From Alistipes sp. Zagget8 (GTDB lineage: Bacteria; Bacteroidota; Bacteroidia; Bacteroidales; Rikenellaceae): a DNA stretch of 64,000 nt. The stretch is from contig MSHJ01000009.1 in the NCBI GenBank assembly GCA_001941065.1, forward strand, positions 1 through 64,000, written 5' to 3'. This document shows, one piece after another, positions 1 through 64,000 of this stretch. Positions within the stretch are counted from its first letter, which is position 1. The number at the start of each line of letters is the position of its first letter. Below the pieces are notes generated by a model that did no database searches, had not been told where the DNA came from, and saw only the letters and a program-made list of their open reading frames with translations. Made by a program: the position numbers and the translations under genes.

Positions 1-67
1 TTTGGATTGCGGCGTCTGTCATTTCATTCATATTGCCGCTGCTGAATCGAAAACAAAAAACAGAAGC

Positions 68-1150
68 ATGAAAAAATTGATATACCCGCTCCTCTGCCTG
101 CTGATACCGGCCATGGCCACCGCAGAAAATGCGCCGGTAAAATATACGGATGCGGCAAACCTCACGATCGTCAACAAGGCCCAGCCGGGCGGTCCGGCGT
201 TTCAGCGCATAGACGTGGCCCGTTATCCGGAGTTGACCCCGATGGTCACGAAATATTACCGTTATTCCACGGGGCTGGCCGTGGCATTCCGCACCGACAG
301 TCGCAGCATCCGCGCCCGGTGGAGGACCGTCAACAAACTCCCGGGAGCGAACACGACGCTTATCGCCCAGCGCGGGCTCGACCTCTACATCCGCCGCGGC
401 GGCAAATGGATGTTCGCCGGGGTAGGGGTGCCGAAAAACTCCGGAACGGAGCACGAAGCCACCATCGTCGAACAGATGGACACGACGATGAAGGAGTGCC
501 TGCTGTACCTCCCGCTGTACGACGAAATCGCCGGTCTCGAAATCGGGACCGATGAAAGTGCGCTGCTGGAAGCCGCGCCCGACCCCTTCCGCCACCGGAT
601 CGTGGTGATCGGGTCGAGCATCACCCACGGCACCTCGGCAAGTCGTCCGGGAATGACCTACGCAGCACGCTTGGGCCGCACCCTGGGATTCGGATTCATC
701 AACCTCGGGGCCAGCGGGCAATGCAAACTCGATACATTCTTCGCCCGCATCGCCGCGGAGACCCAGGCCGACGCCTTTGTGTTCGACGTCTTCTCGAACC
801 CTTCGCCGCAGCAGATCGAAGAGCGGCTGGAGCCGTTCGTCCGGCGCATCCGCGAAAGCCATCCCGCAACGCCGCTGATCTTCCTCCAGACCGAGGTGCG
901 CGAAAGCGGGAATTTCGACCTGAAGAAACGGGCTTTCGAGGCCGACAAACGGCAGGCGGCCCGGAAGGGGATGGAAAAAATCCTCGAAACGGACAGCAAC
1001 ATCTGGTTCATCGACCCCGGCATGGATTTGGGAAACGACCACGAAGCCACCGTCGACGGCGTACACCCCACGGACCTCGGATTCGAACGGATGCTGGACG
1101 CACTCACGCCCCGAATCGCCCGCATCCTCCGGAAATACGGCATCGAGTAG
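68..1150 (+). CDS. secreted SGNH/GDSL-family hydrolase
   Basis: About 360 aa, probably an exported esterase. The reading frame is open upstream, but ATG 68 starts a clear signal peptide (MKKLIYPLLCLLIPAMATA), so I start there. After an N-terminal beta-rich region typical of two-domain SGNH hydrolases, the nucleophile block reads GSSITHG near residue 180 and the catalytic Asp-His block reads DGVHPTD near residue 330. A Gly in LGASG and an Asn in FSNPS fit oxyanion blocks. The family removes acyl groups from carbohydrates or lipids; the substrate cannot be read from sequence. It stands alone before an independently promoted reductase gene. Confidence 0.82.
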   Translation: MKKLIYPLLCLLIPAMATAENAPVKYTDAANLTIVNKAQPGGPAFQRIDVARYPELTPMVTKYYRYSTGLAVAFRTDSRSIRARWRTVNKLPGANTTLIAQRGLDLYIRRGGKWMFAGVGVPKNSGTEHEATIVEQMDTTMKECLLYLPLYDEIAGLEIGTDESALLEAAPDPFRHRIVVIGSSITHGTSASRPGMTYAARLGRTLGFGFINLGASGQCKLDTFFARIAAETQADAFVFDVFSNPSPQQIEERLEPFVRRIRESHPATPLIFLQTEVRESGNFDLKKRAFEADKRQAARKGMEKILETDSNIWFIDPGMDLGNDHEATVDGVHPTDLGFERMLDALTPRIARILRKYGIE

Positions 1151-1169
1151 AACGGCGGCAAAAAAATCG

Positions 1170-1177
1170 TATCTTTG
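1170..1177 (+). promoter_or_regulatory. Bacteroidetes -7 promoter element for the aldo/keto reductase
   Basis: TATCTTTG matches TAnnTTTG and lies 25 nt before the ATG at 1203. No convincing -33 TTTG is placed 19 bp upstream. Confidence 0.55.
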
Positions 1178-1202
1178 TCTTGAAATCTGAAATCGGACAG
1201 CC

Positions 1203-2207
1203 ATGATCGAACCCGTCTATCAACCCGCGCCGTCGCGTTACGACAACGGCCTGGTTTTCCGCCGCGCCGGACGCAGCGGCGTGCAGCTGCCGGCCCTGTC
1301 GCTGGGCATGTGGCACAATTTCGGCAGCGAACAGACCTTTTCCAACGTGCAGAAGATGGCCCACTACGCCTTCGACCACGGAATCGTGCATTTCGATCTT
1401 GCAAACAACTACGGCCCGGCCTACGGAACCGCCGAGGAGAATTTCGGACGCCTGATGGAGCGGTCGTTCCGCCCCTACCGCGACGAAATGTTCATCGCCA
1501 CCAAAGCCGGGTACGACATGTGGCCGGGGCCTTACGGCAACTGGGGTTCGCGCAAATACCTTATGGCGAGCCTCGACCAGAGCCTCCGGCGCATGAAACT
1601 CGACTATGCGGACATCTTCTACTCGCACCGATACGACCCCGAAACGCCGCTCGAAGAGACGCTTCAGGCCCTGGTGGACATCGTCCGCAGCGGCAAGGCA
1701 CTCTACGTCGGGCTGTCGCGCTATCCGCTTGCAGCGGCGCGCTTCGCATTCCGCTACCTGGCCGAACGCGACGTGCCGTGCCTGCTGTTTCAGGACAAAT
1801 ACAACCTCTTCGACCGCGAACCCGCGACATCGGGCGTGCTGTCGCTGGCCGCCGAGGCGGGTTCGGGATTCGTGGCCTTCTCACCGCTGGCGCAGGGACT
1901 GCTGACGGGGCGTTACCTCGACGGCATTCCGCAGGATTCGCGCATGGCCGAGGGCCGCTCGCTGCGGCCCGACGTGCTGACCGATGCGATGCTGGCACGC
2001 ATCCGCGGACTGAACGACCTCGCCCGGCAGCGCGGTCAGACGCTGGCCGAAATGGCGCTGGCGTGGCTGCTGCACGACAGGCGCGTCACGTCGGTCATCA
2101 TCGGAGCCAGCTCGACGGCCCAGATCGCAGACAACCTGCGGGCGCTGGAAAACGGCGCGTTCTCCGACGAGGAACTGGCGCAGATCGACGCCCTCTCGCG
2201 GGGATGA
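1203..2207 (+). CDS. aldo/keto reductase, YghZ/Gpr-like (L-glyceraldehyde 3-phosphate reductase type)
   Basis: 334 aa, a cytoplasmic NADPH-dependent carbonyl reductase of the AKR superfamily. The protein follows E. coli YghZ nearly throughout: LPALSLGMWHNFG at the N-terminus, HFDLANNYGP with the catalytic Asp and Tyr, TKAGYDMWPGPYG with the catalytic Lys, and FYSHR with the His. FSPLAQGLLTGRYL and the C-terminal VIIGASS cofactor loop are also present. YghZ reduces methylglyoxal and L-glyceraldehyde 3-phosphate, so detoxification of reactive aldehydes is the likely role. A hairpin terminator follows the stop. Confidence 0.9.
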   Translation: MIEPVYQPAPSRYDNGLVFRRAGRSGVQLPALSLGMWHNFGSEQTFSNVQKMAHYAFDHGIVHFDLANNYGPAYGTAEENFGRLMERSFRPYRDEMFIATKAGYDMWPGPYGNWGSRKYLMASLDQSLRRMKLDYADIFYSHRYDPETPLEETLQALVDIVRSGKALYVGLSRYPLAAARFAFRYLAERDVPCLLFQDKYNLFDREPATSGVLSLAAEAGSGFVAFSPLAQGLLTGRYLDGIPQDSRMAEGRSLRPDVLTDAMLARIRGLNDLARQRGQTLAEMALAWLLHDRRVTSVIIGASSTAQIADNLRALENGAFSDEELAQIDALSRG

Positions 2208-2223
2208 TCCCGGCACGAAAAAG

Positions 2224-2255
2224 AGAGGTCCGCTTTCCGATGAAAGCGGACCTCT
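2224..2255. terminator. bidirectional rho-independent terminator between convergent genes
   Basis: A 14-bp perfect stem (2224-2237 with 2242-2255) and a 4-nt CGAT loop sit between the convergent stops at 2207 and 2275. Confidence 0.8.
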
Positions 2256-2274
2256 TCACATAATGACGGCGGGG

Positions 2275-3054
2275 TCACTCTTCGGGTTTTTGCCCGATGT
2301 AGAAGACGTATCCGTAGTCCGTTCCGTGGACGCGGTAGTGTTCGACCTCCTCACGCATCAGCGCCGCCATCCGGACGGCTGCCGGGCTGTGCCCCTGCTC
2401 CTCCAGGAAGACGGGGATGCGTGCGGCCACAAGGGCAAAATAATTCTCCGTCCAGCAATGCTGCGGCAGCACGAAATGCGCCAGCGGCACATAGCCGGCC
2501 TTTTCGAGGATGCGCACTTTGGCCGAAGGGGTGTCGATGTCGGGGAAATTCTCCCGGATATACGCCGTCGCCGGGGACCGCAGGGGCGACAGCCACGAGC
2601 ACTCCGTAACGGCAATCGCGCCGCCGGGTTTGAGGAATCTTCGCCACTCGGTCAGCCCCCGTTCGAAGCCGATGTTGTAGATCGACCCTTCGGCCCAGAT
2701 CAAGTCGAACTCCCCGTCCCGGAAAGGCAGGTCGTCCATCGACCTGACAAGGGTCGTGACCCGGTCGCCCAAACCCGCACGCTGCAGACGTGCCCCGAGT
2801 TCTTCGATCATCCCGGGCAGCAGGTCCACGGCCGTGATCGAGGCGTCGAGATGCCGCGCGAGCACCTCGGTCTGATGCCCGGTGCCGCAGCCGATGTCGG
2901 CAACGCGGAGGCCGGGGTGGATATTCGGAATGAATTCCAGCGCCCGGAGGGTCTGTTCGTCGCCGCCGGGGCCCTGTCGTTCGAGGGCGCGGAAAAAGTC
3001 GGTTATCAGGGTGAAATCGAATTCGAAAATCGGTTCTTTATTTTCTTTGTTCAT
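2275..3054 (-). CDS. class I SAM-dependent methyltransferase
   Basis: 259 aa. The SAM-binding motif I is VADIGCGTGHQTEVLARH near residues 53-70, followed by ITAVDLLPGMIEEL (motif II acidic residue) and FDLIWAEGSIYNIGF (motif III/IV area), then a GGAIAVTE strand. This is the Rossmann methyltransferase fold, closest to the UbiE/small-molecule type. The substrate is unknown. It is monocistronic, with two short hairpins upstream (3071-3088 and 3114-3131). Confidence 0.85.
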   Translation of the reverse strand: MNKENKEPIFEFDFTLITDFFRALERQGPGGDEQTLRALEFIPNIHPGLRVADIGCGTGHQTEVLARHLDASITAVDLLPGMIEELGARLQRAGLGDRVTTLVRSMDDLPFRDGEFDLIWAEGSIYNIGFERGLTEWRRFLKPGGAIAVTECSWLSPLRSPATAYIRENFPDIDTPSAKVRILEKAGYVPLAHFVLPQHCWTENYFALVAARIPVFLEEQGHSPAAVRMAALMREEVEHYRVHGTDYGYVFYIGQKPEE

Positions 3055-3070
3055 GGTTTCGGATGTTTGT

Positions 3071-3131
3071 GCCGTCCTGTCGGACGGCTGAAAAAGGATA
3101 TGTGAAAATACGGCCGGACAGACTTGTCCGG
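3071..3131. other. two short inverted repeats upstream of the methyltransferase
   Basis: GCCGTCC-TGTC-GGACGGC (3071-3088) and CCGGACA-GACT-TGTCCGG (3114-3131), each a 7-bp stem with a 4-nt loop, lie in the 262-bp gap upstream of the methyltransferase. The rest of this gap, apart from the terminator at 3260, shows no gene. Confidence 0.5.
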
Positions 3132-3259
3132 ATGTGCTGAGAAAACGGAATCCATTTACGGCATGGACTCCTACGCTGCCGAATCCTTTTTAAACATCCA
3201 CTGATTTTGGTCCTGCAAGATAGGTCTTTAAAACGGAACCGCCAAATCCGGGCACGTGA

Positions 3260-3292
3260 AAACGCCGGACCCTGCATGAAGGTCCGGCGTTT
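3260..3292 (-). terminator. terminator of the outer-membrane protein/lipoprotein operon
   Basis: A 12-bp stem (3260-3271 with 3281-3292) is followed on the minus strand by TTTTC, 24 nt after the stop at 3317. Confidence 0.75.
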
Positions 3293-3316
3293 CCGGTGAG
3301 GCGTCACCCAATGGCG

Positions 3317-3943
3317 TCAGAAGGAGATACCGACGCGAATACCGAAATTGTTGATGTTGTTGATCGAGTAGGTCAGCACATCGCCGCTGTTGGTGGCGTA
3401 GCTGTAATAGAGCGCCACGTGGAAGCCCAGCCGGTAGTCGGGGCGCGGGAAAATCGAGATGCCGATCTCCGGCGAAACGAAGAATCCCCACGTGTCGGTG
3501 TACTGCTTGACGACATAATAGTAGGACGACATTTCAGCGTAGCTGGCGCCCAGTTTCAGCCCGGCATAGGGTTGGAATACACTGTCGGTAAGCCAGTTGT
3601 AACGTCCCGTAACACCGAACGGCAGTTGGAACAGGGCGTGTTTCTGGTTGGTGGTCAGCGCCGAGCCGCCGCCCAGGTCGAGCGTCTGGCGCGAAATGCT
3701 TTGCAGATTAGTCTGGTAGGAGATGAACGGACCCACGGTGATGGCCGGCGTCACGAAATAGCCGCCTTCGAAGTTCATGCCCCAGCCCGAGGTCTTGTCG
3801 GCGAAATCGGAGCCCAGAGGCACACCCAGCTGCCAGTCGATGTTGATGTAGGTGTTGGGAAATATCTGCGCCTTGCCCGGCAGGGCCGCGGCGAGCATAA
3901 CGGCGCAGACAGCGATGGTTTTAATGTATTTCGATGTTTTCAT
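3317..3943 (-). CDS. outer-membrane beta-barrel protein (porin-like, OmpA/OmpW type size)
   Basis: 208 aa starting at ATG 3943, which begins the signal peptide MKTSKYIKTIAVCAVMLAAALPGKAQ; the longer open frame upstream has no such start. The mature part alternates hydrophobic and polar residues with strands ending in aromatics (YFVTPAITVGPFISY, FQLPFGVTGRYNW, YRLGFHVALYYSY) and finishes with FGIRVGISF. The C-terminal Phe is typical of outer-membrane barrels. It follows a DUF4136 lipoprotein gene by 25 nt, so the two are probably co-transcribed. Specific function unknown. Confidence 0.75.
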   Translation of the reverse strand: MKTSKYIKTIAVCAVMLAAALPGKAQIFPNTYINIDWQLGVPLGSDFADKTSGWGMNFEGGYFVTPAITVGPFISYQTNLQSISRQTLDLGGGSALTTNQKHALFQLPFGVTGRYNWLTDSVFQPYAGLKLGASYAEMSSYYYVVKQYTDTWGFFVSPEIGISIFPRPDYRLGFHVALYYSYATNSGDVLTYSINNINNFGIRVGISF

Positions 3944-3968
3944 AATCGGACGAATTTTTGCTGTTAAA

Positions 3969-4610
3969 CTATTTTGCCAGATAAGGCGACTGCTCGAAAG
4001 CCTGCTCGACGCCGGCGACCGTGCGCTGTTGGTTGAGTTCCGCATCGGAAGTCAGCAGACCGCCGATGAAGCTGTCCCAAACGACGGGCAGTTTCTTGCC
4101 GGTCTCCTGGTCGGCCTCGAGGTCCAGCATCTCCAGCAGCAGCGATCCGGCCGTGTATCCGTAGTAAACGCTGTAAGGATAGTGCCAGCCGACCCAGTCG
4201 CCCCAGTATCCGGGAGCCCAGTAGTAGGGGTAGTACCACCACCAGTAGGGATAGTCGTAACCCACGAAATAGGTCACTTTCTGGACATAGCTGAGCTGGA
4301 TACCCACGTTGGCGGCATCCTTGTCATCGGTGCGGGTATATCCGGCATCGTTCATCCTGCCGGCGACCGTGTTGATGATCTCCAGGGCGTCGGCGTCTTT
4401 CCAGTATTCGGTTTTGTCGCTGTTCCCGATCACCAGGATGCTGTCGGGAACATAGTAAGTGTCGATGGCGGCGAAATCGGTGTCGGTGTCGTGGGCGGTG
4501 TAGACCAGATAATCCCGGTGAAGGTCCGACGTCGAAGGCTCCTTCTGACACGCGCAGAACGCAACTGCAATGAGTGCGAACGCAAAGTAACGTAATTTTT
4601 TGACGTTCAT
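3969..4610 (-). CDS. DUF4136-family lipoprotein with a strongly aromatic segment
   Basis: 213 aa. The signal peptide ends in a lipobox (ALIAVAFCAC then QKEP), so the protein should be lipid-anchored. The body has the DUF4136 layout: DYLVYTAHDTDTDFAAIDTYYV, then an assembly of short motifs around GIQLSYVQK. Near residues 118-150 is an extraordinary Tyr/Trp/Pro run (start YDYPYWWWYYPYYW) containing about 20 aromatics. DUF4136 proteins are envelope lipoproteins of unknown role. First gene of a two-gene minus-strand unit with the downstream beta-barrel. Confidence 0.8.
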   Translation of the reverse strand: MNVKKLRYFAFALIAVAFCACQKEPSTSDLHRDYLVYTAHDTDTDFAAIDTYYVPDSILVIGNSDKTEYWKDADALEIINTVAGRMNDAGYTRTDDKDAANVGIQLSYVQKVTYFVGYDYPYWWWYYPYYWAPGYWGDWVGWHYPYSVYYGYTAGSLLLEMLDLEADQETGKKLPVVWDSFIGGLLTSDAELNQQRTVAGVEQAFEQSPYLAK

Positions 4611-4889
4611 GGTTGTTTAAATTTTTTTGGTTTGCTGTCCCGACCATCGTTTCAAATTCCGTTCCCCGCGCGTGAGTTTCCCGAAACAGAGCCTGAATCG
4701 TGTATAAAAAAGCCGTTTCCGAGACACAAAAAACCGGAGGAGTTCCAGCCCGTTCCGGCAGCGGACATTCGCAACATACGGGGGAACTGTTTCAGAGAGA
4801 ATCCGGTTGATTTACAGCGGCAAGGACGATGATTTTCAGCGTTTCCGGAAATTTTGTCGCATACGTCGTTTTTCCTGCGCCCAAATTGT

Positions 4890-4897
4890 TATCTTTG
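4890..4897 (+). promoter_or_regulatory. -7 promoter element for the hybrid histidine kinase
   Basis: TATCTTTG lies 35 nt before ATG 4933, in the 322-bp divergent gap after the lipoprotein start at 4610. The -33 region is only a T-rich stretch near 4869. The rest of the gap shows no gene. Confidence 0.55.
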
Positions 4898-4932
4898 TCT
4901 GTTGCGCAGTGTATAATCTTCAATCAACAAAT

Positions 4933-7257
4933 ATGGGCCGATATGACAACTGCTCCCGCGAGGAGTTGATTCGCCGGATCGAGGAGCTCGAACGGCTGCA
5001 GGGAGCGGAATCCAAAACCCCGGTACGGTTCCGGGAGCGGTTCGCCCGTGAAATCCTCGATTCGATCCCCGACATGCTCACCGTGCTCGACCGGAACGGA
5101 ACGCTCGTCGAGCTGGTCTCCGCCGAAGCATCCAACCACGTCGGGGTCTCGAGCAGCGAGTTCATCGGCCGGAACATTCAGGCAGTGCTCTCGCCGGAGG
5201 CTTGCCGCAACGTGCGCAATAACCTCGACAACGTCTTCGCCACGGGGCACGGCTCCGCGTCGCACCACGACATCACGCTCGACGGCGAAACCCGCAACTA
5301 CGAGAACCGCATCCTGCCGCTCGACGACGAGCATGCGCTCTGCATCTGCCGCGACATCACCGAGGCCGAGAAGGCCAAGTACGAGCTGGATATGGTCAAA
5401 TATGCCCTGAACAACGTCGAAGAGGAGATTTACGCCTGCGACCTCGACGGTACGATGGAGTATGCCAACGAGCAGTACCGCGTACACCACGGCATCACCG
5501 ACGAACTGTCGTCACACAAGGTCTACGATTTCTGGTCGTTCCGGGGCACGAAGGCCCAGTGGGAGGAGCGGCTCCGGAAAATCCGCCGCGACAACGGCTC
5601 GCACAAATACACCGTGCGTTTCAAGAACGACCTGGGGAACATCGTGGCGTGGGACATCGTCGCCTACATCATCTACGACCATTTCAAGGAGCGCGAGATC
5701 GTCTGGTTCTTCGGCCGCGACGTGACGCTGCGCATCCAGCACGAAAACAAGGTCAAGGAGATGAATTCGGTGCTCGACAGCATCCTGAACAACATCCCGG
5801 TCTACCTCTTCGTCAAAGACCCCGGCAACGAGTTCCGCTACCTCTACTGGAACAGCGCGTTCGAGGAGTATTCGGGCATTCCGGCCGAACGGGCGCTGGG
5901 ACATACCGACCTGGAGATCTTCCCCAATCCGAAGGACTCCGAACGCTTCCGCCGCGACGACCTCGAACTGCTGCGCACGGGCGAACGCGTGACCTTTGTC
6001 GAGGAGTATGTCAACGTCGCGGGCGAGACGCGCATCGTCAACACCTCCAAATCGCTGGTCCCGGTCGAGAACCGCCTGCCGCTGATCATCGGCGTGTCGT
6101 GGGACATCACCGACGAGAAAAATGCCGAGCTGGAGATTGTCGAGGCACGCATCCGCGCCGAGGAGTCGGACAAGCTCAAATCGGCCTTCCTGGCCAACAT
6201 GAGCCACGAGATACGCACGCCGCTCAACGCCATCGTGGGTTTTGCGAAGCTGATCGGATCGGCCGAAACCGAAGAGGAGAAGCGGCAGTTCGCCGACATC
6301 ATCGACACCAATTCCGAATTGCTGCTGCAGTTGATCAACGACATTCTCGACATTTCGAAAATCGAGGCCGGTACCCTCGAATTCCGGTTCCGGCCGATAA
6401 ACCTCAACGACCTATGCCGCTCGGAGTTCGAGGTGCACAAGACCCGCGTGAAGCCCGGTGTGAAGCTCGTTTTCGAGAAGAAATACGACGACGTGCAGAT
6501 CGTCTGCGACCAGAACCGCCTCGCACAGGTCATCACCAACCTGCTGAACAACGCCGCGAAATTCACCGAGCAGGGCTCGATTCGCTTCGGCTTCGACCTG
6601 AAAGGCGACCGCGTGGAGTTCTATGTCGAGGATACGGGCGTGGGCATTCCCGAAGAGAAGGTCCGCGACGTTTTCGACCGCTTCGTCAAACTCAACGATT
6701 TCGCCGCCGGTACCGGACTGGGGCTGGCCATTTCGAAGATGATCGTGGAACGCATGGACGGCACGATCGGCGTGGACTCCGAGGAGGGCCGGGGAACCCG
6801 TTTCCATTTCTCGATTCCAGTGGAACCCCGGGGATCATTGGATGCCGACGGCTGCGACGCCGCACAGGGAAAGGCCGCGCAGGGGAACGGCTGGACGCTG
6901 CTCGTGGCGGAGGATTCGGACATGAATTTCAGGCTGATCGAGGCGGTGCTGGGACGGCGTTTCAACCTGGTGCGGGCCGTCACGGGTGCGGAAGCCGTGG
7001 AGCAATTCAGGAACGTGCAGCCGGATGCCGTGCTGATGGACGTCCGGATGCCGGTGATGGACGGTCTGGAGGCCACGCGCCAAATCCGCAAGATAGCGCC
7101 CGCCGTCCCCGTAATCGCCATGTCCGCCTATTCCTACGGCAACGAACCCGAACTGGCCCGGGAAGCCGGGTGCAACGATTTCCTGACCAAACCCCTGTCG
7201 CAGCATGCGCTCTGCAAGACGCTGAACAGCCTCCTGATCGGCCTGAAACGGGAATAA
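4933..7257 (+). CDS. hybrid sensor histidine kinase/response regulator with three PAS domains
   Basis: 774 aa; ATG 4933 (MGRYDNCSREELIRRIEELERL, a coiled coil) is preferred because a -7 element lies inside the longer open frame. Domains in order: PAS near 40-135, PAS near 155-265 (EEEIYACDLDGTMEYANEQY), PAS near 280-400 (LFVKDPGNEFRYLYWNSAFE), HisKA with SHEIRTPLNAIVGF and the phospho-His near 425, HATPase with NNAAKF, DTGVGIP and GTGLGLAIS, and a receiver with the acceptor Asp in VLMDVRMP near 703. No transmembrane segment is evident, so it likely senses a cytoplasmic cue. There is no output DNA-binding domain, so this is not a classical PUL HTCS. Flanked by its own terminator; signal unknown. 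Confidence 0.92.
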   Translation: MGRYDNCSREELIRRIEELERLQGAESKTPVRFRERFAREILDSIPDMLTVLDRNGTLVELVSAEASNHVGVSSSEFIGRNIQAVLSPEACRNVRNNLDNVFATGHGSASHHDITLDGETRNYENRILPLDDEHALCICRDITEAEKAKYELDMVKYALNNVEEEIYACDLDGTMEYANEQYRVHHGITDELSSHKVYDFWSFRGTKAQWEERLRKIRRDNGSHKYTVRFKNDLGNIVAWDIVAYIIYDHFKEREIVWFFGRDVTLRIQHENKVKEMNSVLDSILNNIPVYLFVKDPGNEFRYLYWNSAFEEYSGIPAERALGHTDLEIFPNPKDSERFRRDDLELLRTGERVTFVEEYVNVAGETRIVNTSKSLVPVENRLPLIIGVSWDITDEKNAELEIVEARIRAEESDKLKSAFLANMSHEIRTPLNAIVGFAKLIGSAETEEEKRQFADIIDTNSELLLQLINDILDISKIEAGTLEFRFRPINLNDLCRSEFEVHKTRVKPGVKLVFEKKYDDVQIVCDQNRLAQVITNLLNNAAKFTEQGSIRFGFDLKGDRVEFYVEDTGVGIPEEKVRDVFDRFVKLNDFAAGTGLGLAISKMIVERMDGTIGVDSEEGRGTRFHFSIPVEPRGSLDADGCDAAQGKAAQGNGWTLLVAEDSDMNFRLIEAVLGRRFNLVRAVTGAEAVEQFRNVQPDAVLMDVRMPVMDGLEATRQIRKIAPAVPVIAMSAYSYGNEPELAREAGCNDFLTKPLSQHALCKTLNSLLIGLKRE

Positions 7258-7272
7258 GGTCCGGGCCTGAAA

Positions 7273-7306
7273 AAAAAGTCCGCACAGACAGCTGTGCGGA
7301 CTTTTT
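7273..7306. terminator. bidirectional terminator between hybrid kinase and folE
   Basis: A 15-bp stem (7273-7287 with 7292-7306) with A-rich and T-rich flanks lies between convergent stops at 7257 and 7325. Confidence 0.85.
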
Positions 7307-7324
7307 ATGGATGTGTATTCCGGA

Positions 7325-7933
7325 TTAACGGTACCGGTGCGAAATGAGGGTCATAAACTCCTCGCGGGTCCGCTGGCTGGAGAGGAAAACGCCCGTGAAG
7401 GCCGAGGTCGTGGTGGCCGACTGCTGTTTTTCGATGCCGCGCATCTGCATGCACATATGGCTGGCCTCGATCACCACGGCCACGCCCATCGGGTTCAGCG
7501 CCTCCTGAATGCAGTCGCGAATCTGCACCGTCAGCCGCTCCTGCACCTGCAGGCGGCGGGCGAAGCACTCCACCACGCGGGCCACCTTCGAGAGGCCCGT
7601 GATGTAGCCGTTGGGGATATAGGCCACATGGGCCTTGCCGTAGAACGGCAGCATGTGGTGCTCGCACAGCGAGTAGAGTTCGATGTCCTTGACCAGCACC
7701 ATCTGCCGGTATTCTTCGCGGAACGTCGCCGAGCGGATGATCTCGAGCGGATTCTCGTCGTAACCCTTCGTCAGGAACGACATGGCCTTAGCCACACGTT
7801 CGGGGGTCTTGAGCAGTCCTTCGCGCGAGGGGTCTTCCCCCAGCAGGCGCAGGATTTCCGTATAATGGAGCTTCAGCGCCTCGACGGTCGCAGGGTCGAA
7901 ACGCTCCTCCTTGTCGTAATTCTTCGTTTCCAT
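7325..7933 (-). CDS. folE: GTP cyclohydrolase I
   Basis: 202 aa. It converts GTP to 7,8-dihydroneopterin triphosphate, the first step of folate/pterin and of queuosine (preQ0) synthesis. Family hallmarks: LCEHHMLPF with the zinc-ligand Cys and catalytic His residues, [33 protein letters not shown], and the C-terminal [21 protein letters not shown] with the third zinc Cys. ATG 7933 is used; the -7 element TATCTTTG ends only 6 nt before it. It is the last gene of a minus-strand run and has this private promoter. QueD, another enzyme of the preQ0 route, lies at 15224-15676. Confidence 0.95.
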
Positions 7934-7939
7934 AGGGCA

Positions 7940-7947
7940 CAAAGATA
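7940..7947 (-). promoter_or_regulatory. -7 promoter element immediately before folE
   Basis: TATCTTTG on the minus strand, with only 6 nt to the folE ATG. It predicts a leader of only a few nucleotides or none. Confidence 0.55.
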
Positions 7948-7952
7948 ACGTT

Positions 7953-8930
7953 TTATTCTTTCATTATTTCATCCATCACCCGGGAAGTTCGCGCCGCGGA
8001 GGTTCCCGTGGAGGGGCACACCCCCTCGCCGCGCAGCTCCCGGACGATCGTTTCGATCAGGGGGCCCTGAATATGCTCCGGAGGTGCGATTTCGAATCGT
8101 TCGACGCCCTGCGCCGTCACCAGTTCGACGGGCGAGAAAGCGAACGTGCTGAACCGCACCGACCCCTTGCGCCCCGTAATGGCCACCGTATCCTCGGCCG
8201 CGGACGGCGGAGCGACGAAGCACCATGCCCCCGTGCCAAGGACTCCCGAGCGGAACCGGAATGCCGCCGTCACGGTGTCCGCCACGTCGTAAAATCCTCC
8301 CCGGTTGGCCCTGTGTCCCCGGGCATCGGCGATCTCCCCGAGCAGGAAATCGAGGATGTCGAGCGTATGGGGCGCCATGTCATAGAAATAGCCCTCCCCG
8401 CCGACCTCCCGGCGCAGCCGCCACGGAAGGCGGGCCGAATCGCGGTCCCCGGGACTCTCCGGGCGGAAATAGCGCACCTCGACGCACTGCGGATCGCCGA
8501 TGGCCCCGTCGTCGATGAGCTCCTTCACTTTCAGGAAATAGGGCAGCGCCCGGCGGTAGTAGGCGACGAAGAGCTTCTGCCCGGACTGTTCCGCCGCGGC
8601 CATCATGTCGAGGCACTCCGCATGGCTCATGGCCATCGGTTTCTCGACGTAGACCGGTTTTCCGGCGGCCAGCACCTTCAGGGCGAGTTCCCGGTGGCTG
8701 TCGGGCGGGGTGGCGATGTAGACGATGTCCACGCCGGGGTCGGCGATCAGCGCATCGGCATCGCCATAGCTCCTCGGAACACCGTGCCGGCGGGCGAAAT
8801 CGGCGGCCTTCGCGGCGTCGCGGCGCATGACGGCCGCAAGGGCGGAATGCGGGGTCTTGTACATCGGCGGACCGCTCTTGCGTTCGCAGACGTCGCCGCA
8901 GCCCAGGATTCCCCAGTTGACGTTTTTCAT
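7953..8930 (-). CDS. Gfo/Idh/MocA-family NAD(P)-dependent oxidoreductase
   Basis: 325 aa from ATG 8930, which lies 4 nt after the rdgB stop codon; the open frame extends to an unlikely TTG. The N-terminal Rossmann motif is WGILGCGDV, the family's EKP catalytic-lysine motif appears as [17 protein letters not shown] near residue 92, and [11 protein letters not shown] plus [16 protein letters not shown] fit the C-terminal alpha/beta domain with its catalytic His. These enzymes oxidise or reduce sugars and cyclitols; the substrate is not evident. It sits in a tight minus-strand gene run. Confidence 0.88.
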
Positions 8931-8934
8931 ACGG

Positions 8935-9516
8935 CTATTTTTCAATCGAATGGAGGAATTCGGCCAGTTTGCGCACGGCGCGGGCGCGGTGCGAGACGGC
9001 GTTTTTCTCGTCGGTGGTCATCTCGGCGAAGGTCTTCGCATAGCCGTCGGGGATGAACAGCGGGTCGAAACCGAAACCTTCGTGCCCGGTTTCGCGGTCG
9101 ATGATCCGGCCCTCGACGATGCCTTCGAAAAGGTGCTCCTCGCCGCCGAGAAGCAGCGAAATGACCGTGCGGAAACGCGCCCGGCGGTTTTCCACGCCTT
9201 CGAGGTTTTTCAGCAGCAGGCGGTTGTTGGCCTCGAAATCGTGGCCGTCGGTGGCGTAGCGGGCCGAATGCACGCCCGGGGCGCCGCCCAGCGCCTCGAC
9301 CTCCAGTCCCGTGTCGTCGGCGAAGCAGTCGAGTCCGGTGCGGTCGCGCAGGTAGTGCGACTTTTGCGAGGCGTTGCCCTCGAGGGTCTCCTGTTCTTCG
9401 GGAATCTCCTCCGTGACGCCGCAGTCGCGGGGCGTCAGCAGCGTGTAGGCGTCGCCCAGCACGGCCTGTACCTCCATGAGCTTGTGGGCGTTATTCGTGG
9501 CGAAAACAATTTTCAT
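8935..9516 (-). CDS. rdgB: RdgB/HAM1-family non-canonical purine NTP pyrophosphatase
   Basis: 193 aa, starting at ATG 9516 ([16 protein letters not shown]); the longer frame lacks a better start. It hydrolyses dITP, dXTP and ITP to monophosphates, cleaning the nucleotide pool. Signature segments: FATNNAHK (phosphate-binding), [50 protein letters not shown] and [10 protein letters not shown]. The downstream oxidoreductase starts 4 nt after its stop. Confidence 0.94.
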
Positions 9517-9541
9517 GGGGTGAAATTTTTCGTAAAAATAC

Positions 9542-10192
9542 TTATTTTTCCGCAATCCCCGAAGCGGTCGCTTCCCGGACCGCCCGGGCAAATTCGTAGT
9601 GTTCGTAACGTCCGCGGACAACGCCGCCGCCGAGGAGGTAAAAGTCGTCGCAGATACCGTCGAGCTCCGCCAGCCGGGCGGCGGCGAGCACCGTGCGGCC
9701 GTCCGATCCGAGCTGCAGAATCAGCTGCCGGAGCATGAAGGCGCTCTCGACGTCGAGTCCGCGAAAGGGTTCGTCGAGCAACAGGACCCGTTTGCGGGAC
9801 ATCAGCAGCAGGACCAGCGCCAGCCGTTTCCGCTCCGCTTCGGGGAGCGCCGCGGCTTCCGTGTCGAGGGGCACCGGGAAACGCCGGAGCATGGACGCAG
9901 GGTCCGATTCGGGGTTATGACGCCGCACAAGATCGAGGTGGTCGCGGACGGTCAGCCCGGGCCAGAAGCGGGGTTCGGCCTCCAGAAAGGCCACGTCGCA
10001 CCGCCGCAGGGGGTGTCCGCCGGATGTTATGCGTCCCGCGTCGGGGCTGACGAGTCCGTACAACGCTTTCAGCAGGACGCTCCGCCCTTCGCCCGCGATG
10101 CCGTGGACGGCATTTGCCGGAAGGTGCATCGTCACCCCGTCGAGAAGCGTCCGCTCCCCGTCGCAAATCCGGAGGGCGTCAATTGTAATCAT
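9542..10192 (-). CDS. degenerate ABC-transporter-type ATP-binding protein
   Basis: 216 aa with the ABC nucleotide-binding fold of the GldA-like subgroup, but several key motifs are altered. The Walker A equals [10 protein letters not shown], with Arg in place of the essential Lys. The signature motif reads LPEAERKR, lacking the LSGGQ glycines. The H-loop region reads [11 protein letters not shown] without a His. Walker B (RVLLLDEPF) and D-loop (GLDVES) are kept. It overlaps the upstream membrane-protein gene by 14 nt, so the two probably form one complex. Either a catalytically dead or very unusual ATPase. Substrate unknown. Confidence 0.75.
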
Positions 10193-10769
10193 AGAGGTAG
10201 CGGTTGAGGTTGCGTTCGGCCCGGAGGAGATAGCTCACCATGAGGCAGAGGCTCAGCGGCAGCAGGGGCGGGACCAGGAATCCCGCGGCGCCCAGCCTTG
10301 CGGCCAGCGGCCAGCGCGGGGATTCGTCCGCCGCATCGTAGCGGGCGTATTTGGCCGTGACGAAATAGAGCAGTGCCAGCGCCGCGAGCGGGGCCCATGC
10401 CGCGGCCATCCAGGCCGAGCGGGGCTGTGCGAGGAGGGTCAGCGCAGCAAAAGGCGCTGTCAGAAGGAAATAGTTGCGCCAGGCCGTGAGGACCTTGCGG
10501 GTAAGAAAGCGGGCGGCGCCCTTTTCGGGCAGCAGCAGGAGTTGCAGGGGCTCGTTCGCGGCGTAGAACGCCCCGCAGGCCACCGCTGCGAGGCAGAGCG
10601 CCGGAAATCCGGCATAAGGAATGCAGGCGCAGACGGCCAGCACGACGGCCGCGGCAACGACCGCGGCAGGGTGTCGGCGCAGACCGGCGGTCCACTCGGG
10701 CGACCCGCCGAACACGCCCGGGCGCACCAGTCGCCCGGAGTAGATATGCCGCACTTTTTCGGAAGGCAT
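10179..10769 (-). CDS. multi-pass membrane protein, putative partner of the degenerate ABC ATPase
   Basis: 196 aa with about five to six hydrophobic segments (for example AAVVAAAVVLAVCAC, ALCLAAVACGAFYA, YFLLTAPFAALTLLA, AAAWAPLAALALLYFV, GFLVPPLLPLSLCLMVSY). I recognise no family. The 3' end overlaps the ATPase gene, and the start lies 2 nt after the HAD gene's stop, so translation is probably coupled. A permease role is inferred from this position only. Confidence 0.6.
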   Translation of the reverse strand: MPSEKVRHIYSGRLVRPGVFGGSPEWTAGLRRHPAAVVAAAVVLAVCACIPYAGFPALCLAAVACGAFYAANEPLQLLLLPEKGAARFLTRKVLTAWRNYFLLTAPFAALTLLAQPRSAWMAAAWAPLAALALLYFVTAKYARYDAADESPRWPLAARLGAAGFLVPPLLPLSLCLMVSYLLRAERNLNRYLYDYN

Positions 10770-10771
10770 GG

Positions 10772-11611
10772 TTATCGGACGACCTCCAGTTTTTCGAGTT
10801 TGTCGTCGAGGTCGATTTTGTCGATGATGGTCTTTACAAGCACGTCCATCTCCGAATCGGCCCTGTAATCGGCCGGGCAGACATGGCTCACGCGGTTGTC
10901 GTGAATCAGCGAGGCCATCTCTTTGCGGGCGCCTTTCTGGTCGGGGTTGTAGACCGCGATCGAGTGGCCCCCGGAGTTCTTGACCAGCCGCATGCAGGGG
11001 ATGTCGGTGGTTCCGTCGCCCACGTAGATCATGTGCGTGAACGGCACGGGACGCTCGTTCTCGGGGATGTAACGGTTGACCATCTTCGAATCGAAAACCG
11101 ACTCGACGCCCTTGTTGATCTTGAAGATAAACTGCGTCTTGTTGGTGTAGTTGACCGCCACGGCAGGCCAGTAGGCGATGCCGTCCACGTCGTAAAGGAA
11201 CGAGCAGGCGTAAATCTTACGGAATTCGTGGGCGATCTCCGTGCCTTCGATAATCTCCTTCATCCCCGAAGAGTTGATGTAGTGCAGGATGCGGATACCC
11301 CGCTCGGCGCCGTAGGCGTTGATGCGGGAAAACCACTCCTTGACCCCGGCGAAGAGCGTCACGCGGCGTCCCGAATCCTGAAACGCCTCGCGGCGCAGCG
11401 ACAATCCCTTCGACTTGGCCTCCTGGATCATCCGGGCCATGTACGTCAGAACCATGTCGGCGTCCTGCTCCTCGGCCAGCGTGTTGGCCTCGGTCCAGAA
11501 CTCCTTGTTGCTCTTGCCGACGGCCGGAATGAAATCGTACTCCTGCATATTGCCCGGAGCCAGCGTGCCGTCGAAATCGTAGATGAGTGCTATGGTGAAT
11601 CTGAATTCCAT
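10772..11611 (-). CDS. HAD-superfamily phosphatase
   Basis: 279 aa from ATG 11611. HAD motifs: YDFDGTLAP (motif I, nucleophile Asp), YINSSGMKE (motif II Ser), a Lys in the SKMVN region (motif III) and YVGDGTTDIP (motif IV). A cap domain lies between motifs I and II. The substrate is unknown; HAD enzymes of this size dephosphorylate small molecules. First gene of the minus-strand run (HAD, membrane protein, ABC-like, rdgB, oxidoreductase, folE), driven by the promoter at 11665-11672, whose downstream leader carries a palindrome. Confidence 0.85.
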   Translation of the reverse strand: MEFRFTIALIYDFDGTLAPGNMQEYDFIPAVGKSNKEFWTEANTLAEEQDADMVLTYMARMIQEAKSKGLSLRREAFQDSGRRVTLFAGVKEWFSRINAYGAERGIRILHYINSSGMKEIIEGTEIAHEFRKIYACSFLYDVDGIAYWPAVAVNYTNKTQFIFKINKGVESVFDSKMVNRYIPENERPVPFTHMIYVGDGTTDIPCMRLVKNSGGHSIAVYNPDQKGARKEMASLIHDNRVSHVCPADYRADSEMDVLVKTIIDKIDLDDKLEKLEVVR

Positions 11612-11634
11612 CGGTTTCAAGATTTTGATTCTAA

Positions 11635-11672
11635 CTAATAAAAGGGTCGTTACGACCCCGACACCAAAGATA
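11635..11672 (-). promoter_or_regulatory. HAD promoter -7 element and downstream palindrome (copy A of a two-copy element)
   Basis: On the minus strand TATCTTTG (11672-11665) is followed by GTGTCG, then the dyad GGGTCGTAACGACCC (11658-11644) and TTTTATTA (11643-11636). A possible -33 TTG lies 20 bp upstream. Copy B of this arrangement is at 58706-58736. A hairpin plus T tract here could act as an attenuator, or the dyad could be an operator at about +10. Confidence 0.6.
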
Positions 11673-11684
11673 GGATTTTTTTAC

Positions 11685-11692
11685 TACTTTTG
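11685..11692 (+). promoter_or_regulatory. -7 promoter element for the nitroreductase
   Basis: TACTTTTG lies 28 nt before ATG 11721. This promoter faces away from, and nearly touches, the HAD promoter. Confidence 0.5.
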
Positions 11693-11720
11693 CAAGAACC
11701 GTACGAAAACGCAAAAGATT

Positions 11721-12251
11721 ATGGAATTCAAGGAATTGATTGCAAAACGCCGCTCGGTGCGCAAATTCTCCGACCGACCGGTCCCCCGCGAGGTCGTGGA
11801 CCGCATCCTCGCCGAAGCCCTCACGGCCCCTTCGGCCCGCAATACACGTTCGACACGTCTCCTGGTGGTCGACGATCCCGCGCTGGTGGCCCGCATGGCC
11901 GACATGCGCGACTACGGGTCGGGATTCCTGACGGGTGCGCCGCTGGCCATCGTGGTGCTGGGCGACACCGCGTCGAGCGACCTGTGGCGCGAGAACGCCG
12001 CGATCACGGCAACGGTGGTGCAGCTGGCCTGCGTCGACGAGGGGCTGGCATCGTGCTGGGTGCACATCAACGGACGCCCCCGCCGCAAGGACGCTCCCGA
12101 AGGGGAGAAGGCCGCCGATTACCTGCGGACATTCCTACCCATCCCCGACGGCTGTGAACCCCTCTGCGCCATCGCCGCGGGGTATTCGGATTTCACGCCC
12201 GCTCCGCTGCCCGCTGCGGACGACGAGGCGCGAATTATCCGCCTGAAATAG
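11721..12251 (+). CDS. nitroreductase-family FMN-dependent oxidoreductase
   Basis: 176 aa from ATG 11721. The N-terminal motif MEFKELIAKRRSVRKFSDRPV and ALTAPSARNTRSTRLLVVDD form the FMN-binding site of NfsA/NfsB-like proteins. The C-terminal AIAAGYSDFTPAPLP carries the family's GY segment. It probably uses NAD(P)H and FMN to reduce quinones, nitro compounds or similar acceptors. It is divergent from the HAD gene and ends at a shared terminator with polA. Confidence 0.9.
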   Translation: MEFKELIAKRRSVRKFSDRPVPREVVDRILAEALTAPSARNTRSTRLLVVDDPALVARMADMRDYGSGFLTGAPLAIVVLGDTASSDLWRENAAITATVVQLACVDEGLASCWVHINGRPRRKDAPEGEKAADYLRTFLPIPDGCEPLCAIAAGYSDFTPAPLPAADDEARIIRLK

Positions 12252-12261
12252 CCCCTGACAA

Positions 12262-12290
12262 AAAATCGCCCTCCGGAAGAGGGCGATTTT
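12262..12290. terminator. bidirectional terminator between nitroreductase and polA
   Basis: A 12-bp stem (12262-12273 with 12279-12290), loop CGGAA, T run on both strands. Confidence 0.85.
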
Positions 12291-12309
12291 CAGTTTCAAT
12301 ATACTGCGG

Positions 12310-15186
12310 TCAATGCGCTTCGAGCCAGTTATCGCCGACCCCGGCGTCGGCGATGAGCCGCACCTTGAGCTTCGCCGCGGACTCCATACACTCGGTGACG
12401 ATGGCCGTGACGCGCTCCTGCTCCGAGCGGAGCATATCCACGACCAATTCGTCATGCACCTGCAGGATCACCCGCGAGCGGATGCCCTCGGCGGCAAAAC
12501 GACGGTGGACGTCGATCATGGCAATCTTCATGATGTCGGCCGCGGAGCCCTGAATCGGGGCGTTCACGGCATTGCGCTCGGCCAGGCCGCGTGCCACGGC
12601 GTTGTGCGACGAAATATCGTTGAGGTAGCGGCGGCGGCCGAAGATCGTCGACACGAAGCCCTCCTCCCGGGCCTTTTCGACCACGTTGTCCATATACTCC
12701 TTGACCTTGGGATAGGAGGCAAAATAACCGTCGATAATGTCCTTGGCCTCCTTGCGGGGAATTTCGAGCCGCTGGCTCAGTCCGAAGGCCGAGATGCCGT
12801 AGATGATGCCGAAATTGGCCGTTTTGGCCCGTCTTCGCTCCTCGGAGGTCACCTCTTCCAACGTCTTGTTGAACAGTTTGGCAGCCGTGGCCGAATGGAT
12901 GTCCTCGCCGTGCTCGAAGGCCGCGATCAGCGACTCGTCGCCCGAAAGGTGGGCCATCAGGCGCAGTTCGACCTGGCTGTAGTCGGCCGAAAGCAGCAGG
13001 TGGTCGTCGTCCGAAGGAATGAACGCCTTGCGGATGCGGCGGCCCATGTCGTCGCGAACGGGGATGTTCTGCAGGTTGGGATTCGTCGACGAAAGGCGTC
13101 CGGTGGCCGTCACGGCCTGGTTGAACGAGGTGTGGATGCGCCCCGTGGAGCGGTTGACCAGCTGGGGCAGCGCCTCGACATAGGTCGAAAGCAGTTTCTT
13201 GACGCCCCGGTACTCGAGGATCAGGTCCACGATGCGGTGTTTGCGGGCGAACGACTGGAGGTAGTCCTCGTCGGTGCAGAACTGCTTGGTCTTGGTCATC
13301 TTGGGCTTCTCGGCGATGCGCATCTTCGCAAACAGCACCTCGCCCAGCTGGCGGGCGGAATTGATGTTCAGGTTGGATTCGCCCGCTTCGGTGCGAATCG
13401 CCGCCTCCAGTTCGGCCAGCTTGCGGTTCAGTTCGACGGCATAGACGGCCAGCGCCCCGGTGTCGATCCTTACGCCCGCCATCTCGATGTCGGCCAGCAC
13501 GGCGATCATCGGCTCCTCGACCTCGAAATAGAGGTGCTGGAGGCCGATCTGCTCGACCATGGGGTAGAGCACCTGCTTGAGCCGGAACGTCACGTCGGCA
13601 TCCTCGGCGGCATACTCCTTGACGCGCTCGATGTTCACCAGGTCCATCGTCAGCTGCTTCGAGCCCTTGCCGATCAGCGATTCGATCTCGATGGGCTTGT
13701 AGTTGAGATACCGCTCCGAAAGGGCGTTCATATTATGGCGCGACTCGGGGTCGAGCAGGTAGTGGAGAATCATCGTGTCGTACTTGCGGCCCCGGATCTC
13801 GATCCCCAGCCGGCGCAGCACCATCAAATCGAATTTGATGTTCTGGCCGATCTTGGCGACGTTTTCATTCTCGAACAGCGGCCGCACGATCTCCGTATAT
13901 TCGGGCGTGTCCTCCTCCCTGAAGGGGACGTACCACGCCTTATGCGGCTCCACGGCGAGCGACAGACCCACAATGCGGTCGTTGAAGATGTCAAGCCCGG
14001 TGGTCTCCGTGTCGAAGCAGAACTCCGCATACCGCCCGACCTCGGCAATCACCTCGCGCAGCTGTGCGGCGCTCTCGACGAGCGTATATTCGTGGGGCGT
14101 GGTCTGAGCCGTCGCCAGCTGCATCGCATCGGCTTCGGCCTGCAGTTCGGCGACGGGAACCTCCCGGACCTCGGGCATCTGCACCACGGGATCGCCGAAC
14201 AGGTTGCCCTGGCCCACCAGCGCGGCCTTCTTCGCGGCGGCGGATTTGGCACGGGCCATTTCGGCCAGCTGGGTCTGCGCCTCCTGCCGGGGGCCTTCGG
14301 GAAGCGCCTCGGGCGGCGCGAGGTTGGCAAGGTCGTTCATGAAAGCCTTGAAATCGAGCTCGGCAAAGACCCCGCGCAGTTCGTCGATATGCGGTTCGCA
14401 GACCGTGAGGTCCTCCTCGCGGAAGGGAATCGGCACGTCGAGACAAATCGTCGTCAGACGCTTGGCCAGCCGCAGGTTATCGGCCCATTCGGCGATCTTC
14501 TCGCCCTGCTTTCCCTTGATTTTCGAGACGTTGTCGAGGATATTCTCGACCGTTCCCCACTCCTGCACCAGTTTGCAGGCGCTCTTTTCGCCGATGCCCG
14601 GCACACCGGGGATGTTGTCCGAGGCGTCGCCCCACAGCGCGAGGATGTCGCGCACCAGTTGGGGATCGTCGATGCCGTATTTCTCGCGGATGGCCTCGCG
14701 GCCCACGATCTCGATGCTTCCCTCGGCGCCCCGCTGCTTGTAGATGTGGCAGTTGTCACGCACGAGCTGGCCGTAGTCCTTGTCGGGAGTCACCATATAA
14801 ACATCGTATCCCGCTTCGACGCCCTTTTGTGAAAGGGTTCCGATCACGTCGTCGGCCTCGTAGCCCGCAACCTCGAGAATCGGAATGCACATCGCCTCGA
14901 GCACCCGCTTGACATAGGGCACCGAAAGCAGGATGTCTTCGGGCGTCTCGGAACGATTCGCCTTGTATTCCGGAAAGATGTCGCGGCGGAAACTGCCGCC
15001 CTTGGGGTCGAAGGCCACGCCCAGCAGGTCGGGCCTCTCGCGTTTCTGGATGTCGCGCAGGAATTTCACGAATCCGAACACCACGGAGGTGTTCATCCCC
15101 GCGCGGTTGCGCATGGGGCGTCCCAGAAAAGCATAGTAATACTTGAAAATCAACGCATAGGCGTCGACCAGAAAGAGTTTTTTCAT
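12310..15186 (-). CDS. polA: DNA polymerase I
   Basis: 958 aa. It fills gaps and removes RNA primers during replication and repair. Three domains: 5'-3' exonuclease (LFLVDAYALIFKYYYAFLGRP, VAGYEADDVIGTLSQ, LWGDASDNIPGVPGIGEKSA), a 3'-5' proofreading domain with intact acidic residues (FDTETTGLD near residue 395) and the family A polymerase (SADYSQVELRLMAHLS motif A, AKTANFGIIYGISAFGLSQ motif B, ILQVHDELVVD motif C). Length is normal for the Bacteroidetes. queD ends 37 nt upstream in the same orientation, so queD-polA may be one transcript. Confidence 0.97.
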   Translation of the reverse strand: MKKLFLVDAYALIFKYYYAFLGRPMRNRAGMNTSVVFGFVKFLRDIQKRERPDLLGVAFDPKGGSFRRDIFPEYKANRSETPEDILLSVPYVKRVLEAMCIPILEVAGYEADDVIGTLSQKGVEAGYDVYMVTPDKDYGQLVRDNCHIYKQRGAEGSIEIVGREAIREKYGIDDPQLVRDILALWGDASDNIPGVPGIGEKSACKLVQEWGTVENILDNVSKIKGKQGEKIAEWADNLRLAKRLTTICLDVPIPFREEDLTVCEPHIDELRGVFAELDFKAFMNDLANLAPPEALPEGPRQEAQTQLAEMARAKSAAAKKAALVGQGNLFGDPVVQMPEVREVPVAELQAEADAMQLATAQTTPHEYTLVESAAQLREVIAEVGRYAEFCFDTETTGLDIFNDRIVGLSLAVEPHKAWYVPFREEDTPEYTEIVRPLFENENVAKIGQNIKFDLMVLRRLGIEIRGRKYDTMILHYLLDPESRHNMNALSERYLNYKPIEIESLIGKGSKQLTMDLVNIERVKEYAAEDADVTFRLKQVLYPMVEQIGLQHLYFEVEEPMIAVLADIEMAGVRIDTGALAVYAVELNRKLAELEAAIRTEAGESNLNINSARQLGEVLFAKMRIAEKPKMTKTKQFCTDEDYLQSFARKHRIVDLILEYRGVKKLLSTYVEALPQLVNRSTGRIHTSFNQAVTATGRLSSTNPNLQNIPVRDDMGRRIRKAFIPSDDDHLLLSADYSQVELRLMAHLSGDESLIAAFEHGEDIHSATAAKLFNKTLEEVTSEERRRAKTANFGIIYGISAFGLSQRLEIPRKEAKDIIDGYFASYPKVKEYMDNVVEKAREEGFVSTIFGRRRYLNDISSHNAVARGLAERNAVNAPIQGSAADIMKIAMIDVHRRFAAEGIRSRVILQVHDELVVDMLRSEQERVTAIVTECMESAAKLKVRLIADAGVGDNWLEAH

Positions 15187-15223
15187 ATTAGATTAAGTTG
15201 CGTCACTTGTGTTCGGAGAGGGG

Positions 15224-15676
15224 TCACTCATTGTCTTCCGCAAACCACTCGGCAAATGAGGTTGCGGTTTCGTGCAGCTTGAGCGAATGGAGCGCAACAC
15301 CTTCGGGAAGCCGGACAGCGATGCGGCGGGCGAAATCGGCGAGCATGTTCTCGCACGTGGGCTGGTAATCCACCGTCAGGATGTTGCCGAACCGCGCGGC
15401 AAGCACCCGCCGCAGTTCCGCACCCGACGCCGAATCGCGGAGCACCAGCGCATGGTCGAAACGCGAGACGATCTCCTCGTTCACAATCCGCTTCAGCACC
15501 CCGAAGTCCATCACCATCCCGCACTTGGGATTTTCCACATCTTCGGCCGGAGCGCCTTTCACCGTCACGAACAACCGGTAGGAGTGCCCGTGAATCTCGC
15601 GGCACGGCCCGTCGTACCCGTCGAGGGCGTGCGCCGCCTCGAATGAAAATTCCTTGGTCAATCTGATCACTGTCAT
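15224..15676 (-). CDS. queD: 6-carboxytetrahydropterin synthase (QueD/PTPS family)
   Basis: 150 aa from ATG 15676. It converts dihydroneopterin triphosphate to 6-carboxytetrahydropterin on the way to preQ0 and queuosine. Seen: FEAAHALDGYDGPCREIHGHSYRL with the catalytic Cys and the zinc-binding His residues (His in AAH and in HGH), MVMDFGVLKRIV, RFDHALVL with catalytic Asp-His, and the C-terminal LHETATSFAEW with the substrate-binding Glu. The longer open frame upstream is rejected because a -7 element sits 4 nt before ATG 15676. polA follows. Confidence 0.92.
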   Translation of the reverse strand: MTVIRLTKEFSFEAAHALDGYDGPCREIHGHSYRLFVTVKGAPAEDVENPKCGMVMDFGVLKRIVNEEIVSRFDHALVLRDSASGAELRRVLAARFGNILTVDYQPTCENMLADFARRIAVRLPEGVALHSLKLHETATSFAEWFAEDNE

Positions 15677-15680
15677 ATTG

Positions 15681-15748
15681 CAAAGATAGTGCAAGCCGAG
15701 CGCAAAAGCAAGTTTACTTGCATTTTGCCGAGGCGCAGCCTGTCTAAG
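15681..15748 (-). promoter_or_regulatory. queD promoter embedded in a long imperfect inverted repeat
   Basis: The minus-strand -7 element TATCTTTG (15688-15681) lies at the left edge, and a degenerate inverted copy (GTCTAAG) at the right edge. The arms meet in the perfect GCAAGT-TT-ACTTGC (15708-15721), extended by GCAAAA/TTTTGC with one bulge. Outer GATAGTGC pairs imperfectly with the right arm. The TTG of the -33 region falls inside the central palindrome. Confidence 0.55.
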
Positions 15749-15753
15749 ACGAT

Positions 15754-15804
15754 GCAGGCCGCGGGCAAAACCAACCAATTTGTCGGCTTTTGCCTGCGGC
15801 CTGC
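15754..15804. terminator. inverted repeat between ribulokinase and queD, probable terminator hairpin
   Basis: A 17-bp stem with a single mismatch (15754-15770 with 15788-15804) and a 17-nt loop, 27 nt after the ribulokinase stop. A clear T tract is present only on the plus strand (after 15807), so terminator activity on the minus strand is uncertain. Confidence 0.5.
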
Positions 15805-15830
15805 GGCTTTTATCGATCCGGAACACCCGT

Positions 15831-17456
15831 TTAACGACGCCCTCCGAGTTTCAGATAACGGTCATAAAGACGGTCGTAAATCGCGTGACGTTCCATATCG
15901 GGGAGATATTCGTCCGAGGAACCGGGACACATCGCCCGCTGGGCCTCCGACACCGACCCGTAGAGCCCGGCGGCAACCGCGGCGAACATCGCCGCACCCA
16001 GGGCGCAGGCCTGGTCGCTGGCCACCACCCGGATCGGAACGCCGATGACGTCGGCCATCGTCTGCATCACGAAAGGCGATTTGCGGGCGATGCCGCCGAT
16101 GGCGAGGATGTTGTCGATGGGCACTCCCTCTTCGAGCATCCGTTCGTTGATGGCCCGGGACCCGAAGACCGTCGCTTCGACCAGTGCCTTGTAAATCGCC
16201 GGCGCCGACGTCGCAAGGGTCAGTCCGTCCAGCGCACCCCGCACCCGGGGGTCGGCATCGGGCGTCCGGCGTCCGTTGTGCCAATCGAGCGCCACGGGGT
16301 CCTCGTCCGTCAGGGGCAGCTGTTCGGCTTCGAGGGTCAATTGCTGGAGAATCCGCTCCTCCAGAGCGGCATCGGCGTGCGCCACCTGCCGCAGCGGCCA
16401 CGCCATCACCCTCCGGAACCAGGCATACAAGTCTCCGAAGGCAGCCTGCCCGGCCTCGAAACCGATATATCCGGGCAGCACCGAACCGTCGACCTGGCCG
16501 CAGATGCCGTGCACGGTCCGGTCGCCGACCTCTTCGTAAGTGCCTACCACGATGTCGCACGTCGAGGTTCCCATCACCTTGACCAGCGTTCCGGGGACAA
16601 TCCCGGCTCCGACAGCCCCGACATGGCAGTCGATGGCCCCCACGCCGACGGCAATACCCGCCTTCAGCCCCAGCCGGGCCGCCCACTCGCTGCACAATCG
16701 GCCGACACACGCATCGCCCGTGACGGTCCGGGAGTAGAGGTGCCCACGGAAGATGCCCAGCAACGGATCGACCGCCTCCAGGAATTCCGGTGCGGGAAGC
16801 CCGCCCCACGAGGCGTGCCACATCGCCTTATGCCCCGCCACACAGCGGCTGCGGGCGATGGTTTCGGGCGTCGTGTCGCCGACCAGCAGGGCGCTGATCC
16901 AGTCGCAATGCTCCACCCACGAATAGGTCGCGGCCCGCAGTCCGGGCGAATGGCGCAGGCAATGGAGCATCTTAGCCCACACCCATTCGCAGGAGTAGGT
17001 ACCGCCGCTGTAACGGGTATAGTCGATTTTCCATTTCTTTGCTAAATCGTTTATTTCATCCGCTTCGGCAAGGGCCGTATGGTCTTTCCAGAGGACGAAC
17101 ATCGCATCGGGTTCTTCGGCGAACTCCGGCAGCAGGGCCAGCGGCGTGCCTTTGGCATCGGTCAGCGCCGGGGTCGAGGCCGTGGTGTCGAAGGAGATGC
17201 CGCAAACGGCGTCGGCGACATCGCGTCCGCAAGCCGCCAACGCCTGACGGACAGACGCTTCCAAAGATTCGACGTAATCGAGCGGATGCTGGCGGTAACG
17301 GTTGTGCGCGGGATCGCAGTAAAGCCGTTCGGCCCATCGGGGATAGGCCACCACCGCCGAGGCGAGTTCCGACCCGTCGGCGGCATCGACAACGAGGCAC
17401 CGCACGGAATCGCTCCCGAAATCGACGCCCAAAAGATAGTTGGTTCGAGGTTGCAT
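15831..17456 (-). CDS. araB: ribulokinase, AraB-type FGGY carbohydrate kinase
   Basis: 541 aa. It phosphorylates 2-ketopentoses with ATP; AraB enzymes accept L-ribulose and also D-ribulose. Close to E. coli AraB along the whole length: LLGVDFGSDSVRCLVVD (phosphate loop), PEFAEEPDAMFVLWKDHTA, GHKAMWHASWGGLP, VMGTSTCDIVVG, GICGQVDGSVLPGYIGFEAGQ, LDWHNGRRTPDADPRV and AIGGIARKSPFVMQTM. It follows the DUF6786 gene by 11 nt, and both diverge from lacI. No arabinose isomerase (araA) or araD is in the window; the sugar isomerase present is fucI at 39858. Confidence 0.93.
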   Translation of the reverse strand: MQPRTNYLLGVDFGSDSVRCLVVDAADGSELASAVVAYPRWAERLYCDPAHNRYRQHPLDYVESLEASVRQALAACGRDVADAVCGISFDTTASTPALTDAKGTPLALLPEFAEEPDAMFVLWKDHTALAEADEINDLAKKWKIDYTRYSGGTYSCEWVWAKMLHCLRHSPGLRAATYSWVEHCDWISALLVGDTTPETIARSRCVAGHKAMWHASWGGLPAPEFLEAVDPLLGIFRGHLYSRTVTGDACVGRLCSEWAARLGLKAGIAVGVGAIDCHVGAVGAGIVPGTLVKVMGTSTCDIVVGTYEEVGDRTVHGICGQVDGSVLPGYIGFEAGQAAFGDLYAWFRRVMAWPLRQVAHADAALEERILQQLTLEAEQLPLTDEDPVALDWHNGRRTPDADPRVRGALDGLTLATSAPAIYKALVEATVFGSRAINERMLEEGVPIDNILAIGGIARKSPFVMQTMADVIGVPIRVVASDQACALGAAMFAAVAAGLYGSVSEAQRAMCPGSSDEYLPDMERHAIYDRLYDRYLKLGGRR

Positions 17457-17467
17457 AGTTATTTCGG

Positions 17468-18607
17468 TTAATAGTTAAACGCTTCTTTCACAGCCCGCAG
17501 GCCCCCGGGTATCAGGCCGCGGAGGAGTTCTTCGAGCTGCGCTTCATCCCCCTGCAGGTGGAAGACCTCCTGCGTGTGGCACAGCGTCTCGCCGGGCCGC
17601 AGGAAAGCCGCCGGCGAGGAGGTTTCGATTTCATAGAACGGGCCCATCACCTCGCCGGTCTCGGTCGGCCCGTCGTTATAGGCATTGACGACATCCCCGC
17701 CGAACGGATCGGCCTGCGCACCCCAGCGGCTCTCCACATAGCGGTCGCCCGCCGCGGAACGCCGGTAGCGCACCAGCGTCACGTGGTGCGACGCCGCGTC
17801 GTAACTGCCGCAAAGTCCCGTATCGCGGCCCGCGGGCAGTCCGATTTTCGACCGGAAGGCGCCGTCGATCCGCAGGCATACGAGCCCTCCGGCCACGGAG
17901 AGCCGGTCGTCCGGAAGCGTTCCGAAATAGTCGCTGTTGACGGCCGCCCGCACGTCCTCGCCGTCGCAGGGCAGAAAAACGGTGGTCGTCGGCGACGGTG
18001 TGAACATCCCGAGCATCCAGACCGACGGAGCGCCGCCTGCGGGCGTCCAGGCATCCGGACCGCAGTTCCCGATCCGGTTCTCGCTCCGGTAGGCCACCAC
18101 CGCAAGTTCCGGCGACAGGGCACGCCCCAACGACACCTCGGCCTGTCGGTGCGAGAGGAGTTCGACCCGCCGCTCCACCCCGACCTCAAAACGGGTTCCG
18201 GCAGCATTCCGGAGCGACATACGGGCCTCGAGACGCACCTGCCGGGCATCGTGCCCGACCACCCGGAAAGGCTCGGTGTCCAGCGCCGCCGGGACCTGCC
18301 AGTTGGCATAGACCTGCTCGGCGCCGGGTGCAAAGTAGAGCGAGAAGGGACCGCCCTCGGGCCCGAGCCAGAGGCGCTCCTCGCCGCCGAAAGGGTTGAA
18401 TTGGGTTTTCCGGACCCCCGAAGCGATCAGCGAACGGTTTATCCAGCCGTAGCCGGGTCCTTCGGTTCCGGTCGCCGTCGAGGTCATCACCCGTCCCTGC
18501 CAGTCCGGAACCAGATAGACCCGGGACCGCCCGGTTTCGTCAGACAGTTCCAGGCCACGAACCCCGTAAGTCTCCATAAATGAACGCGCTTCACCGTAAG
18601 TTTTCAT
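17468..18607 (-). CDS. DUF6786-family protein (mutarotase-like fold suspected)
   Basis: 379 aa without a signal peptide. Conserved-looking segments include GRVMTSTATGTEGPGYGWINRSLI, FNPFGGEERLWLGPEGGPFSLYF and WMLGMFTPSPTTTVFLP, matching my memory of the DUF6786 family that accompanies sugar-utilisation genes in Bacteroidetes. The beta-rich pattern and the conserved GGEERLWLGPEGG block recall aldose-1-epimerase-like proteins. It is co-transcribed with the ribulokinase, so a role in presenting the right sugar anomer is plausible but unproven. Confidence 0.7.
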   Translation of the reverse strand: MKTYGEARSFMETYGVRGLELSDETGRSRVYLVPDWQGRVMTSTATGTEGPGYGWINRSLIASGVRKTQFNPFGGEERLWLGPEGGPFSLYFAPGAEQVYANWQVPAALDTEPFRVVGHDARQVRLEARMSLRNAAGTRFEVGVERRVELLSHRQAEVSLGRALSPELAVVAYRSENRIGNCGPDAWTPAGGAPSVWMLGMFTPSPTTTVFLPCDGEDVRAAVNSDYFGTLPDDRLSVAGGLVCLRIDGAFRSKIGLPAGRDTGLCGSYDAASHHVTLVRYRRSAAGDRYVESRWGAQADPFGGDVVNAYNDGPTETGEVMGPFYEIETSSPAAFLRPGETLCHTQEVFHLQGDEAQLEELLRGLIPGGLRAVKEAFNY

Positions 18608-18645
18608 ATTTCGAAAGGGATAAAATCAAAAAATTCGCAAAAAAA

Positions 18646-18676
18646 TTTGTTTATTAAAACGTTTTAATTACTTTTG
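18646..18676 (+). promoter_or_regulatory. lacI promoter with operator in the spacer
   Basis: TTTG (18646-18649), 19 bp, TACTTTTG (18669-18676): an exact Bacteroidetes promoter. The 16-bp palindrome ATTAAAACGTTTTAAT (18653-18668) fills the spacer, so a bound LacI dimer would block RNA polymerase. The same site is 46 bp upstream of the divergent DUF6786-araB unit. Confidence 0.75.
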
Positions 18677-18722
18677 CAAAAGTAACAGAAAATCCCAGAT
18701 ATTGCAAAAAATCGCAAAAAAT

Positions 18723-19781
18723 ATGCGGACAAAGCGGGTAACCATAAAAGATATAGCCACCGAGGCGGGTGTTTCGATCGCCCTGGTCTCGTTCGTGATG
18801 AACAACAAGGCCGACGGCAAGGATACCTACCGCGTGAACAAGGAAACCGCCCAGCGTATCCTGGAGGTCGCACAGAAGCTTAACTATCAACCCAATAACG
18901 CCGCACGCACCCTGCGCAGCGGCAAAACGAACACCATCGGCGTCATCGTTTCGGACATCTCGAACAAGTTTTTCGCCGACATCGCCCGGTGCATCGAGAA
19001 TCACGCCTATAAACATAAGTATACCGTGCTGTTCGGCAGTACGGACGAGAATCCGCAGAAGCTGGAGAACCTGATCGAGGTCTTCCGCAACAAGGGTATC
19101 GACGGTCTGGTGGTCGTTCCGTGCGAAGGCGCCGACGAAATCATCCGCGACATCGCCCGCCAGAACATCCCCCTCGTGCTGCTCGACCGCGAAGTCTCCG
19201 ACCTGGAGGTCAGCAGTGTCGTGCTGAACAACCGCCGCGCCGGGTACGAAACGACCGAGGCGCTGATCCGGCGCGGATTCACCCGCATCGAGATGATCTC
19301 CTACTCGATGGGCCTCTCGAACATTCGCGAGCGCGAAGAGGGCTACCGCCGCTGCATGCAGGCGCACGGGAAAGGCGAAAACGCCGTCATACACCACCTG
19401 CGCCACGACAAACTCGCTAAAATCGAGGATCTTATCCGCGAGGCTCGGCAGCGCCGCGTCGAGGCTTTCCTCTTCGCCACCAACACCCTGGCAGGTCAGG
19501 GACTGAGCGCCATCTTCCGCAACGGCTGGCGCGTGCCGCAGGATTTCGCCATCGCCTGCTTCGACACCAACGAAGCCTTCGACATCTATAAAACCGCCAT
19601 CGCCTACGTCCGCCAGCCTATCGAACAGTTCGGGACCGAAGCCCTCGACCTGCTGATCAAGAGCATCGAACAACGCGACAAACCCGGGAGTTGCACGCGC
19701 ATCGTGCTGACGCCCGAGATCGTCGAGAGCGCCCCCGAAGAGGAACTGCGGAGTGCGGAACAGGCAATAGCGGAAGGCTAA
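18723..19781 (+). CDS. LacI-family transcriptional regulator
   Basis: 352 aa from ATG 18723. The N-terminal helix-turn-helix and hinge are RVTIKDIATEAGVSIALVSFVMNN ... RVNKETAQRILEVAQKLNYQPNNAARTLRSGKTNTIGVIV, followed by the periplasmic-binding-protein-like sensor domain (SNKFFADIARCIENHAY, PLVLLDREV, FLFATNTLAGQGL, FAIACFDTNEAFDIY). LacI members bind a sugar or sugar phosphate and release an AT-rich palindrome with a central CG, which matches 18653-18668 and, less exactly, sites at 19779-19811. It likely represses itself, the araB unit and the downstream operon. Confidence 0.92.
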   Translation: MRTKRVTIKDIATEAGVSIALVSFVMNNKADGKDTYRVNKETAQRILEVAQKLNYQPNNAARTLRSGKTNTIGVIVSDISNKFFADIARCIENHAYKHKYTVLFGSTDENPQKLENLIEVFRNKGIDGLVVVPCEGADEIIRDIARQNIPLVLLDREVSDLEVSSVVLNNRRAGYETTEALIRRGFTRIEMISYSMGLSNIREREEGYRRCMQAHGKGENAVIHHLRHDKLAKIEDLIREARQRRVEAFLFATNTLAGQGLSAIFRNGWRVPQDFAIACFDTNEAFDIYKTAIAYVRQPIEQFGTEALDLLIKSIEQRDKPGSCTRIVLTPEIVESAPEEELRSAEQAIAEG

Positions 19782-19811
19782 AAACATTTACCCTGCGGCT
19801 AAAACGATTTA
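19779..19811. promoter_or_regulatory. two tandem LacI-operator-like sites upstream of the FG-GAP operon
   Basis: TAAAAACATTTA (19779-19790, overlapping the lacI stop codon) and TAAAACGATTTA (19800-19811). The second differs by one base from the core TAAAACGTTTTA of the lacI site. The two start exactly 21 bp apart, about two helical turns. No clear TAnnTTTG promoter is seen here. Confidence 0.45.
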
Positions 19812-19831
19812 CAAGAAACCAACATAAAACC

Positions 19832-21884
19832 ATGAACCCGGCAACCCATCTGCTTCACAGGGCAAGCGCCCTCGCCACCTGCAGCGCCGCACTGGCCGCC
19901 GCACTCCTCGTCACGACACCGGCATCGGCCCAGGCGTCACATACGGCCGATCGCAAGGGGGGGGGGTGACGCCCCGTCCCAATCCGACCCGGACATCCTG
20001 CGATACAACAATCCGGACCTCACGGTCGACCTGGGGGTCGGACTGTGGGGTATTCCGCTGCCCGTCGACTACGACGGCGACGGGCTGAAAGACCTGCTGG
20101 TCTCCTGCCCCGACCGCCCGTACAAAGGGCTCTATTTCTTTAAAAACATCGGAACGCCGCGCCATCCCCATTTCGCCGCCGCAGTGCGCATCAGCGAGAA
20201 GGGGATGAACAACATCCGCCTCTCGGAGGTGGACGGCAAACCCTACGTCCTCTCGAAGAATTTCGAATATCCCGATTTCTTCAAGGCCCCCTACGCCAAA
20301 AAACGCCGCCTGCACTACGAAGGCGAGGAGCTCGGCGCCACCTACAACAAGTCGCGGAGCAATATGTGGAACTACGTCGACTGGGACGGCGACGGCGACA
20401 AGGACATCGTCGTGGGCATCGACACGTGGGACGACTACGGCTGGGACAATGCCTTCGACAGCCTCGGACGCTGGACCCGGGGTCCGCTGCACGGCTACGT
20501 CTACCTGCTGGAAAACACCGGCAAGGGATACGTCAACCGCGGCAAGGTGGAGGCCGCAGGCGCCCCGATCGACGTCTACGGAGCGCCGAATCCGTGTATC
20601 GCCGATTTCGACGGCGACGGCGACCTGGACCTGATCTGCGGCGAGTTCGTCGACGGACTGACCTGGTTCGAGAACATCGGAAGCCGCACGGAACCCCGCT
20701 TCGCGGCGGGACGTCCGCTTGCGAATAAACACGGGGAGATTCGCCTGCATCTGGAGATGATCGTCCCGGTGGTTTCGGATTTCGACGGCGACGGACATCC
20801 CGACCTCATCGTCGGCGACGAGGACGGCCGCGTGGCCTGGGTGCGCCACACGGGGAAGGTCAAAAAAGGCATGCCCCAATTCGAATCGCCCCTCTATTTC
20901 ACCCAGCAGGCCGATCTGGTCAAATTCGGAGCCCTCTCGACCCCCTGCGCCTACGACTGGGACGGCGACGGACGGCAGGACATCGTGGCCGGGAACTCGG
21001 CCGGCGAACTGGCTTTGATCCGCAACCTCTCGGGCGGCGATAATCCCGTATGGGACGCCCCGCGCCTCTTCACCGTCAACGGTGCACCCATCCGCATCCA
21101 GGCGGGGGAGAACGGCTCGATACAAGGTCCTGCCGAACGCAAATGGGGCTACACGGTGCTCTCCGTGGCCGACTGGGACGGCGACGGGCTTCCCGACATC
21201 ATTGTCAACTCGATCTGGGGCAAGATCGAATGGTTCCGCAACCTCGGCAGCAAAGACGGACTGAAACTCGCTCCGGCGCAGCCCGTGCGCGTGGCCTGGG
21301 AGGGCGAAGCCCCCAAACCCGCCTGGAACTGGTGGACGCCGGAACCCGGCACGCTCGTCACGCAATGGCGCACGACGCCCGTGGCGACGGACTGGAACGG
21401 CGACGGACTGACGGACCTCATCGTCCTCGACCAGGAGGGCTACCTCGCCTATTACGAACGTTTCCGCACACCCGGCGGCGAGCTGCTGCTCCGTCCCGGA
21501 CGCCGCATCTTCCACGCCACGAACTGCTCGCTTTACAGCGCCAAGAACGGGGTGGTGGAGGCATCCGAAGGGCTTCTGCGCCTGAACGACGGGATCGGCG
21601 GGCAATCCGGACGCCGCAAAATCTGCTTCATCGACTGGGACGGCGACGGACGGCTCGACCTGATCGTCGACAGCCAGAACGCCGCCTGGTTCCGCAACGT
21701 CCGCGAGGAGCGGGGCGAGGTGTGGTACGAATACATGGGCAACGTCAACGAACGCATACTGGCCGGCCACACGACCTGCCCGACACCCATCGACTGGCGG
21801 GGCGACGGTACGCCGGAGCTGCTGTTGGGAGCCGAGGACGGCCATTTCTACCGAATGGCGAACCAGCAAAAACAGACGCGATGA
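19832..21884 (+). CDS. secreted FG-GAP/VCBS-repeat protein, out of frame at a G10 tract (possibly phase-variable)
   Basis: ATG 19832 starts a signal peptide (ending LLVTTPASAQA) whose frame hits TGA at 19967 just after ten Gs. The downstream frame, one base over, is open from 19968 to 21884 and begins DAPSQSDPDILRYNNPD. With nine or twelve Gs it would be one protein of about 683 aa. At least eight calcium-binding DxDGDGxxD repeats occur (DYDGDGLKD, DWDGDGDKD, DFDGDGDLD, DFDGDGHPD, DWDGDGRQD, DWDGDGLPD, DWNGDGLTD, DWDGDGRLD), each with phrases such as WFENIGSRTEPRF, predicting a beta-propeller. Paralogues lie at 36061 and 54567. The next gene overlaps by 4 nt (ATGA). A sequencing error in the homopolymer is the main alternative. 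Confidence 0.75.
19957..19966 (+). repeat. homopolymeric G10 tract inside the FG-GAP gene
   Basis: Ten consecutive Gs right after the signal-peptide region. As written the frame is broken; loss of one or gain of two Gs restores it. I noticed no other G or C run this long in the window. Confidence 0.8.
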
Positions 21885-22756
21885 AAACGGGGCTCACGAC
21901 TCTCTGCGCCGTATTGCTGACCGTTGCCGTATCGCAGGCCGCCGAGCCGCTGCACGTCAAACTCTTCCCGGAGGGAACCCCGACGAAGAGCGGACTGGAG
22001 GAGCAACCCGAAGGCGTGAACGACAAGGGCTACTGCATCCGGGTCAGCGACCCCGAGCTGCTGGTCTGCCTCCCCGATCCGGCCCGCGCCACGGGACAGG
22101 CCATGCTGGTCGTGCCGGGCGGGAGTTACGAGAAGGTCTGCATCACGCACGAGGGTTACAAGACCGCCGAATGGCTCAACGAACACGGCATCGCCGCGAT
22201 GATCCTCAAATACCGAATGCCGAACGGCCATCCCGGGATTCCGCTGGAGGACGGCGAGCAGGCAATGCGCGTCATCCGCCGGAACGCCGCACAATGGGGT
22301 GTCGATCCTCACAATGTGGGAATTATCGGCTTCTCGGCCGGAGGCCATTTCGCCTCGACGCTCATCACGGAATACACGAGCGAGGAGACACGCCCCGATT
22401 TCGCCGTCCTGGTCTACCCGGTCGTCTCGATGAAATATTCCAGCGTCCGGACCCGGGAGAACCTCCTCGGAGCACGCAGCGAAGAGGAGGCATTGCGCAA
22501 ACGTCACTCCACTTTCGGACAGGTGCACGAAGGGATGCCCGAGGTGATGCTCCTGCTGTGCAACGACGACAAAGCGGTGGTCCCGGACAACTCCATCGCC
22601 TTCTACCGGGCCCTCAACCGCCGCAGAGTGAAGGCCGAAATGCACATCTATCCCGAAGGAGGCCACGGCTTCTGGATGCGCGAACGCTACAGGTACGGCG
22701 ACGAAACCTATCCGGCCGTCATCCGGTGGATCGAACGACACAAGACAACCAACTGA
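21881..22756 (+). CDS. secreted alpha/beta-hydrolase (acetyl-esterase/BD-FAE type)
   Basis: 291 aa. The start at ATG 21881 overlaps the preceding stop by 4 nt. Signal peptide MKTGLTTLCAVLLTVAVSQA, so probably periplasmic. The esterase core has the oxyanion PGGSYE, the nucleophile elbow GFSAGG near residue 150, an acid in LCNDDKAVVP and the catalytic His in PEGGHGFW. Such enzymes remove acetyl groups from sugars or glycans. Its place before the aldolase and symporter suggests de-esterification of imported saccharides. Confidence 0.85.
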   Translation: MKTGLTTLCAVLLTVAVSQAAEPLHVKLFPEGTPTKSGLEEQPEGVNDKGYCIRVSDPELLVCLPDPARATGQAMLVVPGGSYEKVCITHEGYKTAEWLNEHGIAAMILKYRMPNGHPGIPLEDGEQAMRVIRRNAAQWGVDPHNVGIIGFSAGGHFASTLITEYTSEETRPDFAVLVYPVVSMKYSSVRTRENLLGARSEEEALRKRHSTFGQVHEGMPEVMLLLCNDDKAVVPDNSIAFYRALNRRRVKAEMHIYPEGGHGFWMRERYRYGDETYPAVIRWIERHKTTN

Positions 22757-22778
22757 TCAAACACAAAAACATAAAAAA

Positions 22779-23690
22779 ATGAAGACTATCAAAGGGATCA
22801 TTCCCCCGATGATTACCCCCTTGAAGGGTGACGACCAGATCGACCGCGAAGGCACTGTACGGCTCACGGAGCACATCCTCGCCGGCGGCGTCCACGCACT
22901 TTTCCTCCTCGGCACCACCGGCGAGGCGCAGAGCCTCTCCTACAAATGCCGCTACGATTTCGTCGAACTGGTCTGCCGTCAGGTCGCCGGGCGCGTTCCC
23001 ATCCTGGTGGGCGTCACCGACACGTCGCTCGACGAGAGCGTCAAGCTGGCCGCCCACGCCGCAACGTGCGGCGCCGTGGCAGTCGTGGCCGCCGCACCCT
23101 ATTATTTCGCACCCTCGCAGCAGGAGCTGATCGAGTATTACACGGCGCTGGCCGACGCGCTGCCGCTGCCGCTCTTCCTCTACAACATGCCGTCGCACGT
23201 GAAGGTGTTTCTCGAACCCGCGACCGTCAAGACGCTGGCCGACCATCCGAACATCGTCGGGCTCAAGGACAGTTCGGCCAACATGACCTATTTCCAGACG
23301 CTGCTCTACCACCTGGGCGACCGCGAGGATTTCGCCCTCTACGTGGGTCCCGAGGAGCTGACGGGCGAAAGCGTGGTGATGGGAGCCGACGGCGGCGTGA
23401 ACGGCGGCGCCAACATCTTCCCCGAACTCTACGTGCAGATGTACTACGCCGCCTGCAACCACGACGTGAACACGATGCACACGCTTCAGCAGAAGATCAT
23501 GCAGATCAGCACGTCGCTCTACACCGTCGGGAAATACGGCTCCAGTTACCTCAAGGGCGTCAAATGCACCCTCTCGCTGCTGGGTATCTGCGACGACTAC
23601 ATGTCCTACCCCTACCGGAAATTCCGCGCCGAGGAGCGTGCCCGCATCCGCAAGGCCCTCGAAGCCCTGGGAACCGAATGCGGCGAATAA
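22779..23690 (+). CDS. DapA/NanA-family class I aldolase (dihydrodipicolinate synthase superfamily)
   Basis: 303 aa, cytoplasmic TIM barrel. It carries GTTGEAQSLS (pyruvate carboxylate-binding), the proton-relay Tyr in LYNMPSH near 134 and the Schiff-base Lys in GLKDSS near 162. The family includes N-acetylneuraminate lyase, dihydrodipicolinate synthase and 2-keto-3-deoxy-sugar-acid aldolases. Sequence alone does not pick one. In a sugar operon next to a symporter, cleavage of a 2-keto-3-deoxy acid or sialic acid to pyruvate is the best guess. Confidence 0.85.
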   Translation: MKTIKGIIPPMITPLKGDDQIDREGTVRLTEHILAGGVHALFLLGTTGEAQSLSYKCRYDFVELVCRQVAGRVPILVGVTDTSLDESVKLAAHAATCGAVAVVAAAPYYFAPSQQELIEYYTALADALPLPLFLYNMPSHVKVFLEPATVKTLADHPNIVGLKDSSANMTYFQTLLYHLGDREDFALYVGPEELTGESVVMGADGGVNGGANIFPELYVQMYYAACNHDVNTMHTLQQKIMQISTSLYTVGKYGSSYLKGVKCTLSLLGICDDYMSYPYRKFRAEERARIRKALEALGTECGE

Positions 23691-23721
23691 CACACAACCA
23701 AATCCCCTAACCCGATAAAAA

Positions 23722-25230
23722 ATGGAGATAACCTTACTCGATTACCTCGTCTTCTTTATCTTCGTAGGCGGTGTCGCCCTCTTCGGCTGCTCGTTCTACT
23801 TCCGCAGCCGCAAGGGCGCCGCGGCATTCACCGCCGCCGAAGGATCGCTGCCCACCTGGGTCGTGGGCATGTCGATCTTCGCGACGTTCGTCAGCAGCAT
23901 CAGCTTCCTCGGACTCCCCGGCGACGCCTACAAGGGCAACTGGAACCCGTTCGTATTCAGCCTCTCGATCCCCATCGCTACGTGGCTCGCGGCCAAGGTC
24001 TTCATTCCGCTCTACCGCGGGATCAACAGCGTCTCGGCCTACCACTACCTCGAAATGCGTTTCGGGTACTGGGCCCGCTGTTACGTCGCCGTCTGCTACC
24101 TGCTGACGCAGCTGGCCCGTGTGGGCTCGATCCTGCTGCTGGCCCTGCCGCTGAACACGATGTTCGGCTGGGACATCCAGACCATCATCATCTGCACGGG
24201 TATCGCCACGCTGATCTACACCCTGCTGGGCGGTATCGCCGCCGTGGTCTGGACCGACGCCATCCAGGGCATCATCCTTATCGTCGGCGCCATTGCCTGC
24301 GCCGCGATTCTCACCTTCTCGATGCCCGAAGGCCCCGGACAGCTCTTCGAAATCGCCTCGGCCCACGGCAAATTCAGCCTCGGCAGCTTCGGCGCGAGCC
24401 TGACCGAACCGACGTTCTGGGTCGTGCTCATCTACGGCCTGTTCGTCAACATGCAGAACTACGGCATCGACCAGAACTACGTGCAGCGCTACATGACGAC
24501 CAAATCGACGGCCGACGCCGTGAAATCGACCCTTTTCGGCGGACTGCTCTACATCCCCGTATCGCTCGTCTTCGTCTACATCGGCACGGCGCTTTTCTCC
24601 TACTATACGGCGCGTCCCGAACTGCTGCCCGCCGGCACGCCGTCGGACCAGGTCTTTCCGTGGTTCATCGTCCACGGACTGCCCACGGGACTCACCGGAC
24701 TCGTGATCGCCTCGCTCTTCTCGGCCGGTATGTCGACCATCGCCACGAGCATCAACTCCTCGGCGACGATCGTGCTGACGGATTTCGCCAAACGGCTCTC
24801 GAAAAAGGAGCTCTCCGAAAAGAAGAGCATGCGGGTGCTCTACGCCACGTCGTTCGTCGTGGGAGCGCTGGGCATCGTCATGGGACTGATGATGATGCGT
24901 ATCGACGGCGTGCTGGACGCCTGGTGGAAGCTGGCGTCGATCTTCAGCGGCGGCATGCTCGGGCTGTTCCTGCTGGGCGTCGTCTGCAAGACGGTGCGTC
25001 GGGCCCATGCGGTCATCGCCGTGATCCTCGGACTGCTGACCATCGCCTGGATGAGTCTCTCGCCGCTGATCAACGAAGGTTCGCCCTTCTACCGTTTCCA
25101 CAGCCCGCTGCACACCTACCTCACCATCGTCTTCGGAACGACGGTCATCTTCCTCGTCGGATTCATCCTGACAAAATTCACCGGAGGAAAAGACAAGACC
25201 CCGACCCCGGAGATGCCCGCAGGCAGATAA
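23722..25230 (+). CDS. sodium:solute symporter (SSS family)
   Basis: 502 aa with about 13 hydrophobic segments. SSS-type features: an N-terminal helix LDYLVFFIFVGGVALFG, ASISFLG-like SSISFLGLPGDAYKGNW in the unwound first core helix, FIPLYRGINSVSAYHYLEMRFG, and the SAGMSTIATSINSSATIVLTDF sodium-site helix. It takes up a sugar or sugar acid with sodium across the inner membrane. It closes the operon FG-GAP, esterase, aldolase, symporter. Confidence 0.92.
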   Translation: MEITLLDYLVFFIFVGGVALFGCSFYFRSRKGAAAFTAAEGSLPTWVVGMSIFATFVSSISFLGLPGDAYKGNWNPFVFSLSIPIATWLAAKVFIPLYRGINSVSAYHYLEMRFGYWARCYVAVCYLLTQLARVGSILLLALPLNTMFGWDIQTIIICTGIATLIYTLLGGIAAVVWTDAIQGIILIVGAIACAAILTFSMPEGPGQLFEIASAHGKFSLGSFGASLTEPTFWVVLIYGLFVNMQNYGIDQNYVQRYMTTKSTADAVKSTLFGGLLYIPVSLVFVYIGTALFSYYTARPELLPAGTPSDQVFPWFIVHGLPTGLTGLVIASLFSAGMSTIATSINSSATIVLTDFAKRLSKKELSEKKSMRVLYATSFVVGALGIVMGLMMMRIDGVLDAWWKLASIFSGGMLGLFLLGVVCKTVRRAHAVIAVILGLLTIAWMSLSPLINEGSPFYRFHSPLHTYLTIVFGTTVIFLVGFILTKFTGGKDKTPTPEMPAGR

Positions 25231-25294
25231 TCCGACCGCAAACCGGGCACACTCCGCCCTTGAGAAACCGACCGAAACCAAAAATCAACCTATC

Positions 25295-25617
25295 ATGAGC
25301 AGACATCCGAAATTTTCAGGACCATCGGTGACCGGACACGGCCGCCGGCATGGTCCGCACCCCGGCTGACAGGACACGGACTTTTCCGGGACCTATACCC
25401 GGTCATGAACTGTCGGGGCGCCCGCCACGGCGCCATGCGCTTCGGATACATCGGAGCGGAGATCATAACCCTCGCGGCCATGCTCCGGATTCCTGCATGC
25501 ATACACAACGCCGACGACCATCCTATTTTCAGGCTTTCCGCATGGAACGCCTTCGCAGAAAAACCCGAAAACGCAGGCTTCCGGGCTTGTGACACATTCG
25601 GTCCATTAGACAAATAA
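25295..25617 (+). pseudogene. internally deleted relic of L-fucose isomerase
   Basis: From about 25357 a frame open to TAA at 25615-25617 reads APRLTGHGLFRDLYPVMN ... RHGAMRFGYIGAEIITLA ... MLRIPACIHN ... RACDTFGPL. This aligns with the last 86 residues of the intact FucI at 39858 ([37 protein letters not shown]). In another frame, ATG 25295 gives MSRHPK then GRRHG, resembling FucI's first 20 residues. Roughly 485 codons between these parts are missing. Like intact fucI, it sits directly before a susC gene. The rest of the 422-bp gap shows nothing else. Confidence 0.8.
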
Positions 25618-25652
25618 AAGTATATTCCCTAACAACCCTAATGCACTAACCT

Positions 25653-28600
25653 ATGAATAAAATTCTATTCAGTACATGGAGGAGGAATATCCTGCGACGC
25701 ATCCTGTCAGGCATATTTCTGATCGGGATATTCGTTACCGCAGCGGCCCAGCAAAGCCGTCAGGGAACGGTCAAAGGCACCATCCTCGACGACAAGCAGA
25801 CGCCCGCCGTAGGAGCGACTGTCGTAGTAAAAGGCACGAACCGGGGAACGATTGCCGACGGGCAAGGAAAATTCTCGATCGAAGCCGCCTCGCGAGATAC
25901 CCTGCAAATCAGCCTGATCGGGTATCTTCCCCAAGAAATACCGGTAGGCAGCCAGAGCGATGTGACCATCTGGCTGAAAGAAAACCTGCTTTCGATCGAA
26001 GACGTGGTCGTGGTCGGTTTCGGCGTCCAGCGGAAAGAAACCGTCACCGGCGCCATCAACAGCATCGGCTCCAAAGAGATCCTGCGCTCGCCGACGGCCA
26101 ACGTCACCAACGCGCTGGCCGGTAAAATGGCCGGCCTGACCGCCGTGCAGCGTGGCGGAGAGCCCGGCAAGGACGGAGCCACGTTCAAAATCCGCGGAGT
26201 CGGAACGCTGAACGACGGCAATGAATCCGCCCCGCTGATCCTGATCGACGGCATCGAACGAACCTCGCTGGACGTGATCGACCCGAACGAAATCGAAACC
26301 ATCAACATCCTCAAAGACGCTTCCGCAACCGCGGTATACGGCGTCCGGGGCGCCAACGGAGTCATCCTCGTAACGACCAAAACGGGCCAACCCGGACGCG
26401 CCCAGGTCACGCTGACCTCCAATTTCGGCTGGCAGTCCTACACCATGATGCCCGAACTGGTCAACGCCTACGAATGGGCGACCCTTTACAACGAGGGACT
26501 CGCACACGAGCAGAGCACCAAGGCGCCGTTCCCGCAGGAGGCACTCGACGCCTGGAAAAACCATACGAACCCGATACTCTACCCGGACGTAGACTGGGTG
26601 GACAAACTGCTCCGCAAATCGGCTCCCCAGCAACAATACAACATCAATGTGAGCGGCGGAAGCGAGAGGACCAGGTATTTCATCTCCTTCGGTATGCTCC
26701 ACCAGGAGGGTATCTACAAGGAATACGACATCGACGGCGTGGATTTCTCGGTCAATCCGGATTACCGCCGGTTCAACCTGCGTGCCAACCTGGACATCGA
26801 CGTGATGAAGGGCATGACGCTCGGGCTCCGGCTCGGTTCCGTCTTCACGGACGGCAACTACCCGAATGCATCCACCTCCAATATCTTCGACTATCTGTTA
26901 CGCACGGTGCCGGGAGGAGGTCCGGGCCTGATCAACGGCAAGCTCGTCACCGGCTATTCGGGCGACGATCCGCTCGAAAACTACGAGCGCCGGGTATCCA
27001 ACCCGATCTTCGACATTCTCGAACAGGGGTATCAGGAATACAATACCAGCACCTACAACCTGAGCGCAGACCTGAACTACGACCTCGGGTTCCTCGTCAA
27101 GGGACTCTCGGTACGGGGAAAAGTGGCCTACGACGACTACGGCACCCACCGGGTCACCTACACCACCGGAAGCATCCCGCAATACACCGTCGTGGTGGAC
27201 AACGACCACGATGACGGGTACCGCCTGGTCAAGGCTTCCGACGAAACGGCCTTCGGCGCCAAGGAGACTTATAGTACCCGTTACCGCAACGTATACCTGG
27301 AAGGCGGCATCAGCTACGCCGGCCAGTTCGGCCGCCACAGCGTCACCGCCCTAGCCCTCTACAACCAGCGGGTGCAGGACAACCCCTCGTTCCAGTACGA
27401 CCTGCCCAAAGGCCTGCTGGGATTCGTGGGGCGCGTCACCTACAATTTCGACAACCGCTACCTGGCCGAATTCAACGCCGGCTACAACGGCTCGGAAAAT
27501 TTCGCCGAGGGCAAGCGGTTCGGATTCTTCCCCGCGTTCTCCCTGGGCTGGATCCTGACCGAAGAGAAATTCGTTCCCCGCAATAGATTCCTGACCTACG
27601 CCAAAATCCGCGGATCATACGGAGAGGTCGGAAACGACCAGATCGGCGGAGACCGCTATCTCTACCTGCCCCCGACCTTCGTATACGGCTCCAACGGATA
27701 CAATTTCGGAACCTACGGACAAAACTCACAGTACTATCCCGCCTCCGCCGAAGGGACCGTCGGCAATTCCGACGTGACGTGGGAAAGGGCCAAGAAGGCC
27801 AATATCGGCCTCGACCTGAAAATGTTCGACGACCAACTGAGCTTCACGGGAGACTATTTCTGGGAAAAACGCGACAACATCCTCTGGGATTACGGAACCG
27901 TTCCCTCCATCGTGGGTACGACCCTCTCGGCCTCCAATCTGGGCCGCGTGGACAACAAAGGCTTTGAACTCGAACTGGGCTGGAACTCCAAAGTCCGGAA
28001 TTTCGAATACTGGGTCTCCGGCGTATTTTCCTATGCCAAAAACAAGATCGTCTACATGGACGAAGCCAAACAGGCTTATCCCTACCTGGCGCAAACGGGC
28101 TACTCCGTGGGCCAGTACAAAGGTTACATCAACGAAGGGTTCATCAATACGGACGCCGATCTCGAAAACCAGCCCGCACACGGCTGGGGCGGCGACCGGT
28201 GGGCCAAAGGCGAGCTGAATTTCATCGATGTCAACGGCGACGGCATCGTCGATACGAACGACCGGGTGACAATCGGTTACGGGTCCTATCCCGAAATCAC
28301 GTTCGGCGTGAACCTCGGGTTCCAATGGAAAGGCTTCGAAGTCAGCGCCCTGCTGCAGGGTGCCGCAAACGTCTCGCTCTACCTGAAACAGAGTGCCGTC
28401 TGCCCGCTGTATTACACCCGGAGCGCCCAGAAATGGCACATGGGACGCTGGACCGAAGAGCGGTATCTCGCCGGTGAGAAGATCACCTATCCGCGCATTC
28501 TGTCCGACAACGTGTCGTCTCCCTCGTTCCTCGACCAGAACCCGCTCTCCACGTTCTGGCTCTACGACGCCTCCTACCTGCGCCTGCGCAACCTGGAGAT

Positions 28601-28787
28601 CGCCTACACGCTGAAATCGAAAACACTCAAGAATGCGGGCATCACCTCCGTCCGGTTCTATGTCAGCGGCACCAACCTGTTCACGATCACGGGCATGGAT
28701 AATTTCGACCCGGAGGCACCCTCCGGCATCGGAAGTTTCTACCCGATGCAGAAGGTCTACAACGTAGGTGTCAAACTTGTTTTCTAA
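25653..28787 (+). CDS. SusC/RagA-family TonB-linked outer-membrane transporter (pair 1)
   Basis: 1044 aa. Signal peptide to about residue 32, then a CarboxypepD_reg-like domain (GTVKGTILDDKQTPAVGATVVVKG), the DVVVVGFGVQRKE segment near the Ton box, a plug (ALAGKMAGLTAVQRGGEPGKDG, IRGVGTLND, ILKDASATAVYGVRGANGVILVTTK) and a 22-strand barrel ending YNVGVKLVF. SusC pumps oligosaccharides captured by its SusD lid into the periplasm. susD starts 19 nt downstream. The preceding fucI relic mirrors the fucI-susC order at 39858. Confidence 0.95.
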   Translation: MNKILFSTWRRNILRRILSGIFLIGIFVTAAAQQSRQGTVKGTILDDKQTPAVGATVVVKGTNRGTIADGQGKFSIEAASRDTLQISLIGYLPQEIPVGSQSDVTIWLKENLLSIEDVVVVGFGVQRKETVTGAINSIGSKEILRSPTANVTNALAGKMAGLTAVQRGGEPGKDGATFKIRGVGTLNDGNESAPLILIDGIERTSLDVIDPNEIETINILKDASATAVYGVRGANGVILVTTKTGQPGRAQVTLTSNFGWQSYTMMPELVNAYEWATLYNEGLAHEQSTKAPFPQEALDAWKNHTNPILYPDVDWVDKLLRKSAPQQQYNINVSGGSERTRYFISFGMLHQEGIYKEYDIDGVDFSVNPDYRRFNLRANLDIDVMKGMTLGLRLGSVFTDGNYPNASTSNIFDYLLRTVPGGGPGLINGKLVTGYSGDDPLENYERRVSNPIFDILEQGYQEYNTSTYNLSADLNYDLGFLVKGLSVRGKVAYDDYGTHRVTYTTGSIPQYTVVVDNDHDDGYRLVKASDETAFGAKETYSTRYRNVYLEGGISYAGQFGRHSVTALALYNQRVQDNPSFQYDLPKGLLGFVGRVTYNFDNRYLAEFNAGYNGSENFAEGKRFGFFPAFSLGWILTEEKFVPRNRFLTYAKIRGSYGEVGNDQIGGDRYLYLPPTFVYGSNGYNFGTYGQNSQYYPASAEGTVGNSDVTWERAKKANIGLDLKMFDDQLSFTGDYFWEKRDNILWDYGTVPSIVGTTLSASNLGRVDNKGFELELGWNSKVRNFEYWVSGVFSYAKNKIVYMDEAKQAYPYLAQTGYSVGQYKGYINEGFINTDADLENQPAHGWGGDRWAKGELNFIDVNGDGIVDTNDRVTIGYGSYPEITFGVNLGFQWKGFEVSALLQGAANVSLYLKQSAVCPLYYTRSAQKWHMGRWTEERYLAGEKITYPRILSDNVSSPSFLDQNPLSTFWLYDASYLRLRNLEIAYTLKSKTLKNAGITSVRFYVSGTNLFTITGMDNFDPEAPSGIGSFYPMQKVYNVGVKLVF

Positions 28788-28806
28788 CTCCGTAACCAGA
28801 AAACCC

Positions 28807-30633
28807 ATGAAAAGCAAAATCCACCTGTTCGTCGTTGCGGCACTGTTTCTCTCGAGTTTGTTCACGACGACATCGTGCCTCGACATTCTGGAAAAACCGA
28901 CCAGTTCCGAAATCACGATCGATACGATCTTTTCCAAAAGGCTTTATGCGGAAAGTTATCTGTATCAGGTCTATCACACCTTGATCCCCCGCGGATTCCC
29001 GTTCACCAACGGAAATCCCGCCGCCACCCAGTTCAGCACGGAGTTCGCCCGTTCGACCCTGGCCAGCATCACCGACGAGGGCTGCAATGTCCGCGGCGCC
29101 AGCTGGGGCTGGTATGTCAACACGTCCGGTTTCGACCCGACGAGCAGCGCCAAGAACCAGGAAGACGGATTCGGATTCCGCTGGAAAGGAATCCGCGCCG
29201 CCTACGTATTCCTCGAAAACCTCGACAAGGTTCCCGACTCCGAAATCGGCGATACCGAGAAATCGCAGATGAAGGCCGAAGCCAAAACCCTGATCGCGCT
29301 GGCTTATCAGGAGATGCTCGTGCGTTACGGCGGCGTGCCGATCGTCCGCGAATCGTTCAGCACCGGCGTGGCTCCCAGCGAAATGGCCATTTCCCGGAGC
29401 AGCGTGCAAGACGTGATCGACTTTATCCTGTCTCTCTGCGACGAAGCCAAGGAGATCCTTCCCGACGTCTACTCTTCCGACAAACGGGGCCGGATCACCA
29501 AAGGGGTCGCGCTGGCCATCAGATCGAGGGTGCTGCTCTTCGCAGCGAGCCCGTTCTTCAACAGCGGTGCGGCGGACATGGTGCTCTCCTATGACCACCC
29601 CGAATACGTCTGCCTCGGCGGATACAGCAAAGAACGCTGGCTGGAAGCGGCCAAAGCGGCCAACGACGTGCTGGTATGGGCGTCCACGAAGGGCGGCGTA
29701 TCGCTCGTCATGCCCGAGGACATCGAGGGCGGAGAGACCGACGCCAAGCACAATGCCTACGGCTACGCGACCTCCGTCAAGGACAACAAGGAGATCATCC
29801 TGGCCAACAAGGGTTACAGCGACAGCAACAACGGATTTACGGATGGCATCTACTGGAAATTCACCAGCCGCGGCCTTTCCGTCATGCAGAGCATCATCTA
29901 CAATTTCCGCAAAGCGGACGGTTCCGACCAGACATGGCCCACCTCGTTCCAGGAACGCCACCCGTTCTCCGAATACACGGAAAAAGTCAACGAGATGGAA
30001 CCCCGTTTCACGCAATGCTGCTGGCCGGTCGGACAAGCTGCGCCCAATTTCTCGGCAACCGGAAACTATGCCAAATGGCCGTTCAATTCGATCGACGACA
30101 ACATGGGCACCTCCGACATGTACGGAGCCTGCCCGATGGTCAAGTTCCACTACAATTACAGCAGTTCCACCAAGATGCAGGATTGGATCGTGTTCCGCCT
30201 GGCCGAATTCTACCTCAACTACGCCGAAGCCGTGAACGAATACTACGGACCGACCGGCCGGGTGGAAGGCGCCCGGTACACGGCTATCGAAGCCCTGAAC
30301 GTGATCCGCAACCGCGGCGGCCTGCGCAATCTGAATACGGAGGAGAGCAAGGACGACATCGCTTTCCGGGCCCAGGTGCGCCGGGAGCGGGCCGTGGAAC
30401 TTTTCGCCGAAGGGCAGCGCTTCTTCGACTGCCGCCGATGGAAAATCGCGGACGAAAAGTTCGGACAGCAGCTCCACACCCTGCGCTACGTGCAGAACGC
30501 CTCGAAAACCGGCTACGATTTCTATTATCTGGCCCTGCACGACAAACGAACATGGTCGAAAGCCATGTACCTGCACCCCTTCCCCCAGGAAGAGGTGGAC
30601 AAGGGGTATCTGCAACAGAATCCCGGTTATTAA
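28807..30633 (+). CDS. SusD/RagB-family glycan-binding lipoprotein (pair 1)
   Basis: 608 aa from ATG 28807. Lipobox SSLFTTTSC at the end of the signal peptide, so it is anchored on the cell surface as the lid of the adjacent SusC. SusD fold features: EAKTLIALAYQEMLVRYGGVPIV, KGVALAIRSRVLLFAASPFFNS, FRLAEFYLNYAEAVNE, ALNVIRNRGG and the C-terminal RRERAVELFAEGQRFFDCRRWK. The ligand is unknown. Confidence 0.94.
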   Translation: MKSKIHLFVVAALFLSSLFTTTSCLDILEKPTSSEITIDTIFSKRLYAESYLYQVYHTLIPRGFPFTNGNPAATQFSTEFARSTLASITDEGCNVRGASWGWYVNTSGFDPTSSAKNQEDGFGFRWKGIRAAYVFLENLDKVPDSEIGDTEKSQMKAEAKTLIALAYQEMLVRYGGVPIVRESFSTGVAPSEMAISRSSVQDVIDFILSLCDEAKEILPDVYSSDKRGRITKGVALAIRSRVLLFAASPFFNSGAADMVLSYDHPEYVCLGGYSKERWLEAAKAANDVLVWASTKGGVSLVMPEDIEGGETDAKHNAYGYATSVKDNKEIILANKGYSDSNNGFTDGIYWKFTSRGLSVMQSIIYNFRKADGSDQTWPTSFQERHPFSEYTEKVNEMEPRFTQCCWPVGQAAPNFSATGNYAKWPFNSIDDNMGTSDMYGACPMVKFHYNYSSSTKMQDWIVFRLAEFYLNYAEAVNEYYGPTGRVEGARYTAIEALNVIRNRGGLRNLNTEESKDDIAFRAQVRRERAVELFAEGQRFFDCRRWKIADEKFGQQLHTLRYVQNASKTGYDFYYLALHDKRTWSKAMYLHPFPQEEVDKGYLQQNPGY

Positions 30634-30665
30634 CGGACCATGTGTAACCAATAGAAACCAATTCG

Positions 30666-33600
30666 ATGAACACATATAAAATCAACCTCAGGACCACGAT
30701 ATGCGGCGTCTTGACGGGTCTGATGCTGCTGGTGGGCGGCCAGGCCTATGCACAACGTGCCGCACAGGGACATGTCGTGGACGAATCGGGCTTCCCGATC
30801 GTAGGAGCCGTCGTCACATCCGGCGGCAAAACAGCAACGACGGACGACAAAGGGCGGTTCCGCATCGAAGATGCAACCTCCCTGCGGATCGAAATGCCGG
30901 GATACATACCCCAGACCCTCGGGCGCCTCTCGGATAAAATGACCGTCACGCTGAAAGAGGACGACCTCCAGCGCAATCTCACCATTCCCTCCGGCTTCCG
31001 GAATCGCTTCAGCATGGCATCCGCCGTTTCGACCATACAGGGCGACGACCTGAACGATGAGTTCGTGTCGAATGCGGGCCGGATTCTCTCCGGGAAGCTC
31101 TCCGGACTGACCGTGGAACAGACCTCCGGCGAACCCGGCAACGATTCCCCCACGTTTTATATCCGCGGCCTCGGGTCGTGGAACACCAGCAAGCCGCTGA
31201 TCTACGTCGACGGATTCGAAGCCCCCATGGACCGCCTCTCCCCGATGGAGATCGAGTCCATCTCGGTACTCAAGGACGCCGGGGCGCTGGCCCAGTTCGG
31301 CATCAAGGGAGCCAACGGCGTGATCTGGGTCACGACCAAACGCGGCACGATCGGGAAACCCAAAGTGAAAGTGAGCCTGAACCGGGGATGGCAGGAGGCG
31401 GTATCGCTGCCCAAATTCATCGACTCGTATACCTATGCCTCGCTGTACAACGAGGCCGTCAGCAACGATATGGGCAAATGGAATCCCTACTACACCGAAG
31501 CGCAGCTCAACGCCTATAAGAACGGAAACGACGGTACGATCGAACATTACGACCAGCTCTACCCCAACGTAAACTGGCACGACGAGGTGCTCCGCTCCTT
31601 CGCCCCGGCAACCAACGCCGACGTCAGTTTCTCCGGCGGAAGCAAAACGGCCCGTTATTTTCTCGCACTGGGCTACCAGAACATCGACGGTCTGTACAAA
31701 AACACGGACAAGGACCGCGACGTGAATTCCAATCTCAATTTCCAGAAATTCAACTACCGGGCGAATATCGACGCCCGGCTGGGAAAGATTTTCGACGTCT
31801 CGGCATCGGTGGGCGGCGACATCTCCGACCGTTACACACCCAATTATTCGACCGAAACCCTGTGGACCAACATGGTGAAATATCCGGCCAATGCCTTCCC
31901 GGCCCGGACTCCCGGCGGATACGGCGGAACGGTCATCTATCCCGACAACCCGATCGGCTCGGTACTGGAGACCGGATTCCAGCATTTCCACTACCGCAAT
32001 ATACAGGCCACCATCACTATCGGTGAAGACCTGGGTTTCATCACCAAGGGCCTGCGGCTGACGGAGACGATTTCGCTTTACAACCACCAGGGTCAGTACT
32101 CCTACAAAACCAAAGACTATCAGCGTTTCGCACCCTACATCTCCGACGGAAAGCTCCAGTATTCCACCATAGGCACGCAGGACACCGATTTCACCATCTC
32201 CAATACCGGCAACAACCGCAACGCGGCCCAGAGCCGGCTCAACACGGAGATCGCGCTGACCTATGAACGGGAGTTCGGCAAGCACCATGTGTCGGGTTCA
32301 TTCGGGTACCACGGCGACAAATACACCATCGAGGGGACCCAGGTGCCGACCTACACCCGCGGATTCTCCGGACACTTCAGCTACAACTACGATTCGCGGT
32401 ATTTTGCAGAGATCGGGTACGCCGTCAACGGCATGTCGCCCTACGCCCCGAAGAACAACATAGGATGGTTCCCCTCCCTTTCGCTGGCATGGGTGGCTTC
32501 CAATGAAAACTTCCTGAAAAAGACCGGTTGGATCGACTATCTGAAAGTGAGGGGATCGGTAGGACTGGTCGGAATGGCCGACCTGGAAACGGCATCCAAC
32601 TATTTCATGTACCAACAGTACTACAAGAGCAAAACCATCGGTCCCCATTTCGGCTGGGAAGGAACCGCCACGAACAGCGTGCTCTACGAGTACTATATCG
32701 CCAATCCCGACGCGGCGTGGGAAAAACTCCTGCGTGCGAATATCGGAATCGACGGACGTTTCTTCTCCAACCGGCTGAACGCTTCGGTCGACGTGTTCTA
32801 CGACCGGCGTTACGACATCCTCACGAAAGCCAACGTCCCGGAGTATTTCGGTATCCTTTCGGACACGAACATCAACCAGGGCAAGGCTTCCAACCACGGT
32901 GTCGAAATCAGCCTCGACTGGAGCGACCGGATCGGTGAATTCTCGTATTACGTCAATCCCGTCTTCTCGTACGCCCGCAACAAGATCCTCAACATGAACG
33001 AAGCCCCGACCGCTTACGCATACCAGCGCCTGACGGGCCATCCCATCGGGACGTTCAACGTGCTGCAGGCCGACGGACTGTACCAGTCCTGGGACGAGGT
33101 CAACGCCCCCGGAGCGCCCCAGTCGCTCTACGCCAATGTACAGCCGGGCGACATCCGTTACATGGACCTGAACAAGGACGGTTATATCGACGACAACGAC
33201 ATCGCCTACCAGGGAGGGCGCTACACGGCCGTTCCCGAAATCACCTACGGCATCACCCTCGGCGCGGCCTACAAGGGTTTCGACCTCAAAATCTCCGGCT
33301 ACGGGGCCGCCCACCGCACCGTCGGCGTGATGAATACCCGCAACAACGCCTTCCAGAACGGCACGGGCAATGTCACGGAATGGGCGCTCGAACGCTGGGC
33401 CTACTATCCCGAGCAGGGAATCGACACGCGCAAAAGCGCCACCTATCCCCGTCTTTCCGCCGGTTCCAACACCCACAACTGGCAGAATTCGACCTTCTGG
33501 CTGCGCAACGGCAATTTCTTCCGCCTGAGCGACATCACGCTGGGATACACCCTTCCCAGGCATTTGCTCGGCCGGATCGGGATCGACAAGATACGCCTCT

Positions 33601-33716
33601 ATTTCACGGGGACGAACCTCTGCGTGGCGGACCACCTCAAGGCCGGGGACGCCGAAGTCCAGACGGGGTATCCGCTGATGAGGACATTTAAAATCGGGTT
33701 GAACCTTAATTTCTGA
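30666..33716 (+). CDS. SusC/RagA-family TonB-linked transporter (pair 2), atypical N-terminal linker
   Basis: 1016 aa. Signal peptide MNTYKINLRTTICGVLTGLMLLVGGQAYAQ, carboxypeptidase-regulatory-like domain (QGHVVDESGFPIVGAVV), plug (ILSGKLSGLTVEQTSGEPG, IRGLGSWNTSKPLIYVDG, VLKDAGALAQFGIKGANGVIWVTTK) and barrel ending FKIGLNLNF. Between domain and plug it has LTIPSGFRNRFSMASAVS rather than the usual VVVVGYG stretch. It starts 32 nt after susD1 and is followed after 4 nt by susD2. Confidence 0.94.
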   Translation: MNTYKINLRTTICGVLTGLMLLVGGQAYAQRAAQGHVVDESGFPIVGAVVTSGGKTATTDDKGRFRIEDATSLRIEMPGYIPQTLGRLSDKMTVTLKEDDLQRNLTIPSGFRNRFSMASAVSTIQGDDLNDEFVSNAGRILSGKLSGLTVEQTSGEPGNDSPTFYIRGLGSWNTSKPLIYVDGFEAPMDRLSPMEIESISVLKDAGALAQFGIKGANGVIWVTTKRGTIGKPKVKVSLNRGWQEAVSLPKFIDSYTYASLYNEAVSNDMGKWNPYYTEAQLNAYKNGNDGTIEHYDQLYPNVNWHDEVLRSFAPATNADVSFSGGSKTARYFLALGYQNIDGLYKNTDKDRDVNSNLNFQKFNYRANIDARLGKIFDVSASVGGDISDRYTPNYSTETLWTNMVKYPANAFPARTPGGYGGTVIYPDNPIGSVLETGFQHFHYRNIQATITIGEDLGFITKGLRLTETISLYNHQGQYSYKTKDYQRFAPYISDGKLQYSTIGTQDTDFTISNTGNNRNAAQSRLNTEIALTYEREFGKHHVSGSFGYHGDKYTIEGTQVPTYTRGFSGHFSYNYDSRYFAEIGYAVNGMSPYAPKNNIGWFPSLSLAWVASNENFLKKTGWIDYLKVRGSVGLVGMADLETASNYFMYQQYYKSKTIGPHFGWEGTATNSVLYEYYIANPDAAWEKLLRANIGIDGRFFSNRLNASVDVFYDRRYDILTKANVPEYFGILSDTNINQGKASNHGVEISLDWSDRIGEFSYYVNPVFSYARNKILNMNEAPTAYAYQRLTGHPIGTFNVLQADGLYQSWDEVNAPGAPQSLYANVQPGDIRYMDLNKDGYIDDNDIAYQGGRYTAVPEITYGITLGAAYKGFDLKISGYGAAHRTVGVMNTRNNAFQNGTGNVTEWALERWAYYPEQGIDTRKSATYPRLSAGSNTHNWQNSTFWLRNGNFFRLSDITLGYTLPRHLLGRIGIDKIRLYFTGTNLCVADHLKAGDAEVQTGYPLMRTFKIGLNLNF

Positions 33717-33720
33717 CAAC

Positions 33721-35424
33721 ATGAAACTGACCATATTCACCAAAACGATACGCGCGGCGCTTCCCGGACTGGCCGTATTCTCCCTGTTCGCCTGTGAAGG
33801 CCTGTTGCCCGACAACAAGGTAGACCTCGATCTGACCGACAAAAACGTTTCGCAGGCATATGCCAACCTCAGGGACCAGGGCATGGCGCTTTACGACTAT
33901 CTCCCCGCGGGCTACAACCGCATCGACGGAGCCATGCTCGCCGCGGCGACCGACGAAGCGGATCATGCCCCGATCGGGTCCGACATCGAGAAATTCCAGC
34001 TCGGCACGTGGAACGCAGTCACCAATCCGGACAACAACTGGGGCGACTGCTACCGGGCCATCCGGCTCTCGGCCCTGTTCCTCCAGAACAGCGAGAACTA
34101 CGAAGAGATCATCCTGCGCGATACCTCCACGGCTTCGAAGCTCAACAACTACAAAACCCAGTGCGCCGATTTGAAAGCGCTGCGGGCGGAGGCACGCGTG
34201 CTGAATGCCTACATGTATTTCGAACTGCTGAAACGATTCGGCGGAGTGCCTCTCACCGACAAGCTCTACAGCCTGGAATCGCATCCGGACCTGGAACGAA
34301 GCACCTACGACCAGGTCGTAAAGCACATCGTCGGGGAGATCGACGAGGTGCTGGACAACGACGAACTGAGAGACGACTGGTACGCTTACGACCAGAAATT
34401 GTACGGCCGTTTCACACAGGGCGCCGCCCTTGCGCTGAAATCACGCATCCTGCTCTATTGGGCCAGCCCGCAGAACAACCCCACGGACGACCAGGAGCGC
34501 TGGGAAGAGGCTGCGCAGGCCGCCCACGACCTGATCGAACTCACCAAGTACTCGTTGGAAGGCAATTACGGCAACCTGTTTTCCGGCACGACTTCGCACC
34601 AGAGCAAAGAGGTGATCCTCGCCTATATGACCGGAGCGAACAATACGCCCGAGACCGACAATTATCCCATCTCCACAAACGGCGGCAAGACCGGCACATG
34701 CCCTTCGGCCAATCTGGTGGACGCCTACGAAAACGCGGACGGAACCCCCTTCGACTGGAATGCGCTGGCCCCGGGAGCCGATCCCTACGCCGACCGTGAT
34801 CCGAGGCTGCAATACAGCATCGTCGTGAACAATTCGCAGTGGAACGGACGTACCATGCAATGTTACGACGGAGGAACGGACGGCAGCGGCGTGACGCAGG
34901 CGACGACCACCGGCTATTACCTGAAGAAATTCCTGACCGACGGACTCGACCTCGAAAAGAACCAGACCTCGGTTCACTCCTGGATTCTGTTCCGCTATGC
35001 CGAAATCCTCCTGAATTACGCCGAGGCGATGAACGAGGCCTACGGACCCGACGCCGATCCGTTCGGAGACGGCAAAACGGCCCGCTGGGCCGTGAACGAA
35101 GTGCGGGGTCGCGTCGGAATGCCTCCCGTAGCGGCATCGGACGAGACGGAGATGCGCGGCCGGATCAAGCACGAACGCCGGATCGAACTGGCCTTCGAAG
35201 ACCACCGTTTCTGGGATGTGCGGCGCTGGGGCAAGGCAGATGCCGAATCCGCCCTGAAAGCGCCCATCATGGGTGTAAGCATCACGAAAACCCAAACGGG
35301 ATTCACCTATGCGGCCAAAACCGTCGGGTCCCGCACGTTCCAGGAAAAAATGATGCTCTATCCGATTCCCCAGAGCGAGATTCTCCGGTCTGCCGGAAAA
35401 ATCAAGCAGAACCCGGGCTGGTAA
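33721..35424 (+). CDS. SusD/RagB-family glycan-binding lipoprotein (pair 2)
   Basis: 567 aa. Lipobox at AVFSLFAC near residue 24. SusD features: ALRAEARVLNAYMYFELLKRFGGVPL, FTQGAALALKSRILLYWASPQNN, ILFRYAEILLNYAEAMNEAYG and IKHERRIELAFEDHRFWDVRRWGKA. It starts 4 nt after its susC partner, so translation is probably coupled. Confidence 0.94.
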   Translation: MKLTIFTKTIRAALPGLAVFSLFACEGLLPDNKVDLDLTDKNVSQAYANLRDQGMALYDYLPAGYNRIDGAMLAAATDEADHAPIGSDIEKFQLGTWNAVTNPDNNWGDCYRAIRLSALFLQNSENYEEIILRDTSTASKLNNYKTQCADLKALRAEARVLNAYMYFELLKRFGGVPLTDKLYSLESHPDLERSTYDQVVKHIVGEIDEVLDNDELRDDWYAYDQKLYGRFTQGAALALKSRILLYWASPQNNPTDDQERWEEAAQAAHDLIELTKYSLEGNYGNLFSGTTSHQSKEVILAYMTGANNTPETDNYPISTNGGKTGTCPSANLVDAYENADGTPFDWNALAPGADPYADRDPRLQYSIVVNNSQWNGRTMQCYDGGTDGSGVTQATTTGYYLKKFLTDGLDLEKNQTSVHSWILFRYAEILLNYAEAMNEAYGPDADPFGDGKTARWAVNEVRGRVGMPPVAASDETEMRGRIKHERRIELAFEDHRFWDVRRWGKADAESALKAPIMGVSITKTQTGFTYAAKTVGSRTFQEKMMLYPIPQSEILRSAGKIKQNPGW

Positions 35425-35471
35425 TACCATACAAATAGCTTATTTACAGATACGTTATAAAGATTGACCTC

Positions 35472-36044
35472 ATGAAAAAGATTCTGATATTCCTCTGTGC
35501 CGTCGCATCGACCTTCGGCTATGTATCGTGTTCCGATTCGGCAATCGGGGACGAATACGGTTCCACGCTGATTTACATGCCCCAGGCCACCCACAATCTC
35601 GGAACGGACAACAACCTCACGCTGAAGCTGAGCAAGGAGACGGCTGAGGCCACTCCCGGCAAACGCACGCAGACGACGCTCGGCATCTACCGGGCCGGCA
35701 CGGCGCCCAAGGAATCGGCGACCGTCGATCTGCTGATCGACCGGGACTCCCTCGCCTCGGCCCAGCAATACGCCCAGAGCGGGGATGCCGGCAGCAAATA
35801 CGACATCTACAAGACGGGCGTGCTGCTCGACAAGAAATACTACGACAAACTGCCGGCAACGCTGACCATTCCGGAAGGCAGCCGCGAAGCGAAGACACAG
35901 CTTGTCCTGCACAACGCGGAGATCTTTGCAGACTATCCCGTCGGACAAATCCTGCTGCTGCCCGTCCGGATCGCAAACCCGACGCGTTACACCCTGAACC
36001 ATTCGCTGTCGCTCACCATGGTCGTCATCACGCTGGCCGATTAA
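35472..36044 (+). CDS. DUF1735-like surface lipoprotein
   Basis: 190 aa. Signal peptide with lipobox FGYVSCSD near residue 20. The single domain resembles the N-terminal DUF1735 domain of SusE/SusF-position proteins: IYMPQATHN, VDLLIDRDSLA, PATLTIPEGSREAKTQLVL, ILLLPVRIANP. Small lipoproteins after susCD usually bind glycans at the surface. It lacks the extra carbohydrate-binding domain that many relatives carry. Confidence 0.7.
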   Translation: MKKILIFLCAVASTFGYVSCSDSAIGDEYGSTLIYMPQATHNLGTDNNLTLKLSKETAEATPGKRTQTTLGIYRAGTAPKESATVDLLIDRDSLASAQQYAQSGDAGSKYDIYKTGVLLDKKYYDKLPATLTIPEGSREAKTQLVLHNAEIFADYPVGQILLLPVRIANPTRYTLNHSLSLTMVVITLAD

Positions 36045-36060
36045 CGAAAAGACAAAAACG

Positions 36061-38019
36061 ATGAAGATTCCGATCAAACTCCTGTTTACGGCGGTTCTCG
36101 GCCTATGGGCCGGGACCGCCGTCCAGGCAGCCAACCCCGAGGTGCTGGAGTGTCGTCTGCACGTAACCGGCACCGGGGATTTCGCCCTGCACAGCATCTC
36201 GGCCCGAATACTCGGGACAGCCTTCCTGGACGATCCGAAACACCCCGACCTGTTCATGCTCGGCGACAAATATTACAAGAACGAATGTTTCCGTTACAGC
36301 TTCGTCGACCGGGGAGAGGACGGCGTCCCCGTCTTCGAACGCAAAGAGCCGGTGAAGCTGCCCGACGGCGCCCTCACCAAAGTGCGCATCCGTCAACGCG
36401 GAAAACAAATCTATCTCTTCTGGTGCTCCGGCGAAGAGCTGAAATACGCGGAATACGATGCGAAAAAGGCGGCATTCCTCGAAAAAGGCGCTTTGCCCCT
36501 GCCCGAAATGAAATGGAACCCGAAAAACATCACGGTCGAACTGCCGGATGACGGTTCGCTGCGGGTCAATGCATCCTGCACCATCGTATCTTCGACGAAA
36601 GCCCCGGGACACTGGCGTGCGGCCGACTATTTCCCGTACGACGGGACGGGCGTATGGCGGGGGCGTTTCGGTGCGGACGGATTCTTTTCATTCAGTTACC
36701 CGAAATTCCCGGGCGGCAAGGCTTCCGAACCGCTGTTCATCGCCGCCTCCGAAAAAGAGATTTTCGGGTCCTCGAACGGCATCGACGTGATCCGCTACCC
36801 GGGACAGGACGGAATCATCACCGGCTCGTCCTACGGAGGGCTCTATTTCCTGAAACGAAAGGCCGACGGAACCTGTGAGCCCAAACGCCATATCGTGGAT
36901 GAAAAGTTCAACGCGCTGCGCCATCCGACCATTTGGCCGACGCCCGTCGTCTACCCGAACGAACAGGGAGAGTACGTGGACTTGCTGGCGACGGGCGAAG
37001 GCGGGGCCTTCTATTACCGCTTCACGGGAAAATTCACCCCCGACGGACGCCCCGTATATGCCAATCCCGTCACCCTGAAAGAGAAAAACCCGGCCCTGTA
37101 TGCCGGTTCGCTCGTCACCCCGACACTCGTCGATTGGGACGGCGACGGCCAACTGGACATCGTTTGCGGCAATTCTGCGGGACATATCCTCTTTTTCCGC
37201 AACACGGGCACGAACCGGAATCCCTCGTTTCACGCGGGAACCTACCTGAAGGCCGGCGGCGAGGTCATCCACATTCAGCCGGGTTACGGCGAGGATATAC
37301 AGGGACCCGGCGAATCCCGGTGGGGTTATGTCGGCGCCAATGTATTCGACTGGAACAACGACGGGAAACCCGACATCCTGACCAACGATTCACGCGGCAA
37401 ACACACCGTGTTCATGCAGGGCGCTAACGGCCTGGAAGCGGGGAAATCCATCTATCTGAACGATCTCGAACTCCACGGCATGTGGCGCTGCCGTCCGGGC
37501 GTCGGGACGATGTCCGGCAAATACGTCTATTTCACGCTCGACGACCAGGACGAAATCCACCGCTATTTCCGGGAGGACGACTACAACCTCACCGACGGCG
37601 GCAAGATGAAGCTGACCGACGGTTCGTCCATCAAGGCCAACTGGCTCGAAGCCGGCGGCAAGGGACGCCTGCGGTTCGAGGTCGTGGACTGGGACGGCGA
37701 CGGAGTCAAGGACCTGCTGCTGGCGACCAACATGCACCACATGATTCCGGATACGGTCCGGGGTATTCCCTGGAGCCATCCCAAACCGCTCCGAGGCGCC
37801 ACGCTGCTGTTCCTGCGCAATGCGGGCACGGAAGCGGACCCGGTCTTCGAATTCCCGAAACAACTGAAATACAAGGGAGAACTCGTGCGTTTCGGCCACC
37901 ACGGATGCGGAGCCTCCACCGGCATGATCGGTAAAATCACGGACGGACTGCCCAACGTGGTCGTCGGCGACGAACGCGGAAGCCTTTATCTCCTGGAACG
38001 TGAATATTTAACCTGGTAG
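36061..38019 (+). CDS. secreted FG-GAP/VCBS-repeat beta-propeller protein (paralogue 2)
   Basis: 652 aa. Signal peptide MKIPIKLLFTAVLGLWAGTAVQA. A long N-terminal part without repeats, then calcium-binding repeats DWDGDGQLDIVCG (near 358), DWNNDGKPDILTN (near 430) and DWDGDGVKDLLLA (near 543), with FFRNTGTNRNPSF, FLRNAGTEADPVF and GPGESRWGYVGANVFDWN. The last has a direct counterpart in the paralogues at 19832 and 54567 (WGYTVLSVADWD, WGYLCPTVCDWN). Enzyme activity cannot be assigned; a carbohydrate-active or glycan-binding propeller is plausible from context. Confidence 0.8.
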   Translation: MKIPIKLLFTAVLGLWAGTAVQAANPEVLECRLHVTGTGDFALHSISARILGTAFLDDPKHPDLFMLGDKYYKNECFRYSFVDRGEDGVPVFERKEPVKLPDGALTKVRIRQRGKQIYLFWCSGEELKYAEYDAKKAAFLEKGALPLPEMKWNPKNITVELPDDGSLRVNASCTIVSSTKAPGHWRAADYFPYDGTGVWRGRFGADGFFSFSYPKFPGGKASEPLFIAASEKEIFGSSNGIDVIRYPGQDGIITGSSYGGLYFLKRKADGTCEPKRHIVDEKFNALRHPTIWPTPVVYPNEQGEYVDLLATGEGGAFYYRFTGKFTPDGRPVYANPVTLKEKNPALYAGSLVTPTLVDWDGDGQLDIVCGNSAGHILFFRNTGTNRNPSFHAGTYLKAGGEVIHIQPGYGEDIQGPGESRWGYVGANVFDWNNDGKPDILTNDSRGKHTVFMQGANGLEAGKSIYLNDLELHGMWRCRPGVGTMSGKYVYFTLDDQDEIHRYFREDDYNLTDGGKMKLTDGSSIKANWLEAGGKGRLRFEVVDWDGDGVKDLLLATNMHHMIPDTVRGIPWSHPKPLRGATLLFLRNAGTEADPVFEFPKQLKYKGELVRFGHHGCGASTGMIGKITDGLPNVVVGDERGSLYLLEREYLTW

Positions 38020-38097
38020 AATCAGTTTACGGGCGGTGTCGCAAACGGTTCCGCCACCGGAAAACGGGACAAGTAATTCCGCAGTAACCGAACAAAC

Positions 38098-39747
38098 ATG
38101 AAAAAACGCAATATCAAACTGATTGCTCTTTTTGCGCTGACAATCCTTTTCGCAGGCTCTTCGGCGGCAGCGCAGCAAACGCCTGCCGCCGACAGGGTCG
38201 CCATGTACACGTTCAGCGACAAATTGCCCGAACAGCTGCAGCAGCTCGTCGGGAATCCGCTCCTGCACCGTTATGCCGAAACGCGGAACAAACTTTCGTC
38301 GGGCAAATATCGCCCGCTCTACCATTTTTCCGCTCCGGAAGGGCGGCTGAACGACCCCAACGGACTCTGCTACTGGGACGGCAACTGGCATCTTTTCTAC
38401 CAGGCCTATCCGATCGAGAACCCGATCGCCCACTGGGGTCACGCCTACAGTCCCGACCTGATCCACTGGAAAGACCTTCCGATCGCCATCGCCCCTTCCA
38501 TCGAAGAACGGGTATATTCCGGTTCGACGCTGATTCAGGGCGACAGCGTCATCGCCATGTACCGGGGTGTCGGGCAGGGGGAAATGGTCGCCGTCTCGCG
38601 CGACCCCCTGCTGCTGAACTGGCGCAAACCGGCAGCCAATCCCGTCATTCCGGATCCCGATCCCGAAAAAGAACAGCCGGTCTTCGCCCGGGGCGGCGAT
38701 CCGTTCCTGTGGCGCTGCGACAACTACTATTATGCCGTCTTAGGCGGCTATTCGGACTCCGGGCCCGGCGGCAAGCGCGTGTTTGCCGAATACCTCTACC
38801 GGTCGTCCGACCTTCTCCGCTGGGAGTACCTCCATCCGTTCATCGATGCCAATCCTTATGCTTTCGTGGGCGACGACGGAGCCTGCCCCTATTTTTATCC
38901 CATCGGCAGCGAAGGCAAATACATCCTTTTTTATTTCAGCCACAAAAGCGGCGGCAAATACCTGATCGGCGACTACGACACCCGGCGCCAGAAATTCATC
39001 GTCACGGACGGCGGAAATTTCAATCACGGGCCCGCCAAAGGAGGAGGCATACATGCACCGTCGGCCTATCCGGACGGAAAAGGGGGCATCGTCGTCCTGT
39101 TCAACACGAATCCGGGATTCCCCCGCAAGGACGATTTCTCGGAGACGATGACCCTTCCGCGCCTGCTGACCTGGGAAAAGGGCGCCCTGCACGTCCGTCC
39201 CTGGGACGCCGTGGAATCGCTGCGCCGCGACCATGTCCGGCTGGAACATATCGCCGTGCCGGCCAATCAGGAAATCGTATTGGACAAAATAACGGGTGAC
39301 GCCCTGGAAATTTCGATGGAAATCGACCTCGGAAAAACCAAGACCTTCGAACTGTCGGTCCTCCGCTCCCCGGACAGGCAGGAATACACCCGGATTCTTT
39401 TCCAGCGGGACATGGGAAAACCGACCCGGGAATACGAAAACCATACGCCCACCAGTACCGTCACGATAGACAATACCTATGGTTCCCGTTCACCCCTTTT
39501 CACGCCCCGGCCTCCGGAAACGGCCGAATTGCCGTTCGCCAAAGGAGAAAAACTGAAACTGCGGGTATTCATCGATCGCAGCATCGTCGAAGTCTTCGTC
39601 AACGACCGGCAAAGCGTCACGCTGCGCACCTATCCCGAACGGGACGACAGCCGGGGAATATCGGTCCGCGCCGCAGGCAACAGTGCCGAAATAGGTTCGC
39701 TCGACGCCTGGCGGATGGAAAGTATCTGGACCGATACGCCCCGGTAG
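38098..39747 (+). CDS. GH32-family-like glycoside hydrolase with altered catalytic motifs
   Basis: 549 aa. Signal peptide MKKRNIKLIALFALTILFAGSSAAAQ. Five-bladed propeller of GH32: HFSAPEGRLNDPNGLCYWDG keeps the nucleophile Asp (near 84), then WGHAYSPDLIHWKDLPIAI and YSGSTL. The usual RDP motif reads GGDPFLW (near 199), with Gly for Arg. The ECP motif reads DDGACPYF (near 260), without the acid/base Glu. A C-terminal beta-sandwich follows (LRVFIDRSIVEVFVNDRQSVT). GH32 enzymes cleave fructofuranosides; these changes suggest another substrate or mechanism. It ends the second cluster. Confidence 0.8.
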   Translation: MKKRNIKLIALFALTILFAGSSAAAQQTPAADRVAMYTFSDKLPEQLQQLVGNPLLHRYAETRNKLSSGKYRPLYHFSAPEGRLNDPNGLCYWDGNWHLFYQAYPIENPIAHWGHAYSPDLIHWKDLPIAIAPSIEERVYSGSTLIQGDSVIAMYRGVGQGEMVAVSRDPLLLNWRKPAANPVIPDPDPEKEQPVFARGGDPFLWRCDNYYYAVLGGYSDSGPGGKRVFAEYLYRSSDLLRWEYLHPFIDANPYAFVGDDGACPYFYPIGSEGKYILFYFSHKSGGKYLIGDYDTRRQKFIVTDGGNFNHGPAKGGGIHAPSAYPDGKGGIVVLFNTNPGFPRKDDFSETMTLPRLLTWEKGALHVRPWDAVESLRRDHVRLEHIAVPANQEIVLDKITGDALEISMEIDLGKTKTFELSVLRSPDRQEYTRILFQRDMGKPTREYENHTPTSTVTIDNTYGSRSPLFTPRPPETAELPFAKGEKLKLRVFIDRSIVEVFVNDRQSVTLRTYPERDDSRGISVRAAGNSAEIGSLDAWRMESIWTDTPR

Positions 39748-39801
39748 GCACGAATGTCCGTCGGTGAAACACGAATGCCGCAATCTGCCGACGGTCTTCC
39801 A

Positions 39802-39828
39802 ACTCACGAAACTCACAAATCTCACAAA
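39802..39828 (+). repeat. three tandem 9-bp repeats in the fucI leader
   Basis: ACTCACGAA, ACTCACAAA and TCTCACAAA follow each other directly in the 110-bp gap before fucI. An inverted repeat CCGTCGG/CCGACGG (39758-39794) lies just upstream, and TTAAAACGTACAA (39843-39855), half like the LacI site, just downstream. Confidence 0.55.
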
Positions 39829-39857
39829 AAACAAATAAAATCTTAAAACGTACAATC

Positions 39858-41633
39858 ATGAAAAATTCACATCCCAGAATCGGTATCCGTCCGATCATCG
39901 ACGGCCGCCGCGGCGGTATCCGCGAATCCCTCGAAGAGATGACCATGGGCATGGCCCAAAGCGTCGCGAAACTCTATGCCGAGAAGCTGCGCTATGCCGA
40001 CGGCACCCCCGTCGAATGCGTCATCGCCGACCGCACCATCGGCGGCGTGGAGGAGGCCGCCATGGCCGCCGCGAAATTCGCCGCGAACAACGTCGGGGCC
40101 GTCCTCTCGGTGACGCCCTGCTGGTGCTACGGCTCCGAAACCATCGATATGGACCCGCTGATGCCCAAAGCCATCTGGGGCTTCAACAAAACCCAGCGTC
40201 CGGGAGCCGTCTACCTCGCCTCGGCGCTGGCCGGCCACAACCAGAAGGGACTGCCCGCATTCGGCATCTACGGCTCCGAGGTGCAGGAGCAGGACGACAA
40301 CAGCATTACGCCCGACGTGGAGGAGAAGCTGCTGCGTTTCGGCCGCGCCGCCGTCGCCGTCATGCAGATGAAGGGTAAATCCTACCTCTCCATCGGTTCG
40401 GTGTCGATGGGAATTGCCGGCTCGACGCCCAATCCCGATTTCTTCCAGGAATACCTGGGCATGCGCAACGAGTATGTCGACTGCTCCGAGATCGCCCGCC
40501 GCATCGAGCTCGGGATCTTCGACCAGGAGGAGTTCAAACGGGCGATGGCCTGGACCGAGAAATACTGCAAGACGCACGAAGGCGAGGACCTGAACCCCGC
40601 ACACCTCCGCTATTCACGCGAGAAAAAAGACGAGGTGTGGGAATATGTCGTCAAGATGACCATCATCTTCCGCGACCTGATGATCGGCAACCCCGTCCTC
40701 ACCGGGATGGGCTTCGAGGAGGAGGCCATGGGCCACAACGCCATAGCCGGCGGTTTCCAGGGACAGCGCCAATGGACCGATTTCCGTCCCGACGGCGATT
40801 TCTCGGAGGCTATCCTCACCACGTCGTTCGACTGGAACGGCATCCGCGAGGCCTTCACCTTCGCCACCGAAAACGACACGCTGAACGGCGTTTCGATGCT
40901 CTTCATGCACCTGCTGACCAACCAGGCGCAGCTCTTCTCCGACGTGCGCTCCTACTGGAGCCCCGAGGCCGTAGAGCGTGCCACGGGTAAAAAACTGACG
41001 GGCAAGGCCGCAAACGGCATCATCCACCTCATCAACTCGGGAAGCAGCGCGCTGGACGCCTCGGGCGCGATGTCCGACGCCGAAGGCAATCCCGTGATGA
41101 AACCCTTCTGGGAGATCACCGAACAGGATGCCGAGCGGTGTCTCGAAGCGACGACCTGGCACCCGGCCGGCCGCGAGTATATGCGCGGCGGCGGTTTCTC
41201 GTCGAAATTCTTCACGCGCGGCGACATGCCGGTCACGATGTGCCGCCTGAACCTGATAAAAGGGCAGGGCCCGGTCCTGCAGATCGCCGAAGGATGGGCC
41301 GTGAACGTCGACCGCGCGATCTTCGAGCACATCGACAAACGCACCGACCCCTCGTGGCCGACGACTTATTTCGCACCCCGGCTTACGGGCAAGGGAGCCT
41401 TCCGAAGCGTCTACAACGTGATGAACAACTGGGGTGCCAACCACGGAGCCATCACCTACGGCCACGTCGGAGCCGACCTCATCACGCTCGCCGCGATGCT
41501 CCGCATTCCGGTCTGCATGCACAACATCGACGAGGAGAAAATCTTCCGACCCTCGGCCTGGGCCGCCTTCGGCTCCGATCCCGAAGGGAGCGATTTCCGC
41601 GCCTGCGACAACTACGGGCCCGTCTATCGCTAA
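39858..41633 (+). CDS. fucI: L-fucose isomerase (also D-arabinose isomerase activity in the family)
   Basis: 591 aa, cytoplasmic. It interconverts L-fucose/L-fuculose, and in known members D-arabinose/D-ribulose. It follows E. coli FucI throughout: [89 protein letters not shown] (metal Glu), [12 protein letters not shown] (metal Asp), [20 protein letters not shown] (metal His). First gene of a nearly gap-free operon to 56579, with susC 34 nt downstream. No fucK or fucA is in the window. A relic of a second copy lies at 25295. Confidence 0.96.
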
Positions 41634-41667
41634 CGAACCGACAATCCTAACCTACAACCATCGATCC

Positions 41668-44600
41668 ATGAAACGCATACAGATGATATGCCGTGCCGTG
41701 CTGATCCTCCTGCTCTTCGCAGGAGGCAGCCCGACGCCGCTATCGGCACAGGCACCTCGCAAAGTCGAAGGCAAGGTGACCAATCCGGGCAAACAGCCCA
41801 TCGCCGGAGCCGTCGTCCTCGTGAAAGGAACGACGCACGGAACGACCACGCTCGGCGACGGCAGTTACTCCATTCAGGCGTCGGCCCGCGACGTGCTGGT
41901 ATTTTCGCTGCTGGGTTACACCGAACAGGAGGTCGCCGTGAATAACCGCACCCGCATCGATGTCACCCTCGAAGAGTCGGCCAGCGCCATCGACGAGGTC
42001 GTCATCGAAATCGGTTACGGCGGGCAGGCCCGCAAAGACATCACTGGAACGCTGAGCAGCGTGAAGATGGAGGACCTGGTGAAAGCCCCGGTCATGAACT
42101 TCGACCAGGCGCTTCAGGGTCGTCTGGCCGGTGTCTCGGTTTCGTCCTCCGACGGACAGCCCGGAGCCGAGATGGACATCGTCATCCGCGGTGCCAACTC
42201 GCTCACCCAAAGCAACGCACCGCTCTACGTCATCGACGGATTCCCCATCGAGGATTTCTCGAACGCCGCCATCAACTCGGCGGACATCGCCTCGATCACG
42301 GTATTGAAGGATGCCTCGGCAACCGCCATTTACGGAGCCCGCGGCGCCAACGGCGTCATCATCATCGAGACGAAAAAGGGAGTCGAGGGCAAACCCGTCA
42401 TCACCTACTCGGGAACCTACGGATTCCAGACCGTGACCAAGAAAATGGATATGATGGACGCCTACGATTTCGTCACTTACCAGATCGAGCGCCAGCCGTC
42501 GAGCGTCGACACCTACCTGAACAACCTCGACCGCACGCTCGAAGACTACAAGCGCATGGGCCAGGGCATCGACTGGCAGGACAAGCTCTTCCGCAACGCC
42601 GCCATCCACATGCACAACCTCTCGATGACGGGCGGAACGAAGCAGACCAAGTATGCCGTTTCCATTTCGATGGCCGACCAGAAGGGTGTGATTCTCAACT
42701 CGGGGTACGAAAAGTACCAGGGCCGCATCTCGCTGACCCAGCAGCTGAACAAGAACGCCAAAGTGACGGTCAACGCCAGCTACATGGGCGACAAGACCTA
42801 CGGGCAGACCTCGTCGGCCGCCCTGACGACGAGCAATGCCTACGCCTCGTACCTGATGTACCGCACATGGGCCTACCGCCCGGTCATCACCAACGTCAAC
42901 TCGGAAGAGGAGCTCTTCGACGACTATTTCGACGGCAGCAGTTCGTCGACGATGAACCCCATCCTGTCGAGTAAGAACGAAGACAAGGTCACGCGCAAAC
43001 AGACCTTCATCTCCAATGCCAAATTGGATTACAACCTGCACAAGAACCTCCGTCTGAGCATCAGCGGCGGTTACTCACGCTTCCTCACCGAAGCCACCGA
43101 GTTCAACAACTCCAAAACCTACAAGGGTTATCCGACGCTCACCAACTCCAAGGGCGTCAACGGCTCGGTGATGAACACCACCCGGACCGACTGGATGAAC
43201 GAGAACATGCTGACCTACAAGAAGGATTGGAAAAACGGCCGCCACAAATTCAACGCCGTGGCCGGATTCACGCTGCAGGGCACCGACCAGCGGCGCTTCG
43301 GCTATTCGAGCATGCAGATTCCCAACGAGTCGCTGGGCATCAGCGGCATCGACGACGGCCTGCCCAGCTCGATGACGGCGCTGCTCACGGAAAACTACCT
43401 AATGTCGTGGCTCGGGCGTGTCAATTACAGTTTCCGGTCGCGCTACATGTTCACCGTTTCGTTCCGCGCCGACGGATCGTCGAAATTTTCGCCCGACAAC
43501 CGCTGGGGCTATTTCCCCTCGGGAGCCTTCGCCTGGCGTCTGGGCGAGGAGAAATTCATGCGCCGCCTGCGCTTCATCGACGACGCCAAACTGCGCATCA
43601 GCTACGGCGTCACCGGCAACAACCGCATCGGCGACTACTCGGTACACCCGTCGCTGACCCTTTCGGACTACTATTCGTTCAACAACGGACAGCCCTCCGA
43701 CGCCATCGTCACCAGCAGCCTGGGCAATCAGGACCTGATCTGGGAGAGCACCGAACAAATCGACGCCGGCCTGGACCTGCGCCTCTTCAAGAACCGCATC
43801 AGCCTGACGGTCGACTGGTACCAGAAGAAGACCCGCGACCTGCTGCTGAACGCCAATCTGCCTTACAGTTCGGGATACCGCTCGGTCTTCAAGAACATCG
43901 GCAAGGTTCGCAACCGCGGACTGGAGATTTCGCTGAGCACGGTGAACGTCAAGACGCGCCATTTCGAGTGGAGCTCCGATTTCAACATCAGCTTCAACCG
44001 CAGCCGGGTGCTGGCGCTCTCCGAAGGCGAGGAAAACTACCTCTCGAAAATCAGCTTCACGGGTGATTTCAACTCCACCTACCTCTATCTGGCCAAGGTC
44101 GGACAGCCCGTCGCGCAATTCTACGGCGTCGAATGGGCCGGGGTCTACGGCTACGAGGATTTCGATCAGGACGCCGCCGGCAACTACACGCTGAAGAAAG
44201 GCGTCACGACCAACGGCAACGACCGCAATTCCATCCAGCCCGGCGACATCAAGTACGTCGACCAGAACGGCGACGGCGTGGTCAACGACCAGGATATGGT
44301 GGTCATCGGACGCTGCGAACCGATCCATCAGGGCGGATTCAACAACAACTTCACCTACAAGAACCTGAGCCTGAACGTCTTCTTCCAGTGGCGCTACGGC
44401 TCCGACGTGATGAACGCCAACCGCATCATCTTCGAAGGCAACTACGCCAACAAATCCATCAACCAGTACAAGAGTTACGTCGACCGCTGGTCGCCGACGA
44501 ACACCGACAGCAAGAATTTCCGCGTCGGCGGCCGCGGCCCTTCGGGCGTATACAGTTCGCGGACCATCGAGGACGGTTCGTTCCTGCGGCTGAAGACCCT

Positions 44601-44817
44601 TCAGCTGAGTTACACCCTGCCCAAGAAATTCACCCGGAAAATACACCTGAACCAGGTGCAGGTCTTCATCGCCGGGCAGAACCTCTGGACCTGGACCTCC
44701 TATTCGGGCCTCGACCCCGAGGTCTCGACCCGCAATTCGGCCCTGACGCCCAATTTCGACTACTCGGCCTATGCACGCAACCGGATTTACACGGCCGGCA
44801 TCAAGGTCACTTTCTAA
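41668..44817 (+). CDS. SusC/RagA-family TonB-linked transporter (pair 3)
   Basis: 1049 aa from ATG 41668 (signal peptide ending PTPLSAQ). CarboxypepD_reg-like domain (KVEGKVTNPGKQPIAGAVVLVKG), IDEVVIEIGYGGQARKD near the Ton box, plug (ALQGRLAGVSVSSSDGQPG, VIRGANSLTQSNAPLYVIDG, VLKDASATAIYGARGANGVIIIETK) and barrel ending YTAGIKVTF. Of the window's three SusCs this one is the partner of the intact fucI. susD follows after 19 nt. Confidence 0.95.
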   Translation: MKRIQMICRAVLILLLFAGGSPTPLSAQAPRKVEGKVTNPGKQPIAGAVVLVKGTTHGTTTLGDGSYSIQASARDVLVFSLLGYTEQEVAVNNRTRIDVTLEESASAIDEVVIEIGYGGQARKDITGTLSSVKMEDLVKAPVMNFDQALQGRLAGVSVSSSDGQPGAEMDIVIRGANSLTQSNAPLYVIDGFPIEDFSNAAINSADIASITVLKDASATAIYGARGANGVIIIETKKGVEGKPVITYSGTYGFQTVTKKMDMMDAYDFVTYQIERQPSSVDTYLNNLDRTLEDYKRMGQGIDWQDKLFRNAAIHMHNLSMTGGTKQTKYAVSISMADQKGVILNSGYEKYQGRISLTQQLNKNAKVTVNASYMGDKTYGQTSSAALTTSNAYASYLMYRTWAYRPVITNVNSEEELFDDYFDGSSSSTMNPILSSKNEDKVTRKQTFISNAKLDYNLHKNLRLSISGGYSRFLTEATEFNNSKTYKGYPTLTNSKGVNGSVMNTTRTDWMNENMLTYKKDWKNGRHKFNAVAGFTLQGTDQRRFGYSSMQIPNESLGISGIDDGLPSSMTALLTENYLMSWLGRVNYSFRSRYMFTVSFRADGSSKFSPDNRWGYFPSGAFAWRLGEEKFMRRLRFIDDAKLRISYGVTGNNRIGDYSVHPSLTLSDYYSFNNGQPSDAIVTSSLGNQDLIWESTEQIDAGLDLRLFKNRISLTVDWYQKKTRDLLLNANLPYSSGYRSVFKNIGKVRNRGLEISLSTVNVKTRHFEWSSDFNISFNRSRVLALSEGEENYLSKISFTGDFNSTYLYLAKVGQPVAQFYGVEWAGVYGYEDFDQDAAGNYTLKKGVTTNGNDRNSIQPGDIKYVDQNGDGVVNDQDMVVIGRCEPIHQGGFNNNFTYKNLSLNVFFQWRYGSDVMNANRIIFEGNYANKSINQYKSYVDRWSPTNTDSKNFRVGGRGPSGVYSSRTIEDGSFLRLKTLQLSYTLPKKFTRKIHLNQVQVFIAGQNLWTWTSYSGLDPEVSTRNSALTPNFDYSAYARNRIYTAGIKVTF

Positions 44818-44836
44818 CCTAACGGAGCCTACGAAT

Positions 44837-46465
44837 ATGAAAAAAATAACCATTATATCAAGTCTCTGCGCGCTCTTCCTGGCTTCGTGCAGCCTGCTGG
44901 ACACCGAGCCGCAGGATTTCGTCACCCCATCGAATTACTACAACAACGAAACCGAGATGAACACGGCGCTCAACGGGGTCTACGCCACGCTGGCCAACTC
45001 GACGCTCTACGGCGGCAATATGCTGGGACGTATGGGACTGTCGGCCGACATCGGTTACGAAAGTTACGCCTCGGATTTCGGTTCGGTGGGCGACTACGAC
45101 GTTTCTCCCGCCGACGCGAAGGTCCTCACCTTCTGGCGCGACCTCTACGACGGCATCGGCCGGGCTAACATGCTCATCAAATACATCGACAAACCGCAGC
45201 TCGACGAGACCACCCGCAACAACATCTACGGGCAGGCGCTCTTCCTGCGGGCCTACTACCATTTCATGCTGGTCGTCCGGTTCCACAACATCCCGCTGAT
45301 TCTCTCGGTCCCCGAAGACGGCAACCGCGAAAGCGTGCAGACGCCGCAGAGCAGCACGCGCGATGTCTACCTGCAGATTATCAGGGACATGGAGGAAGCG
45401 GCTCCGCTGGTCCGCACGGCCGCCGAGCTGCAGTCGCCGGGCCGTGTCAGCCAGTCGACCGTCTACGGGATGCTGGCACGCGTGGCCCTCTACATGGCGG
45501 GCTACCCCGTGAAGGAGCCGGGCATGTACGCCAAGGCCAGGGAGTACGCCCAGAAGGTCATCGACACGGGAAGCCACGCGCTGAACGCCTCCTATGAGCA
45601 GGTCTTCGTCAACTACATCCAAGACAAGTACGACGTGGGCGAAAGCCTCTTCGAAGTGGAGTTCTGGGGCACGAACGAGGGGACCTACACCACGACGGCC
45701 GGGATGGTCGGCCGCAACAACGGCATCGGCTGTTCGAGCACGAACATCATCGGCGACACCGGGAAATCGGTCGTCGACCTCTACGGTTACTCCATCGGCA
45801 CGATCCGCACGACGCCCTATTTCTTCTCGCTCTTCGAGACCGGCGACCTGCGGCGCGACTGGACCATCGCCCCCTTCACCTACAACACCACGACGGGCAC
45901 CAAGACCGAACTGACGAGTTCCTACATCTGGACCCGCTATTGCGGCAAATTCCGCCGCGAATACGAGCTCAGCGAACCGCGGTCGACCAACTACACGCCC
46001 ATCAATTTCCCGCTGCTGCGCTACTCCGACATCCTGCTGATCTGGGCCGAAGGCGTCGCCGCCGACCCCGACAACCACAGCGCCGACGACCTGAAGCAGG
46101 CTTACGAATACGTCAACCAAATCCGCCGCCGCGGCTTCGGAAAGGACATCAACACGCCGGATACGGGCGTCGACCTCGAAACGGGCGACAAGAACTACCT
46201 GCTGGAAGCCATCAAGGACGAACGTCCGCGCGAACTGGGCTTCGAACTGCTCCGCAAGGACGACATCGTGCGCTGGGGCGAATTCTACGACCGGATGCGC
46301 TACGCCCGCAGCCTCGCGGCAGCCATTCCCGACAGTTATACCTCTTCGTACTACGTAAGCGCCCGGCGCACCTACAACAGCGTCAACCGGCGCGACGAAA
46401 TCTGGCCGATCCCCACCTATGAACTGGGTGTCAACCGCGCACTGGTGCAGAATCCCGGATGGTAA
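44837..46465 (+). CDS. SusD/RagB-family glycan-binding lipoprotein (pair 3)
   Basis: 542 aa from ATG 44837. Lipobox CALFLASC near residue 15. SusD features: TPSNYYNNETEMNTALNGVYATL at the N-terminus, QALFLRAYYHFMLVVRFHNIPLI, FPLLRYSDILLIWAEGVA, YVNQIRRRGFGKD and DERPRELGFELLRKDDIVRWGEF. It is the surface lid of the preceding SusC. Confidence 0.94.
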   Translation: MKKITIISSLCALFLASCSLLDTEPQDFVTPSNYYNNETEMNTALNGVYATLANSTLYGGNMLGRMGLSADIGYESYASDFGSVGDYDVSPADAKVLTFWRDLYDGIGRANMLIKYIDKPQLDETTRNNIYGQALFLRAYYHFMLVVRFHNIPLILSVPEDGNRESVQTPQSSTRDVYLQIIRDMEEAAPLVRTAAELQSPGRVSQSTVYGMLARVALYMAGYPVKEPGMYAKAREYAQKVIDTGSHALNASYEQVFVNYIQDKYDVGESLFEVEFWGTNEGTYTTTAGMVGRNNGIGCSSTNIIGDTGKSVVDLYGYSIGTIRTTPYFFSLFETGDLRRDWTIAPFTYNTTTGTKTELTSSYIWTRYCGKFRREYELSEPRSTNYTPINFPLLRYSDILLIWAEGVAADPDNHSADDLKQAYEYVNQIRRRGFGKDINTPDTGVDLETGDKNYLLEAIKDERPRELGFELLRKDDIVRWGEFYDRMRYARSLAAAIPDSYTSSYYVSARRTYNSVNRRDEIWPIPTYELGVNRALVQNPGW

Positions 46466-46486
46466 GGTACAAACGATCAAACGATT

Positions 46487-47482
46487 ATGAAAAAGACAAT
46501 GAAATATCTTCTGTTGTTTGCGGCATTCGCGGCGCTGGCGACCGGATGCCGTAAGAACCTCGACGATGTCGACGACGTGCATTTCGACGTCTCGCTCGAC
46601 AGCGAAACCTTCAAGGTCGGCGAACCCGTCCGGTTCCATTTCAGCGGCAACCCCGACTTTATCATCTTCTACTCGGGCGAGAAGGGCAACGACTATTCCT
46701 ACAAGGATACCAACCGGATTTCGGAGAGCGAGATGACCTTCTCCTTCACCACCACCACCGCCGGAACGGCCGGAATCCCCAACCCGTCGCGCGTCCCGGT
46801 TTGCTACTCCACCGATTTCTCGGGCGAATACACCGAGGAAGCCGTGCGGGCCGCCACGTGGATCGACATCACCGACCGTTTCAAGATGCCGACCGACACC
46901 GGGATAACCGCTCTGCTGTCGGGCGACGTGAATGTCACCGAGTATTTCTCCGACCCGGAAACCCCGCTCTATTTCAGTTTCCACTGGGTCGTCGCGCCCT
47001 ATGACCCCGTGATAAAGAACGGCCGCACGCAATGGAACATCCAGGCCACGAAATTCAACGGCATCGCCGGGGAGTCGGTCTCCACGCTCTACGATTTCGC
47101 CGACATGCGCTGGCAGATCGTGCAGGCGGCTTCGTTCGAAGGGGCCTCCTCGCTGCCCGACGTCAACGCCTCGCGCATCCTCTTCCGCAGCGAATTCCAG
47201 CCCACGGTCTCCCGTGAATGCTGGGCCGTCAGCGGCCCCATCTACCGGATGGACCAGATCAACGACGGCCCCGATTTCGGCGTCGGCATCAAGGCGATGG
47301 CCGAGGCTTCGCTGAGCAGCTATGCCTATACTTACACCGAACCGGGCGATTATGAAATCGCCTTCGTGGCGGCCAACGCCAACGTCTACGGCCGCAAAGA
47401 GGTCATCCGAAAGGTCTCGGTCCGGATTATCGAGGACGAAGGCGGCATCACGCCGCCGCAGCCCGGAGAGTGGAATCAATAA
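46487..47482 (+). CDS. DUF5017-family surface lipoprotein
   Basis: 331 aa. Lipobox AALATGCRKN near residue 21. The body carries the segments I associate with DUF5017: VGEPVRFHFSGNPDFIIFYSGEKGNDYSYKDTNRI, VCYSTDFSGEY, AATWIDITDRFKMP, and a C-terminal YTEPGDYEIAFVAANANVYG. The family occurs at the SusE/F position and probably binds glycan or displays domains on the surface. The C-terminal half of the next gene is clearly homologous. Confidence 0.78.
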   Translation: MKKTMKYLLLFAAFAALATGCRKNLDDVDDVHFDVSLDSETFKVGEPVRFHFSGNPDFIIFYSGEKGNDYSYKDTNRISESEMTFSFTTTTAGTAGIPNPSRVPVCYSTDFSGEYTEEAVRAATWIDITDRFKMPTDTGITALLSGDVNVTEYFSDPETPLYFSFHWVVAPYDPVIKNGRTQWNIQATKFNGIAGESVSTLYDFADMRWQIVQAASFEGASSLPDVNASRILFRSEFQPTVSRECWAVSGPIYRMDQINDGPDFGVGIKAMAEASLSSYAYTYTEPGDYEIAFVAANANVYGRKEVIRKVSVRIIEDEGGITPPQPGEWNQ

Positions 47483-47488
47483 AACGAC

Positions 47489-49435
47489 ATGACCATGACG
47501 AACCGCATAACCTTTATGATCATCGCTGCATCGCTGCTCCTGGCGGCCTGCAGCCAGGACGATACCGCGCCGCGCGAAGAGCTCCCCGCCGGGGAACAGA
47601 CGGTACGCTTCTCCGCAGGCGAACCGACGACGACCCGGACCGAGGTGGGGACCAACGACGACCGGACGCTCGCCATCACCTGGGCCGAGGGCGACGAGGT
47701 GGGTATCTATGGCCGCAATGACGACCGTTCCTCGGGCGACAACTATGCCTACACCGCCACCCCCTACAAGAGCGACGCCGCACGCTGCTCGTTCTCGGCA
47801 TCGGACACCTACCAGCTCTTCACGTGGACGAAAAACGCCGCACAGAGTTACTACGCCTACTATCCCTACACCAAAGTCACGGACCGCACGCCGAACCCCG
47901 AAGCTCATCCCTTCTCGCTCCCGGCCCTGCAAACCCAGTCGGAGGGGAACTCCCCGGCCCATATCGCCCGCTACGGGCTGATGACGACCGCACCGGTGAA
48001 CATCCCCGCGGGAAGCGTGAGCGAAGGTGCAATCCAGTTCAATTTCGCCAACGTTTTCTCCATCGTCGAACTGCGCTTCAAAATGACCGCTGACTGCGCC
48101 ATCGTTTCGGTGCCGGTCAAGCAGGTCCGCCTGATCTCCGACGCCGCAACGCTCGCCATCCCTGCCGGAACCATCGACCTGACCCGGGCCGTAGATCCTG
48201 CGGCGGAGCTGCCCGTCGTCATCGAAGACGAGGAGGGTTCGAAAAGCCTCGCGCTGACCTTCGACACGAATCCCGGCATCACCAAGACGGATTATCTCAG
48301 CACCTACCTGGTGGCGGCCCCCGGGACCCATCCCGCCGGCACGCTCCGCCTCGAAGTGACGGCCATCGACAATTCGACCTACAGTTACACCATCCCCGAA
48401 CAGGTCGTACTGCGCCCGAACCGCCACTACACCCAATCTTACGAGCTTTCGCTCGACGAGTTCGTGCTATCCGACGAATTCGAAGCCGAAATTCCCACGT
48501 TGAGCTGCAAGGCAGGGGAGCCGCTGACAGTCTCCATGACGGGCATCGCCGACCGCGTGGATTTCTGGTCGGGCGAGGAGGGCCACGACTACGCCTATGC
48601 GGAAAAAGACCGGATGCAGGAACCCGATATGACGATGAATTTCATGATGCTGCTCAACAGCGGTACACAACGCCATCCCGCCAAGGTGATGTACTCGACC
48701 GATTTCGACGGCACGATGACGCAGACAGGGGTTCTCTCCGCCACATGGACCGATGTTTCCGACAAGTTTAACATGACGCATCCCATACACGGCGTCGATA
48801 CGGGGTATCCTGCCGCCACAGCCTCGACCAAGCCCAATGATGCAGGCACGGCCGATTGTACGGACTGGTTCTCGGGCGAAGGCAACAGTTGCTGGATCGC
48901 CTTTTTCTACCACGTAGACAAATTCGATGCCGACTACGTCGATGCCCAAACGGGCACAGTCGGCAACGGCCGCACCTATTTCTATTCTTACGATATGTGG
49001 GTACGGGCCCGGTACAAGTCGGAGAGCTCCTACACGGAAATCTACCGCCAGAAATATGCGGACGGTGTGAGCGACCCGGACTATCCGACCTTCGTTCAGG
49101 GCTCGACCTTCGATTCCGGCGACGGAACCAATCCGTTCCGGCTCTTCACCAACTACACGGGTTATTCCTGCGTCCTGCGCCTCGGCGCCGCATTCAGGCC
49201 GACGGTCGACAAGGATTCCTACCTGGTGATGCCGAAGCTGACGCGCCCCGAGGCAAAGAATGTGGGCAAGGACAGCCCCTTCGTGGTCAAGGACTCCGGC
49301 GACGAACAGCCCGCAAGTTACCAATACACGTTTACCGCACCCGGCATCTACGAGGTAGCAGTGGTCGGCACGGTGCAGACCCTGGCCGGAGAAAAACAAA
49401 TCCTGCTCCGGAAGAGCGTCACCGTCACCGAATAA
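47489..49435 (+). CDS. fimbrillin-like/DUF5017-like fusion lipoprotein
   Basis: 648 aa (start 47489 or the ATG two codons later). Lipobox SLLLAACSQDD. Residues 30-320 look like a fimbrillin/Mfa-type N-terminal domain: TVRFSAGEPTTTRTEV, LAITWAEGDEVGIYGRN, YYAYYPYTKV, FNFANVFSIVELRFKM and YTIPEQVVLRPNRHYTQSYEL. From about 335 the protein switches to a DUF5017-like domain (AGEPLTVSMTGIADRVDFWSGEEGHDYAYAEKDRM, VMYSTDFDG, SATWTDVSDKFNM), homologous to the preceding gene product. It starts 6 nt after that gene. The combination suggests an assembled or extended surface glycan-binding protein. Confidence 0.75.
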   Translation: MTMTNRITFMIIAASLLLAACSQDDTAPREELPAGEQTVRFSAGEPTTTRTEVGTNDDRTLAITWAEGDEVGIYGRNDDRSSGDNYAYTATPYKSDAARCSFSASDTYQLFTWTKNAAQSYYAYYPYTKVTDRTPNPEAHPFSLPALQTQSEGNSPAHIARYGLMTTAPVNIPAGSVSEGAIQFNFANVFSIVELRFKMTADCAIVSVPVKQVRLISDAATLAIPAGTIDLTRAVDPAAELPVVIEDEEGSKSLALTFDTNPGITKTDYLSTYLVAAPGTHPAGTLRLEVTAIDNSTYSYTIPEQVVLRPNRHYTQSYELSLDEFVLSDEFEAEIPTLSCKAGEPLTVSMTGIADRVDFWSGEEGHDYAYAEKDRMQEPDMTMNFMMLLNSGTQRHPAKVMYSTDFDGTMTQTGVLSATWTDVSDKFNMTHPIHGVDTGYPAATASTKPNDAGTADCTDWFSGEGNSCWIAFFYHVDKFDADYVDAQTGTVGNGRTYFYSYDMWVRARYKSESSYTEIYRQKYADGVSDPDYPTFVQGSTFDSGDGTNPFRLFTNYTGYSCVLRLGAAFRPTVDKDSYLVMPKLTRPEAKNVGKDSPFVVKDSGDEQPASYQYTFTAPGIYEVAVVGTVQTLAGEKQILLRKSVTVTE

Positions 49436-49458
49436 CTCCACTCCGAAAACTCACGATT

Positions 49459-51051
49459 ATGAAAAACAACATCAAAACAGCGCTTTTGTTCCTTCTCGCC
49501 GGATTCCTTTTCGGCGCCTGCGAGAAAGACGACGACGGCGCCGCGGAGACGCCCCTGCCCGCCGGGGCCATAGAGGTCCGCGGAACGCTCGTCGACATCC
49601 GCACGTTCGCTGCCGGGAAAGAGGCATTCCCCCAGCAATCCGACTATATCTTCACGGCAGACATCGAAACACTCTTCGATATGCCGCTCTCCTATGCCAC
49701 CGGGCTCCTGAAATCCCGCGGCGCCGAGGCGTTCCGCTGCGGCAGCGCCCAAACGGTCTATATGGCTACCACCTCCTCCGGACTGAACGCCGCGGGGTGG
49801 AGCCCTGCGGAGAAGAGTTTCGAGGTGAACGACCTCACCTACCACCTCTACTCCTATGCCTGCCGCACTCCGGGACAATGGGTCGAGATTCCCGACCCGG
49901 CCGACCGCGAATATGCCACGATGCTCTTCGCCGAGACCCTGAGCGTCGCCTGCGACCCCGTACCGGGAACCGTCATCGCCCAGGTCCCCGAGCTGCGCGG
50001 AACCACCGTCAGCAACGCCTCGATCGCCATCCTTCCCAACGGCGACTACATCGCTTCGTGCACCGGGGTCACGGAAGGTGCGGCGCTCTTCGTGTCGAAG
50101 GACCGCGGCGCCACCTGGTCGACCCTCGTGGAGAATGTCACGGCCCTCAACGGCATCCGCAACTACTACAACCTCTTCGTCTTCGAAGGCGCGCTCTATA
50201 TGATGGGTGCCGGCATCGGGAACCAGGACCTGCTGATTTCGCGCTCGGAGGACAACGGAGTGACCTGGACCGAGCCCACCGACGCCACGAACGGCATACT
50301 GCTCACCGGAGGTTTCCACTCGGCCGCCGGGCCTGTGGTGGTCTGCGACGGCCGCCTCTGGCGGGCCTGCGAGACCGCCGGCAGCGACACCTCGATCAAA
50401 CGTCCGTTCGTCATCTCCGCACCCGTCGATGCCGACCTGCTCGACGCCTCGAGCTGGACGAAATCCGACAACCTGATAACCGACAATGAAATAATCGTCA
50501 ACGACAAGACCGTCACCGAGCTGATCGAGGGCAACATGGTCGCCACCCCCAACGGCCTCTACAACATCCTCCGGGCCAGCAGCAAACAGACCAGCCAGCT
50601 GGCGGCCAAAGTCACCGTCACCAGTCCGTCGAAACTCACCTTTTCCGTTTCCAACGATTTCATCACCTTCCCCGGAGGCGGCAAGAAATTCACCATCCGT
50701 TACGACGAACAGAGCCGCCGCTACTGGACCCTCTCCAACCCCGCGGCCTCGAAATACGTCGGGATGAAAAACGACGGCCTCTACCTGAACGGCATCACCC
50801 ACGACCTGGTCCGCAACCGGCTGGTGCTGTGCTATTCGACCGATCTGACCACGTGGGTTCCCTACAAGGTCGTCCTCGAGGACGAAGACCCCTTCTTCCA
50901 CGGATTCCAGTACGTCGACTGGCAGTTCGACGGCAACGACCTCGTGGCCGTATGCCGCATGGCCTGCCCCGAACACCGCGGTCTGCCTTACCGCCAGCAC
51001 GACGCCAATATCCTGAGCTTCCTGCGCATCGCCAATTTCCGAAACCTCTGA
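49459..51051 (+). CDS. BNR/sialidase-like propeller lipoprotein
   Basis: 530 aa from ATG 49459. Lipobox AGFLFGACEKD near residue 21. N-terminal domain (IEVRGTLVDIRTFAAGKEAFPQ), then a BNR propeller with two Asp boxes (SKDRGATW and SEDNGVTW) and conserved-looking blocks GGFHSAAGPVVVCDGRLWRACE, FPGGGKKFTIRYDEQSRRYWTLSNP and FFHGFQYVDWQFDGNDLVAVCRMA. No FRIP motif of classical GH33 sialidases is visible, so sialidase activity should not be assumed. A close paralogue follows 5 nt downstream. Confidence 0.78.
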   Translation: MKNNIKTALLFLLAGFLFGACEKDDDGAAETPLPAGAIEVRGTLVDIRTFAAGKEAFPQQSDYIFTADIETLFDMPLSYATGLLKSRGAEAFRCGSAQTVYMATTSSGLNAAGWSPAEKSFEVNDLTYHLYSYACRTPGQWVEIPDPADREYATMLFAETLSVACDPVPGTVIAQVPELRGTTVSNASIAILPNGDYIASCTGVTEGAALFVSKDRGATWSTLVENVTALNGIRNYYNLFVFEGALYMMGAGIGNQDLLISRSEDNGVTWTEPTDATNGILLTGGFHSAAGPVVVCDGRLWRACETAGSDTSIKRPFVISAPVDADLLDASSWTKSDNLITDNEIIVNDKTVTELIEGNMVATPNGLYNILRASSKQTSQLAAKVTVTSPSKLTFSVSNDFITFPGGGKKFTIRYDEQSRRYWTLSNPAASKYVGMKNDGLYLNGITHDLVRNRLVLCYSTDLTTWVPYKVVLEDEDPFFHGFQYVDWQFDGNDLVAVCRMACPEHRGLPYRQHDANILSFLRIANFRNL

Positions 51052-51056
51052 TCGCC

Positions 51057-52667
51057 ATGCGCCGAATCCGACTGCTCGTTCCGCTGCTCCTGCTCCTCTG
51101 CACGGGAAATCCGCAACTCCTTGCGGCCTCCCCGCGCGGGGAGGGGAGCATCGAGGTTCGGGGACGGCTGATCGACATCCGCCAGGCGCTGCCCGGTGCG
51201 GAGGTCTTCCCCCAATACAAGCGCAACCGCTTCGGCAGGAGCCTCCCCGCACGGCTCGAAGGGATGACCTACGCCGTCAGCCTGCGGGAGTTCCGAGGTC
51301 CCGAGGCGGTGCGGGCGTCGCAGCCCTGCGAACTGCTGCTGGCACTCTCCGGCACCCGGCCCGACACGACGCAATGGCGCCCCACGGGCGAAGGATTCTT
51401 CGTCAACAAGACCCGCTACCGGCTCTACCGAAGATATTACGATACACCGGGCCGCTGGCTGGAGCTTCCGGCAACGCCGCAGGAAGGTCCCTCCTGCCTG
51501 CTTTTCGCCGAAAATCTCCGCGTCGCCGGCACGGCAGCCATCCCCGGAGTCGTCATCGCACAGGTCCGGGAGCTGCACCGCACGCACATCACCAATCCCA
51601 ACCTGCTGATCCTTCCCGACGGCAGTTACCTGGCGGCCTGCAGCGGCGTGAGCCTCCAGCGCGACGTCGATTTCTACCGCTCGACGGACCGGGGTGCGAC
51701 TTGGAAACACTGGTCGCGGGGACGCTATCCGATCAATTTCTACACGGTGTTTCTCCATCGGGGAACGCTTTACATGATGGGGACGGCCACGCCCCAGGGC
51801 AACGTCATCATCTGCCGCTCGGACGACAGGGGACGCACGTGGAGTTTCCCCGACGAAACGCGCTCCGACGAGGGCATCCTCCTGCGCGGCAAATACCATT
51901 CGGCACCGGTTCCAGTCGTCGTGCACGGAGGGCGCATCTGGCGTGCCATGGAGACCAACACGCTGGGTGAGCGACGCCGGGCGTTCGTCCTGTCGGCACC
52001 CGTCGAAGCCGATCTGATGCAGGCTTCGAGCTGGAGCCGCTCCAAACAGCTCGACTACGACCCCGCGTGGATCGACGGAAACGGGTTCCGACAGTGGATC
52101 GAGGGCAACATCGTCGTCGCCCCCGACCAATCGCTGGTCAACGTCCTGCGGGTGGACGAGCACACCTACGGCCGCTCGGCGGCCATCGTCCGCGTGTCAA
52201 GTCCCGAACGGCTCGCGTTCGATCCCCGCAGGGACATCGTCGAAATGCCGGGCGGCGGCAAGAAATTCACCATCCGCTACGACTCGCTGTCGCAGCGCTA
52301 CTGGTCACTCACCTCCGCCGTCTGCGAAGAGTTCCGGGGCCTCGCCCACGGAGGCATCTACGCCGACGGCATTCATTGCGGACTGATTCGCAACACCCTG
52401 ACGCTCATCAGTTCGGAGGACCTCCGCCATTGGAAGGTCGAACGTACCGTCATCCAGAGCGACGATCCCTTTTTCGACGGTTTCCAGTACGTCGACTGGC
52501 AGTTCGACGGCGACGACCTCATCGCCGTCATCCGGCTGGCCATGGAGGAACCCCGCGGCCTGCCGAACCGGCAGCACGACGCCAACTTTCTCGTATTCAA
52601 ACGCATCGAGCGGTTCCGGGAACCCGGAGCCGCCCCCGACTACATTCAAACCCTGCAGAAACCTTAA
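51057..52667 (+). CDS. BNR/sialidase-like propeller protein, secreted (paralogue)
   Basis: 536 aa from ATG 51057. Signal peptide ending CTGNPQLLAA with no lipobox Cys, so soluble periplasmic or exported, unlike its lipoprotein neighbour. Same architecture: IEVRGRLIDIRQALPGAEVFPQ, Asp boxes STDRGATW and SDDRGRTW, KYHSAPVPVVVHGGRIWRAME, MPGGGKKFTIRYDSLSQRYWSL and FFDGFQYVDWQFDGDDLIAVIRLA. The shared blocks, including the many Asp, Glu and Arg residues, are candidates for the active site of an uncharacterised glycosidase group. No FRIP motif is visible. Confidence 0.78.
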   Translation: MRRIRLLVPLLLLLCTGNPQLLAASPRGEGSIEVRGRLIDIRQALPGAEVFPQYKRNRFGRSLPARLEGMTYAVSLREFRGPEAVRASQPCELLLALSGTRPDTTQWRPTGEGFFVNKTRYRLYRRYYDTPGRWLELPATPQEGPSCLLFAENLRVAGTAAIPGVVIAQVRELHRTHITNPNLLILPDGSYLAACSGVSLQRDVDFYRSTDRGATWKHWSRGRYPINFYTVFLHRGTLYMMGTATPQGNVIICRSDDRGRTWSFPDETRSDEGILLRGKYHSAPVPVVVHGGRIWRAMETNTLGERRRAFVLSAPVEADLMQASSWSRSKQLDYDPAWIDGNGFRQWIEGNIVVAPDQSLVNVLRVDEHTYGRSAAIVRVSSPERLAFDPRRDIVEMPGGGKKFTIRYDSLSQRYWSLTSAVCEEFRGLAHGGIYADGIHCGLIRNTLTLISSEDLRHWKVERTVIQSDDPFFDGFQYVDWQFDGDDLIAVIRLAMEEPRGLPNRQHDANFLVFKRIERFREPGAAPDYIQTLQKP

Positions 52668-52682
52668 AAACAAACAGATAGC

Positions 52683-54557
52683 ATGAAACACAGCATTCGA
52701 AAAGCGCTCCTTCTCGCGGGAGTCTGCCTGCTGACCGCCCTTTCCGCGGCGGCACAACCGATCCTCCGGCTGCCGGCCATCATCGGCGACCACATGGTCC
52801 TCCAGGAAAAGTCCACCGTCAAATTGCACGGCTGGGCCGACCCCAACGGCACGCTGACGATTACCCCTTCGTGGGGCGAACCCGTGACGGTCAAAGTGGG
52901 CTATGACACGGCCTGGAGCGTCGAGCTGACCACCCCCGCCGCTTCGGCGGAGCCCCGCTCGATCACCTTCGCAACCAATAAAAAAGCGGTCCGCAAAGTC
53001 GACGACATCCTCATCGGCCAGGTGTGGCTCTGCAGCGGACAGTCGAATATGAACTGGAGCGCGGCCAACGGCATCGTCGATATGAAAAAGGAGCTCGAAG
53101 GTCCGATGAACCCCCAAATCCGGCTCTTCACCGTCACGAAGAACAGCACCCCGTATCCGCAGGACGACTGCGAAGGCCGCTGGCAGGTGTGCGACCCCAA
53201 GAGCGCCCTCTATTTCAGCGCCGTGGGCTATTTCTTCGGCAAACGCCTCGCCGACGAACTCCAACAGCCCGTCGGACTGGTCAACTCCTCGTGGGGCGGA
53301 ACTCCCGTCGAGGTGTGGACCCCTGTCAACGTCATGGGCAAAAATGCGCAGATGGTCGCCTCGTGGAAGGAGCAGCCGAAGAGCAAATTCTGGCAGATCG
53401 GCTCGCTCTACAACGCCATGATCCATCCGCTGCGCCACACGACTTTCGCCGGAGCCGTCTGGTACCAGGGCGAGGCCAACAAAGTGAACGCCGCACTCTA
53501 CGGCGACGAATTCACGATGATGATCGAGTCGTGGCGCAAGGTCTTCCGACAGACGCTGCCTTTCTATTTCGTGCAGATAGCTCCCCACGCCCGTACCGAG
53601 GGCGGTACATCGGGCGCCGTGGTCCGCGAGCAGCAGGCCCGTGTCGCCGCAACGGTCCCGTCGACGGGTATGGTGGTTATCTCCGACCTGGTGGACGACG
53701 TGACGAACATCCATCCCCGCTACAAACAAGGCGTCGGCGACCGGCTGGCCGGATTCGCCCTCGCCGAGGTCTACGGCAAGAGCGGCCGGAAATACAAGAG
53801 CCCTACCTTCCGGCAGGCCGAGTTTAAAAAATCGCAGGTCTATGTCACGTTCGACAACGCCGAAGGGGGCATCGTCTGCAAGGACGACGCCATCCGCGGG
53901 CTGGAGGTGTGCGACGCCTCGATGAAATTCGTCCCGGCGCAGGGAATGATCGACGACAAGAGCAACCGGCTGGTCGTATGGAGCAAGCAGGTGGCCCGCC
54001 CGACGGCCGTGCGTTACTGCTTCAGCGACGGCGCCATCGGCAATCTCTTCGATACGGCCGGACTGCCCGTAGCTCCCTTCCGCAGCGATGCCGACGACAA
54101 GGCCGCACCGGCCCGCCAGCCCGTCGAGTCGCTCTCGGGCGCCGCCGTGACAGCCTCGGGCAAAGGTTTCACGGTGGGTAGCTTCCGCCTCGGCGAAAAG
54201 TTCTTCACCAACCGCGTCTATCCGTTGACCAAAATCCCCGAGCGCTTTGCCGGCTATGAAATGCTGATGCACGACGCCGGTCTGGGCGACGAGATGCTCA
54301 CCTGCAAGGTAACCGCCCGGGAGAAATGCCGCATCTACATCGCCGTGCGCCGCAACAGCCACACGACCGACGTATTGAACGGCTGGAAACCCGAACGCGA
54401 CGACGAAATTCGCTACACCACGCACGACAAGAACAAACCCGGCATCCTCGGCATCTACTACCGCGACGTGAAGGCCGGAGAGAGCGTCACGCTCCCCCGC
54501 ACCAAGGATTTCGCCGGCGTGACGCTCCTGGCACCGAAAATCGCCTACACGAAATAG
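52683..54557 (+). CDS. sialate O-acetylesterase-family protein
   Basis: 624 aa. Signal peptide MKHSIRKALLLAGVCLLTALSAAAQ. SGNH-type esterase with N-terminal beta domain (LRLPAIIGDHMVLQEKSTVKLHGWADP), nucleophile block IGQVWLCSGQSNMNWS near residue 118, VGLVNSSWGGTPVEVW and AGAVWYQGEANK, and the catalytic Asp-His region DVTNIHPRYKQGVGDRLA. Family members remove 9-O-acetyl groups from sialic acid, but many PUL-encoded relatives act on xylan or other acetylated glycans. Context is mixed, so the substrate stays open. Confidence 0.88.
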   Translation: MKHSIRKALLLAGVCLLTALSAAAQPILRLPAIIGDHMVLQEKSTVKLHGWADPNGTLTITPSWGEPVTVKVGYDTAWSVELTTPAASAEPRSITFATNKKAVRKVDDILIGQVWLCSGQSNMNWSAANGIVDMKKELEGPMNPQIRLFTVTKNSTPYPQDDCEGRWQVCDPKSALYFSAVGYFFGKRLADELQQPVGLVNSSWGGTPVEVWTPVNVMGKNAQMVASWKEQPKSKFWQIGSLYNAMIHPLRHTTFAGAVWYQGEANKVNAALYGDEFTMMIESWRKVFRQTLPFYFVQIAPHARTEGGTSGAVVREQQARVAATVPSTGMVVISDLVDDVTNIHPRYKQGVGDRLAGFALAEVYGKSGRKYKSPTFRQAEFKKSQVYVTFDNAEGGIVCKDDAIRGLEVCDASMKFVPAQGMIDDKSNRLVVWSKQVARPTAVRYCFSDGAIGNLFDTAGLPVAPFRSDADDKAAPARQPVESLSGAAVTASGKGFTVGSFRLGEKFFTNRVYPLTKIPERFAGYEMLMHDAGLGDEMLTCKVTAREKCRIYIAVRRNSHTTDVLNGWKPERDDEIRYTTHDKNKPGILGIYYRDVKAGESVTLPRTKDFAGVTLLAPKIAYTK

Positions 54558-54566
54558 CCCGCCGCC

Positions 54567-56579
54567 ATGAAAAAACCGTTTCTTATCCTCACGGTCCTCT
54601 GCGCCCTGACGCTGCAAAGCCTTTGGGCGGCCCGGCCGCTGCAACACGCACAGCCCATCGCGGCCGGCGGCGAAGAGGGACTCTCCCCGATGTCGTTCGG
54701 ACTGACTTACAGCAACGCCCCGCGCGGATTCGCCTACATCTCCTCGGAAGAGTATCCCGATCTTTTCGTCTTTATCGCGAGCGGGATGCCCGACGCCCGG
54801 GGATTCTGGCGTTGCCCCTACGACCGGACCACGCCGGAGGGCGAACTCGTCTATGCCACACCCATCCGCATAGCCACCCCCTGGGACAAGGAGCAAAAAT
54901 TCCCCTCGCAGGTCCGCATCTTCCAGGACGGCAAGGAGGTCTACCTCCTGCGCCTCTCCACGAAACGCCTCGTCGTCACCCGCTGGGACGGCCGGGCGTT
55001 CACGACGGTCGCCGAAAGCGTGTTGAAGGGAATTCCCTATCCGATAGCGTCGTTCGACTGCATCCGCCGCGGCAAACGCGACATCGAGCTGGCGATTCTC
55101 TGCCACGACGGGCAGTCCTACCGTCCCGAAACGTTCAAAGGCGACCGCCAGTCCTACTACGACGGCGCCGAAATCTACCGCGGGGCGCTGCCCGGCTCGG
55201 GGCTTTTCCGTATGACGCTGGACGCCGGCAACTGGAACCAGATCACCGACGTCGAACAGGTGGGGTGTAGCATGAACCTCGTCATCGGGGCCAGCGAACT
55301 GGCCTGCGTGCGCTCGGCGGACGGCAGTTACGACGGCTACCTCTTTACCAACAAACTGGGAAGCATGAAATTCATCCCCTACCGGAAAAAGATTCCGACC
55401 GGGGGATTGCCGCCGCTCCATGCCATGCGCGACAACGAACACGTCCGCGTACATACGGCTTACAGCTCGCGCGTCATTCCCTATCCCTCGGGCCGGGACA
55501 ACCAACAGGACCTGATTATCGGCGGCGAAGCAGCCATGTATCACTACCGCTTCCTGGGCTCCACGCCCGAAGGGGCTCCGATCTATTCCGACCCGGCGCC
55601 GGTGCTGCAACGCAACGCCCCGCTCTACGGAGGTTCGCTGACGGTGCCCAATGTCGTGGACTGGGACGGCGACGGCGTGCTGGACATCGTGGCCGGCAAC
55701 TCGGAGGGACGGCTGCTCTTCTTCAAAAACCGCGGCACGAACGCCGAGCCTGATTTCGCCCGTTCGGAGGAGGTCTGCGCCGGAGGCAGCCCGATCCTGC
55801 TGCGCCCGGGCTATCACGTCGTGCAGGGTCCTTTCGAGGCTTCGTGGGGCTATCTCTGCCCGACGGTCTGCGACTGGAACGGCGACGGACTGCTTGACGT
55901 CGTGGTCTCGGGTTCACGGGCCAAATTCGAGGTGATGCTCAACCGCGGCACCCGCGAAAAACCCGAACTCGACGCTCCCGTGGCCCTGAGTGTGGATAAC
56001 CTCGAACTTTACGGCACCTGGCGCGTCCGCCCGGCCATCGCCCGGATCGGCGACAGCAACCGCATCGTCATCATGGACAAAGACAACGCCCTGCACATGT
56101 ACCGCCAGATCGACGATTTCAACGTCGAGGACATGGGCAAACTCCGCCTGACGGACGGTTCGCAGATTACCGGCCACAACAATGCGATGGAGTCGCTCGG
56201 ACAGATGGGGCGCGGCAAACTGCGCTTCGTGGACTGGGACGGCGACGGAAAACTCGACCTGCTGATCGGCTCGATCAAGCGGTCGTCGTACCCCTCGCCC
56301 GAGCGGGGGCTTCCCTACAACCGGTTCAAAAAGAAGGAGATCGGTCTGCAGGTCATGCTGCTGATCAACGTCGGGAGCAACGAAAAGATGGTTTTCAAAG
56401 AACCCGTCCAGCTGCAGATCGACGGCAAGGATTTCTACCTCGGCGCCCATTCGAACGCCCCCGAACCCTGTCTGCTGGGCGACACGTCGAAGGGTCCGAA
56501 TCTGGTGGTCGGATGCGAAAGCGGCAAATATTTCTTCTTCGAGCACGACCGGATCACGACCGTCGGAATCGACGACTGA
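54567..56579 (+). CDS. secreted FG-GAP/VCBS-repeat beta-propeller protein (paralogue 3)
   Basis: 670 aa. Signal peptide MKKPFLILTVLCALTLQSLWA. An N-terminal part with YDRTTPEGELVYATPIRI, then repeats DWDGDGVLDIVAG (near 365), DWNGDGLLDVVVS (near 435) and DWDGDGKLDLLIG (near 556), with FFKNRGTNAEPDF and WGYLCPTVCDWNGDG. It shares NAPLYGGSLTVPNVVDWDGDG with paralogue 2 (NPALYAGSLVTPTLVDWDGDG). Last gene of the 16.7-kb operon, just before a strong terminator. Function unknown; glycan binding or lysis by a calcium propeller is inferred. Confidence 0.8.
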   Translation: MKKPFLILTVLCALTLQSLWAARPLQHAQPIAAGGEEGLSPMSFGLTYSNAPRGFAYISSEEYPDLFVFIASGMPDARGFWRCPYDRTTPEGELVYATPIRIATPWDKEQKFPSQVRIFQDGKEVYLLRLSTKRLVVTRWDGRAFTTVAESVLKGIPYPIASFDCIRRGKRDIELAILCHDGQSYRPETFKGDRQSYYDGAEIYRGALPGSGLFRMTLDAGNWNQITDVEQVGCSMNLVIGASELACVRSADGSYDGYLFTNKLGSMKFIPYRKKIPTGGLPPLHAMRDNEHVRVHTAYSSRVIPYPSGRDNQQDLIIGGEAAMYHYRFLGSTPEGAPIYSDPAPVLQRNAPLYGGSLTVPNVVDWDGDGVLDIVAGNSEGRLLFFKNRGTNAEPDFARSEEVCAGGSPILLRPGYHVVQGPFEASWGYLCPTVCDWNGDGLLDVVVSGSRAKFEVMLNRGTREKPELDAPVALSVDNLELYGTWRVRPAIARIGDSNRIVIMDKDNALHMYRQIDDFNVEDMGKLRLTDGSQITGHNNAMESLGQMGRGKLRFVDWDGDGKLDLLIGSIKRSSYPSPERGLPYNRFKKKEIGLQVMLLINVGSNEKMVFKEPVQLQIDGKDFYLGAHSNAPEPCLLGDTSKGPNLVVGCESGKYFFFEHDRITTVGIDD

Positions 56580-56597
56580 CACGATTCCGGCACACGG

Positions 56598-56632
56598 AAA
56601 AGGGCTCTCTGAACGAATCAGAGAGCCCTTTT
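56598..56632. terminator. strong bidirectional terminator between the PUL operon and sppA
   Basis: A 15-bp stem (56598-56612 with 56618-56632), loop ACGAA, with T runs on both strands, between convergent stops at 56579 and 56654. Confidence 0.9.
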
Positions 56633-56653
56633 TCTATTTGAAAAGCAGCCATA

Positions 56654-58420
56654 CTACCGTATCTCGACCTTGTAGGGCGAGTACATCAGCACGCCCTGCT
56701 GGCGGAAGGCTTCGCGGACGGTGTTGTACTCCTTCATCATCAGCCCCAGCTCCGAACGGGTGAAAGCCTCGCGGACACTCACGTTGAGCGACGCGATGAA
56801 GGCCGCGAATCCCGTCGGGGTTTCAGTCACCTCGGTCACCCGGTAGTTGTCGCCCAGGTCGGCCTTGTCCACCGCCAGCGCAATGGCCGTCTTCAGGCCG
56901 CCGTAGGTGTCGATCAGGCCGATGCCCAGTGCATCCGCACCCGACCAGACCCGTCCGCCGGCAATGTCGAGAACCTTCTCGATGGGCAGGTTGCGGCCTT
57001 CGGCCACGTCGTTGGTGAAGGTCGTGTAGACCTTGTCCACGCCGCGCATGATCATCGACCGCTGGATGGGCGTGAGGGGTTCCGTGGCGAGGAAACTCGA
57101 CGAAGCGTTGCTCTGCACGCCGTCGATGGTGATGCCTAATTTATTCTTCAGCGCCTCGCGCGTGTCGAGGATCATGCCGAAGACCCCGATCGAACCCGTG
57201 AGGGTCAGTTTGTCGGCCACGATCACGTCCGCCGGGCAGGAGATGTAGTAACCGCCGCTGGCGGCATAGGAGCCCATCGACACGACGACGGGTTTCTCGG
57301 CCTTGAGTAGCTCGATTTCCCGCCAGATGACGTCCGAAGCCAGTGCGCTGCCGCCGGGGGAGTTGACCCGCAGCACCACGGCCTTGACCTTCTCGTCGTC
57401 GCGCACGCCGGCGATCTTCGCGGCCAGCGTGTTGCCGTAAATCTCCTTGCCGTAGCCCTCGCCGTCGACGATCTGGCCGTCGGCATAGACGATGGCCACC
57501 TGGTCGGCGGAGATGTTCTTCAGGTCGGCGCCGACCTGCGAAGCGTAGTCGCCCAGCGTTATGAAGGCATAGTCGTCGGAAACCCCTAATTCGGCGAAGA
57601 CCTCCTCCATCTGGTCTTCGTAGACCAGGCTGTCCACGAATCCGTATTGGAGCGCCTCCTCGGGAAGCGTCACCTGCAGGTTGTCGGTAATGCGCCGCAT
57701 CTGCACCGAATCGATGCCGCGGGATTCGCAGACGGCACCCGAAATGGTTCCCCACATCGAATTCACCAACGCCTGCATCTGCTCGCGGTTCGCGGGCGAC
57801 ATCTTATTGAGGATAAACGGTTCCACGGCGCTCTTGTATTTGCAGGCCGTGGGGCGGAACACCTCGGCACGAAGGTCCAGTTTGTCCAGCAGGCCCTTGT
57901 AGAACATCACGTTCGAAGCCATTCCGGACCAGTCCATGCCGCCTTCAGGCTGCAGGTAGATCTTGTCGGCGACCGAGGCGAGGTAATACTGCCCCTGGGA
58001 ATAGGTCTCGTTGTAGGCGACGACGAATTTGCCGCTCTGCTTGAATTCGAGCAACGCTTCGCGCAGCTCTTCCAGCAGCGCCGATCCCGTGACGCCGCCT
58101 TCGCCGTTCATGCGCAGGTAGATACCTTTGATCCGGCTGTCGGCGGCAGCGGCCTCGATGGCCCGGAGCGCCTTCAACAGCGGCAGCTGCCGCGTGGTCT
58201 GCAGCGTCATCAGGTCGATGCCGGCCAGCGGATCGGACGAGGGAGCGTCGGTCAGCACCTCGGAAAAATCGATCTTCAGGATCGATTCGGAATGCACCGC
58301 AACACTTTTATCCATCGACCCGGCGATACCCAGCAGAATGAAAATCCAGAGGAAAAACACCAGGAACGTCCCCACGACCACCGCAAGCAGTCCGGCCAGA
58401 AAAGTCTTTACAAAATTCAT
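56654..58420 (-). CDS. sppA: signal peptide peptidase SppA, 67K type
   Basis: 588 aa. N-terminal membrane anchor FLAGLLAVVVGTFLVFFLWIFILLGIAG, then two tandem S49 domains on the periplasmic side. The catalytic Lys lies in YYLASVADKIYLQPEGG (first domain) and the Ser in VVSMGSYAASGGYYISCPAD (second domain), as in E. coli SppA. It degrades cleaved signal peptides in the membrane. Its leader is about 186 nt and carries hairpins and a G4-type motif. Confidence 0.94.
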   Translation of the reverse strand: MNFVKTFLAGLLAVVVGTFLVFFLWIFILLGIAGSMDKSVAVHSESILKIDFSEVLTDAPSSDPLAGIDLMTLQTTRQLPLLKALRAIEAAAADSRIKGIYLRMNGEGGVTGSALLEELREALLEFKQSGKFVVAYNETYSQGQYYLASVADKIYLQPEGGMDWSGMASNVMFYKGLLDKLDLRAEVFRPTACKYKSAVEPFILNKMSPANREQMQALVNSMWGTISGAVCESRGIDSVQMRRITDNLQVTLPEEALQYGFVDSLVYEDQMEEVFAELGVSDDYAFITLGDYASQVGADLKNISADQVAIVYADGQIVDGEGYGKEIYGNTLAAKIAGVRDDEKVKAVVLRVNSPGGSALASDVIWREIELLKAEKPVVVSMGSYAASGGYYISCPADVIVADKLTLTGSIGVFGMILDTREALKNKLGITIDGVQSNASSSFLATEPLTPIQRSMIMRGVDKVYTTFTNDVAEGRNLPIEKVLDIAGGRVWSGADALGIGLIDTYGGLKTAIALAVDKADLGDNYRVTEVTETPTGFAAFIASLNVSVREAFTRSELGLMMKEYNTVREAFRQQGVLMYSPYKVEIR

Positions 58421-58479
58421 AATACGTCTATTTTTTGTTTATTCTTTGTTGTTTGCCTTCCATTTCCGAAGGGTGTATT

Positions 58480-58540
58480 CGCGGCTTTCAGCCGCGTTTA
58501 CAAATCCGACCCACCCCCAAACCCCCGCCCCAGGCGGGGG
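58480..58540 (-). other. structured GC-rich leader of sppA: two hairpins and a G-quadruplex motif
   Basis: CGCGGCT-TTC-AGCCGCG (58480-58496) is one hairpin. CCCCCGCC/GGCGGGGG (58522-58529 with 58533-58540) is another. On the minus strand, bases 58531 to 58510 form GGGG-C-GGGGG-TTT-GGGGG-T-GGG, a canonical four-run G4 pattern that overlaps the second hairpin. The remainder of the 405-bp gap between sppA and mrp holds promoters only. Confidence 0.6.
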
Positions 58541-58612
58541 CTTGTCGCAACGCAACCGGGTTGTCTCCCGAAATTACATCAAACTATCAATCAAAAATCC
58601 CTTCTTTGTCCG

Positions 58613-58642
58613 CAAATATAACGATATTCTACGAAAAACAAA
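58613..58642 (-). promoter_or_regulatory. sppA promoter
   Basis: Minus strand: TTTG (58642-58639), 18 bp, TATATTTG (58620-58613). It predicts a leader of roughly 186 nt to the ATG at 58420. Confidence 0.6.
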
Positions 58643-58705
58643 TAAAATTTATCGTTTTTCGATAAAAAAAGACCGTGTCCTATATTTATTGTCCAAAATA
58701 TGCGT

Positions 58706-58736
58706 TATCTTTAGTGTCGTAACGACACTTTTATTA
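58706..58736 (+). promoter_or_regulatory. palindromic promoter-proximal element, copy B
   Basis: TATCTTTA (58706-58713), the dyad GTGTCGTAACGACAC (58714-58728) and TTTTATTA (58729-58736). Copy A is at 11635-11672. It lies 112 nt before the mrp ATG and upstream of the second, better mrp promoter. Confidence 0.6.
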
Positions 58737-58771
58737 ATCGGAACGTTTTGCCGGACCGCACGCAGTTCGGT

Positions 58772-58802
58772 TTTGAACCCGTTCCGCTTTTTGCTATCTT
58801 TG
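58772..58802 (+). promoter_or_regulatory. mrp promoter
   Basis: TTTG (58772-58775), 19 bp, TATCTTTG (58795-58802): an exact consensus, 23 nt before ATG 58826. Confidence 0.75.
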
Positions 58803-58825
58803 CGAACGATAAAGCGTTTTTGTCC

Positions 58826-59878
58826 ATGGAAGAAAAAATCAAACACCTCCTTGCGGCGGTCGTCCATCCCGAAACGGGACAGGACATCGTCACGAGCGGA
58901 TTCATCGAACATACGGCGGCCGCAAACGGAAAAGTCACGGTCGTCCTGCGCTTCGCCAAGGCCCGCGACCCGTTCGCGGTGAAGATCAAGAACCAGGCCG
59001 AAGCCCTTTTGCGCGAGGCGTTTCCGGACGCCGAAGTGCTGGTTGTCATCAAGGAAGGCGGGGCCGCACCGCGTCCCGAACCTAAGCAGAACACCACTAC
59101 GGGCGGCATCGCCAAGGTGATTGCCGTGGCTTCGGGCAAGGGCGGGGTAGGCAAGTCCACCGTCACGGCCAACCTGGCCGTTGCGCTGCGGAACATGGGT
59201 TTCCGCGTGGGGATTCTCGACGCCGACATTTACGGACCTTCGCAGCCCAAGATGTTCGGCGTGGAAGGCTATGTCCCCGAAGCCGTCGCCGAGGACGGGG
59301 TGGACCGCATCGTGCCGGCCGAATCGATGGACATCCGGCTGATGTCGATCGGCTTCTTCATCAAACCCACCGACGCCCTGCTGTGGCGCGGGGCCATGGC
59401 CGTCAGCGCCCTGAAGCAGATGATCCACCAGACCCGGTGGGGTACGCTGGATTTTCTGCTGGCAGACCTGCCTCCCGGCACGGGCGACGTGCACCTCTCG
59501 ATCATCGGGGAGTTGAAGATAGACGCCGCGGTGATCGTCTCGACGCCCCAGCAGATTGCCGTGGCCGATGTCGTGCGCGGCGTGGAGATGTTCCGCAACG
59601 AAAATGTCAACATCCCCGTGGCGGGCATCATCGAGAACATGGCGTGGTTCACCCCCGCCGAGCTGCCCGAAAACCGCTACTACATCTTCGGACACGGCGG
59701 AGCCCGCGCCTTCGCCGCGCAGAGCGGCGTGGATTTCCTGGGCGAAATACCCATCGTACAGTCGATTATGGAAGGCGGGGAGGAGGGACGCCCCGCAGCA
59801 GGGATCGATCCGCGCGTCGAGGAGAACTACCGGGAAATCGCCGAAAAGATCGTTTCAAAAGTGATGAAAAACGGTTGA
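58826..59878 (+). CDS. mrp: Mrp/NBP35-family Fe-S cluster carrier ATPase
   Basis: 350 aa from ATG 58826. An N-terminal MIP18/DUF59-like domain (LLAAVVHPETGQDIVTSGFIEH) precedes the P-loop domain with the deviant Walker A ASGKGGVGKSTVTANLA near 112, DADIYGPSQPKMFG, LADLPPGTGDVHLS and ISTP-like VSTPQQIAVADVVRG. It binds and transfers Fe-S clusters. The C-terminal CxxC of E. coli ApbC is absent; that place reads MAWFTPAELPENRYYIFG. I believe this is usual in Bacteroidetes, so cluster ligands must differ. It lies beside the candidate origin. Confidence 0.93.
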   Translation: MEEKIKHLLAAVVHPETGQDIVTSGFIEHTAAANGKVTVVLRFAKARDPFAVKIKNQAEALLREAFPDAEVLVVIKEGGAAPRPEPKQNTTTGGIAKVIAVASGKGGVGKSTVTANLAVALRNMGFRVGILDADIYGPSQPKMFGVEGYVPEAVAEDGVDRIVPAESMDIRLMSIGFFIKPTDALLWRGAMAVSALKQMIHQTRWGTLDFLLADLPPGTGDVHLSIIGELKIDAAVIVSTPQQIAVADVVRGVEMFRNENVNIPVAGIIENMAWFTPAELPENRYYIFGHGGARAFAAQSGVDFLGEIPIVQSIMEGGEEGRPAAGIDPRVEENYREIAEKIVSKVMKNG

Positions 59879-60266
59879 TAACTCCGACAACAACCTGTCG
59901 ATAAACGTTGGAAAAATAGTGAAAAGTCAGGGCCCGAAAATTTGCTTTTTGAAAATGAGGAAAGGTATATACGGCTTTTCACCGAAACCAAATTTTTTTA
60001 TGACAAGTTATGCCGGGGTCAATCAGGTCGGAAACGGCATGGAATGTTAAAAACAAATGGCTGTCAGTATGTCGACAACCTATTTCAACAACTGTTGATT
60101 ATTTTTCTATTTTTTTGATTTTTAATTAATTAAAACTTAAAATAAAAAACAAAAAAAGAAAAAAATGTTGATAGGAAAATAACACGCTCAGTTGTCAACA
60201 GTATCAACAGCTATTATATCTATTCTTCTTTATTATTTAAATTAATTAAAGGAATAAAAATAAAAA
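59873..60266. other. AT-rich intergenic region with DnaA-box-like 9-mers, candidate oriC
   Basis: About 390 bp without a gene. Relative to the E. coli box TTATCCACA it holds near-matches: TTATCAACC (minus, 59873-59881), TTATCGACA (minus, 59896-59904), TTGTCGACA (minus, 60070-60078), ATTTCAACA (plus, 60082-60090), TAATCAACA (minus, 60093-60101), CTATCAACA (minus, 60166-60174), and TTGTCAACA with GTATCAACA head-to-tail (plus, 60192-60209). A very AT-rich stretch (60100-60180) suits unwinding. Housekeeping genes to the left run mostly leftward, those to the right rightward. Confidence 0.55.
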
Positions 60267-61208
60267 ATGAAGGTCGAAAACTCAGCCGAACTCAGCCGCC
60301 GCATCGAGGAACTCAAGCGAGAGAAGAACGCCGTGATCCTGGCGCACTACTACACCACCCCCGAGGTGCAGGCCGTCGCCGACTACCTGGGCGACTCGCT
60401 CGCCCTGTCGGTGAGGGCGCAGTCGGTCGATGCCGACATCATCCTCTTCGCCGGGGTGCATTTTATGGCCGAGACCGCCAAGGTCCTCTGCCCCGAAAAG
60501 AAGGTGCTGATACCCTGCCCTGAGGCGGGCTGCTCGCTGGCCGAGTCGTGCGATGCCGCGGAGTTCGCGGCTTTCAAGGCGCAGCATCCCGGTCATACGG
60601 TGGTCTCCTACGTCAACACCACGGTCGGTGTCAAGGCCCTGACCGACATCTGCTGCACGTCGTCCAACGCCCTGAAGGTCGTGGAGTCCATCCCTGCCGA
60701 CCAGCCGGTCATCTTTGCCCCGGACCGTAACCTGGGAGCCTACATCCAGAAGCTGACCGGGCGGCAGAATATGGTGCTGTGGAACGGCGCCTGCCACGTT
60801 CATGAGGAATTTTCGCTCGAAAAGCTCCTGAAGCTCAAGCAGGAGCACCCCGAAGCCAAGGTCGTGGCGCACCCCGAATGCCGCGCCTATATCCTCGAGG
60901 CGGCCGATTATGTGGGTTCCACGGCGGGCATCCTGGAGTACTGCGGGCGGAGCGATGCGCAGGCGTTTATCGTCGTGACCGAGTCGGGGATTCTGGCCGA
61001 GATGAAAAAACGCTATCCTGCGAAGACTTTTATCCCGGCGCCTCCCGACGACGAGACCTGCGCCTGCAACAACTGCCGGTATATGAAGATGGTGACGCTG
61101 GAGAACATCTGCGCGTGCCTCGAGCGCGAAGCCCCCGAAATCGTGCTCGACGAAGAGGTGCGCCGCAGCGCCGAACGCTCGATCCTGAACATGATCGCCA
61201 TCAAATAG
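60267..61208 (+). CDS. nadA: quinolinate synthase A
   Basis: 313 aa, cytoplasmic. It condenses iminoaspartate with dihydroxyacetone phosphate to quinolinate in NAD synthesis, using a [4Fe-4S] cluster. Features: KNAVILAHYYTTPEVQAVADYLGDSLALS, PEAGCSLAESCD, YVNTTVGVKALTDICCTSSNAL with a cluster Cys, VVAHPECR and the C-terminal DETCACNNCRYMKMVTLENI with the last cluster Cys. nadB and nadC are not in the window. Confidence 0.96.
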   Translation: MKVENSAELSRRIEELKREKNAVILAHYYTTPEVQAVADYLGDSLALSVRAQSVDADIILFAGVHFMAETAKVLCPEKKVLIPCPEAGCSLAESCDAAEFAAFKAQHPGHTVVSYVNTTVGVKALTDICCTSSNALKVVESIPADQPVIFAPDRNLGAYIQKLTGRQNMVLWNGACHVHEEFSLEKLLKLKQEHPEAKVVAHPECRAYILEAADYVGSTAGILEYCGRSDAQAFIVVTESGILAEMKKRYPAKTFIPAPPDDETCACNNCRYMKMVTLENICACLEREAPEIVLDEEVRRSAERSILNMIAIK

Positions 61209-61290
61209 ATTTTTTCTTCTGTTAAATTTTAATTCTTTTTCTTTTTTTTATAAGCAAATCTAATTTTAAACAAAAAAATAATAAAAAAAC

Positions 61291-63387
61291 ATGAAAAAAC
61301 TCTTTTTACTGTTTGCCGCGGCGTGCGTCACCTTTTCGGCTGCGGCAGACGAGGGCATGTGGATGCTGCCTTACCTCCAGAAGATGAACGCCAAGGACAT
61401 GAAGGCCCGCGGCTGCAAACTTTCGGCCGAGGAGATTTACAGCATGAACAACTCCTCGCTGAAGGACGCCATCGTCATCTTCGGGGGCGGCTGCACGGGA
61501 GAGATCGTCTCGCCCGAAGGACTGCTCTTCACCAATCACCACTGCGGCTACGGGTCGATTCAGGCCCTCTCGTCCGTGGAGCATGACTACCTGAAGAACG
61601 GTTTCTGGGCCATGTCGCGGGCCGAGGAGATTCCCGCTCCGGGGCTCAAGGTGCGCTTTATCCGCAAGATCGTCGACGTGACGTCCGACATTTTGGGGGC
61701 CGTGCCCGACATCGCCGGCGGCGAGGAGCGTTCGCGGCTGGTTGCGGAGCATGCGGAGGCCGTGAAGAGCCGCTTCGAAACCGAGAACCCCGGGATGGAA
61801 ATTTCCGTGAAGCCTTTCTTCGGGGGCAACCAGTTCTTCGCCTTCGTGATCGAGGTCTTTTCGGACGTGCGCCTGGTCGGCACGCCGCCCACTTCGATCG
61901 GCAAGTTCGGCGGAGACACCGACAACTGGATGTGGCCGCGTCATACGGGCGATTTCTCGGTCTTTCGGGTCTATGCCGGACCCGATAACAAGCCGGCCGA
62001 ATACGCGCCCGAAAACCGCCCTTACAAGGCCGAAAAATTCCTGAAGGTTTCCCTGAACGGTTACGACGAAGCCGACTTTGCCATGATCATGGGTTTCCCG
62101 GGTTCGACGCAGCGTTACATGACCTCTTACGAGATCGACCGGATGCTGGAGGTGGAGAATCCCCAGCGCATCTTCATCCGCGGCGAACGGCAGGCGATCC
62201 TCAAAGAGGATATGGCCGCCAGCGACAAGGTCCGCATTCAGTATGCATCGAAATACGCCCAGTCGTCGAACTACTGGAAGAATTCGATCGGTATGTCGCG
62301 CGGTATCAAACGACTGGACGTGAAGGGCCGCAAGCAGGAGCAGGAGGCCGCGTTCCGGGCGTGGGCGGCTAAAAACACGCTGCCGACCGAAGGATATGTG
62401 GATGCGCTGGACAAGATCCGCGAATCGGTGGAGGAGACGCTTCCCAGCTTCGCTTCGCGGCAGTATCTGCAGGAGGCGTTCCTGAGGGCCGTGGAAATTC
62501 TCACGCCGGCGCGTTATGCGCTTATGCTGAAAGGCGCCGAGCTGGAGAAGGCCCTGAAGGGTTTCTATAAGGATTATAACAGGGCGACGGACCGCCGTGT
62601 CGCCAAACGGATGTTCCAGATTGTCAAGGAGAACTGCAAGGAACTGCCTTCGGTATTCGCCGAGGTGATCGAAGAGCGGTTCGGGGGCGATACGGATGCC
62701 TATGTGGATTACCTTTACGACAATTCGGTGTTGGCCGACGAAGGGAAGGCATTGGCGGCTGTCGCTTCGGGCGAGGACCTTTCGAAAGACCCCGCGGTGC
62801 TGCTCAACCGGTCCATCGCCAAAAAAATGCGTGCCCTGAGCGAGGCCCAGCAGGACGGACAGCAGAAATATGCCGACGGACACCGTCTTTATATCGCCGG
62901 CTTGATGCGTATGCAGCCCAAAAAGGCGTGGGCTTCGGATGCCAATTTCACGATTCGCCTGACCTATGGACGCGTACTGCCCTACAATCCCGCAGACGGT
63001 ATCCGTTACAACTATTACACGACGCTCAAGGGCGTGATGGAGAAGGAGAATCCCGAAAATCCGACGGAGTTCACCGTTCCCGAGAAGCTCAAGGAGCTTT
63101 ATGCCGCAAAGGATTTCGGCCGCTATGCCAATGCTGCGGGCGAGCTTCCCACGTGCTTCCTGGCCGACTGCGACATCACGGGCGGCAACTCGGGATCGCC
63201 GGTGCTGAATGCCAAGGGATCGCTGATCGGTCTGGCTTTCGACGGCAACTGGGAGGCGATGTCGGGCGACGTGGCTTTCGAACCCGAATTGCAGCGCACG
63301 ATCGCAGTCGATGTGCGTTACGTGCTGTTCGTCATCGACAAGTTCGCCGGTGCCGGATGGCTGCTCGACGAACTCCAGTTCGAGTAA
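61291..63387 (+). CDS. S46-family dipeptidyl-peptidase, DPP7-type
   Basis: 698 aa. Signal peptide MKKLFLLFAAACVTFSAAA, then the S46 N-terminus DEGMWMLPYLQ. The catalytic triad is visible: His in LFTNHHCGYG near 82, Asp in GGDTDNWMWPRHTGDF near 208 and Ser in GGNSGSP near 633. The S1 position in FDGNWEAMSGD (near 652) is Gly, as in DPP7, which prefers hydrophobic P1 residues; DPP11 has Arg there. It is periplasmic and releases dipeptides from peptides, typical of Bacteroidetes that use peptides. The 82-bp AT-rich gap upstream shows no clear promoter. Confidence 0.93.
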   Translation: MKKLFLLFAAACVTFSAAADEGMWMLPYLQKMNAKDMKARGCKLSAEEIYSMNNSSLKDAIVIFGGGCTGEIVSPEGLLFTNHHCGYGSIQALSSVEHDYLKNGFWAMSRAEEIPAPGLKVRFIRKIVDVTSDILGAVPDIAGGEERSRLVAEHAEAVKSRFETENPGMEISVKPFFGGNQFFAFVIEVFSDVRLVGTPPTSIGKFGGDTDNWMWPRHTGDFSVFRVYAGPDNKPAEYAPENRPYKAEKFLKVSLNGYDEADFAMIMGFPGSTQRYMTSYEIDRMLEVENPQRIFIRGERQAILKEDMAASDKVRIQYASKYAQSSNYWKNSIGMSRGIKRLDVKGRKQEQEAAFRAWAAKNTLPTEGYVDALDKIRESVEETLPSFASRQYLQEAFLRAVEILTPARYALMLKGAELEKALKGFYKDYNRATDRRVAKRMFQIVKENCKELPSVFAEVIEERFGGDTDAYVDYLYDNSVLADEGKALAAVASGEDLSKDPAVLLNRSIAKKMRALSEAQQDGQQKYADGHRLYIAGLMRMQPKKAWASDANFTIRLTYGRVLPYNPADGIRYNYYTTLKGVMEKENPENPTEFTVPEKLKELYAAKDFGRYANAAGELPTCFLADCDITGGNSGSPVLNAKGSLIGLAFDGNWEAMSGDVAFEPELQRTIAVDVRYVLFVIDKFAGAGWLLDELQFE

Positions 63388-63408
63388 ATCCGGATTTTCC
63401 GGCGGAAC

Positions 63409-63442
63409 AAAAGAGGCGTGCCTTTCGGGGTGCGCCTCTTTT
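63409..63442 (+). terminator. terminator of the S46 peptidase gene
   Basis: A 10-bp stem (63409-63418 with 63433-63442) followed by T, 21 nt after the stop. Confidence 0.8.
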
Positions 63443-63499
63443 TATGGACGGTCTTTTACAAAATGTGGGCGTTTAGTTCCCGAATATCTCAAAATTTAG

Positions 63500-63507
63500 T
63501 AATTTTG
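63500..63507 (+). promoter_or_regulatory. -7 promoter element for metG
   Basis: TAATTTTG lies 29 nt before ATG 63537. No clear -33 element is placed 19 bp upstream. Confidence 0.5.
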
Positions 63508-63536
63508 ACAGAAATTAGTAATACTGTATCTATTTT

Positions 63537-64000
63537 ATGGCAAAAGAGTTCAAACGCTACCTCGTGACATCGGCACTCCCCTACGCCAACGGTCCCGTGC
63601 ATATCGGCCACCTGGCGGGAGTTTACATACCTTCGGACATCTATACCCGTTACCTGCGGCTCAAAGGCTGCGATGTGATCTCGGTCTGCGGATCGGACGA
63701 ACACGGCGTGCCCATCACCATCAAGGCCCGCAAGGAGGGCGTGACGCCCCAGCAGATCGTGGACCGCTACCACGCGCTGATCAAGAAATCGTTCGAAGGG
63801 CTGGGAATGTCGTTCGACATCTATTCGCGGACCTCGTCGAAAACGCACGCCGAGACCGCTTCGGACTTTTTCCGGAAACTTTACGACGAGGGTAAGTTCA
63901 TCGAAAAGACCTCGATGCAGTATTACGACGAGGAGGCGCAGACCTTTCTGGCCGACCGTTACATCGTCGGCACGTGTCCCAAGTGCGGCAACGACCGTGC
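63537..64000 (+). CDS. metG: methionyl-tRNA synthetase (N-terminal part, cut by the window end)
   Basis: The first 154 codons are present. It charges tRNA-Met. The class I HIGH motif is in [16 protein letters not shown] near residue 23, followed by [19 protein letters not shown] and the start of the zinc-binding knuckle (GTCPKCGND). ATG 63537 is preferred because a -7 element precedes it. The KMSKS motif lies beyond the window. Confidence 0.95.

Follow-up and report, generated by a model that had tools for sequence, protein, structure and literature searches.

The stretch of Alistipes sp. Zagget8 DNA analysed here (the window; 64,000 nt, C9:1-64000 of a 3.5 Mb Alistipes genome estimated to be 88% complete) carries two short palindromes, one ahead of a HAD-like phosphatase gene (site 1) and one ahead of mrp (site 2), and it raises the question of why such similar palindromes should stand at two promoters. 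The earlier note had described them as promoter-proximal and as differing by a compensatory base-pair change, and had suggested a common regulator or RNA attenuator of the HAD/ABC/rdgB run and of mrp. Both palindromes were found as described, each directly 3' of the -7 box of a gene (Table 1). Based on comparisons within this genome and with related genomes, we propose a different origin: the palindromes most probably belong to a dispersed repeat of mobile type, 87-90 nt long, of which they form the left end; it carries a promoter and would be spreading within Alistipes with the -7 box as its landing site.

Table 1. Features of the two palindrome sites in the window, with the basis of each assignment.
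Feature	Positions	Strand	Basis or remark
Native -7 box TATCTTTG of the HAD promoter	11665-11672	minus	3' edge of the box is the insertion point; relatives without the insert have the box joined directly to the 5' UTR, e.g. L142, TTATCTTTG followed by AGAATCAAAA
Short form, 32 nt	11633-11664	minus	GTGTCG, palindrome and TTTTATTAGTT, without body or second box; weak covariance-model match, E 6.3e-4
Palindrome GGGTCGTAACGACCC of site 1	11644-11658	minus	sequence and genome-wide matches
HAD-like phosphatase gene, downstream of site 1	10772-11611	minus	Pfam PF12710 HAD, E 6.2e-10
Native mrp -7 box, now TATCTTTA (last base altered)	58706-58713	plus	comparison with relatives
Full unit, 89 nt: palindrome, body, promoter	58714-58802	plus	covariance model, E 1.5e-23; matches 99/99 model positions, this copy being itself part of the model's alignment
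Palindrome GTGTCGTAACGACAC, left end of the unit, site 2	58714-58728	plus	sequence, genome matches and covariation
TTTTG, putative unit-borne -33 element	58771-58775	plus	19 nt upstream of the right-hand -7 box
TATCTTTG, which ends the unit on the right and is the -7 box nearest to mrp	58795-58802	plus	sequence and model match
mrp/ApbC-type Fe-S carrier ATPase gene	58826-59878	plus	Pfam PF10609, E 1.4e-85, and PF01883, E 2.5e-9

On its strand, site 1 reads TATCTTTG, GTGTCG (11659-11664), GGGTCGTAACGACCC and TTTTATTA (11636-11643), and site 2 reads TATCTTTA, GTGTCGTAACGACAC and TTTTATTA (58729-58736). The divergent nitroreductase gene (11721-12251) has its own TACTTTTG box at 11685-11692. This box and that of the HAD promoter are about 12 bp apart, and site 1 thus adjoins a divergent promoter pair. 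With one mismatch or fewer, GTCGTAACGAC is found 6 times in the window, where 1.17 matches are expected, and none of 100 shuffles reaches 6. The search of the whole genome and of relatives that the earlier note had called for found the palindrome recurring upstream of genes in both; in Zagget8, exact GNGTCGTWACGACNC occurs at 29 places, and its reversed control at none. The flanks of the other palindrome copies align over about 90 nt, which makes the palindrome the left end of a dispersed unit of 87-90 nt, with the layout TAnCTTTG, then GTGTCGTAACGACAC TTTTATnAGTCGGAAnGTTTTGCCGnACCGnATGCAATTCGGTTTTGnACCCnTCCGnCTTTTTnn TATCTTTG. A covariance model built from 29 copies finds 62 at E<0.01 in the whole genome, grouped in about 48 arrays of one to three copies, head to tail, with neighbours mostly 89-90 nt apart. 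The dispersed copies at C5:210623 and C14:43082 have the same sequence all the way from palindrome core to right-hand TATCTTTG, and their outer flanks are unrelated at once; such an abrupt stop indicates that the unit has defined ends. These ends are not terminal inverted repeats, since the left end GTGTCGTAAC and the right end CTTTTTCGTATCTTTG are not inverted copies of each other and the palindrome is present at the left only.

Short forms were observed in which an intact or half-decayed palindrome, with no body, comes right after the gene's own -7 box (L274 3577, minus; L275 1381, plus; L276 3953, minus; C10:218152; window 11633-11664), and the genes behind them are kdgK-like, transporter, MaoC-like, rpe and HAD. 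Site 1 and the other short forms are presumably what deletions have left of full units. In the disA tandem (G000 C5:235314-235413, L072), the middle -7 box is lost and CTTTTTTGGTGCCG replaces CTTTTT-nn-TATCTTTGGTGCCG, as if by a deletion between the two T-runs. In the ftsY array (G000 C17, L039), an internal stretch reads N.

The corresponding empty sites were sought in one to a few relatives for each gene. At mrp, the 5' UTR of relatives (L112, L117-L123) follows immediately on ATGCGTTATCTTTG or ATACGTTATCTTTG, whereas in the window the unit separates the box from the leader; at the HAD locus, relatives read as L142 (Table 1) or similarly, and the window has 32 added bases exactly at the junction. 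A joined query of 15 gene starts, compared with two relatives, placed the insertion exactly 3' of the native TAnnTTTG also at ftsY, dxs, rpiB, ridA, coaD, ksgA and rsmE. Together with mrp and HAD (in its short form), the sequence comparison establishes the exact insertion point at nine promoters. At engB, disA, murA and M16, the native box has been lost or replaced and the insertion is unreadable. The ridA and rpiB sites are also occupied in A. montrealensis kh20 (G070), the nearest named relative among the genomes compared, which has about 15 units, and are empty in G145, which suggests that insertions differ in age; there are also insertions that A. montrealensis does not share. With TAnnTTTG flanking both sides of the units, a target-site duplication was considered: left and right boxes were equal in 45 of 59 cases at a first pass, which looked significant, yet the box variants were uncorrelated after removal of the arrays with element-like left flanks (10 of 16 equal against 8.4 expected, p 0.36). 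The signal was gone once possible tandem remnants were excluded, and a duplication is not supported.

The right end of the unit has the complete Bacteroidota promoter consensus (TTG, 18-20 nt, TAnnTTTG), and an ORF starts on the same strand downstream of all 46 assessable arrays, at a distance of 4-133 nt (median 23). The gene-proximal box is a perfect TAnnTTTG in 38 of the 46 arrays, against 25 of 46 for the leftmost box (Fisher p 0.0065), and TTG lies 18-20 nt upstream in 37 of these 38. Leftmost boxes that are more often imperfect would be expected if they had become dispensable, and at mrp the native left box reads TATCTTTA. The right-end promoter is probably the one in use. Based on our reading of the translations, the genes downstream include murA, dxs, trpS, ffh, ftsY, engB, disA, coaD, rpiB, ridA, ksgA, rsmE, mrp, an M16 peptidase and a pyrophosphatase, which appear to be mixed housekeeping genes with no common theme and not a regulon. 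As in a mobile promoter, a similar promoter stands before unrelated genes and is absent at the orthologues in relatives.

The compensatory change noticed between the two sites proved to be real and general. The 33 distinct left ends compared come from Zagget8 and about a dozen congeners; in this set each of the six pairs covaries, with at least one change that affects both of its sides. Of the cells, 94.4% pair, against 77.8% when shuffled (0/500), and the covariation score is 0.529 against 0.206 when shuffled (0/500), with slid partners scoring 0.20 or less. In units picked solely by their box-to-box spacing, all six pairs are intact in 50 of 63. Several palindrome versions coexist in one genome, so the outer positions keep pairing and not letters. 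Imperfect palindromes could also undergo template-directed correction, which would help to preserve the symmetry. The end hairpin is the sole common structure found by RNAalifold in 29 units, DNA folds of units from several species have nothing in common except this hairpin, and searches of five loci against Rfam, up to E 1, were negative. In Flavobacterium, the -7 box occupies -12 to -5 (PMC9723704); by analogy, the palindrome would cover positions from about -4 to +11, across the start site of the adjoining promoter. A transcript from that promoter would then be without the 5' arm, which argues against an attenuator hairpin in it and favours a role of the palindrome as a DNA hairpin or cruciform.

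A regulatory function of the palindrome has to be weighed against these data. If a dimeric regulator bound the palindrome as an operator, over the transcription start of the genes in a regulon, this would agree with the perfect two-fold symmetry, with the conserved core CRTAAYG and with the position over the expected start site, and the solo forms at HAD and rpe do put the palindrome in the gene's own start region. But the targets would be about 48 functionally mixed genes, whose promoters in relatives are without the palindrome, the outer arm letters vary freely within one genome while pairing is kept, and the conserved unit reaches 70 nt past the palindrome. We consider an operator improbable, and membership of a regulon was rejected on the empty orthologous promoters and the mixed genes. 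It is very improbable that the palindrome acts in the leaders of the downstream genes as an RNA attenuator or as a hairpin that stabilises the 5' end. Although the 6-bp stem with its 3-nt loop is followed by TTTTA in Zagget8, and transcripts from farther upstream would include the hairpin, transcription from the adjoining promoter is expected to begin within the palindrome, and the gene-proximal promoter is situated downstream. Other species lack the T-run, Rfam had no match in the five loci searched, and no other conserved structure was found. Of the earlier reading, what stands is that the palindromes are promoter-proximal, related by descent, recurrent upstream of genes and kept symmetrical by compensatory change. 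Its regulator or attenuator shared by two sites does not, as the units precede about 48 unrelated genes, close relatives have none at the same promoters, and sites 1 and 2 are separate insertions.

The family is patchily distributed. The core pattern TANCTTTGNNNNCRTAAYG has 10-36 matches in 12 of 180 Alistipes genomes, 1-4 in 33 and none in 135, with the control near zero, and among 393 genomes of the order the Zagget8 genome alone has more than 2; the matches outside Alistipes are background only. In other Alistipes species, unit bodies and palindromes differ (CCGTCGTAACGACGG, GCGTCATAATGACGC, CCATCGTAACGATGG and others), while the unit length is kept at 86-91 nt and the right ends keep CTTTTT-nn-TATCTTTG or near it. 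Viral contigs gave no match for the Zagget8 palindrome or the G099-type palindrome, and plasmids and phages gave no blastn match. A phage origin through the G138-type palindrome was rejected, its three viral-contig matches all lying inside a phage coding gene and being attributable to chance. Literature searches with the sequences and for similar elements in Alistipes returned nothing relevant, and no description of the unit was found in the searchable literature. A second dispersed family, the AAATAAATTTG type, was observed in the same genus. Its units of about 73-74 nt run from GCTTCGCC, directly after a TATCTTTG box, through CGGCAATGCTCAAATAAATTTGGCATTGC to CTCGCTTATTCG and a further TATCTTTG. 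Of 180 Alistipes genomes, 77 have matches to this type, one of them as many as 48. The AAATAAATTTG type is unrelated to the palindrome family, shares its box-to-box layout and is found stacked with its units (L001 1600-1700; L282 and L288 of G168; L199). An insert upstream of dxs in G145 (L255) is a related but diverged form.

How would such units be copied? A REP or REPIN-type element moved by a Y1 transposase (RAYT or IS200/IS605-like) would also be a short, extragenic, high-copy palindrome with a single-sided hairpin. This explanation is strongly disfavoured: PF01797 was found in none of 13 carrier genomes while the same profile matches in control genomes, and REPs lie mostly downstream of genes (PMC3733652), whereas the Alistipes units lie upstream and carry a promoter. 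A spread with no dedicated enzyme, which rivals only the copying step of the promoter-carrying repeat, is a serious alternative, though the less likely one. The palindrome on the 3' side of a TAnnTTTG box would provoke template switching, or ectopic copying, from one to another of the many identical boxes: a nascent strand ending in TATCTTTG would re-anneal at another promoter, copy from box to box and return. The box-to-box boundaries, uniform orientation and stacking, the absence of a Y1 transposase, and the second, unrelated family with the same layout and stacked with the first are all consistent with it. However, eight bases are very little homology for ectopic copying, no hybrid of the two families was present in the fetched loci, and the patchy set of carriers fits a gained factor better.

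The promoter-carrying repeat may work like other repeats that bring promoters to their neighbours. The Correia repeat enclosed elements (CREE) of Neisseria are described in PMC2649163 as short, dispersed, non-coding repeats that supply neighbouring genes with promoters and differ between genomes. They resemble the Alistipes unit in this promoter supply, but have terminal inverted repeats and possible promoters at either end, whereas the Alistipes unit has neither, keeps one orientation and lands at the -7 box. BrickBuilt, a MITE of Porphyromonas gingivalis, is likewise presented in PMC4596501 as intergenic, multicopy and containing tandem repeats in a Bacteroidota host, with promoter activity where the Alistipes unit has a promoter consensus. 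By that description, it consists of a 23-nt minisatellite in inverted-repeat ends, lies 49-591 nt from genes and is bidirectional, in contrast to a unit of 87-90 nt without inverted-repeat ends directly before start codons. An assignment to the Correia elements or to MITEs was rejected on the ends of the unit, which are not inverted repeats. Putative mobile promoters are near-identical promoter sequences copied before unrelated genes. This term and "promoter propagation" occur in PMC8049555. The Alistipes unit shares with them the similar promoters before unrelated genes, and differs in having defined ends, a covarying palindrome and a precise landing site.

In the promoter-carrying repeat that we propose, a new copy would be placed directly 3' of the -7 box (TAnnTTTG) of an existing promoter, in the orientation of that promoter, and the right end of the full unit carries a -33 (TTTG) and a -7 (TATCTTTG) element. 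The gene would keep a complete adjacent promoter, and the old one, now about 90 bp farther, would become dispensable. Additional copies stack head to tail. The palindrome would probably act in copying, as a DNA hairpin or cruciform and not as a regulator site, and the copying enzyme would act in trans and not be of the Y1 type. More tentatively, it is possible that there is a class of mobile units, with at least two unrelated families in Alistipes, which land on the sigma-factor -7 box and each bring a -33/-7 pair, with which the gene would still have a working promoter after every insertion; their movement could depend on a recombinase not yet described, or on copying where promoters are open.

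Mobile DNA that lands in promoters would mostly damage or hijack them, whereas this unit lands at one exact base behind the -7 box with a promoter capable of taking over. Its presence at dozens of essential genes would thereby become understandable, and promoter replacement would be a routine event in a common gut genus. With pairs of empty and filled sites at hand, the mechanism can be tested directly, and the covariation of the end palindrome offers a clear handle for finding the mover.

Follow-up and report, generated by a model that had tools for sequence, protein, structure and literature searches.

A ten-G tract in a predicted secreted propeller gene and the probable switching of many genes by gain or loss of a single G in an Alistipes gut commensal

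The window, i.e., the whole 64-kb stretch of DNA that was analyzed, belongs to an 87.8%-complete draft genome of 20 contigs (G000), whose organism, judging from its genus-level kin, is an Alistipes. The only run of eight or more G or C in the window is a tract of ten Gs at positions 19957–19966, located in a gene for an FG-GAP propeller protein. The tract and the neighboring genes are arranged as follows.

18702..19781, + strand: LacI-family regulator (Pfam LacI and Peripla_BP_3; NCBIfam LacI-type models, all below cut-off)
19832..19969, + strand: 45-aa reading frame comprising a signal peptide and linker, with TGA directly after the tract
19957..19966, + strand: G10 tract, exactly ten Gs, the proposed slipped-strand switch
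19968..21884, + strand: FG-GAP beta-propeller body of 638 aa, open, out of register with the signal peptide
21881..22756, + strand: alpha/beta-hydrolase esterase (Pfam BD-FAE / Peptidase_S9; AxeA1-like, below cut-off)
22779..23690, + strand: DHDPS/NAL-family aldolase (profile matches)
23722..25230, + strand: sodium:solute symporter, SSS (profile matches)
25653..28787, + strand: SusC/RagA receptor, the next gene on the same strand (TIGR04056, 964 bits)

Translation from the ATG at 19832, which is separated by a gap of 50 bp from the LacI-family gene directly upstream, yields MNPATHLLHRASALATCSAALAAALLVTTPASAQASHTADRKGGG and stops immediately after the G10 tract. The first-pass annotation had described a signal peptide and an intact propeller lying one base out of register at the ten Gs, and this is confirmed by the frames; its estimate that a tract with one G fewer would encode a protein of 683 aa is arithmetically correct. 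Its placement of the gene directly downstream of lacI agrees with the Pfam matches of the upstream gene, and the esterase, aldolase, and symporter that it listed downstream were identified as such, the start of the esterase (ATG 21881) overlapping the propeller stop as ATGA. By itself, the lone G run is weak evidence, since the window gives a few G8 matches by chance when its dinucleotides are shuffled.

The product is predicted to be a large secreted propeller, its export being inferred. FG-GAP repeats were recognized in the body by Pfam (PF13517, 1e-35; PF01839, 2e-20), the AlphaFold2 model of the body is all-beta with a mean pLDDT of 92.4, and the requirements for an FG-GAP / VCBS beta-propeller (DxDGDG calcium loops, propeller fold) are met. 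Sequence identity of 50–60% is kept out to Planctomycetota. Alignment with VIA-align to the five-bladed propeller glycosidases of GH43/GH32 gave Z-scores of up to 16.3 over approximately 245 residues at 6–14% identity, a resemblance common to propellers. As no relative of solved structure was found by sequence, and Foldseek TM-scores were low, we claim no enzymatic function. The modeled fold resembles both five-bladed glycosidases and FG-GAP proteins, which is not specific enough to assign a function, and that the protein binds or cleaves glycans is only guessed from the gene context.

Orthologues of the propeller gene were found in 14 of the 180 Alistipes genomes searched, including that of the window. 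In the sister species (G152), whose protein is 95% identical, the corresponding tract is G9 and both parts are read in one frame (...DPKGGGETPAQSD...). In the type-strain record of Alistipes muris, the same linker contains C10 and is out of frame, i.e., the signal-peptide frame stops and the propeller lies in the next frame. Three more Alistipes species carry C9 in the linker, in frame, and eight further ones are in frame without a tract. Hence, the relatives do not share the single fixed length of nine or twelve that, according to the first-pass annotation, would have refuted a switch. The maximum-likelihood tree requires three changes of tract type, which may most simply be interpreted as three separate gains, in a G-tract clade (the window and G152), in a C-tract clade (A. 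muris and two others), and in a lone C9 lineage. With 81 tracts in 3.5 Mb, the tract density of the genome predicts about 0.005 tracts for a linker of 200 nt, and the probability of at least three tracts among 14 such linkers is approximately 3e-5. Given the tree and this low chance expectation, it seems that tracts have been gained in the linker repeatedly, the coding strand carrying G in some cases and C in others. In one species, the propeller gene is preceded by a second G9/C9 tract, which lies close to the 3' end of an apparent LacI gene (locus L008 of genome G087, positions 3552–3561).

The 81 tracts of G000 are runs of 9–11 G/C on either strand. The spectrum of run lengths was determined in 379 kb, comprising the loci chosen for their tracts of nine or more and the window, and contains 1989 G4, 311 G5, 9 G6, 0 G7, 3 G8, 64 G9, 15 G10, and 2 G11 runs. 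The gap at lengths 6–8 is not a selection artefact, because shorter runs in the chosen loci were not selected for; the whole genome contains 18 runs of exactly G8, and the spectrum of G152 has the same gap. The spectrum is bimodal, and hence tracts of at least nine do not represent the upper end of a random distribution of run lengths. To call reading frames around the tracts, a codon-usage model was trained on the window and applied with thresholds of our own. Among tracts in coding context, 26 of the 9-mers are in frame and 7 are out, whereas all 14 of the 10–11-mers are out of frame, including the window tract and two that were read by eye (Fisher 3e-7). The absence of in-frame cases among these 14 is partly a matter of arithmetic: if a gene is readable at nine, it cannot be in frame at ten. 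Some tracts are not obvious switches, as about 19 have a non-coding or unclear context and many of the in-frame G9 tracts are found far inside genes.

Comparison of the two sister species revealed opposite reading states at at least nine orthologous loci, the window gene included, and in both directions. Thirty G000 tracts align across a sampled tract-bearing locus of G152, and others were reached by DNA search. The genes that are OFF in G000 and ON in G152 encode SusC receptors (L121/L270, L160/L231, L163/L234, L173/L269), a hybrid sensor (L124/L271), a GH20-like protein (L140/L224), and the propeller of the window (G10 in G000, G9 in G152), while a lipoprotein (L113/L244) and another SusC receptor (L152/L258) are ON in G000 and OFF in G152. 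Flips that run both ways would not be produced by a one-sided assembly error. Out of frame in both sisters are L132/L232, L135/L249, L170/L266, and L172/L268, for which loss or wrongly set gene boundaries are as good an explanation as switching. L122/L273 is likewise OFF in both, in different frames, L168/L274 is ON in both sisters, and the L155 tract is absent from G152. At L142/L219 and L143/L218, the sisters differ (T to A) in the base that follows the tract on its 3' side, an indication that substitutions are frequent at the tract edge.

The window gene has three of the features that define a contingency locus with simple-repeat-mediated translational phase variation: a homopolymer tract inside a reading frame (the mutability of which is inferred), a tract length differing between related genomes at the orthologous site, and a length change that shifts the frame of the body and leaves both parts intact (the window OFF with G10, its sister ON with G9, and eight further pairs). 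The fourth, frequent reversible switching in a clonal population, is inferred. The proposal of the first-pass annotation that the tract acts as an on/off contingency switch is thus supported by the G9/G10 difference between the sisters, by the C10 tract of A. muris, and by at least eight other flipped orthologous tracts; variation within a culture remains an inference.

The tracts concentrate in genes for SusC receptors, hybrid two-component sensors, glycosyltransferases, and secreted proteins or lipoproteins. Pfam scans identified about 15 tract-bearing SusC/TonB receptors, compared with 5.8 expected by length (p = 6e-4; the expectation takes approximately 80 TonB receptors in the genome, at 3.15 kb each), about 11 hybrid two-component sensors, kinases, and other regulators, eight glycosyltransferases and acyltransferases, with MBOAT among the carriers, and several secreted or lipoprotein genes. 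Two paralogous glycosyltransferases of G000 (PF04488; L168:2054-2830 and L122:1353-2081) have the tract at CWLGGG, in the same place behind MIPKKIH.CWL, where the G9 of L168 is in frame and the G10 of L122 is out.

One objection is that the true length at the window is nine and that ten is a homopolymer miscall, here and in the other ten-base tracts of the assembly. Homopolymers are indeed the commonest sites of indel errors, and the draft G000 has more OFF states than G152. Nevertheless, we regard this explanation as highly improbable, since a C10 tract likewise puts this linker out of frame in a separate assembly, the A. muris type-strain record, the near-closed G152 has OFF tracts of its own that are ON in G000 (L244, L258), and a tract arose more than once in the linker within the genus. 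Furthermore, shorter intragenic runs in these loci (5–8 G/C, 6–8 A/T) are rarely out of frame (7, versus 192 in frame), at a rate close to that of random positions (30 versus 1050). A different possibility is neutral slippage, by which G/C runs build up under mutation pressure and are tolerated in Gly- or Pro-rich linkers, so that the frameshifts are transient damage and not a maintained switch. Signal-peptide linkers do tolerate GGG or PPP, tracts occur also in non-coding DNA, the tract-edge base often differs between the sisters, and some tracts are out of frame in both. However, decay should pile up further lesions, whereas the bodies behind the frameshifts are intact and open; nor does neutral slippage sit well with the bimodal length spectrum, the repeated gain in one linker, the flips in both directions, or the preference for receptor, sensor, and glycosyltransferase genes. 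On balance, it seems an unlikely account.

A third explanation arises from the sequence around the tracts, whose consensus is GG(A/C)-G9-(A/T)A(A/T)TT, i.e., GG(A/C) before and (A/T)A(A/T)TT after the run. AAA follows 67% of G10 tracts but only 1.5% of G4–G5 runs; the window tract is followed by TGAC, without the AAATT form. The pattern G9WAATT has 13 and 11 copies in the two sisters versus none in reversed-pattern controls, 0–6 copies in other Alistipes, and is rare in other Bacteroidales genera. The flank motif accompanies tracts in both coding orientations and outside genes, and no coding explanation for it was found among all 81 G000 tracts. On contig C5 of G152, 79 of the 86 listed tracts (approximately 92%) fit two strand domains; the switches between these, near 1.2 and 2.9 Mb, are presumably the origin and terminus (ori, ter, and dif were not mapped), and the G side of the tracts is on the locally G-poor strand. 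The orthologue of the window gene (G152:C5:1228655) adjoins one of the strand-domain switches, probably the origin or terminus. It is conceivable that G9 runs are primarily a replication-polar chromosomal motif, comparable in behavior to FtsK-orienting sequences, and that the frameshifts are a side effect of where copies happen to lie. Besides the strand domains and the flank consensus, this would account for nine being the most frequent length outside genes as well. We consider it quite unlikely, as one copy per about 40 kb is a low density for a motif of this kind, tracts are scarce in many related Alistipes, the copies are concentrated in surface and regulatory genes, and mutational asymmetry can also yield strand polarity. 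Either a polar motif or strand-biased mutation could cause the polarity, and neither excludes switching; the unexplained flank motif and polarity leave room for a second role of the tracts.

We therefore interpret the G10 tract, with considerable confidence, as a hypermutable contingency site in a secreted FG-GAP propeller gene and as one of a genome-wide phase-variable repertoire of G9–G11 / C9–C11 tracts in Alistipes, seen most clearly in genes for SusC receptors, hybrid sensors, glycosyltransferases, and lipoproteins. Under the contingency-switch interpretation, replication slippage would add or remove single Gs at the tract. Nine Gs would join the signal peptide and the propeller in one frame, and the protein would be exported (ON), whereas with ten Gs, as in the window, translation would end right after the signal peptide (OFF). 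In the OFF state, approximately 1.9 kb of message past the stop would be left untranslated, and the expression of the esterase, aldolase, and symporter genes might be lowered as well, a polar effect that is inferred in the absence of expression data. Slippage itself, its reversibility within a population, and its benefit to the cell are likewise inferences, but a gut commensal of the genus Alistipes probably flips many of its genes on and off by gain or loss of a single G. A broader proposition is that a gut Bacteroidales genus possesses a large slipped-strand G/C phasome, with a G9-WAATT flank motif and replication polarity, which randomizes SusC receptors, hybrid sensors, and glycosyltransferases, and thereby makes nutrient use and surface identity stochastically variable, through a mechanism separate from DNA inversion; we put the chances of this at about even.

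In other bacteria, it is established that G/C runs undergo slipped-strand mispairing (review PMC11868660), and by analogy the working principle in Alistipes would be that of the contingency loci of Campylobacter and Neisseria. In Campylobacter jejuni, 29 poly-G/poly-C contingency loci with tracts of seven or more are described (PMC4965091). In both systems, G or C runs lie inside genes at numerous loci of one genome, surface-structure genes are well represented among these, and a frameshift provides on/off control; they differ in that Alistipes is a high-G+C member of the gut Bacteroidales, targets mainly SusC receptors and hybrid two-component sensors, and has tracts with a flank motif and strand polarity, its switching being inferred. 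The phase-variable genes of Neisseria and Helicobacter (PMC5084427, PMC2823697) similarly have homopolymeric tracts in coding regions, where a frameshift leads to a truncated product, but Alistipes lacks the pathogen context and belongs to another order, and gene homology is not expected. Closer in taxonomy are Bacteroides and Parabacteroides of the same order, in which invertases act on PSA and other invertible promoters (PMC11868660, PMC10939037). The broad classes of targets are the same (capsule, glycan use, and outer-membrane proteins), but the mechanism is DNA inversion at promoters or genes, whereas the Alistipes states differ by tract length inside the frame. The phase-variable capsule of Akkermansia is also inversion-based. 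Since tract length explains the ON/OFF difference between the sisters, no inversion is needed for it (inverted repeats at the locus were outside the search).

Multi-locus simple-repeat phase variation has been described mostly in pathogens. According to a 2025 review, this restriction may partly reflect database bias (PMC11868660). The phase variation of Bacteroidales that we found in the literature is DNA inversion, and our search, whose scope left out most subscription journals and preprints, returned no report of homopolymer phase variation in Alistipes; an earlier description is not excluded. If the switching is real, a commensal carries dozens of such loci, and two cells of one Alistipes strain could differ in the glycans they import and in their working sensors, as well as in the surface sugars met by phages and antibodies. 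Many Alistipes "pseudogenes" are then probably OFF phases. Across the genus, the number of G9 matches per genome ranges from 1 to over 200, i.e., the tract load is strongly species-dependent.
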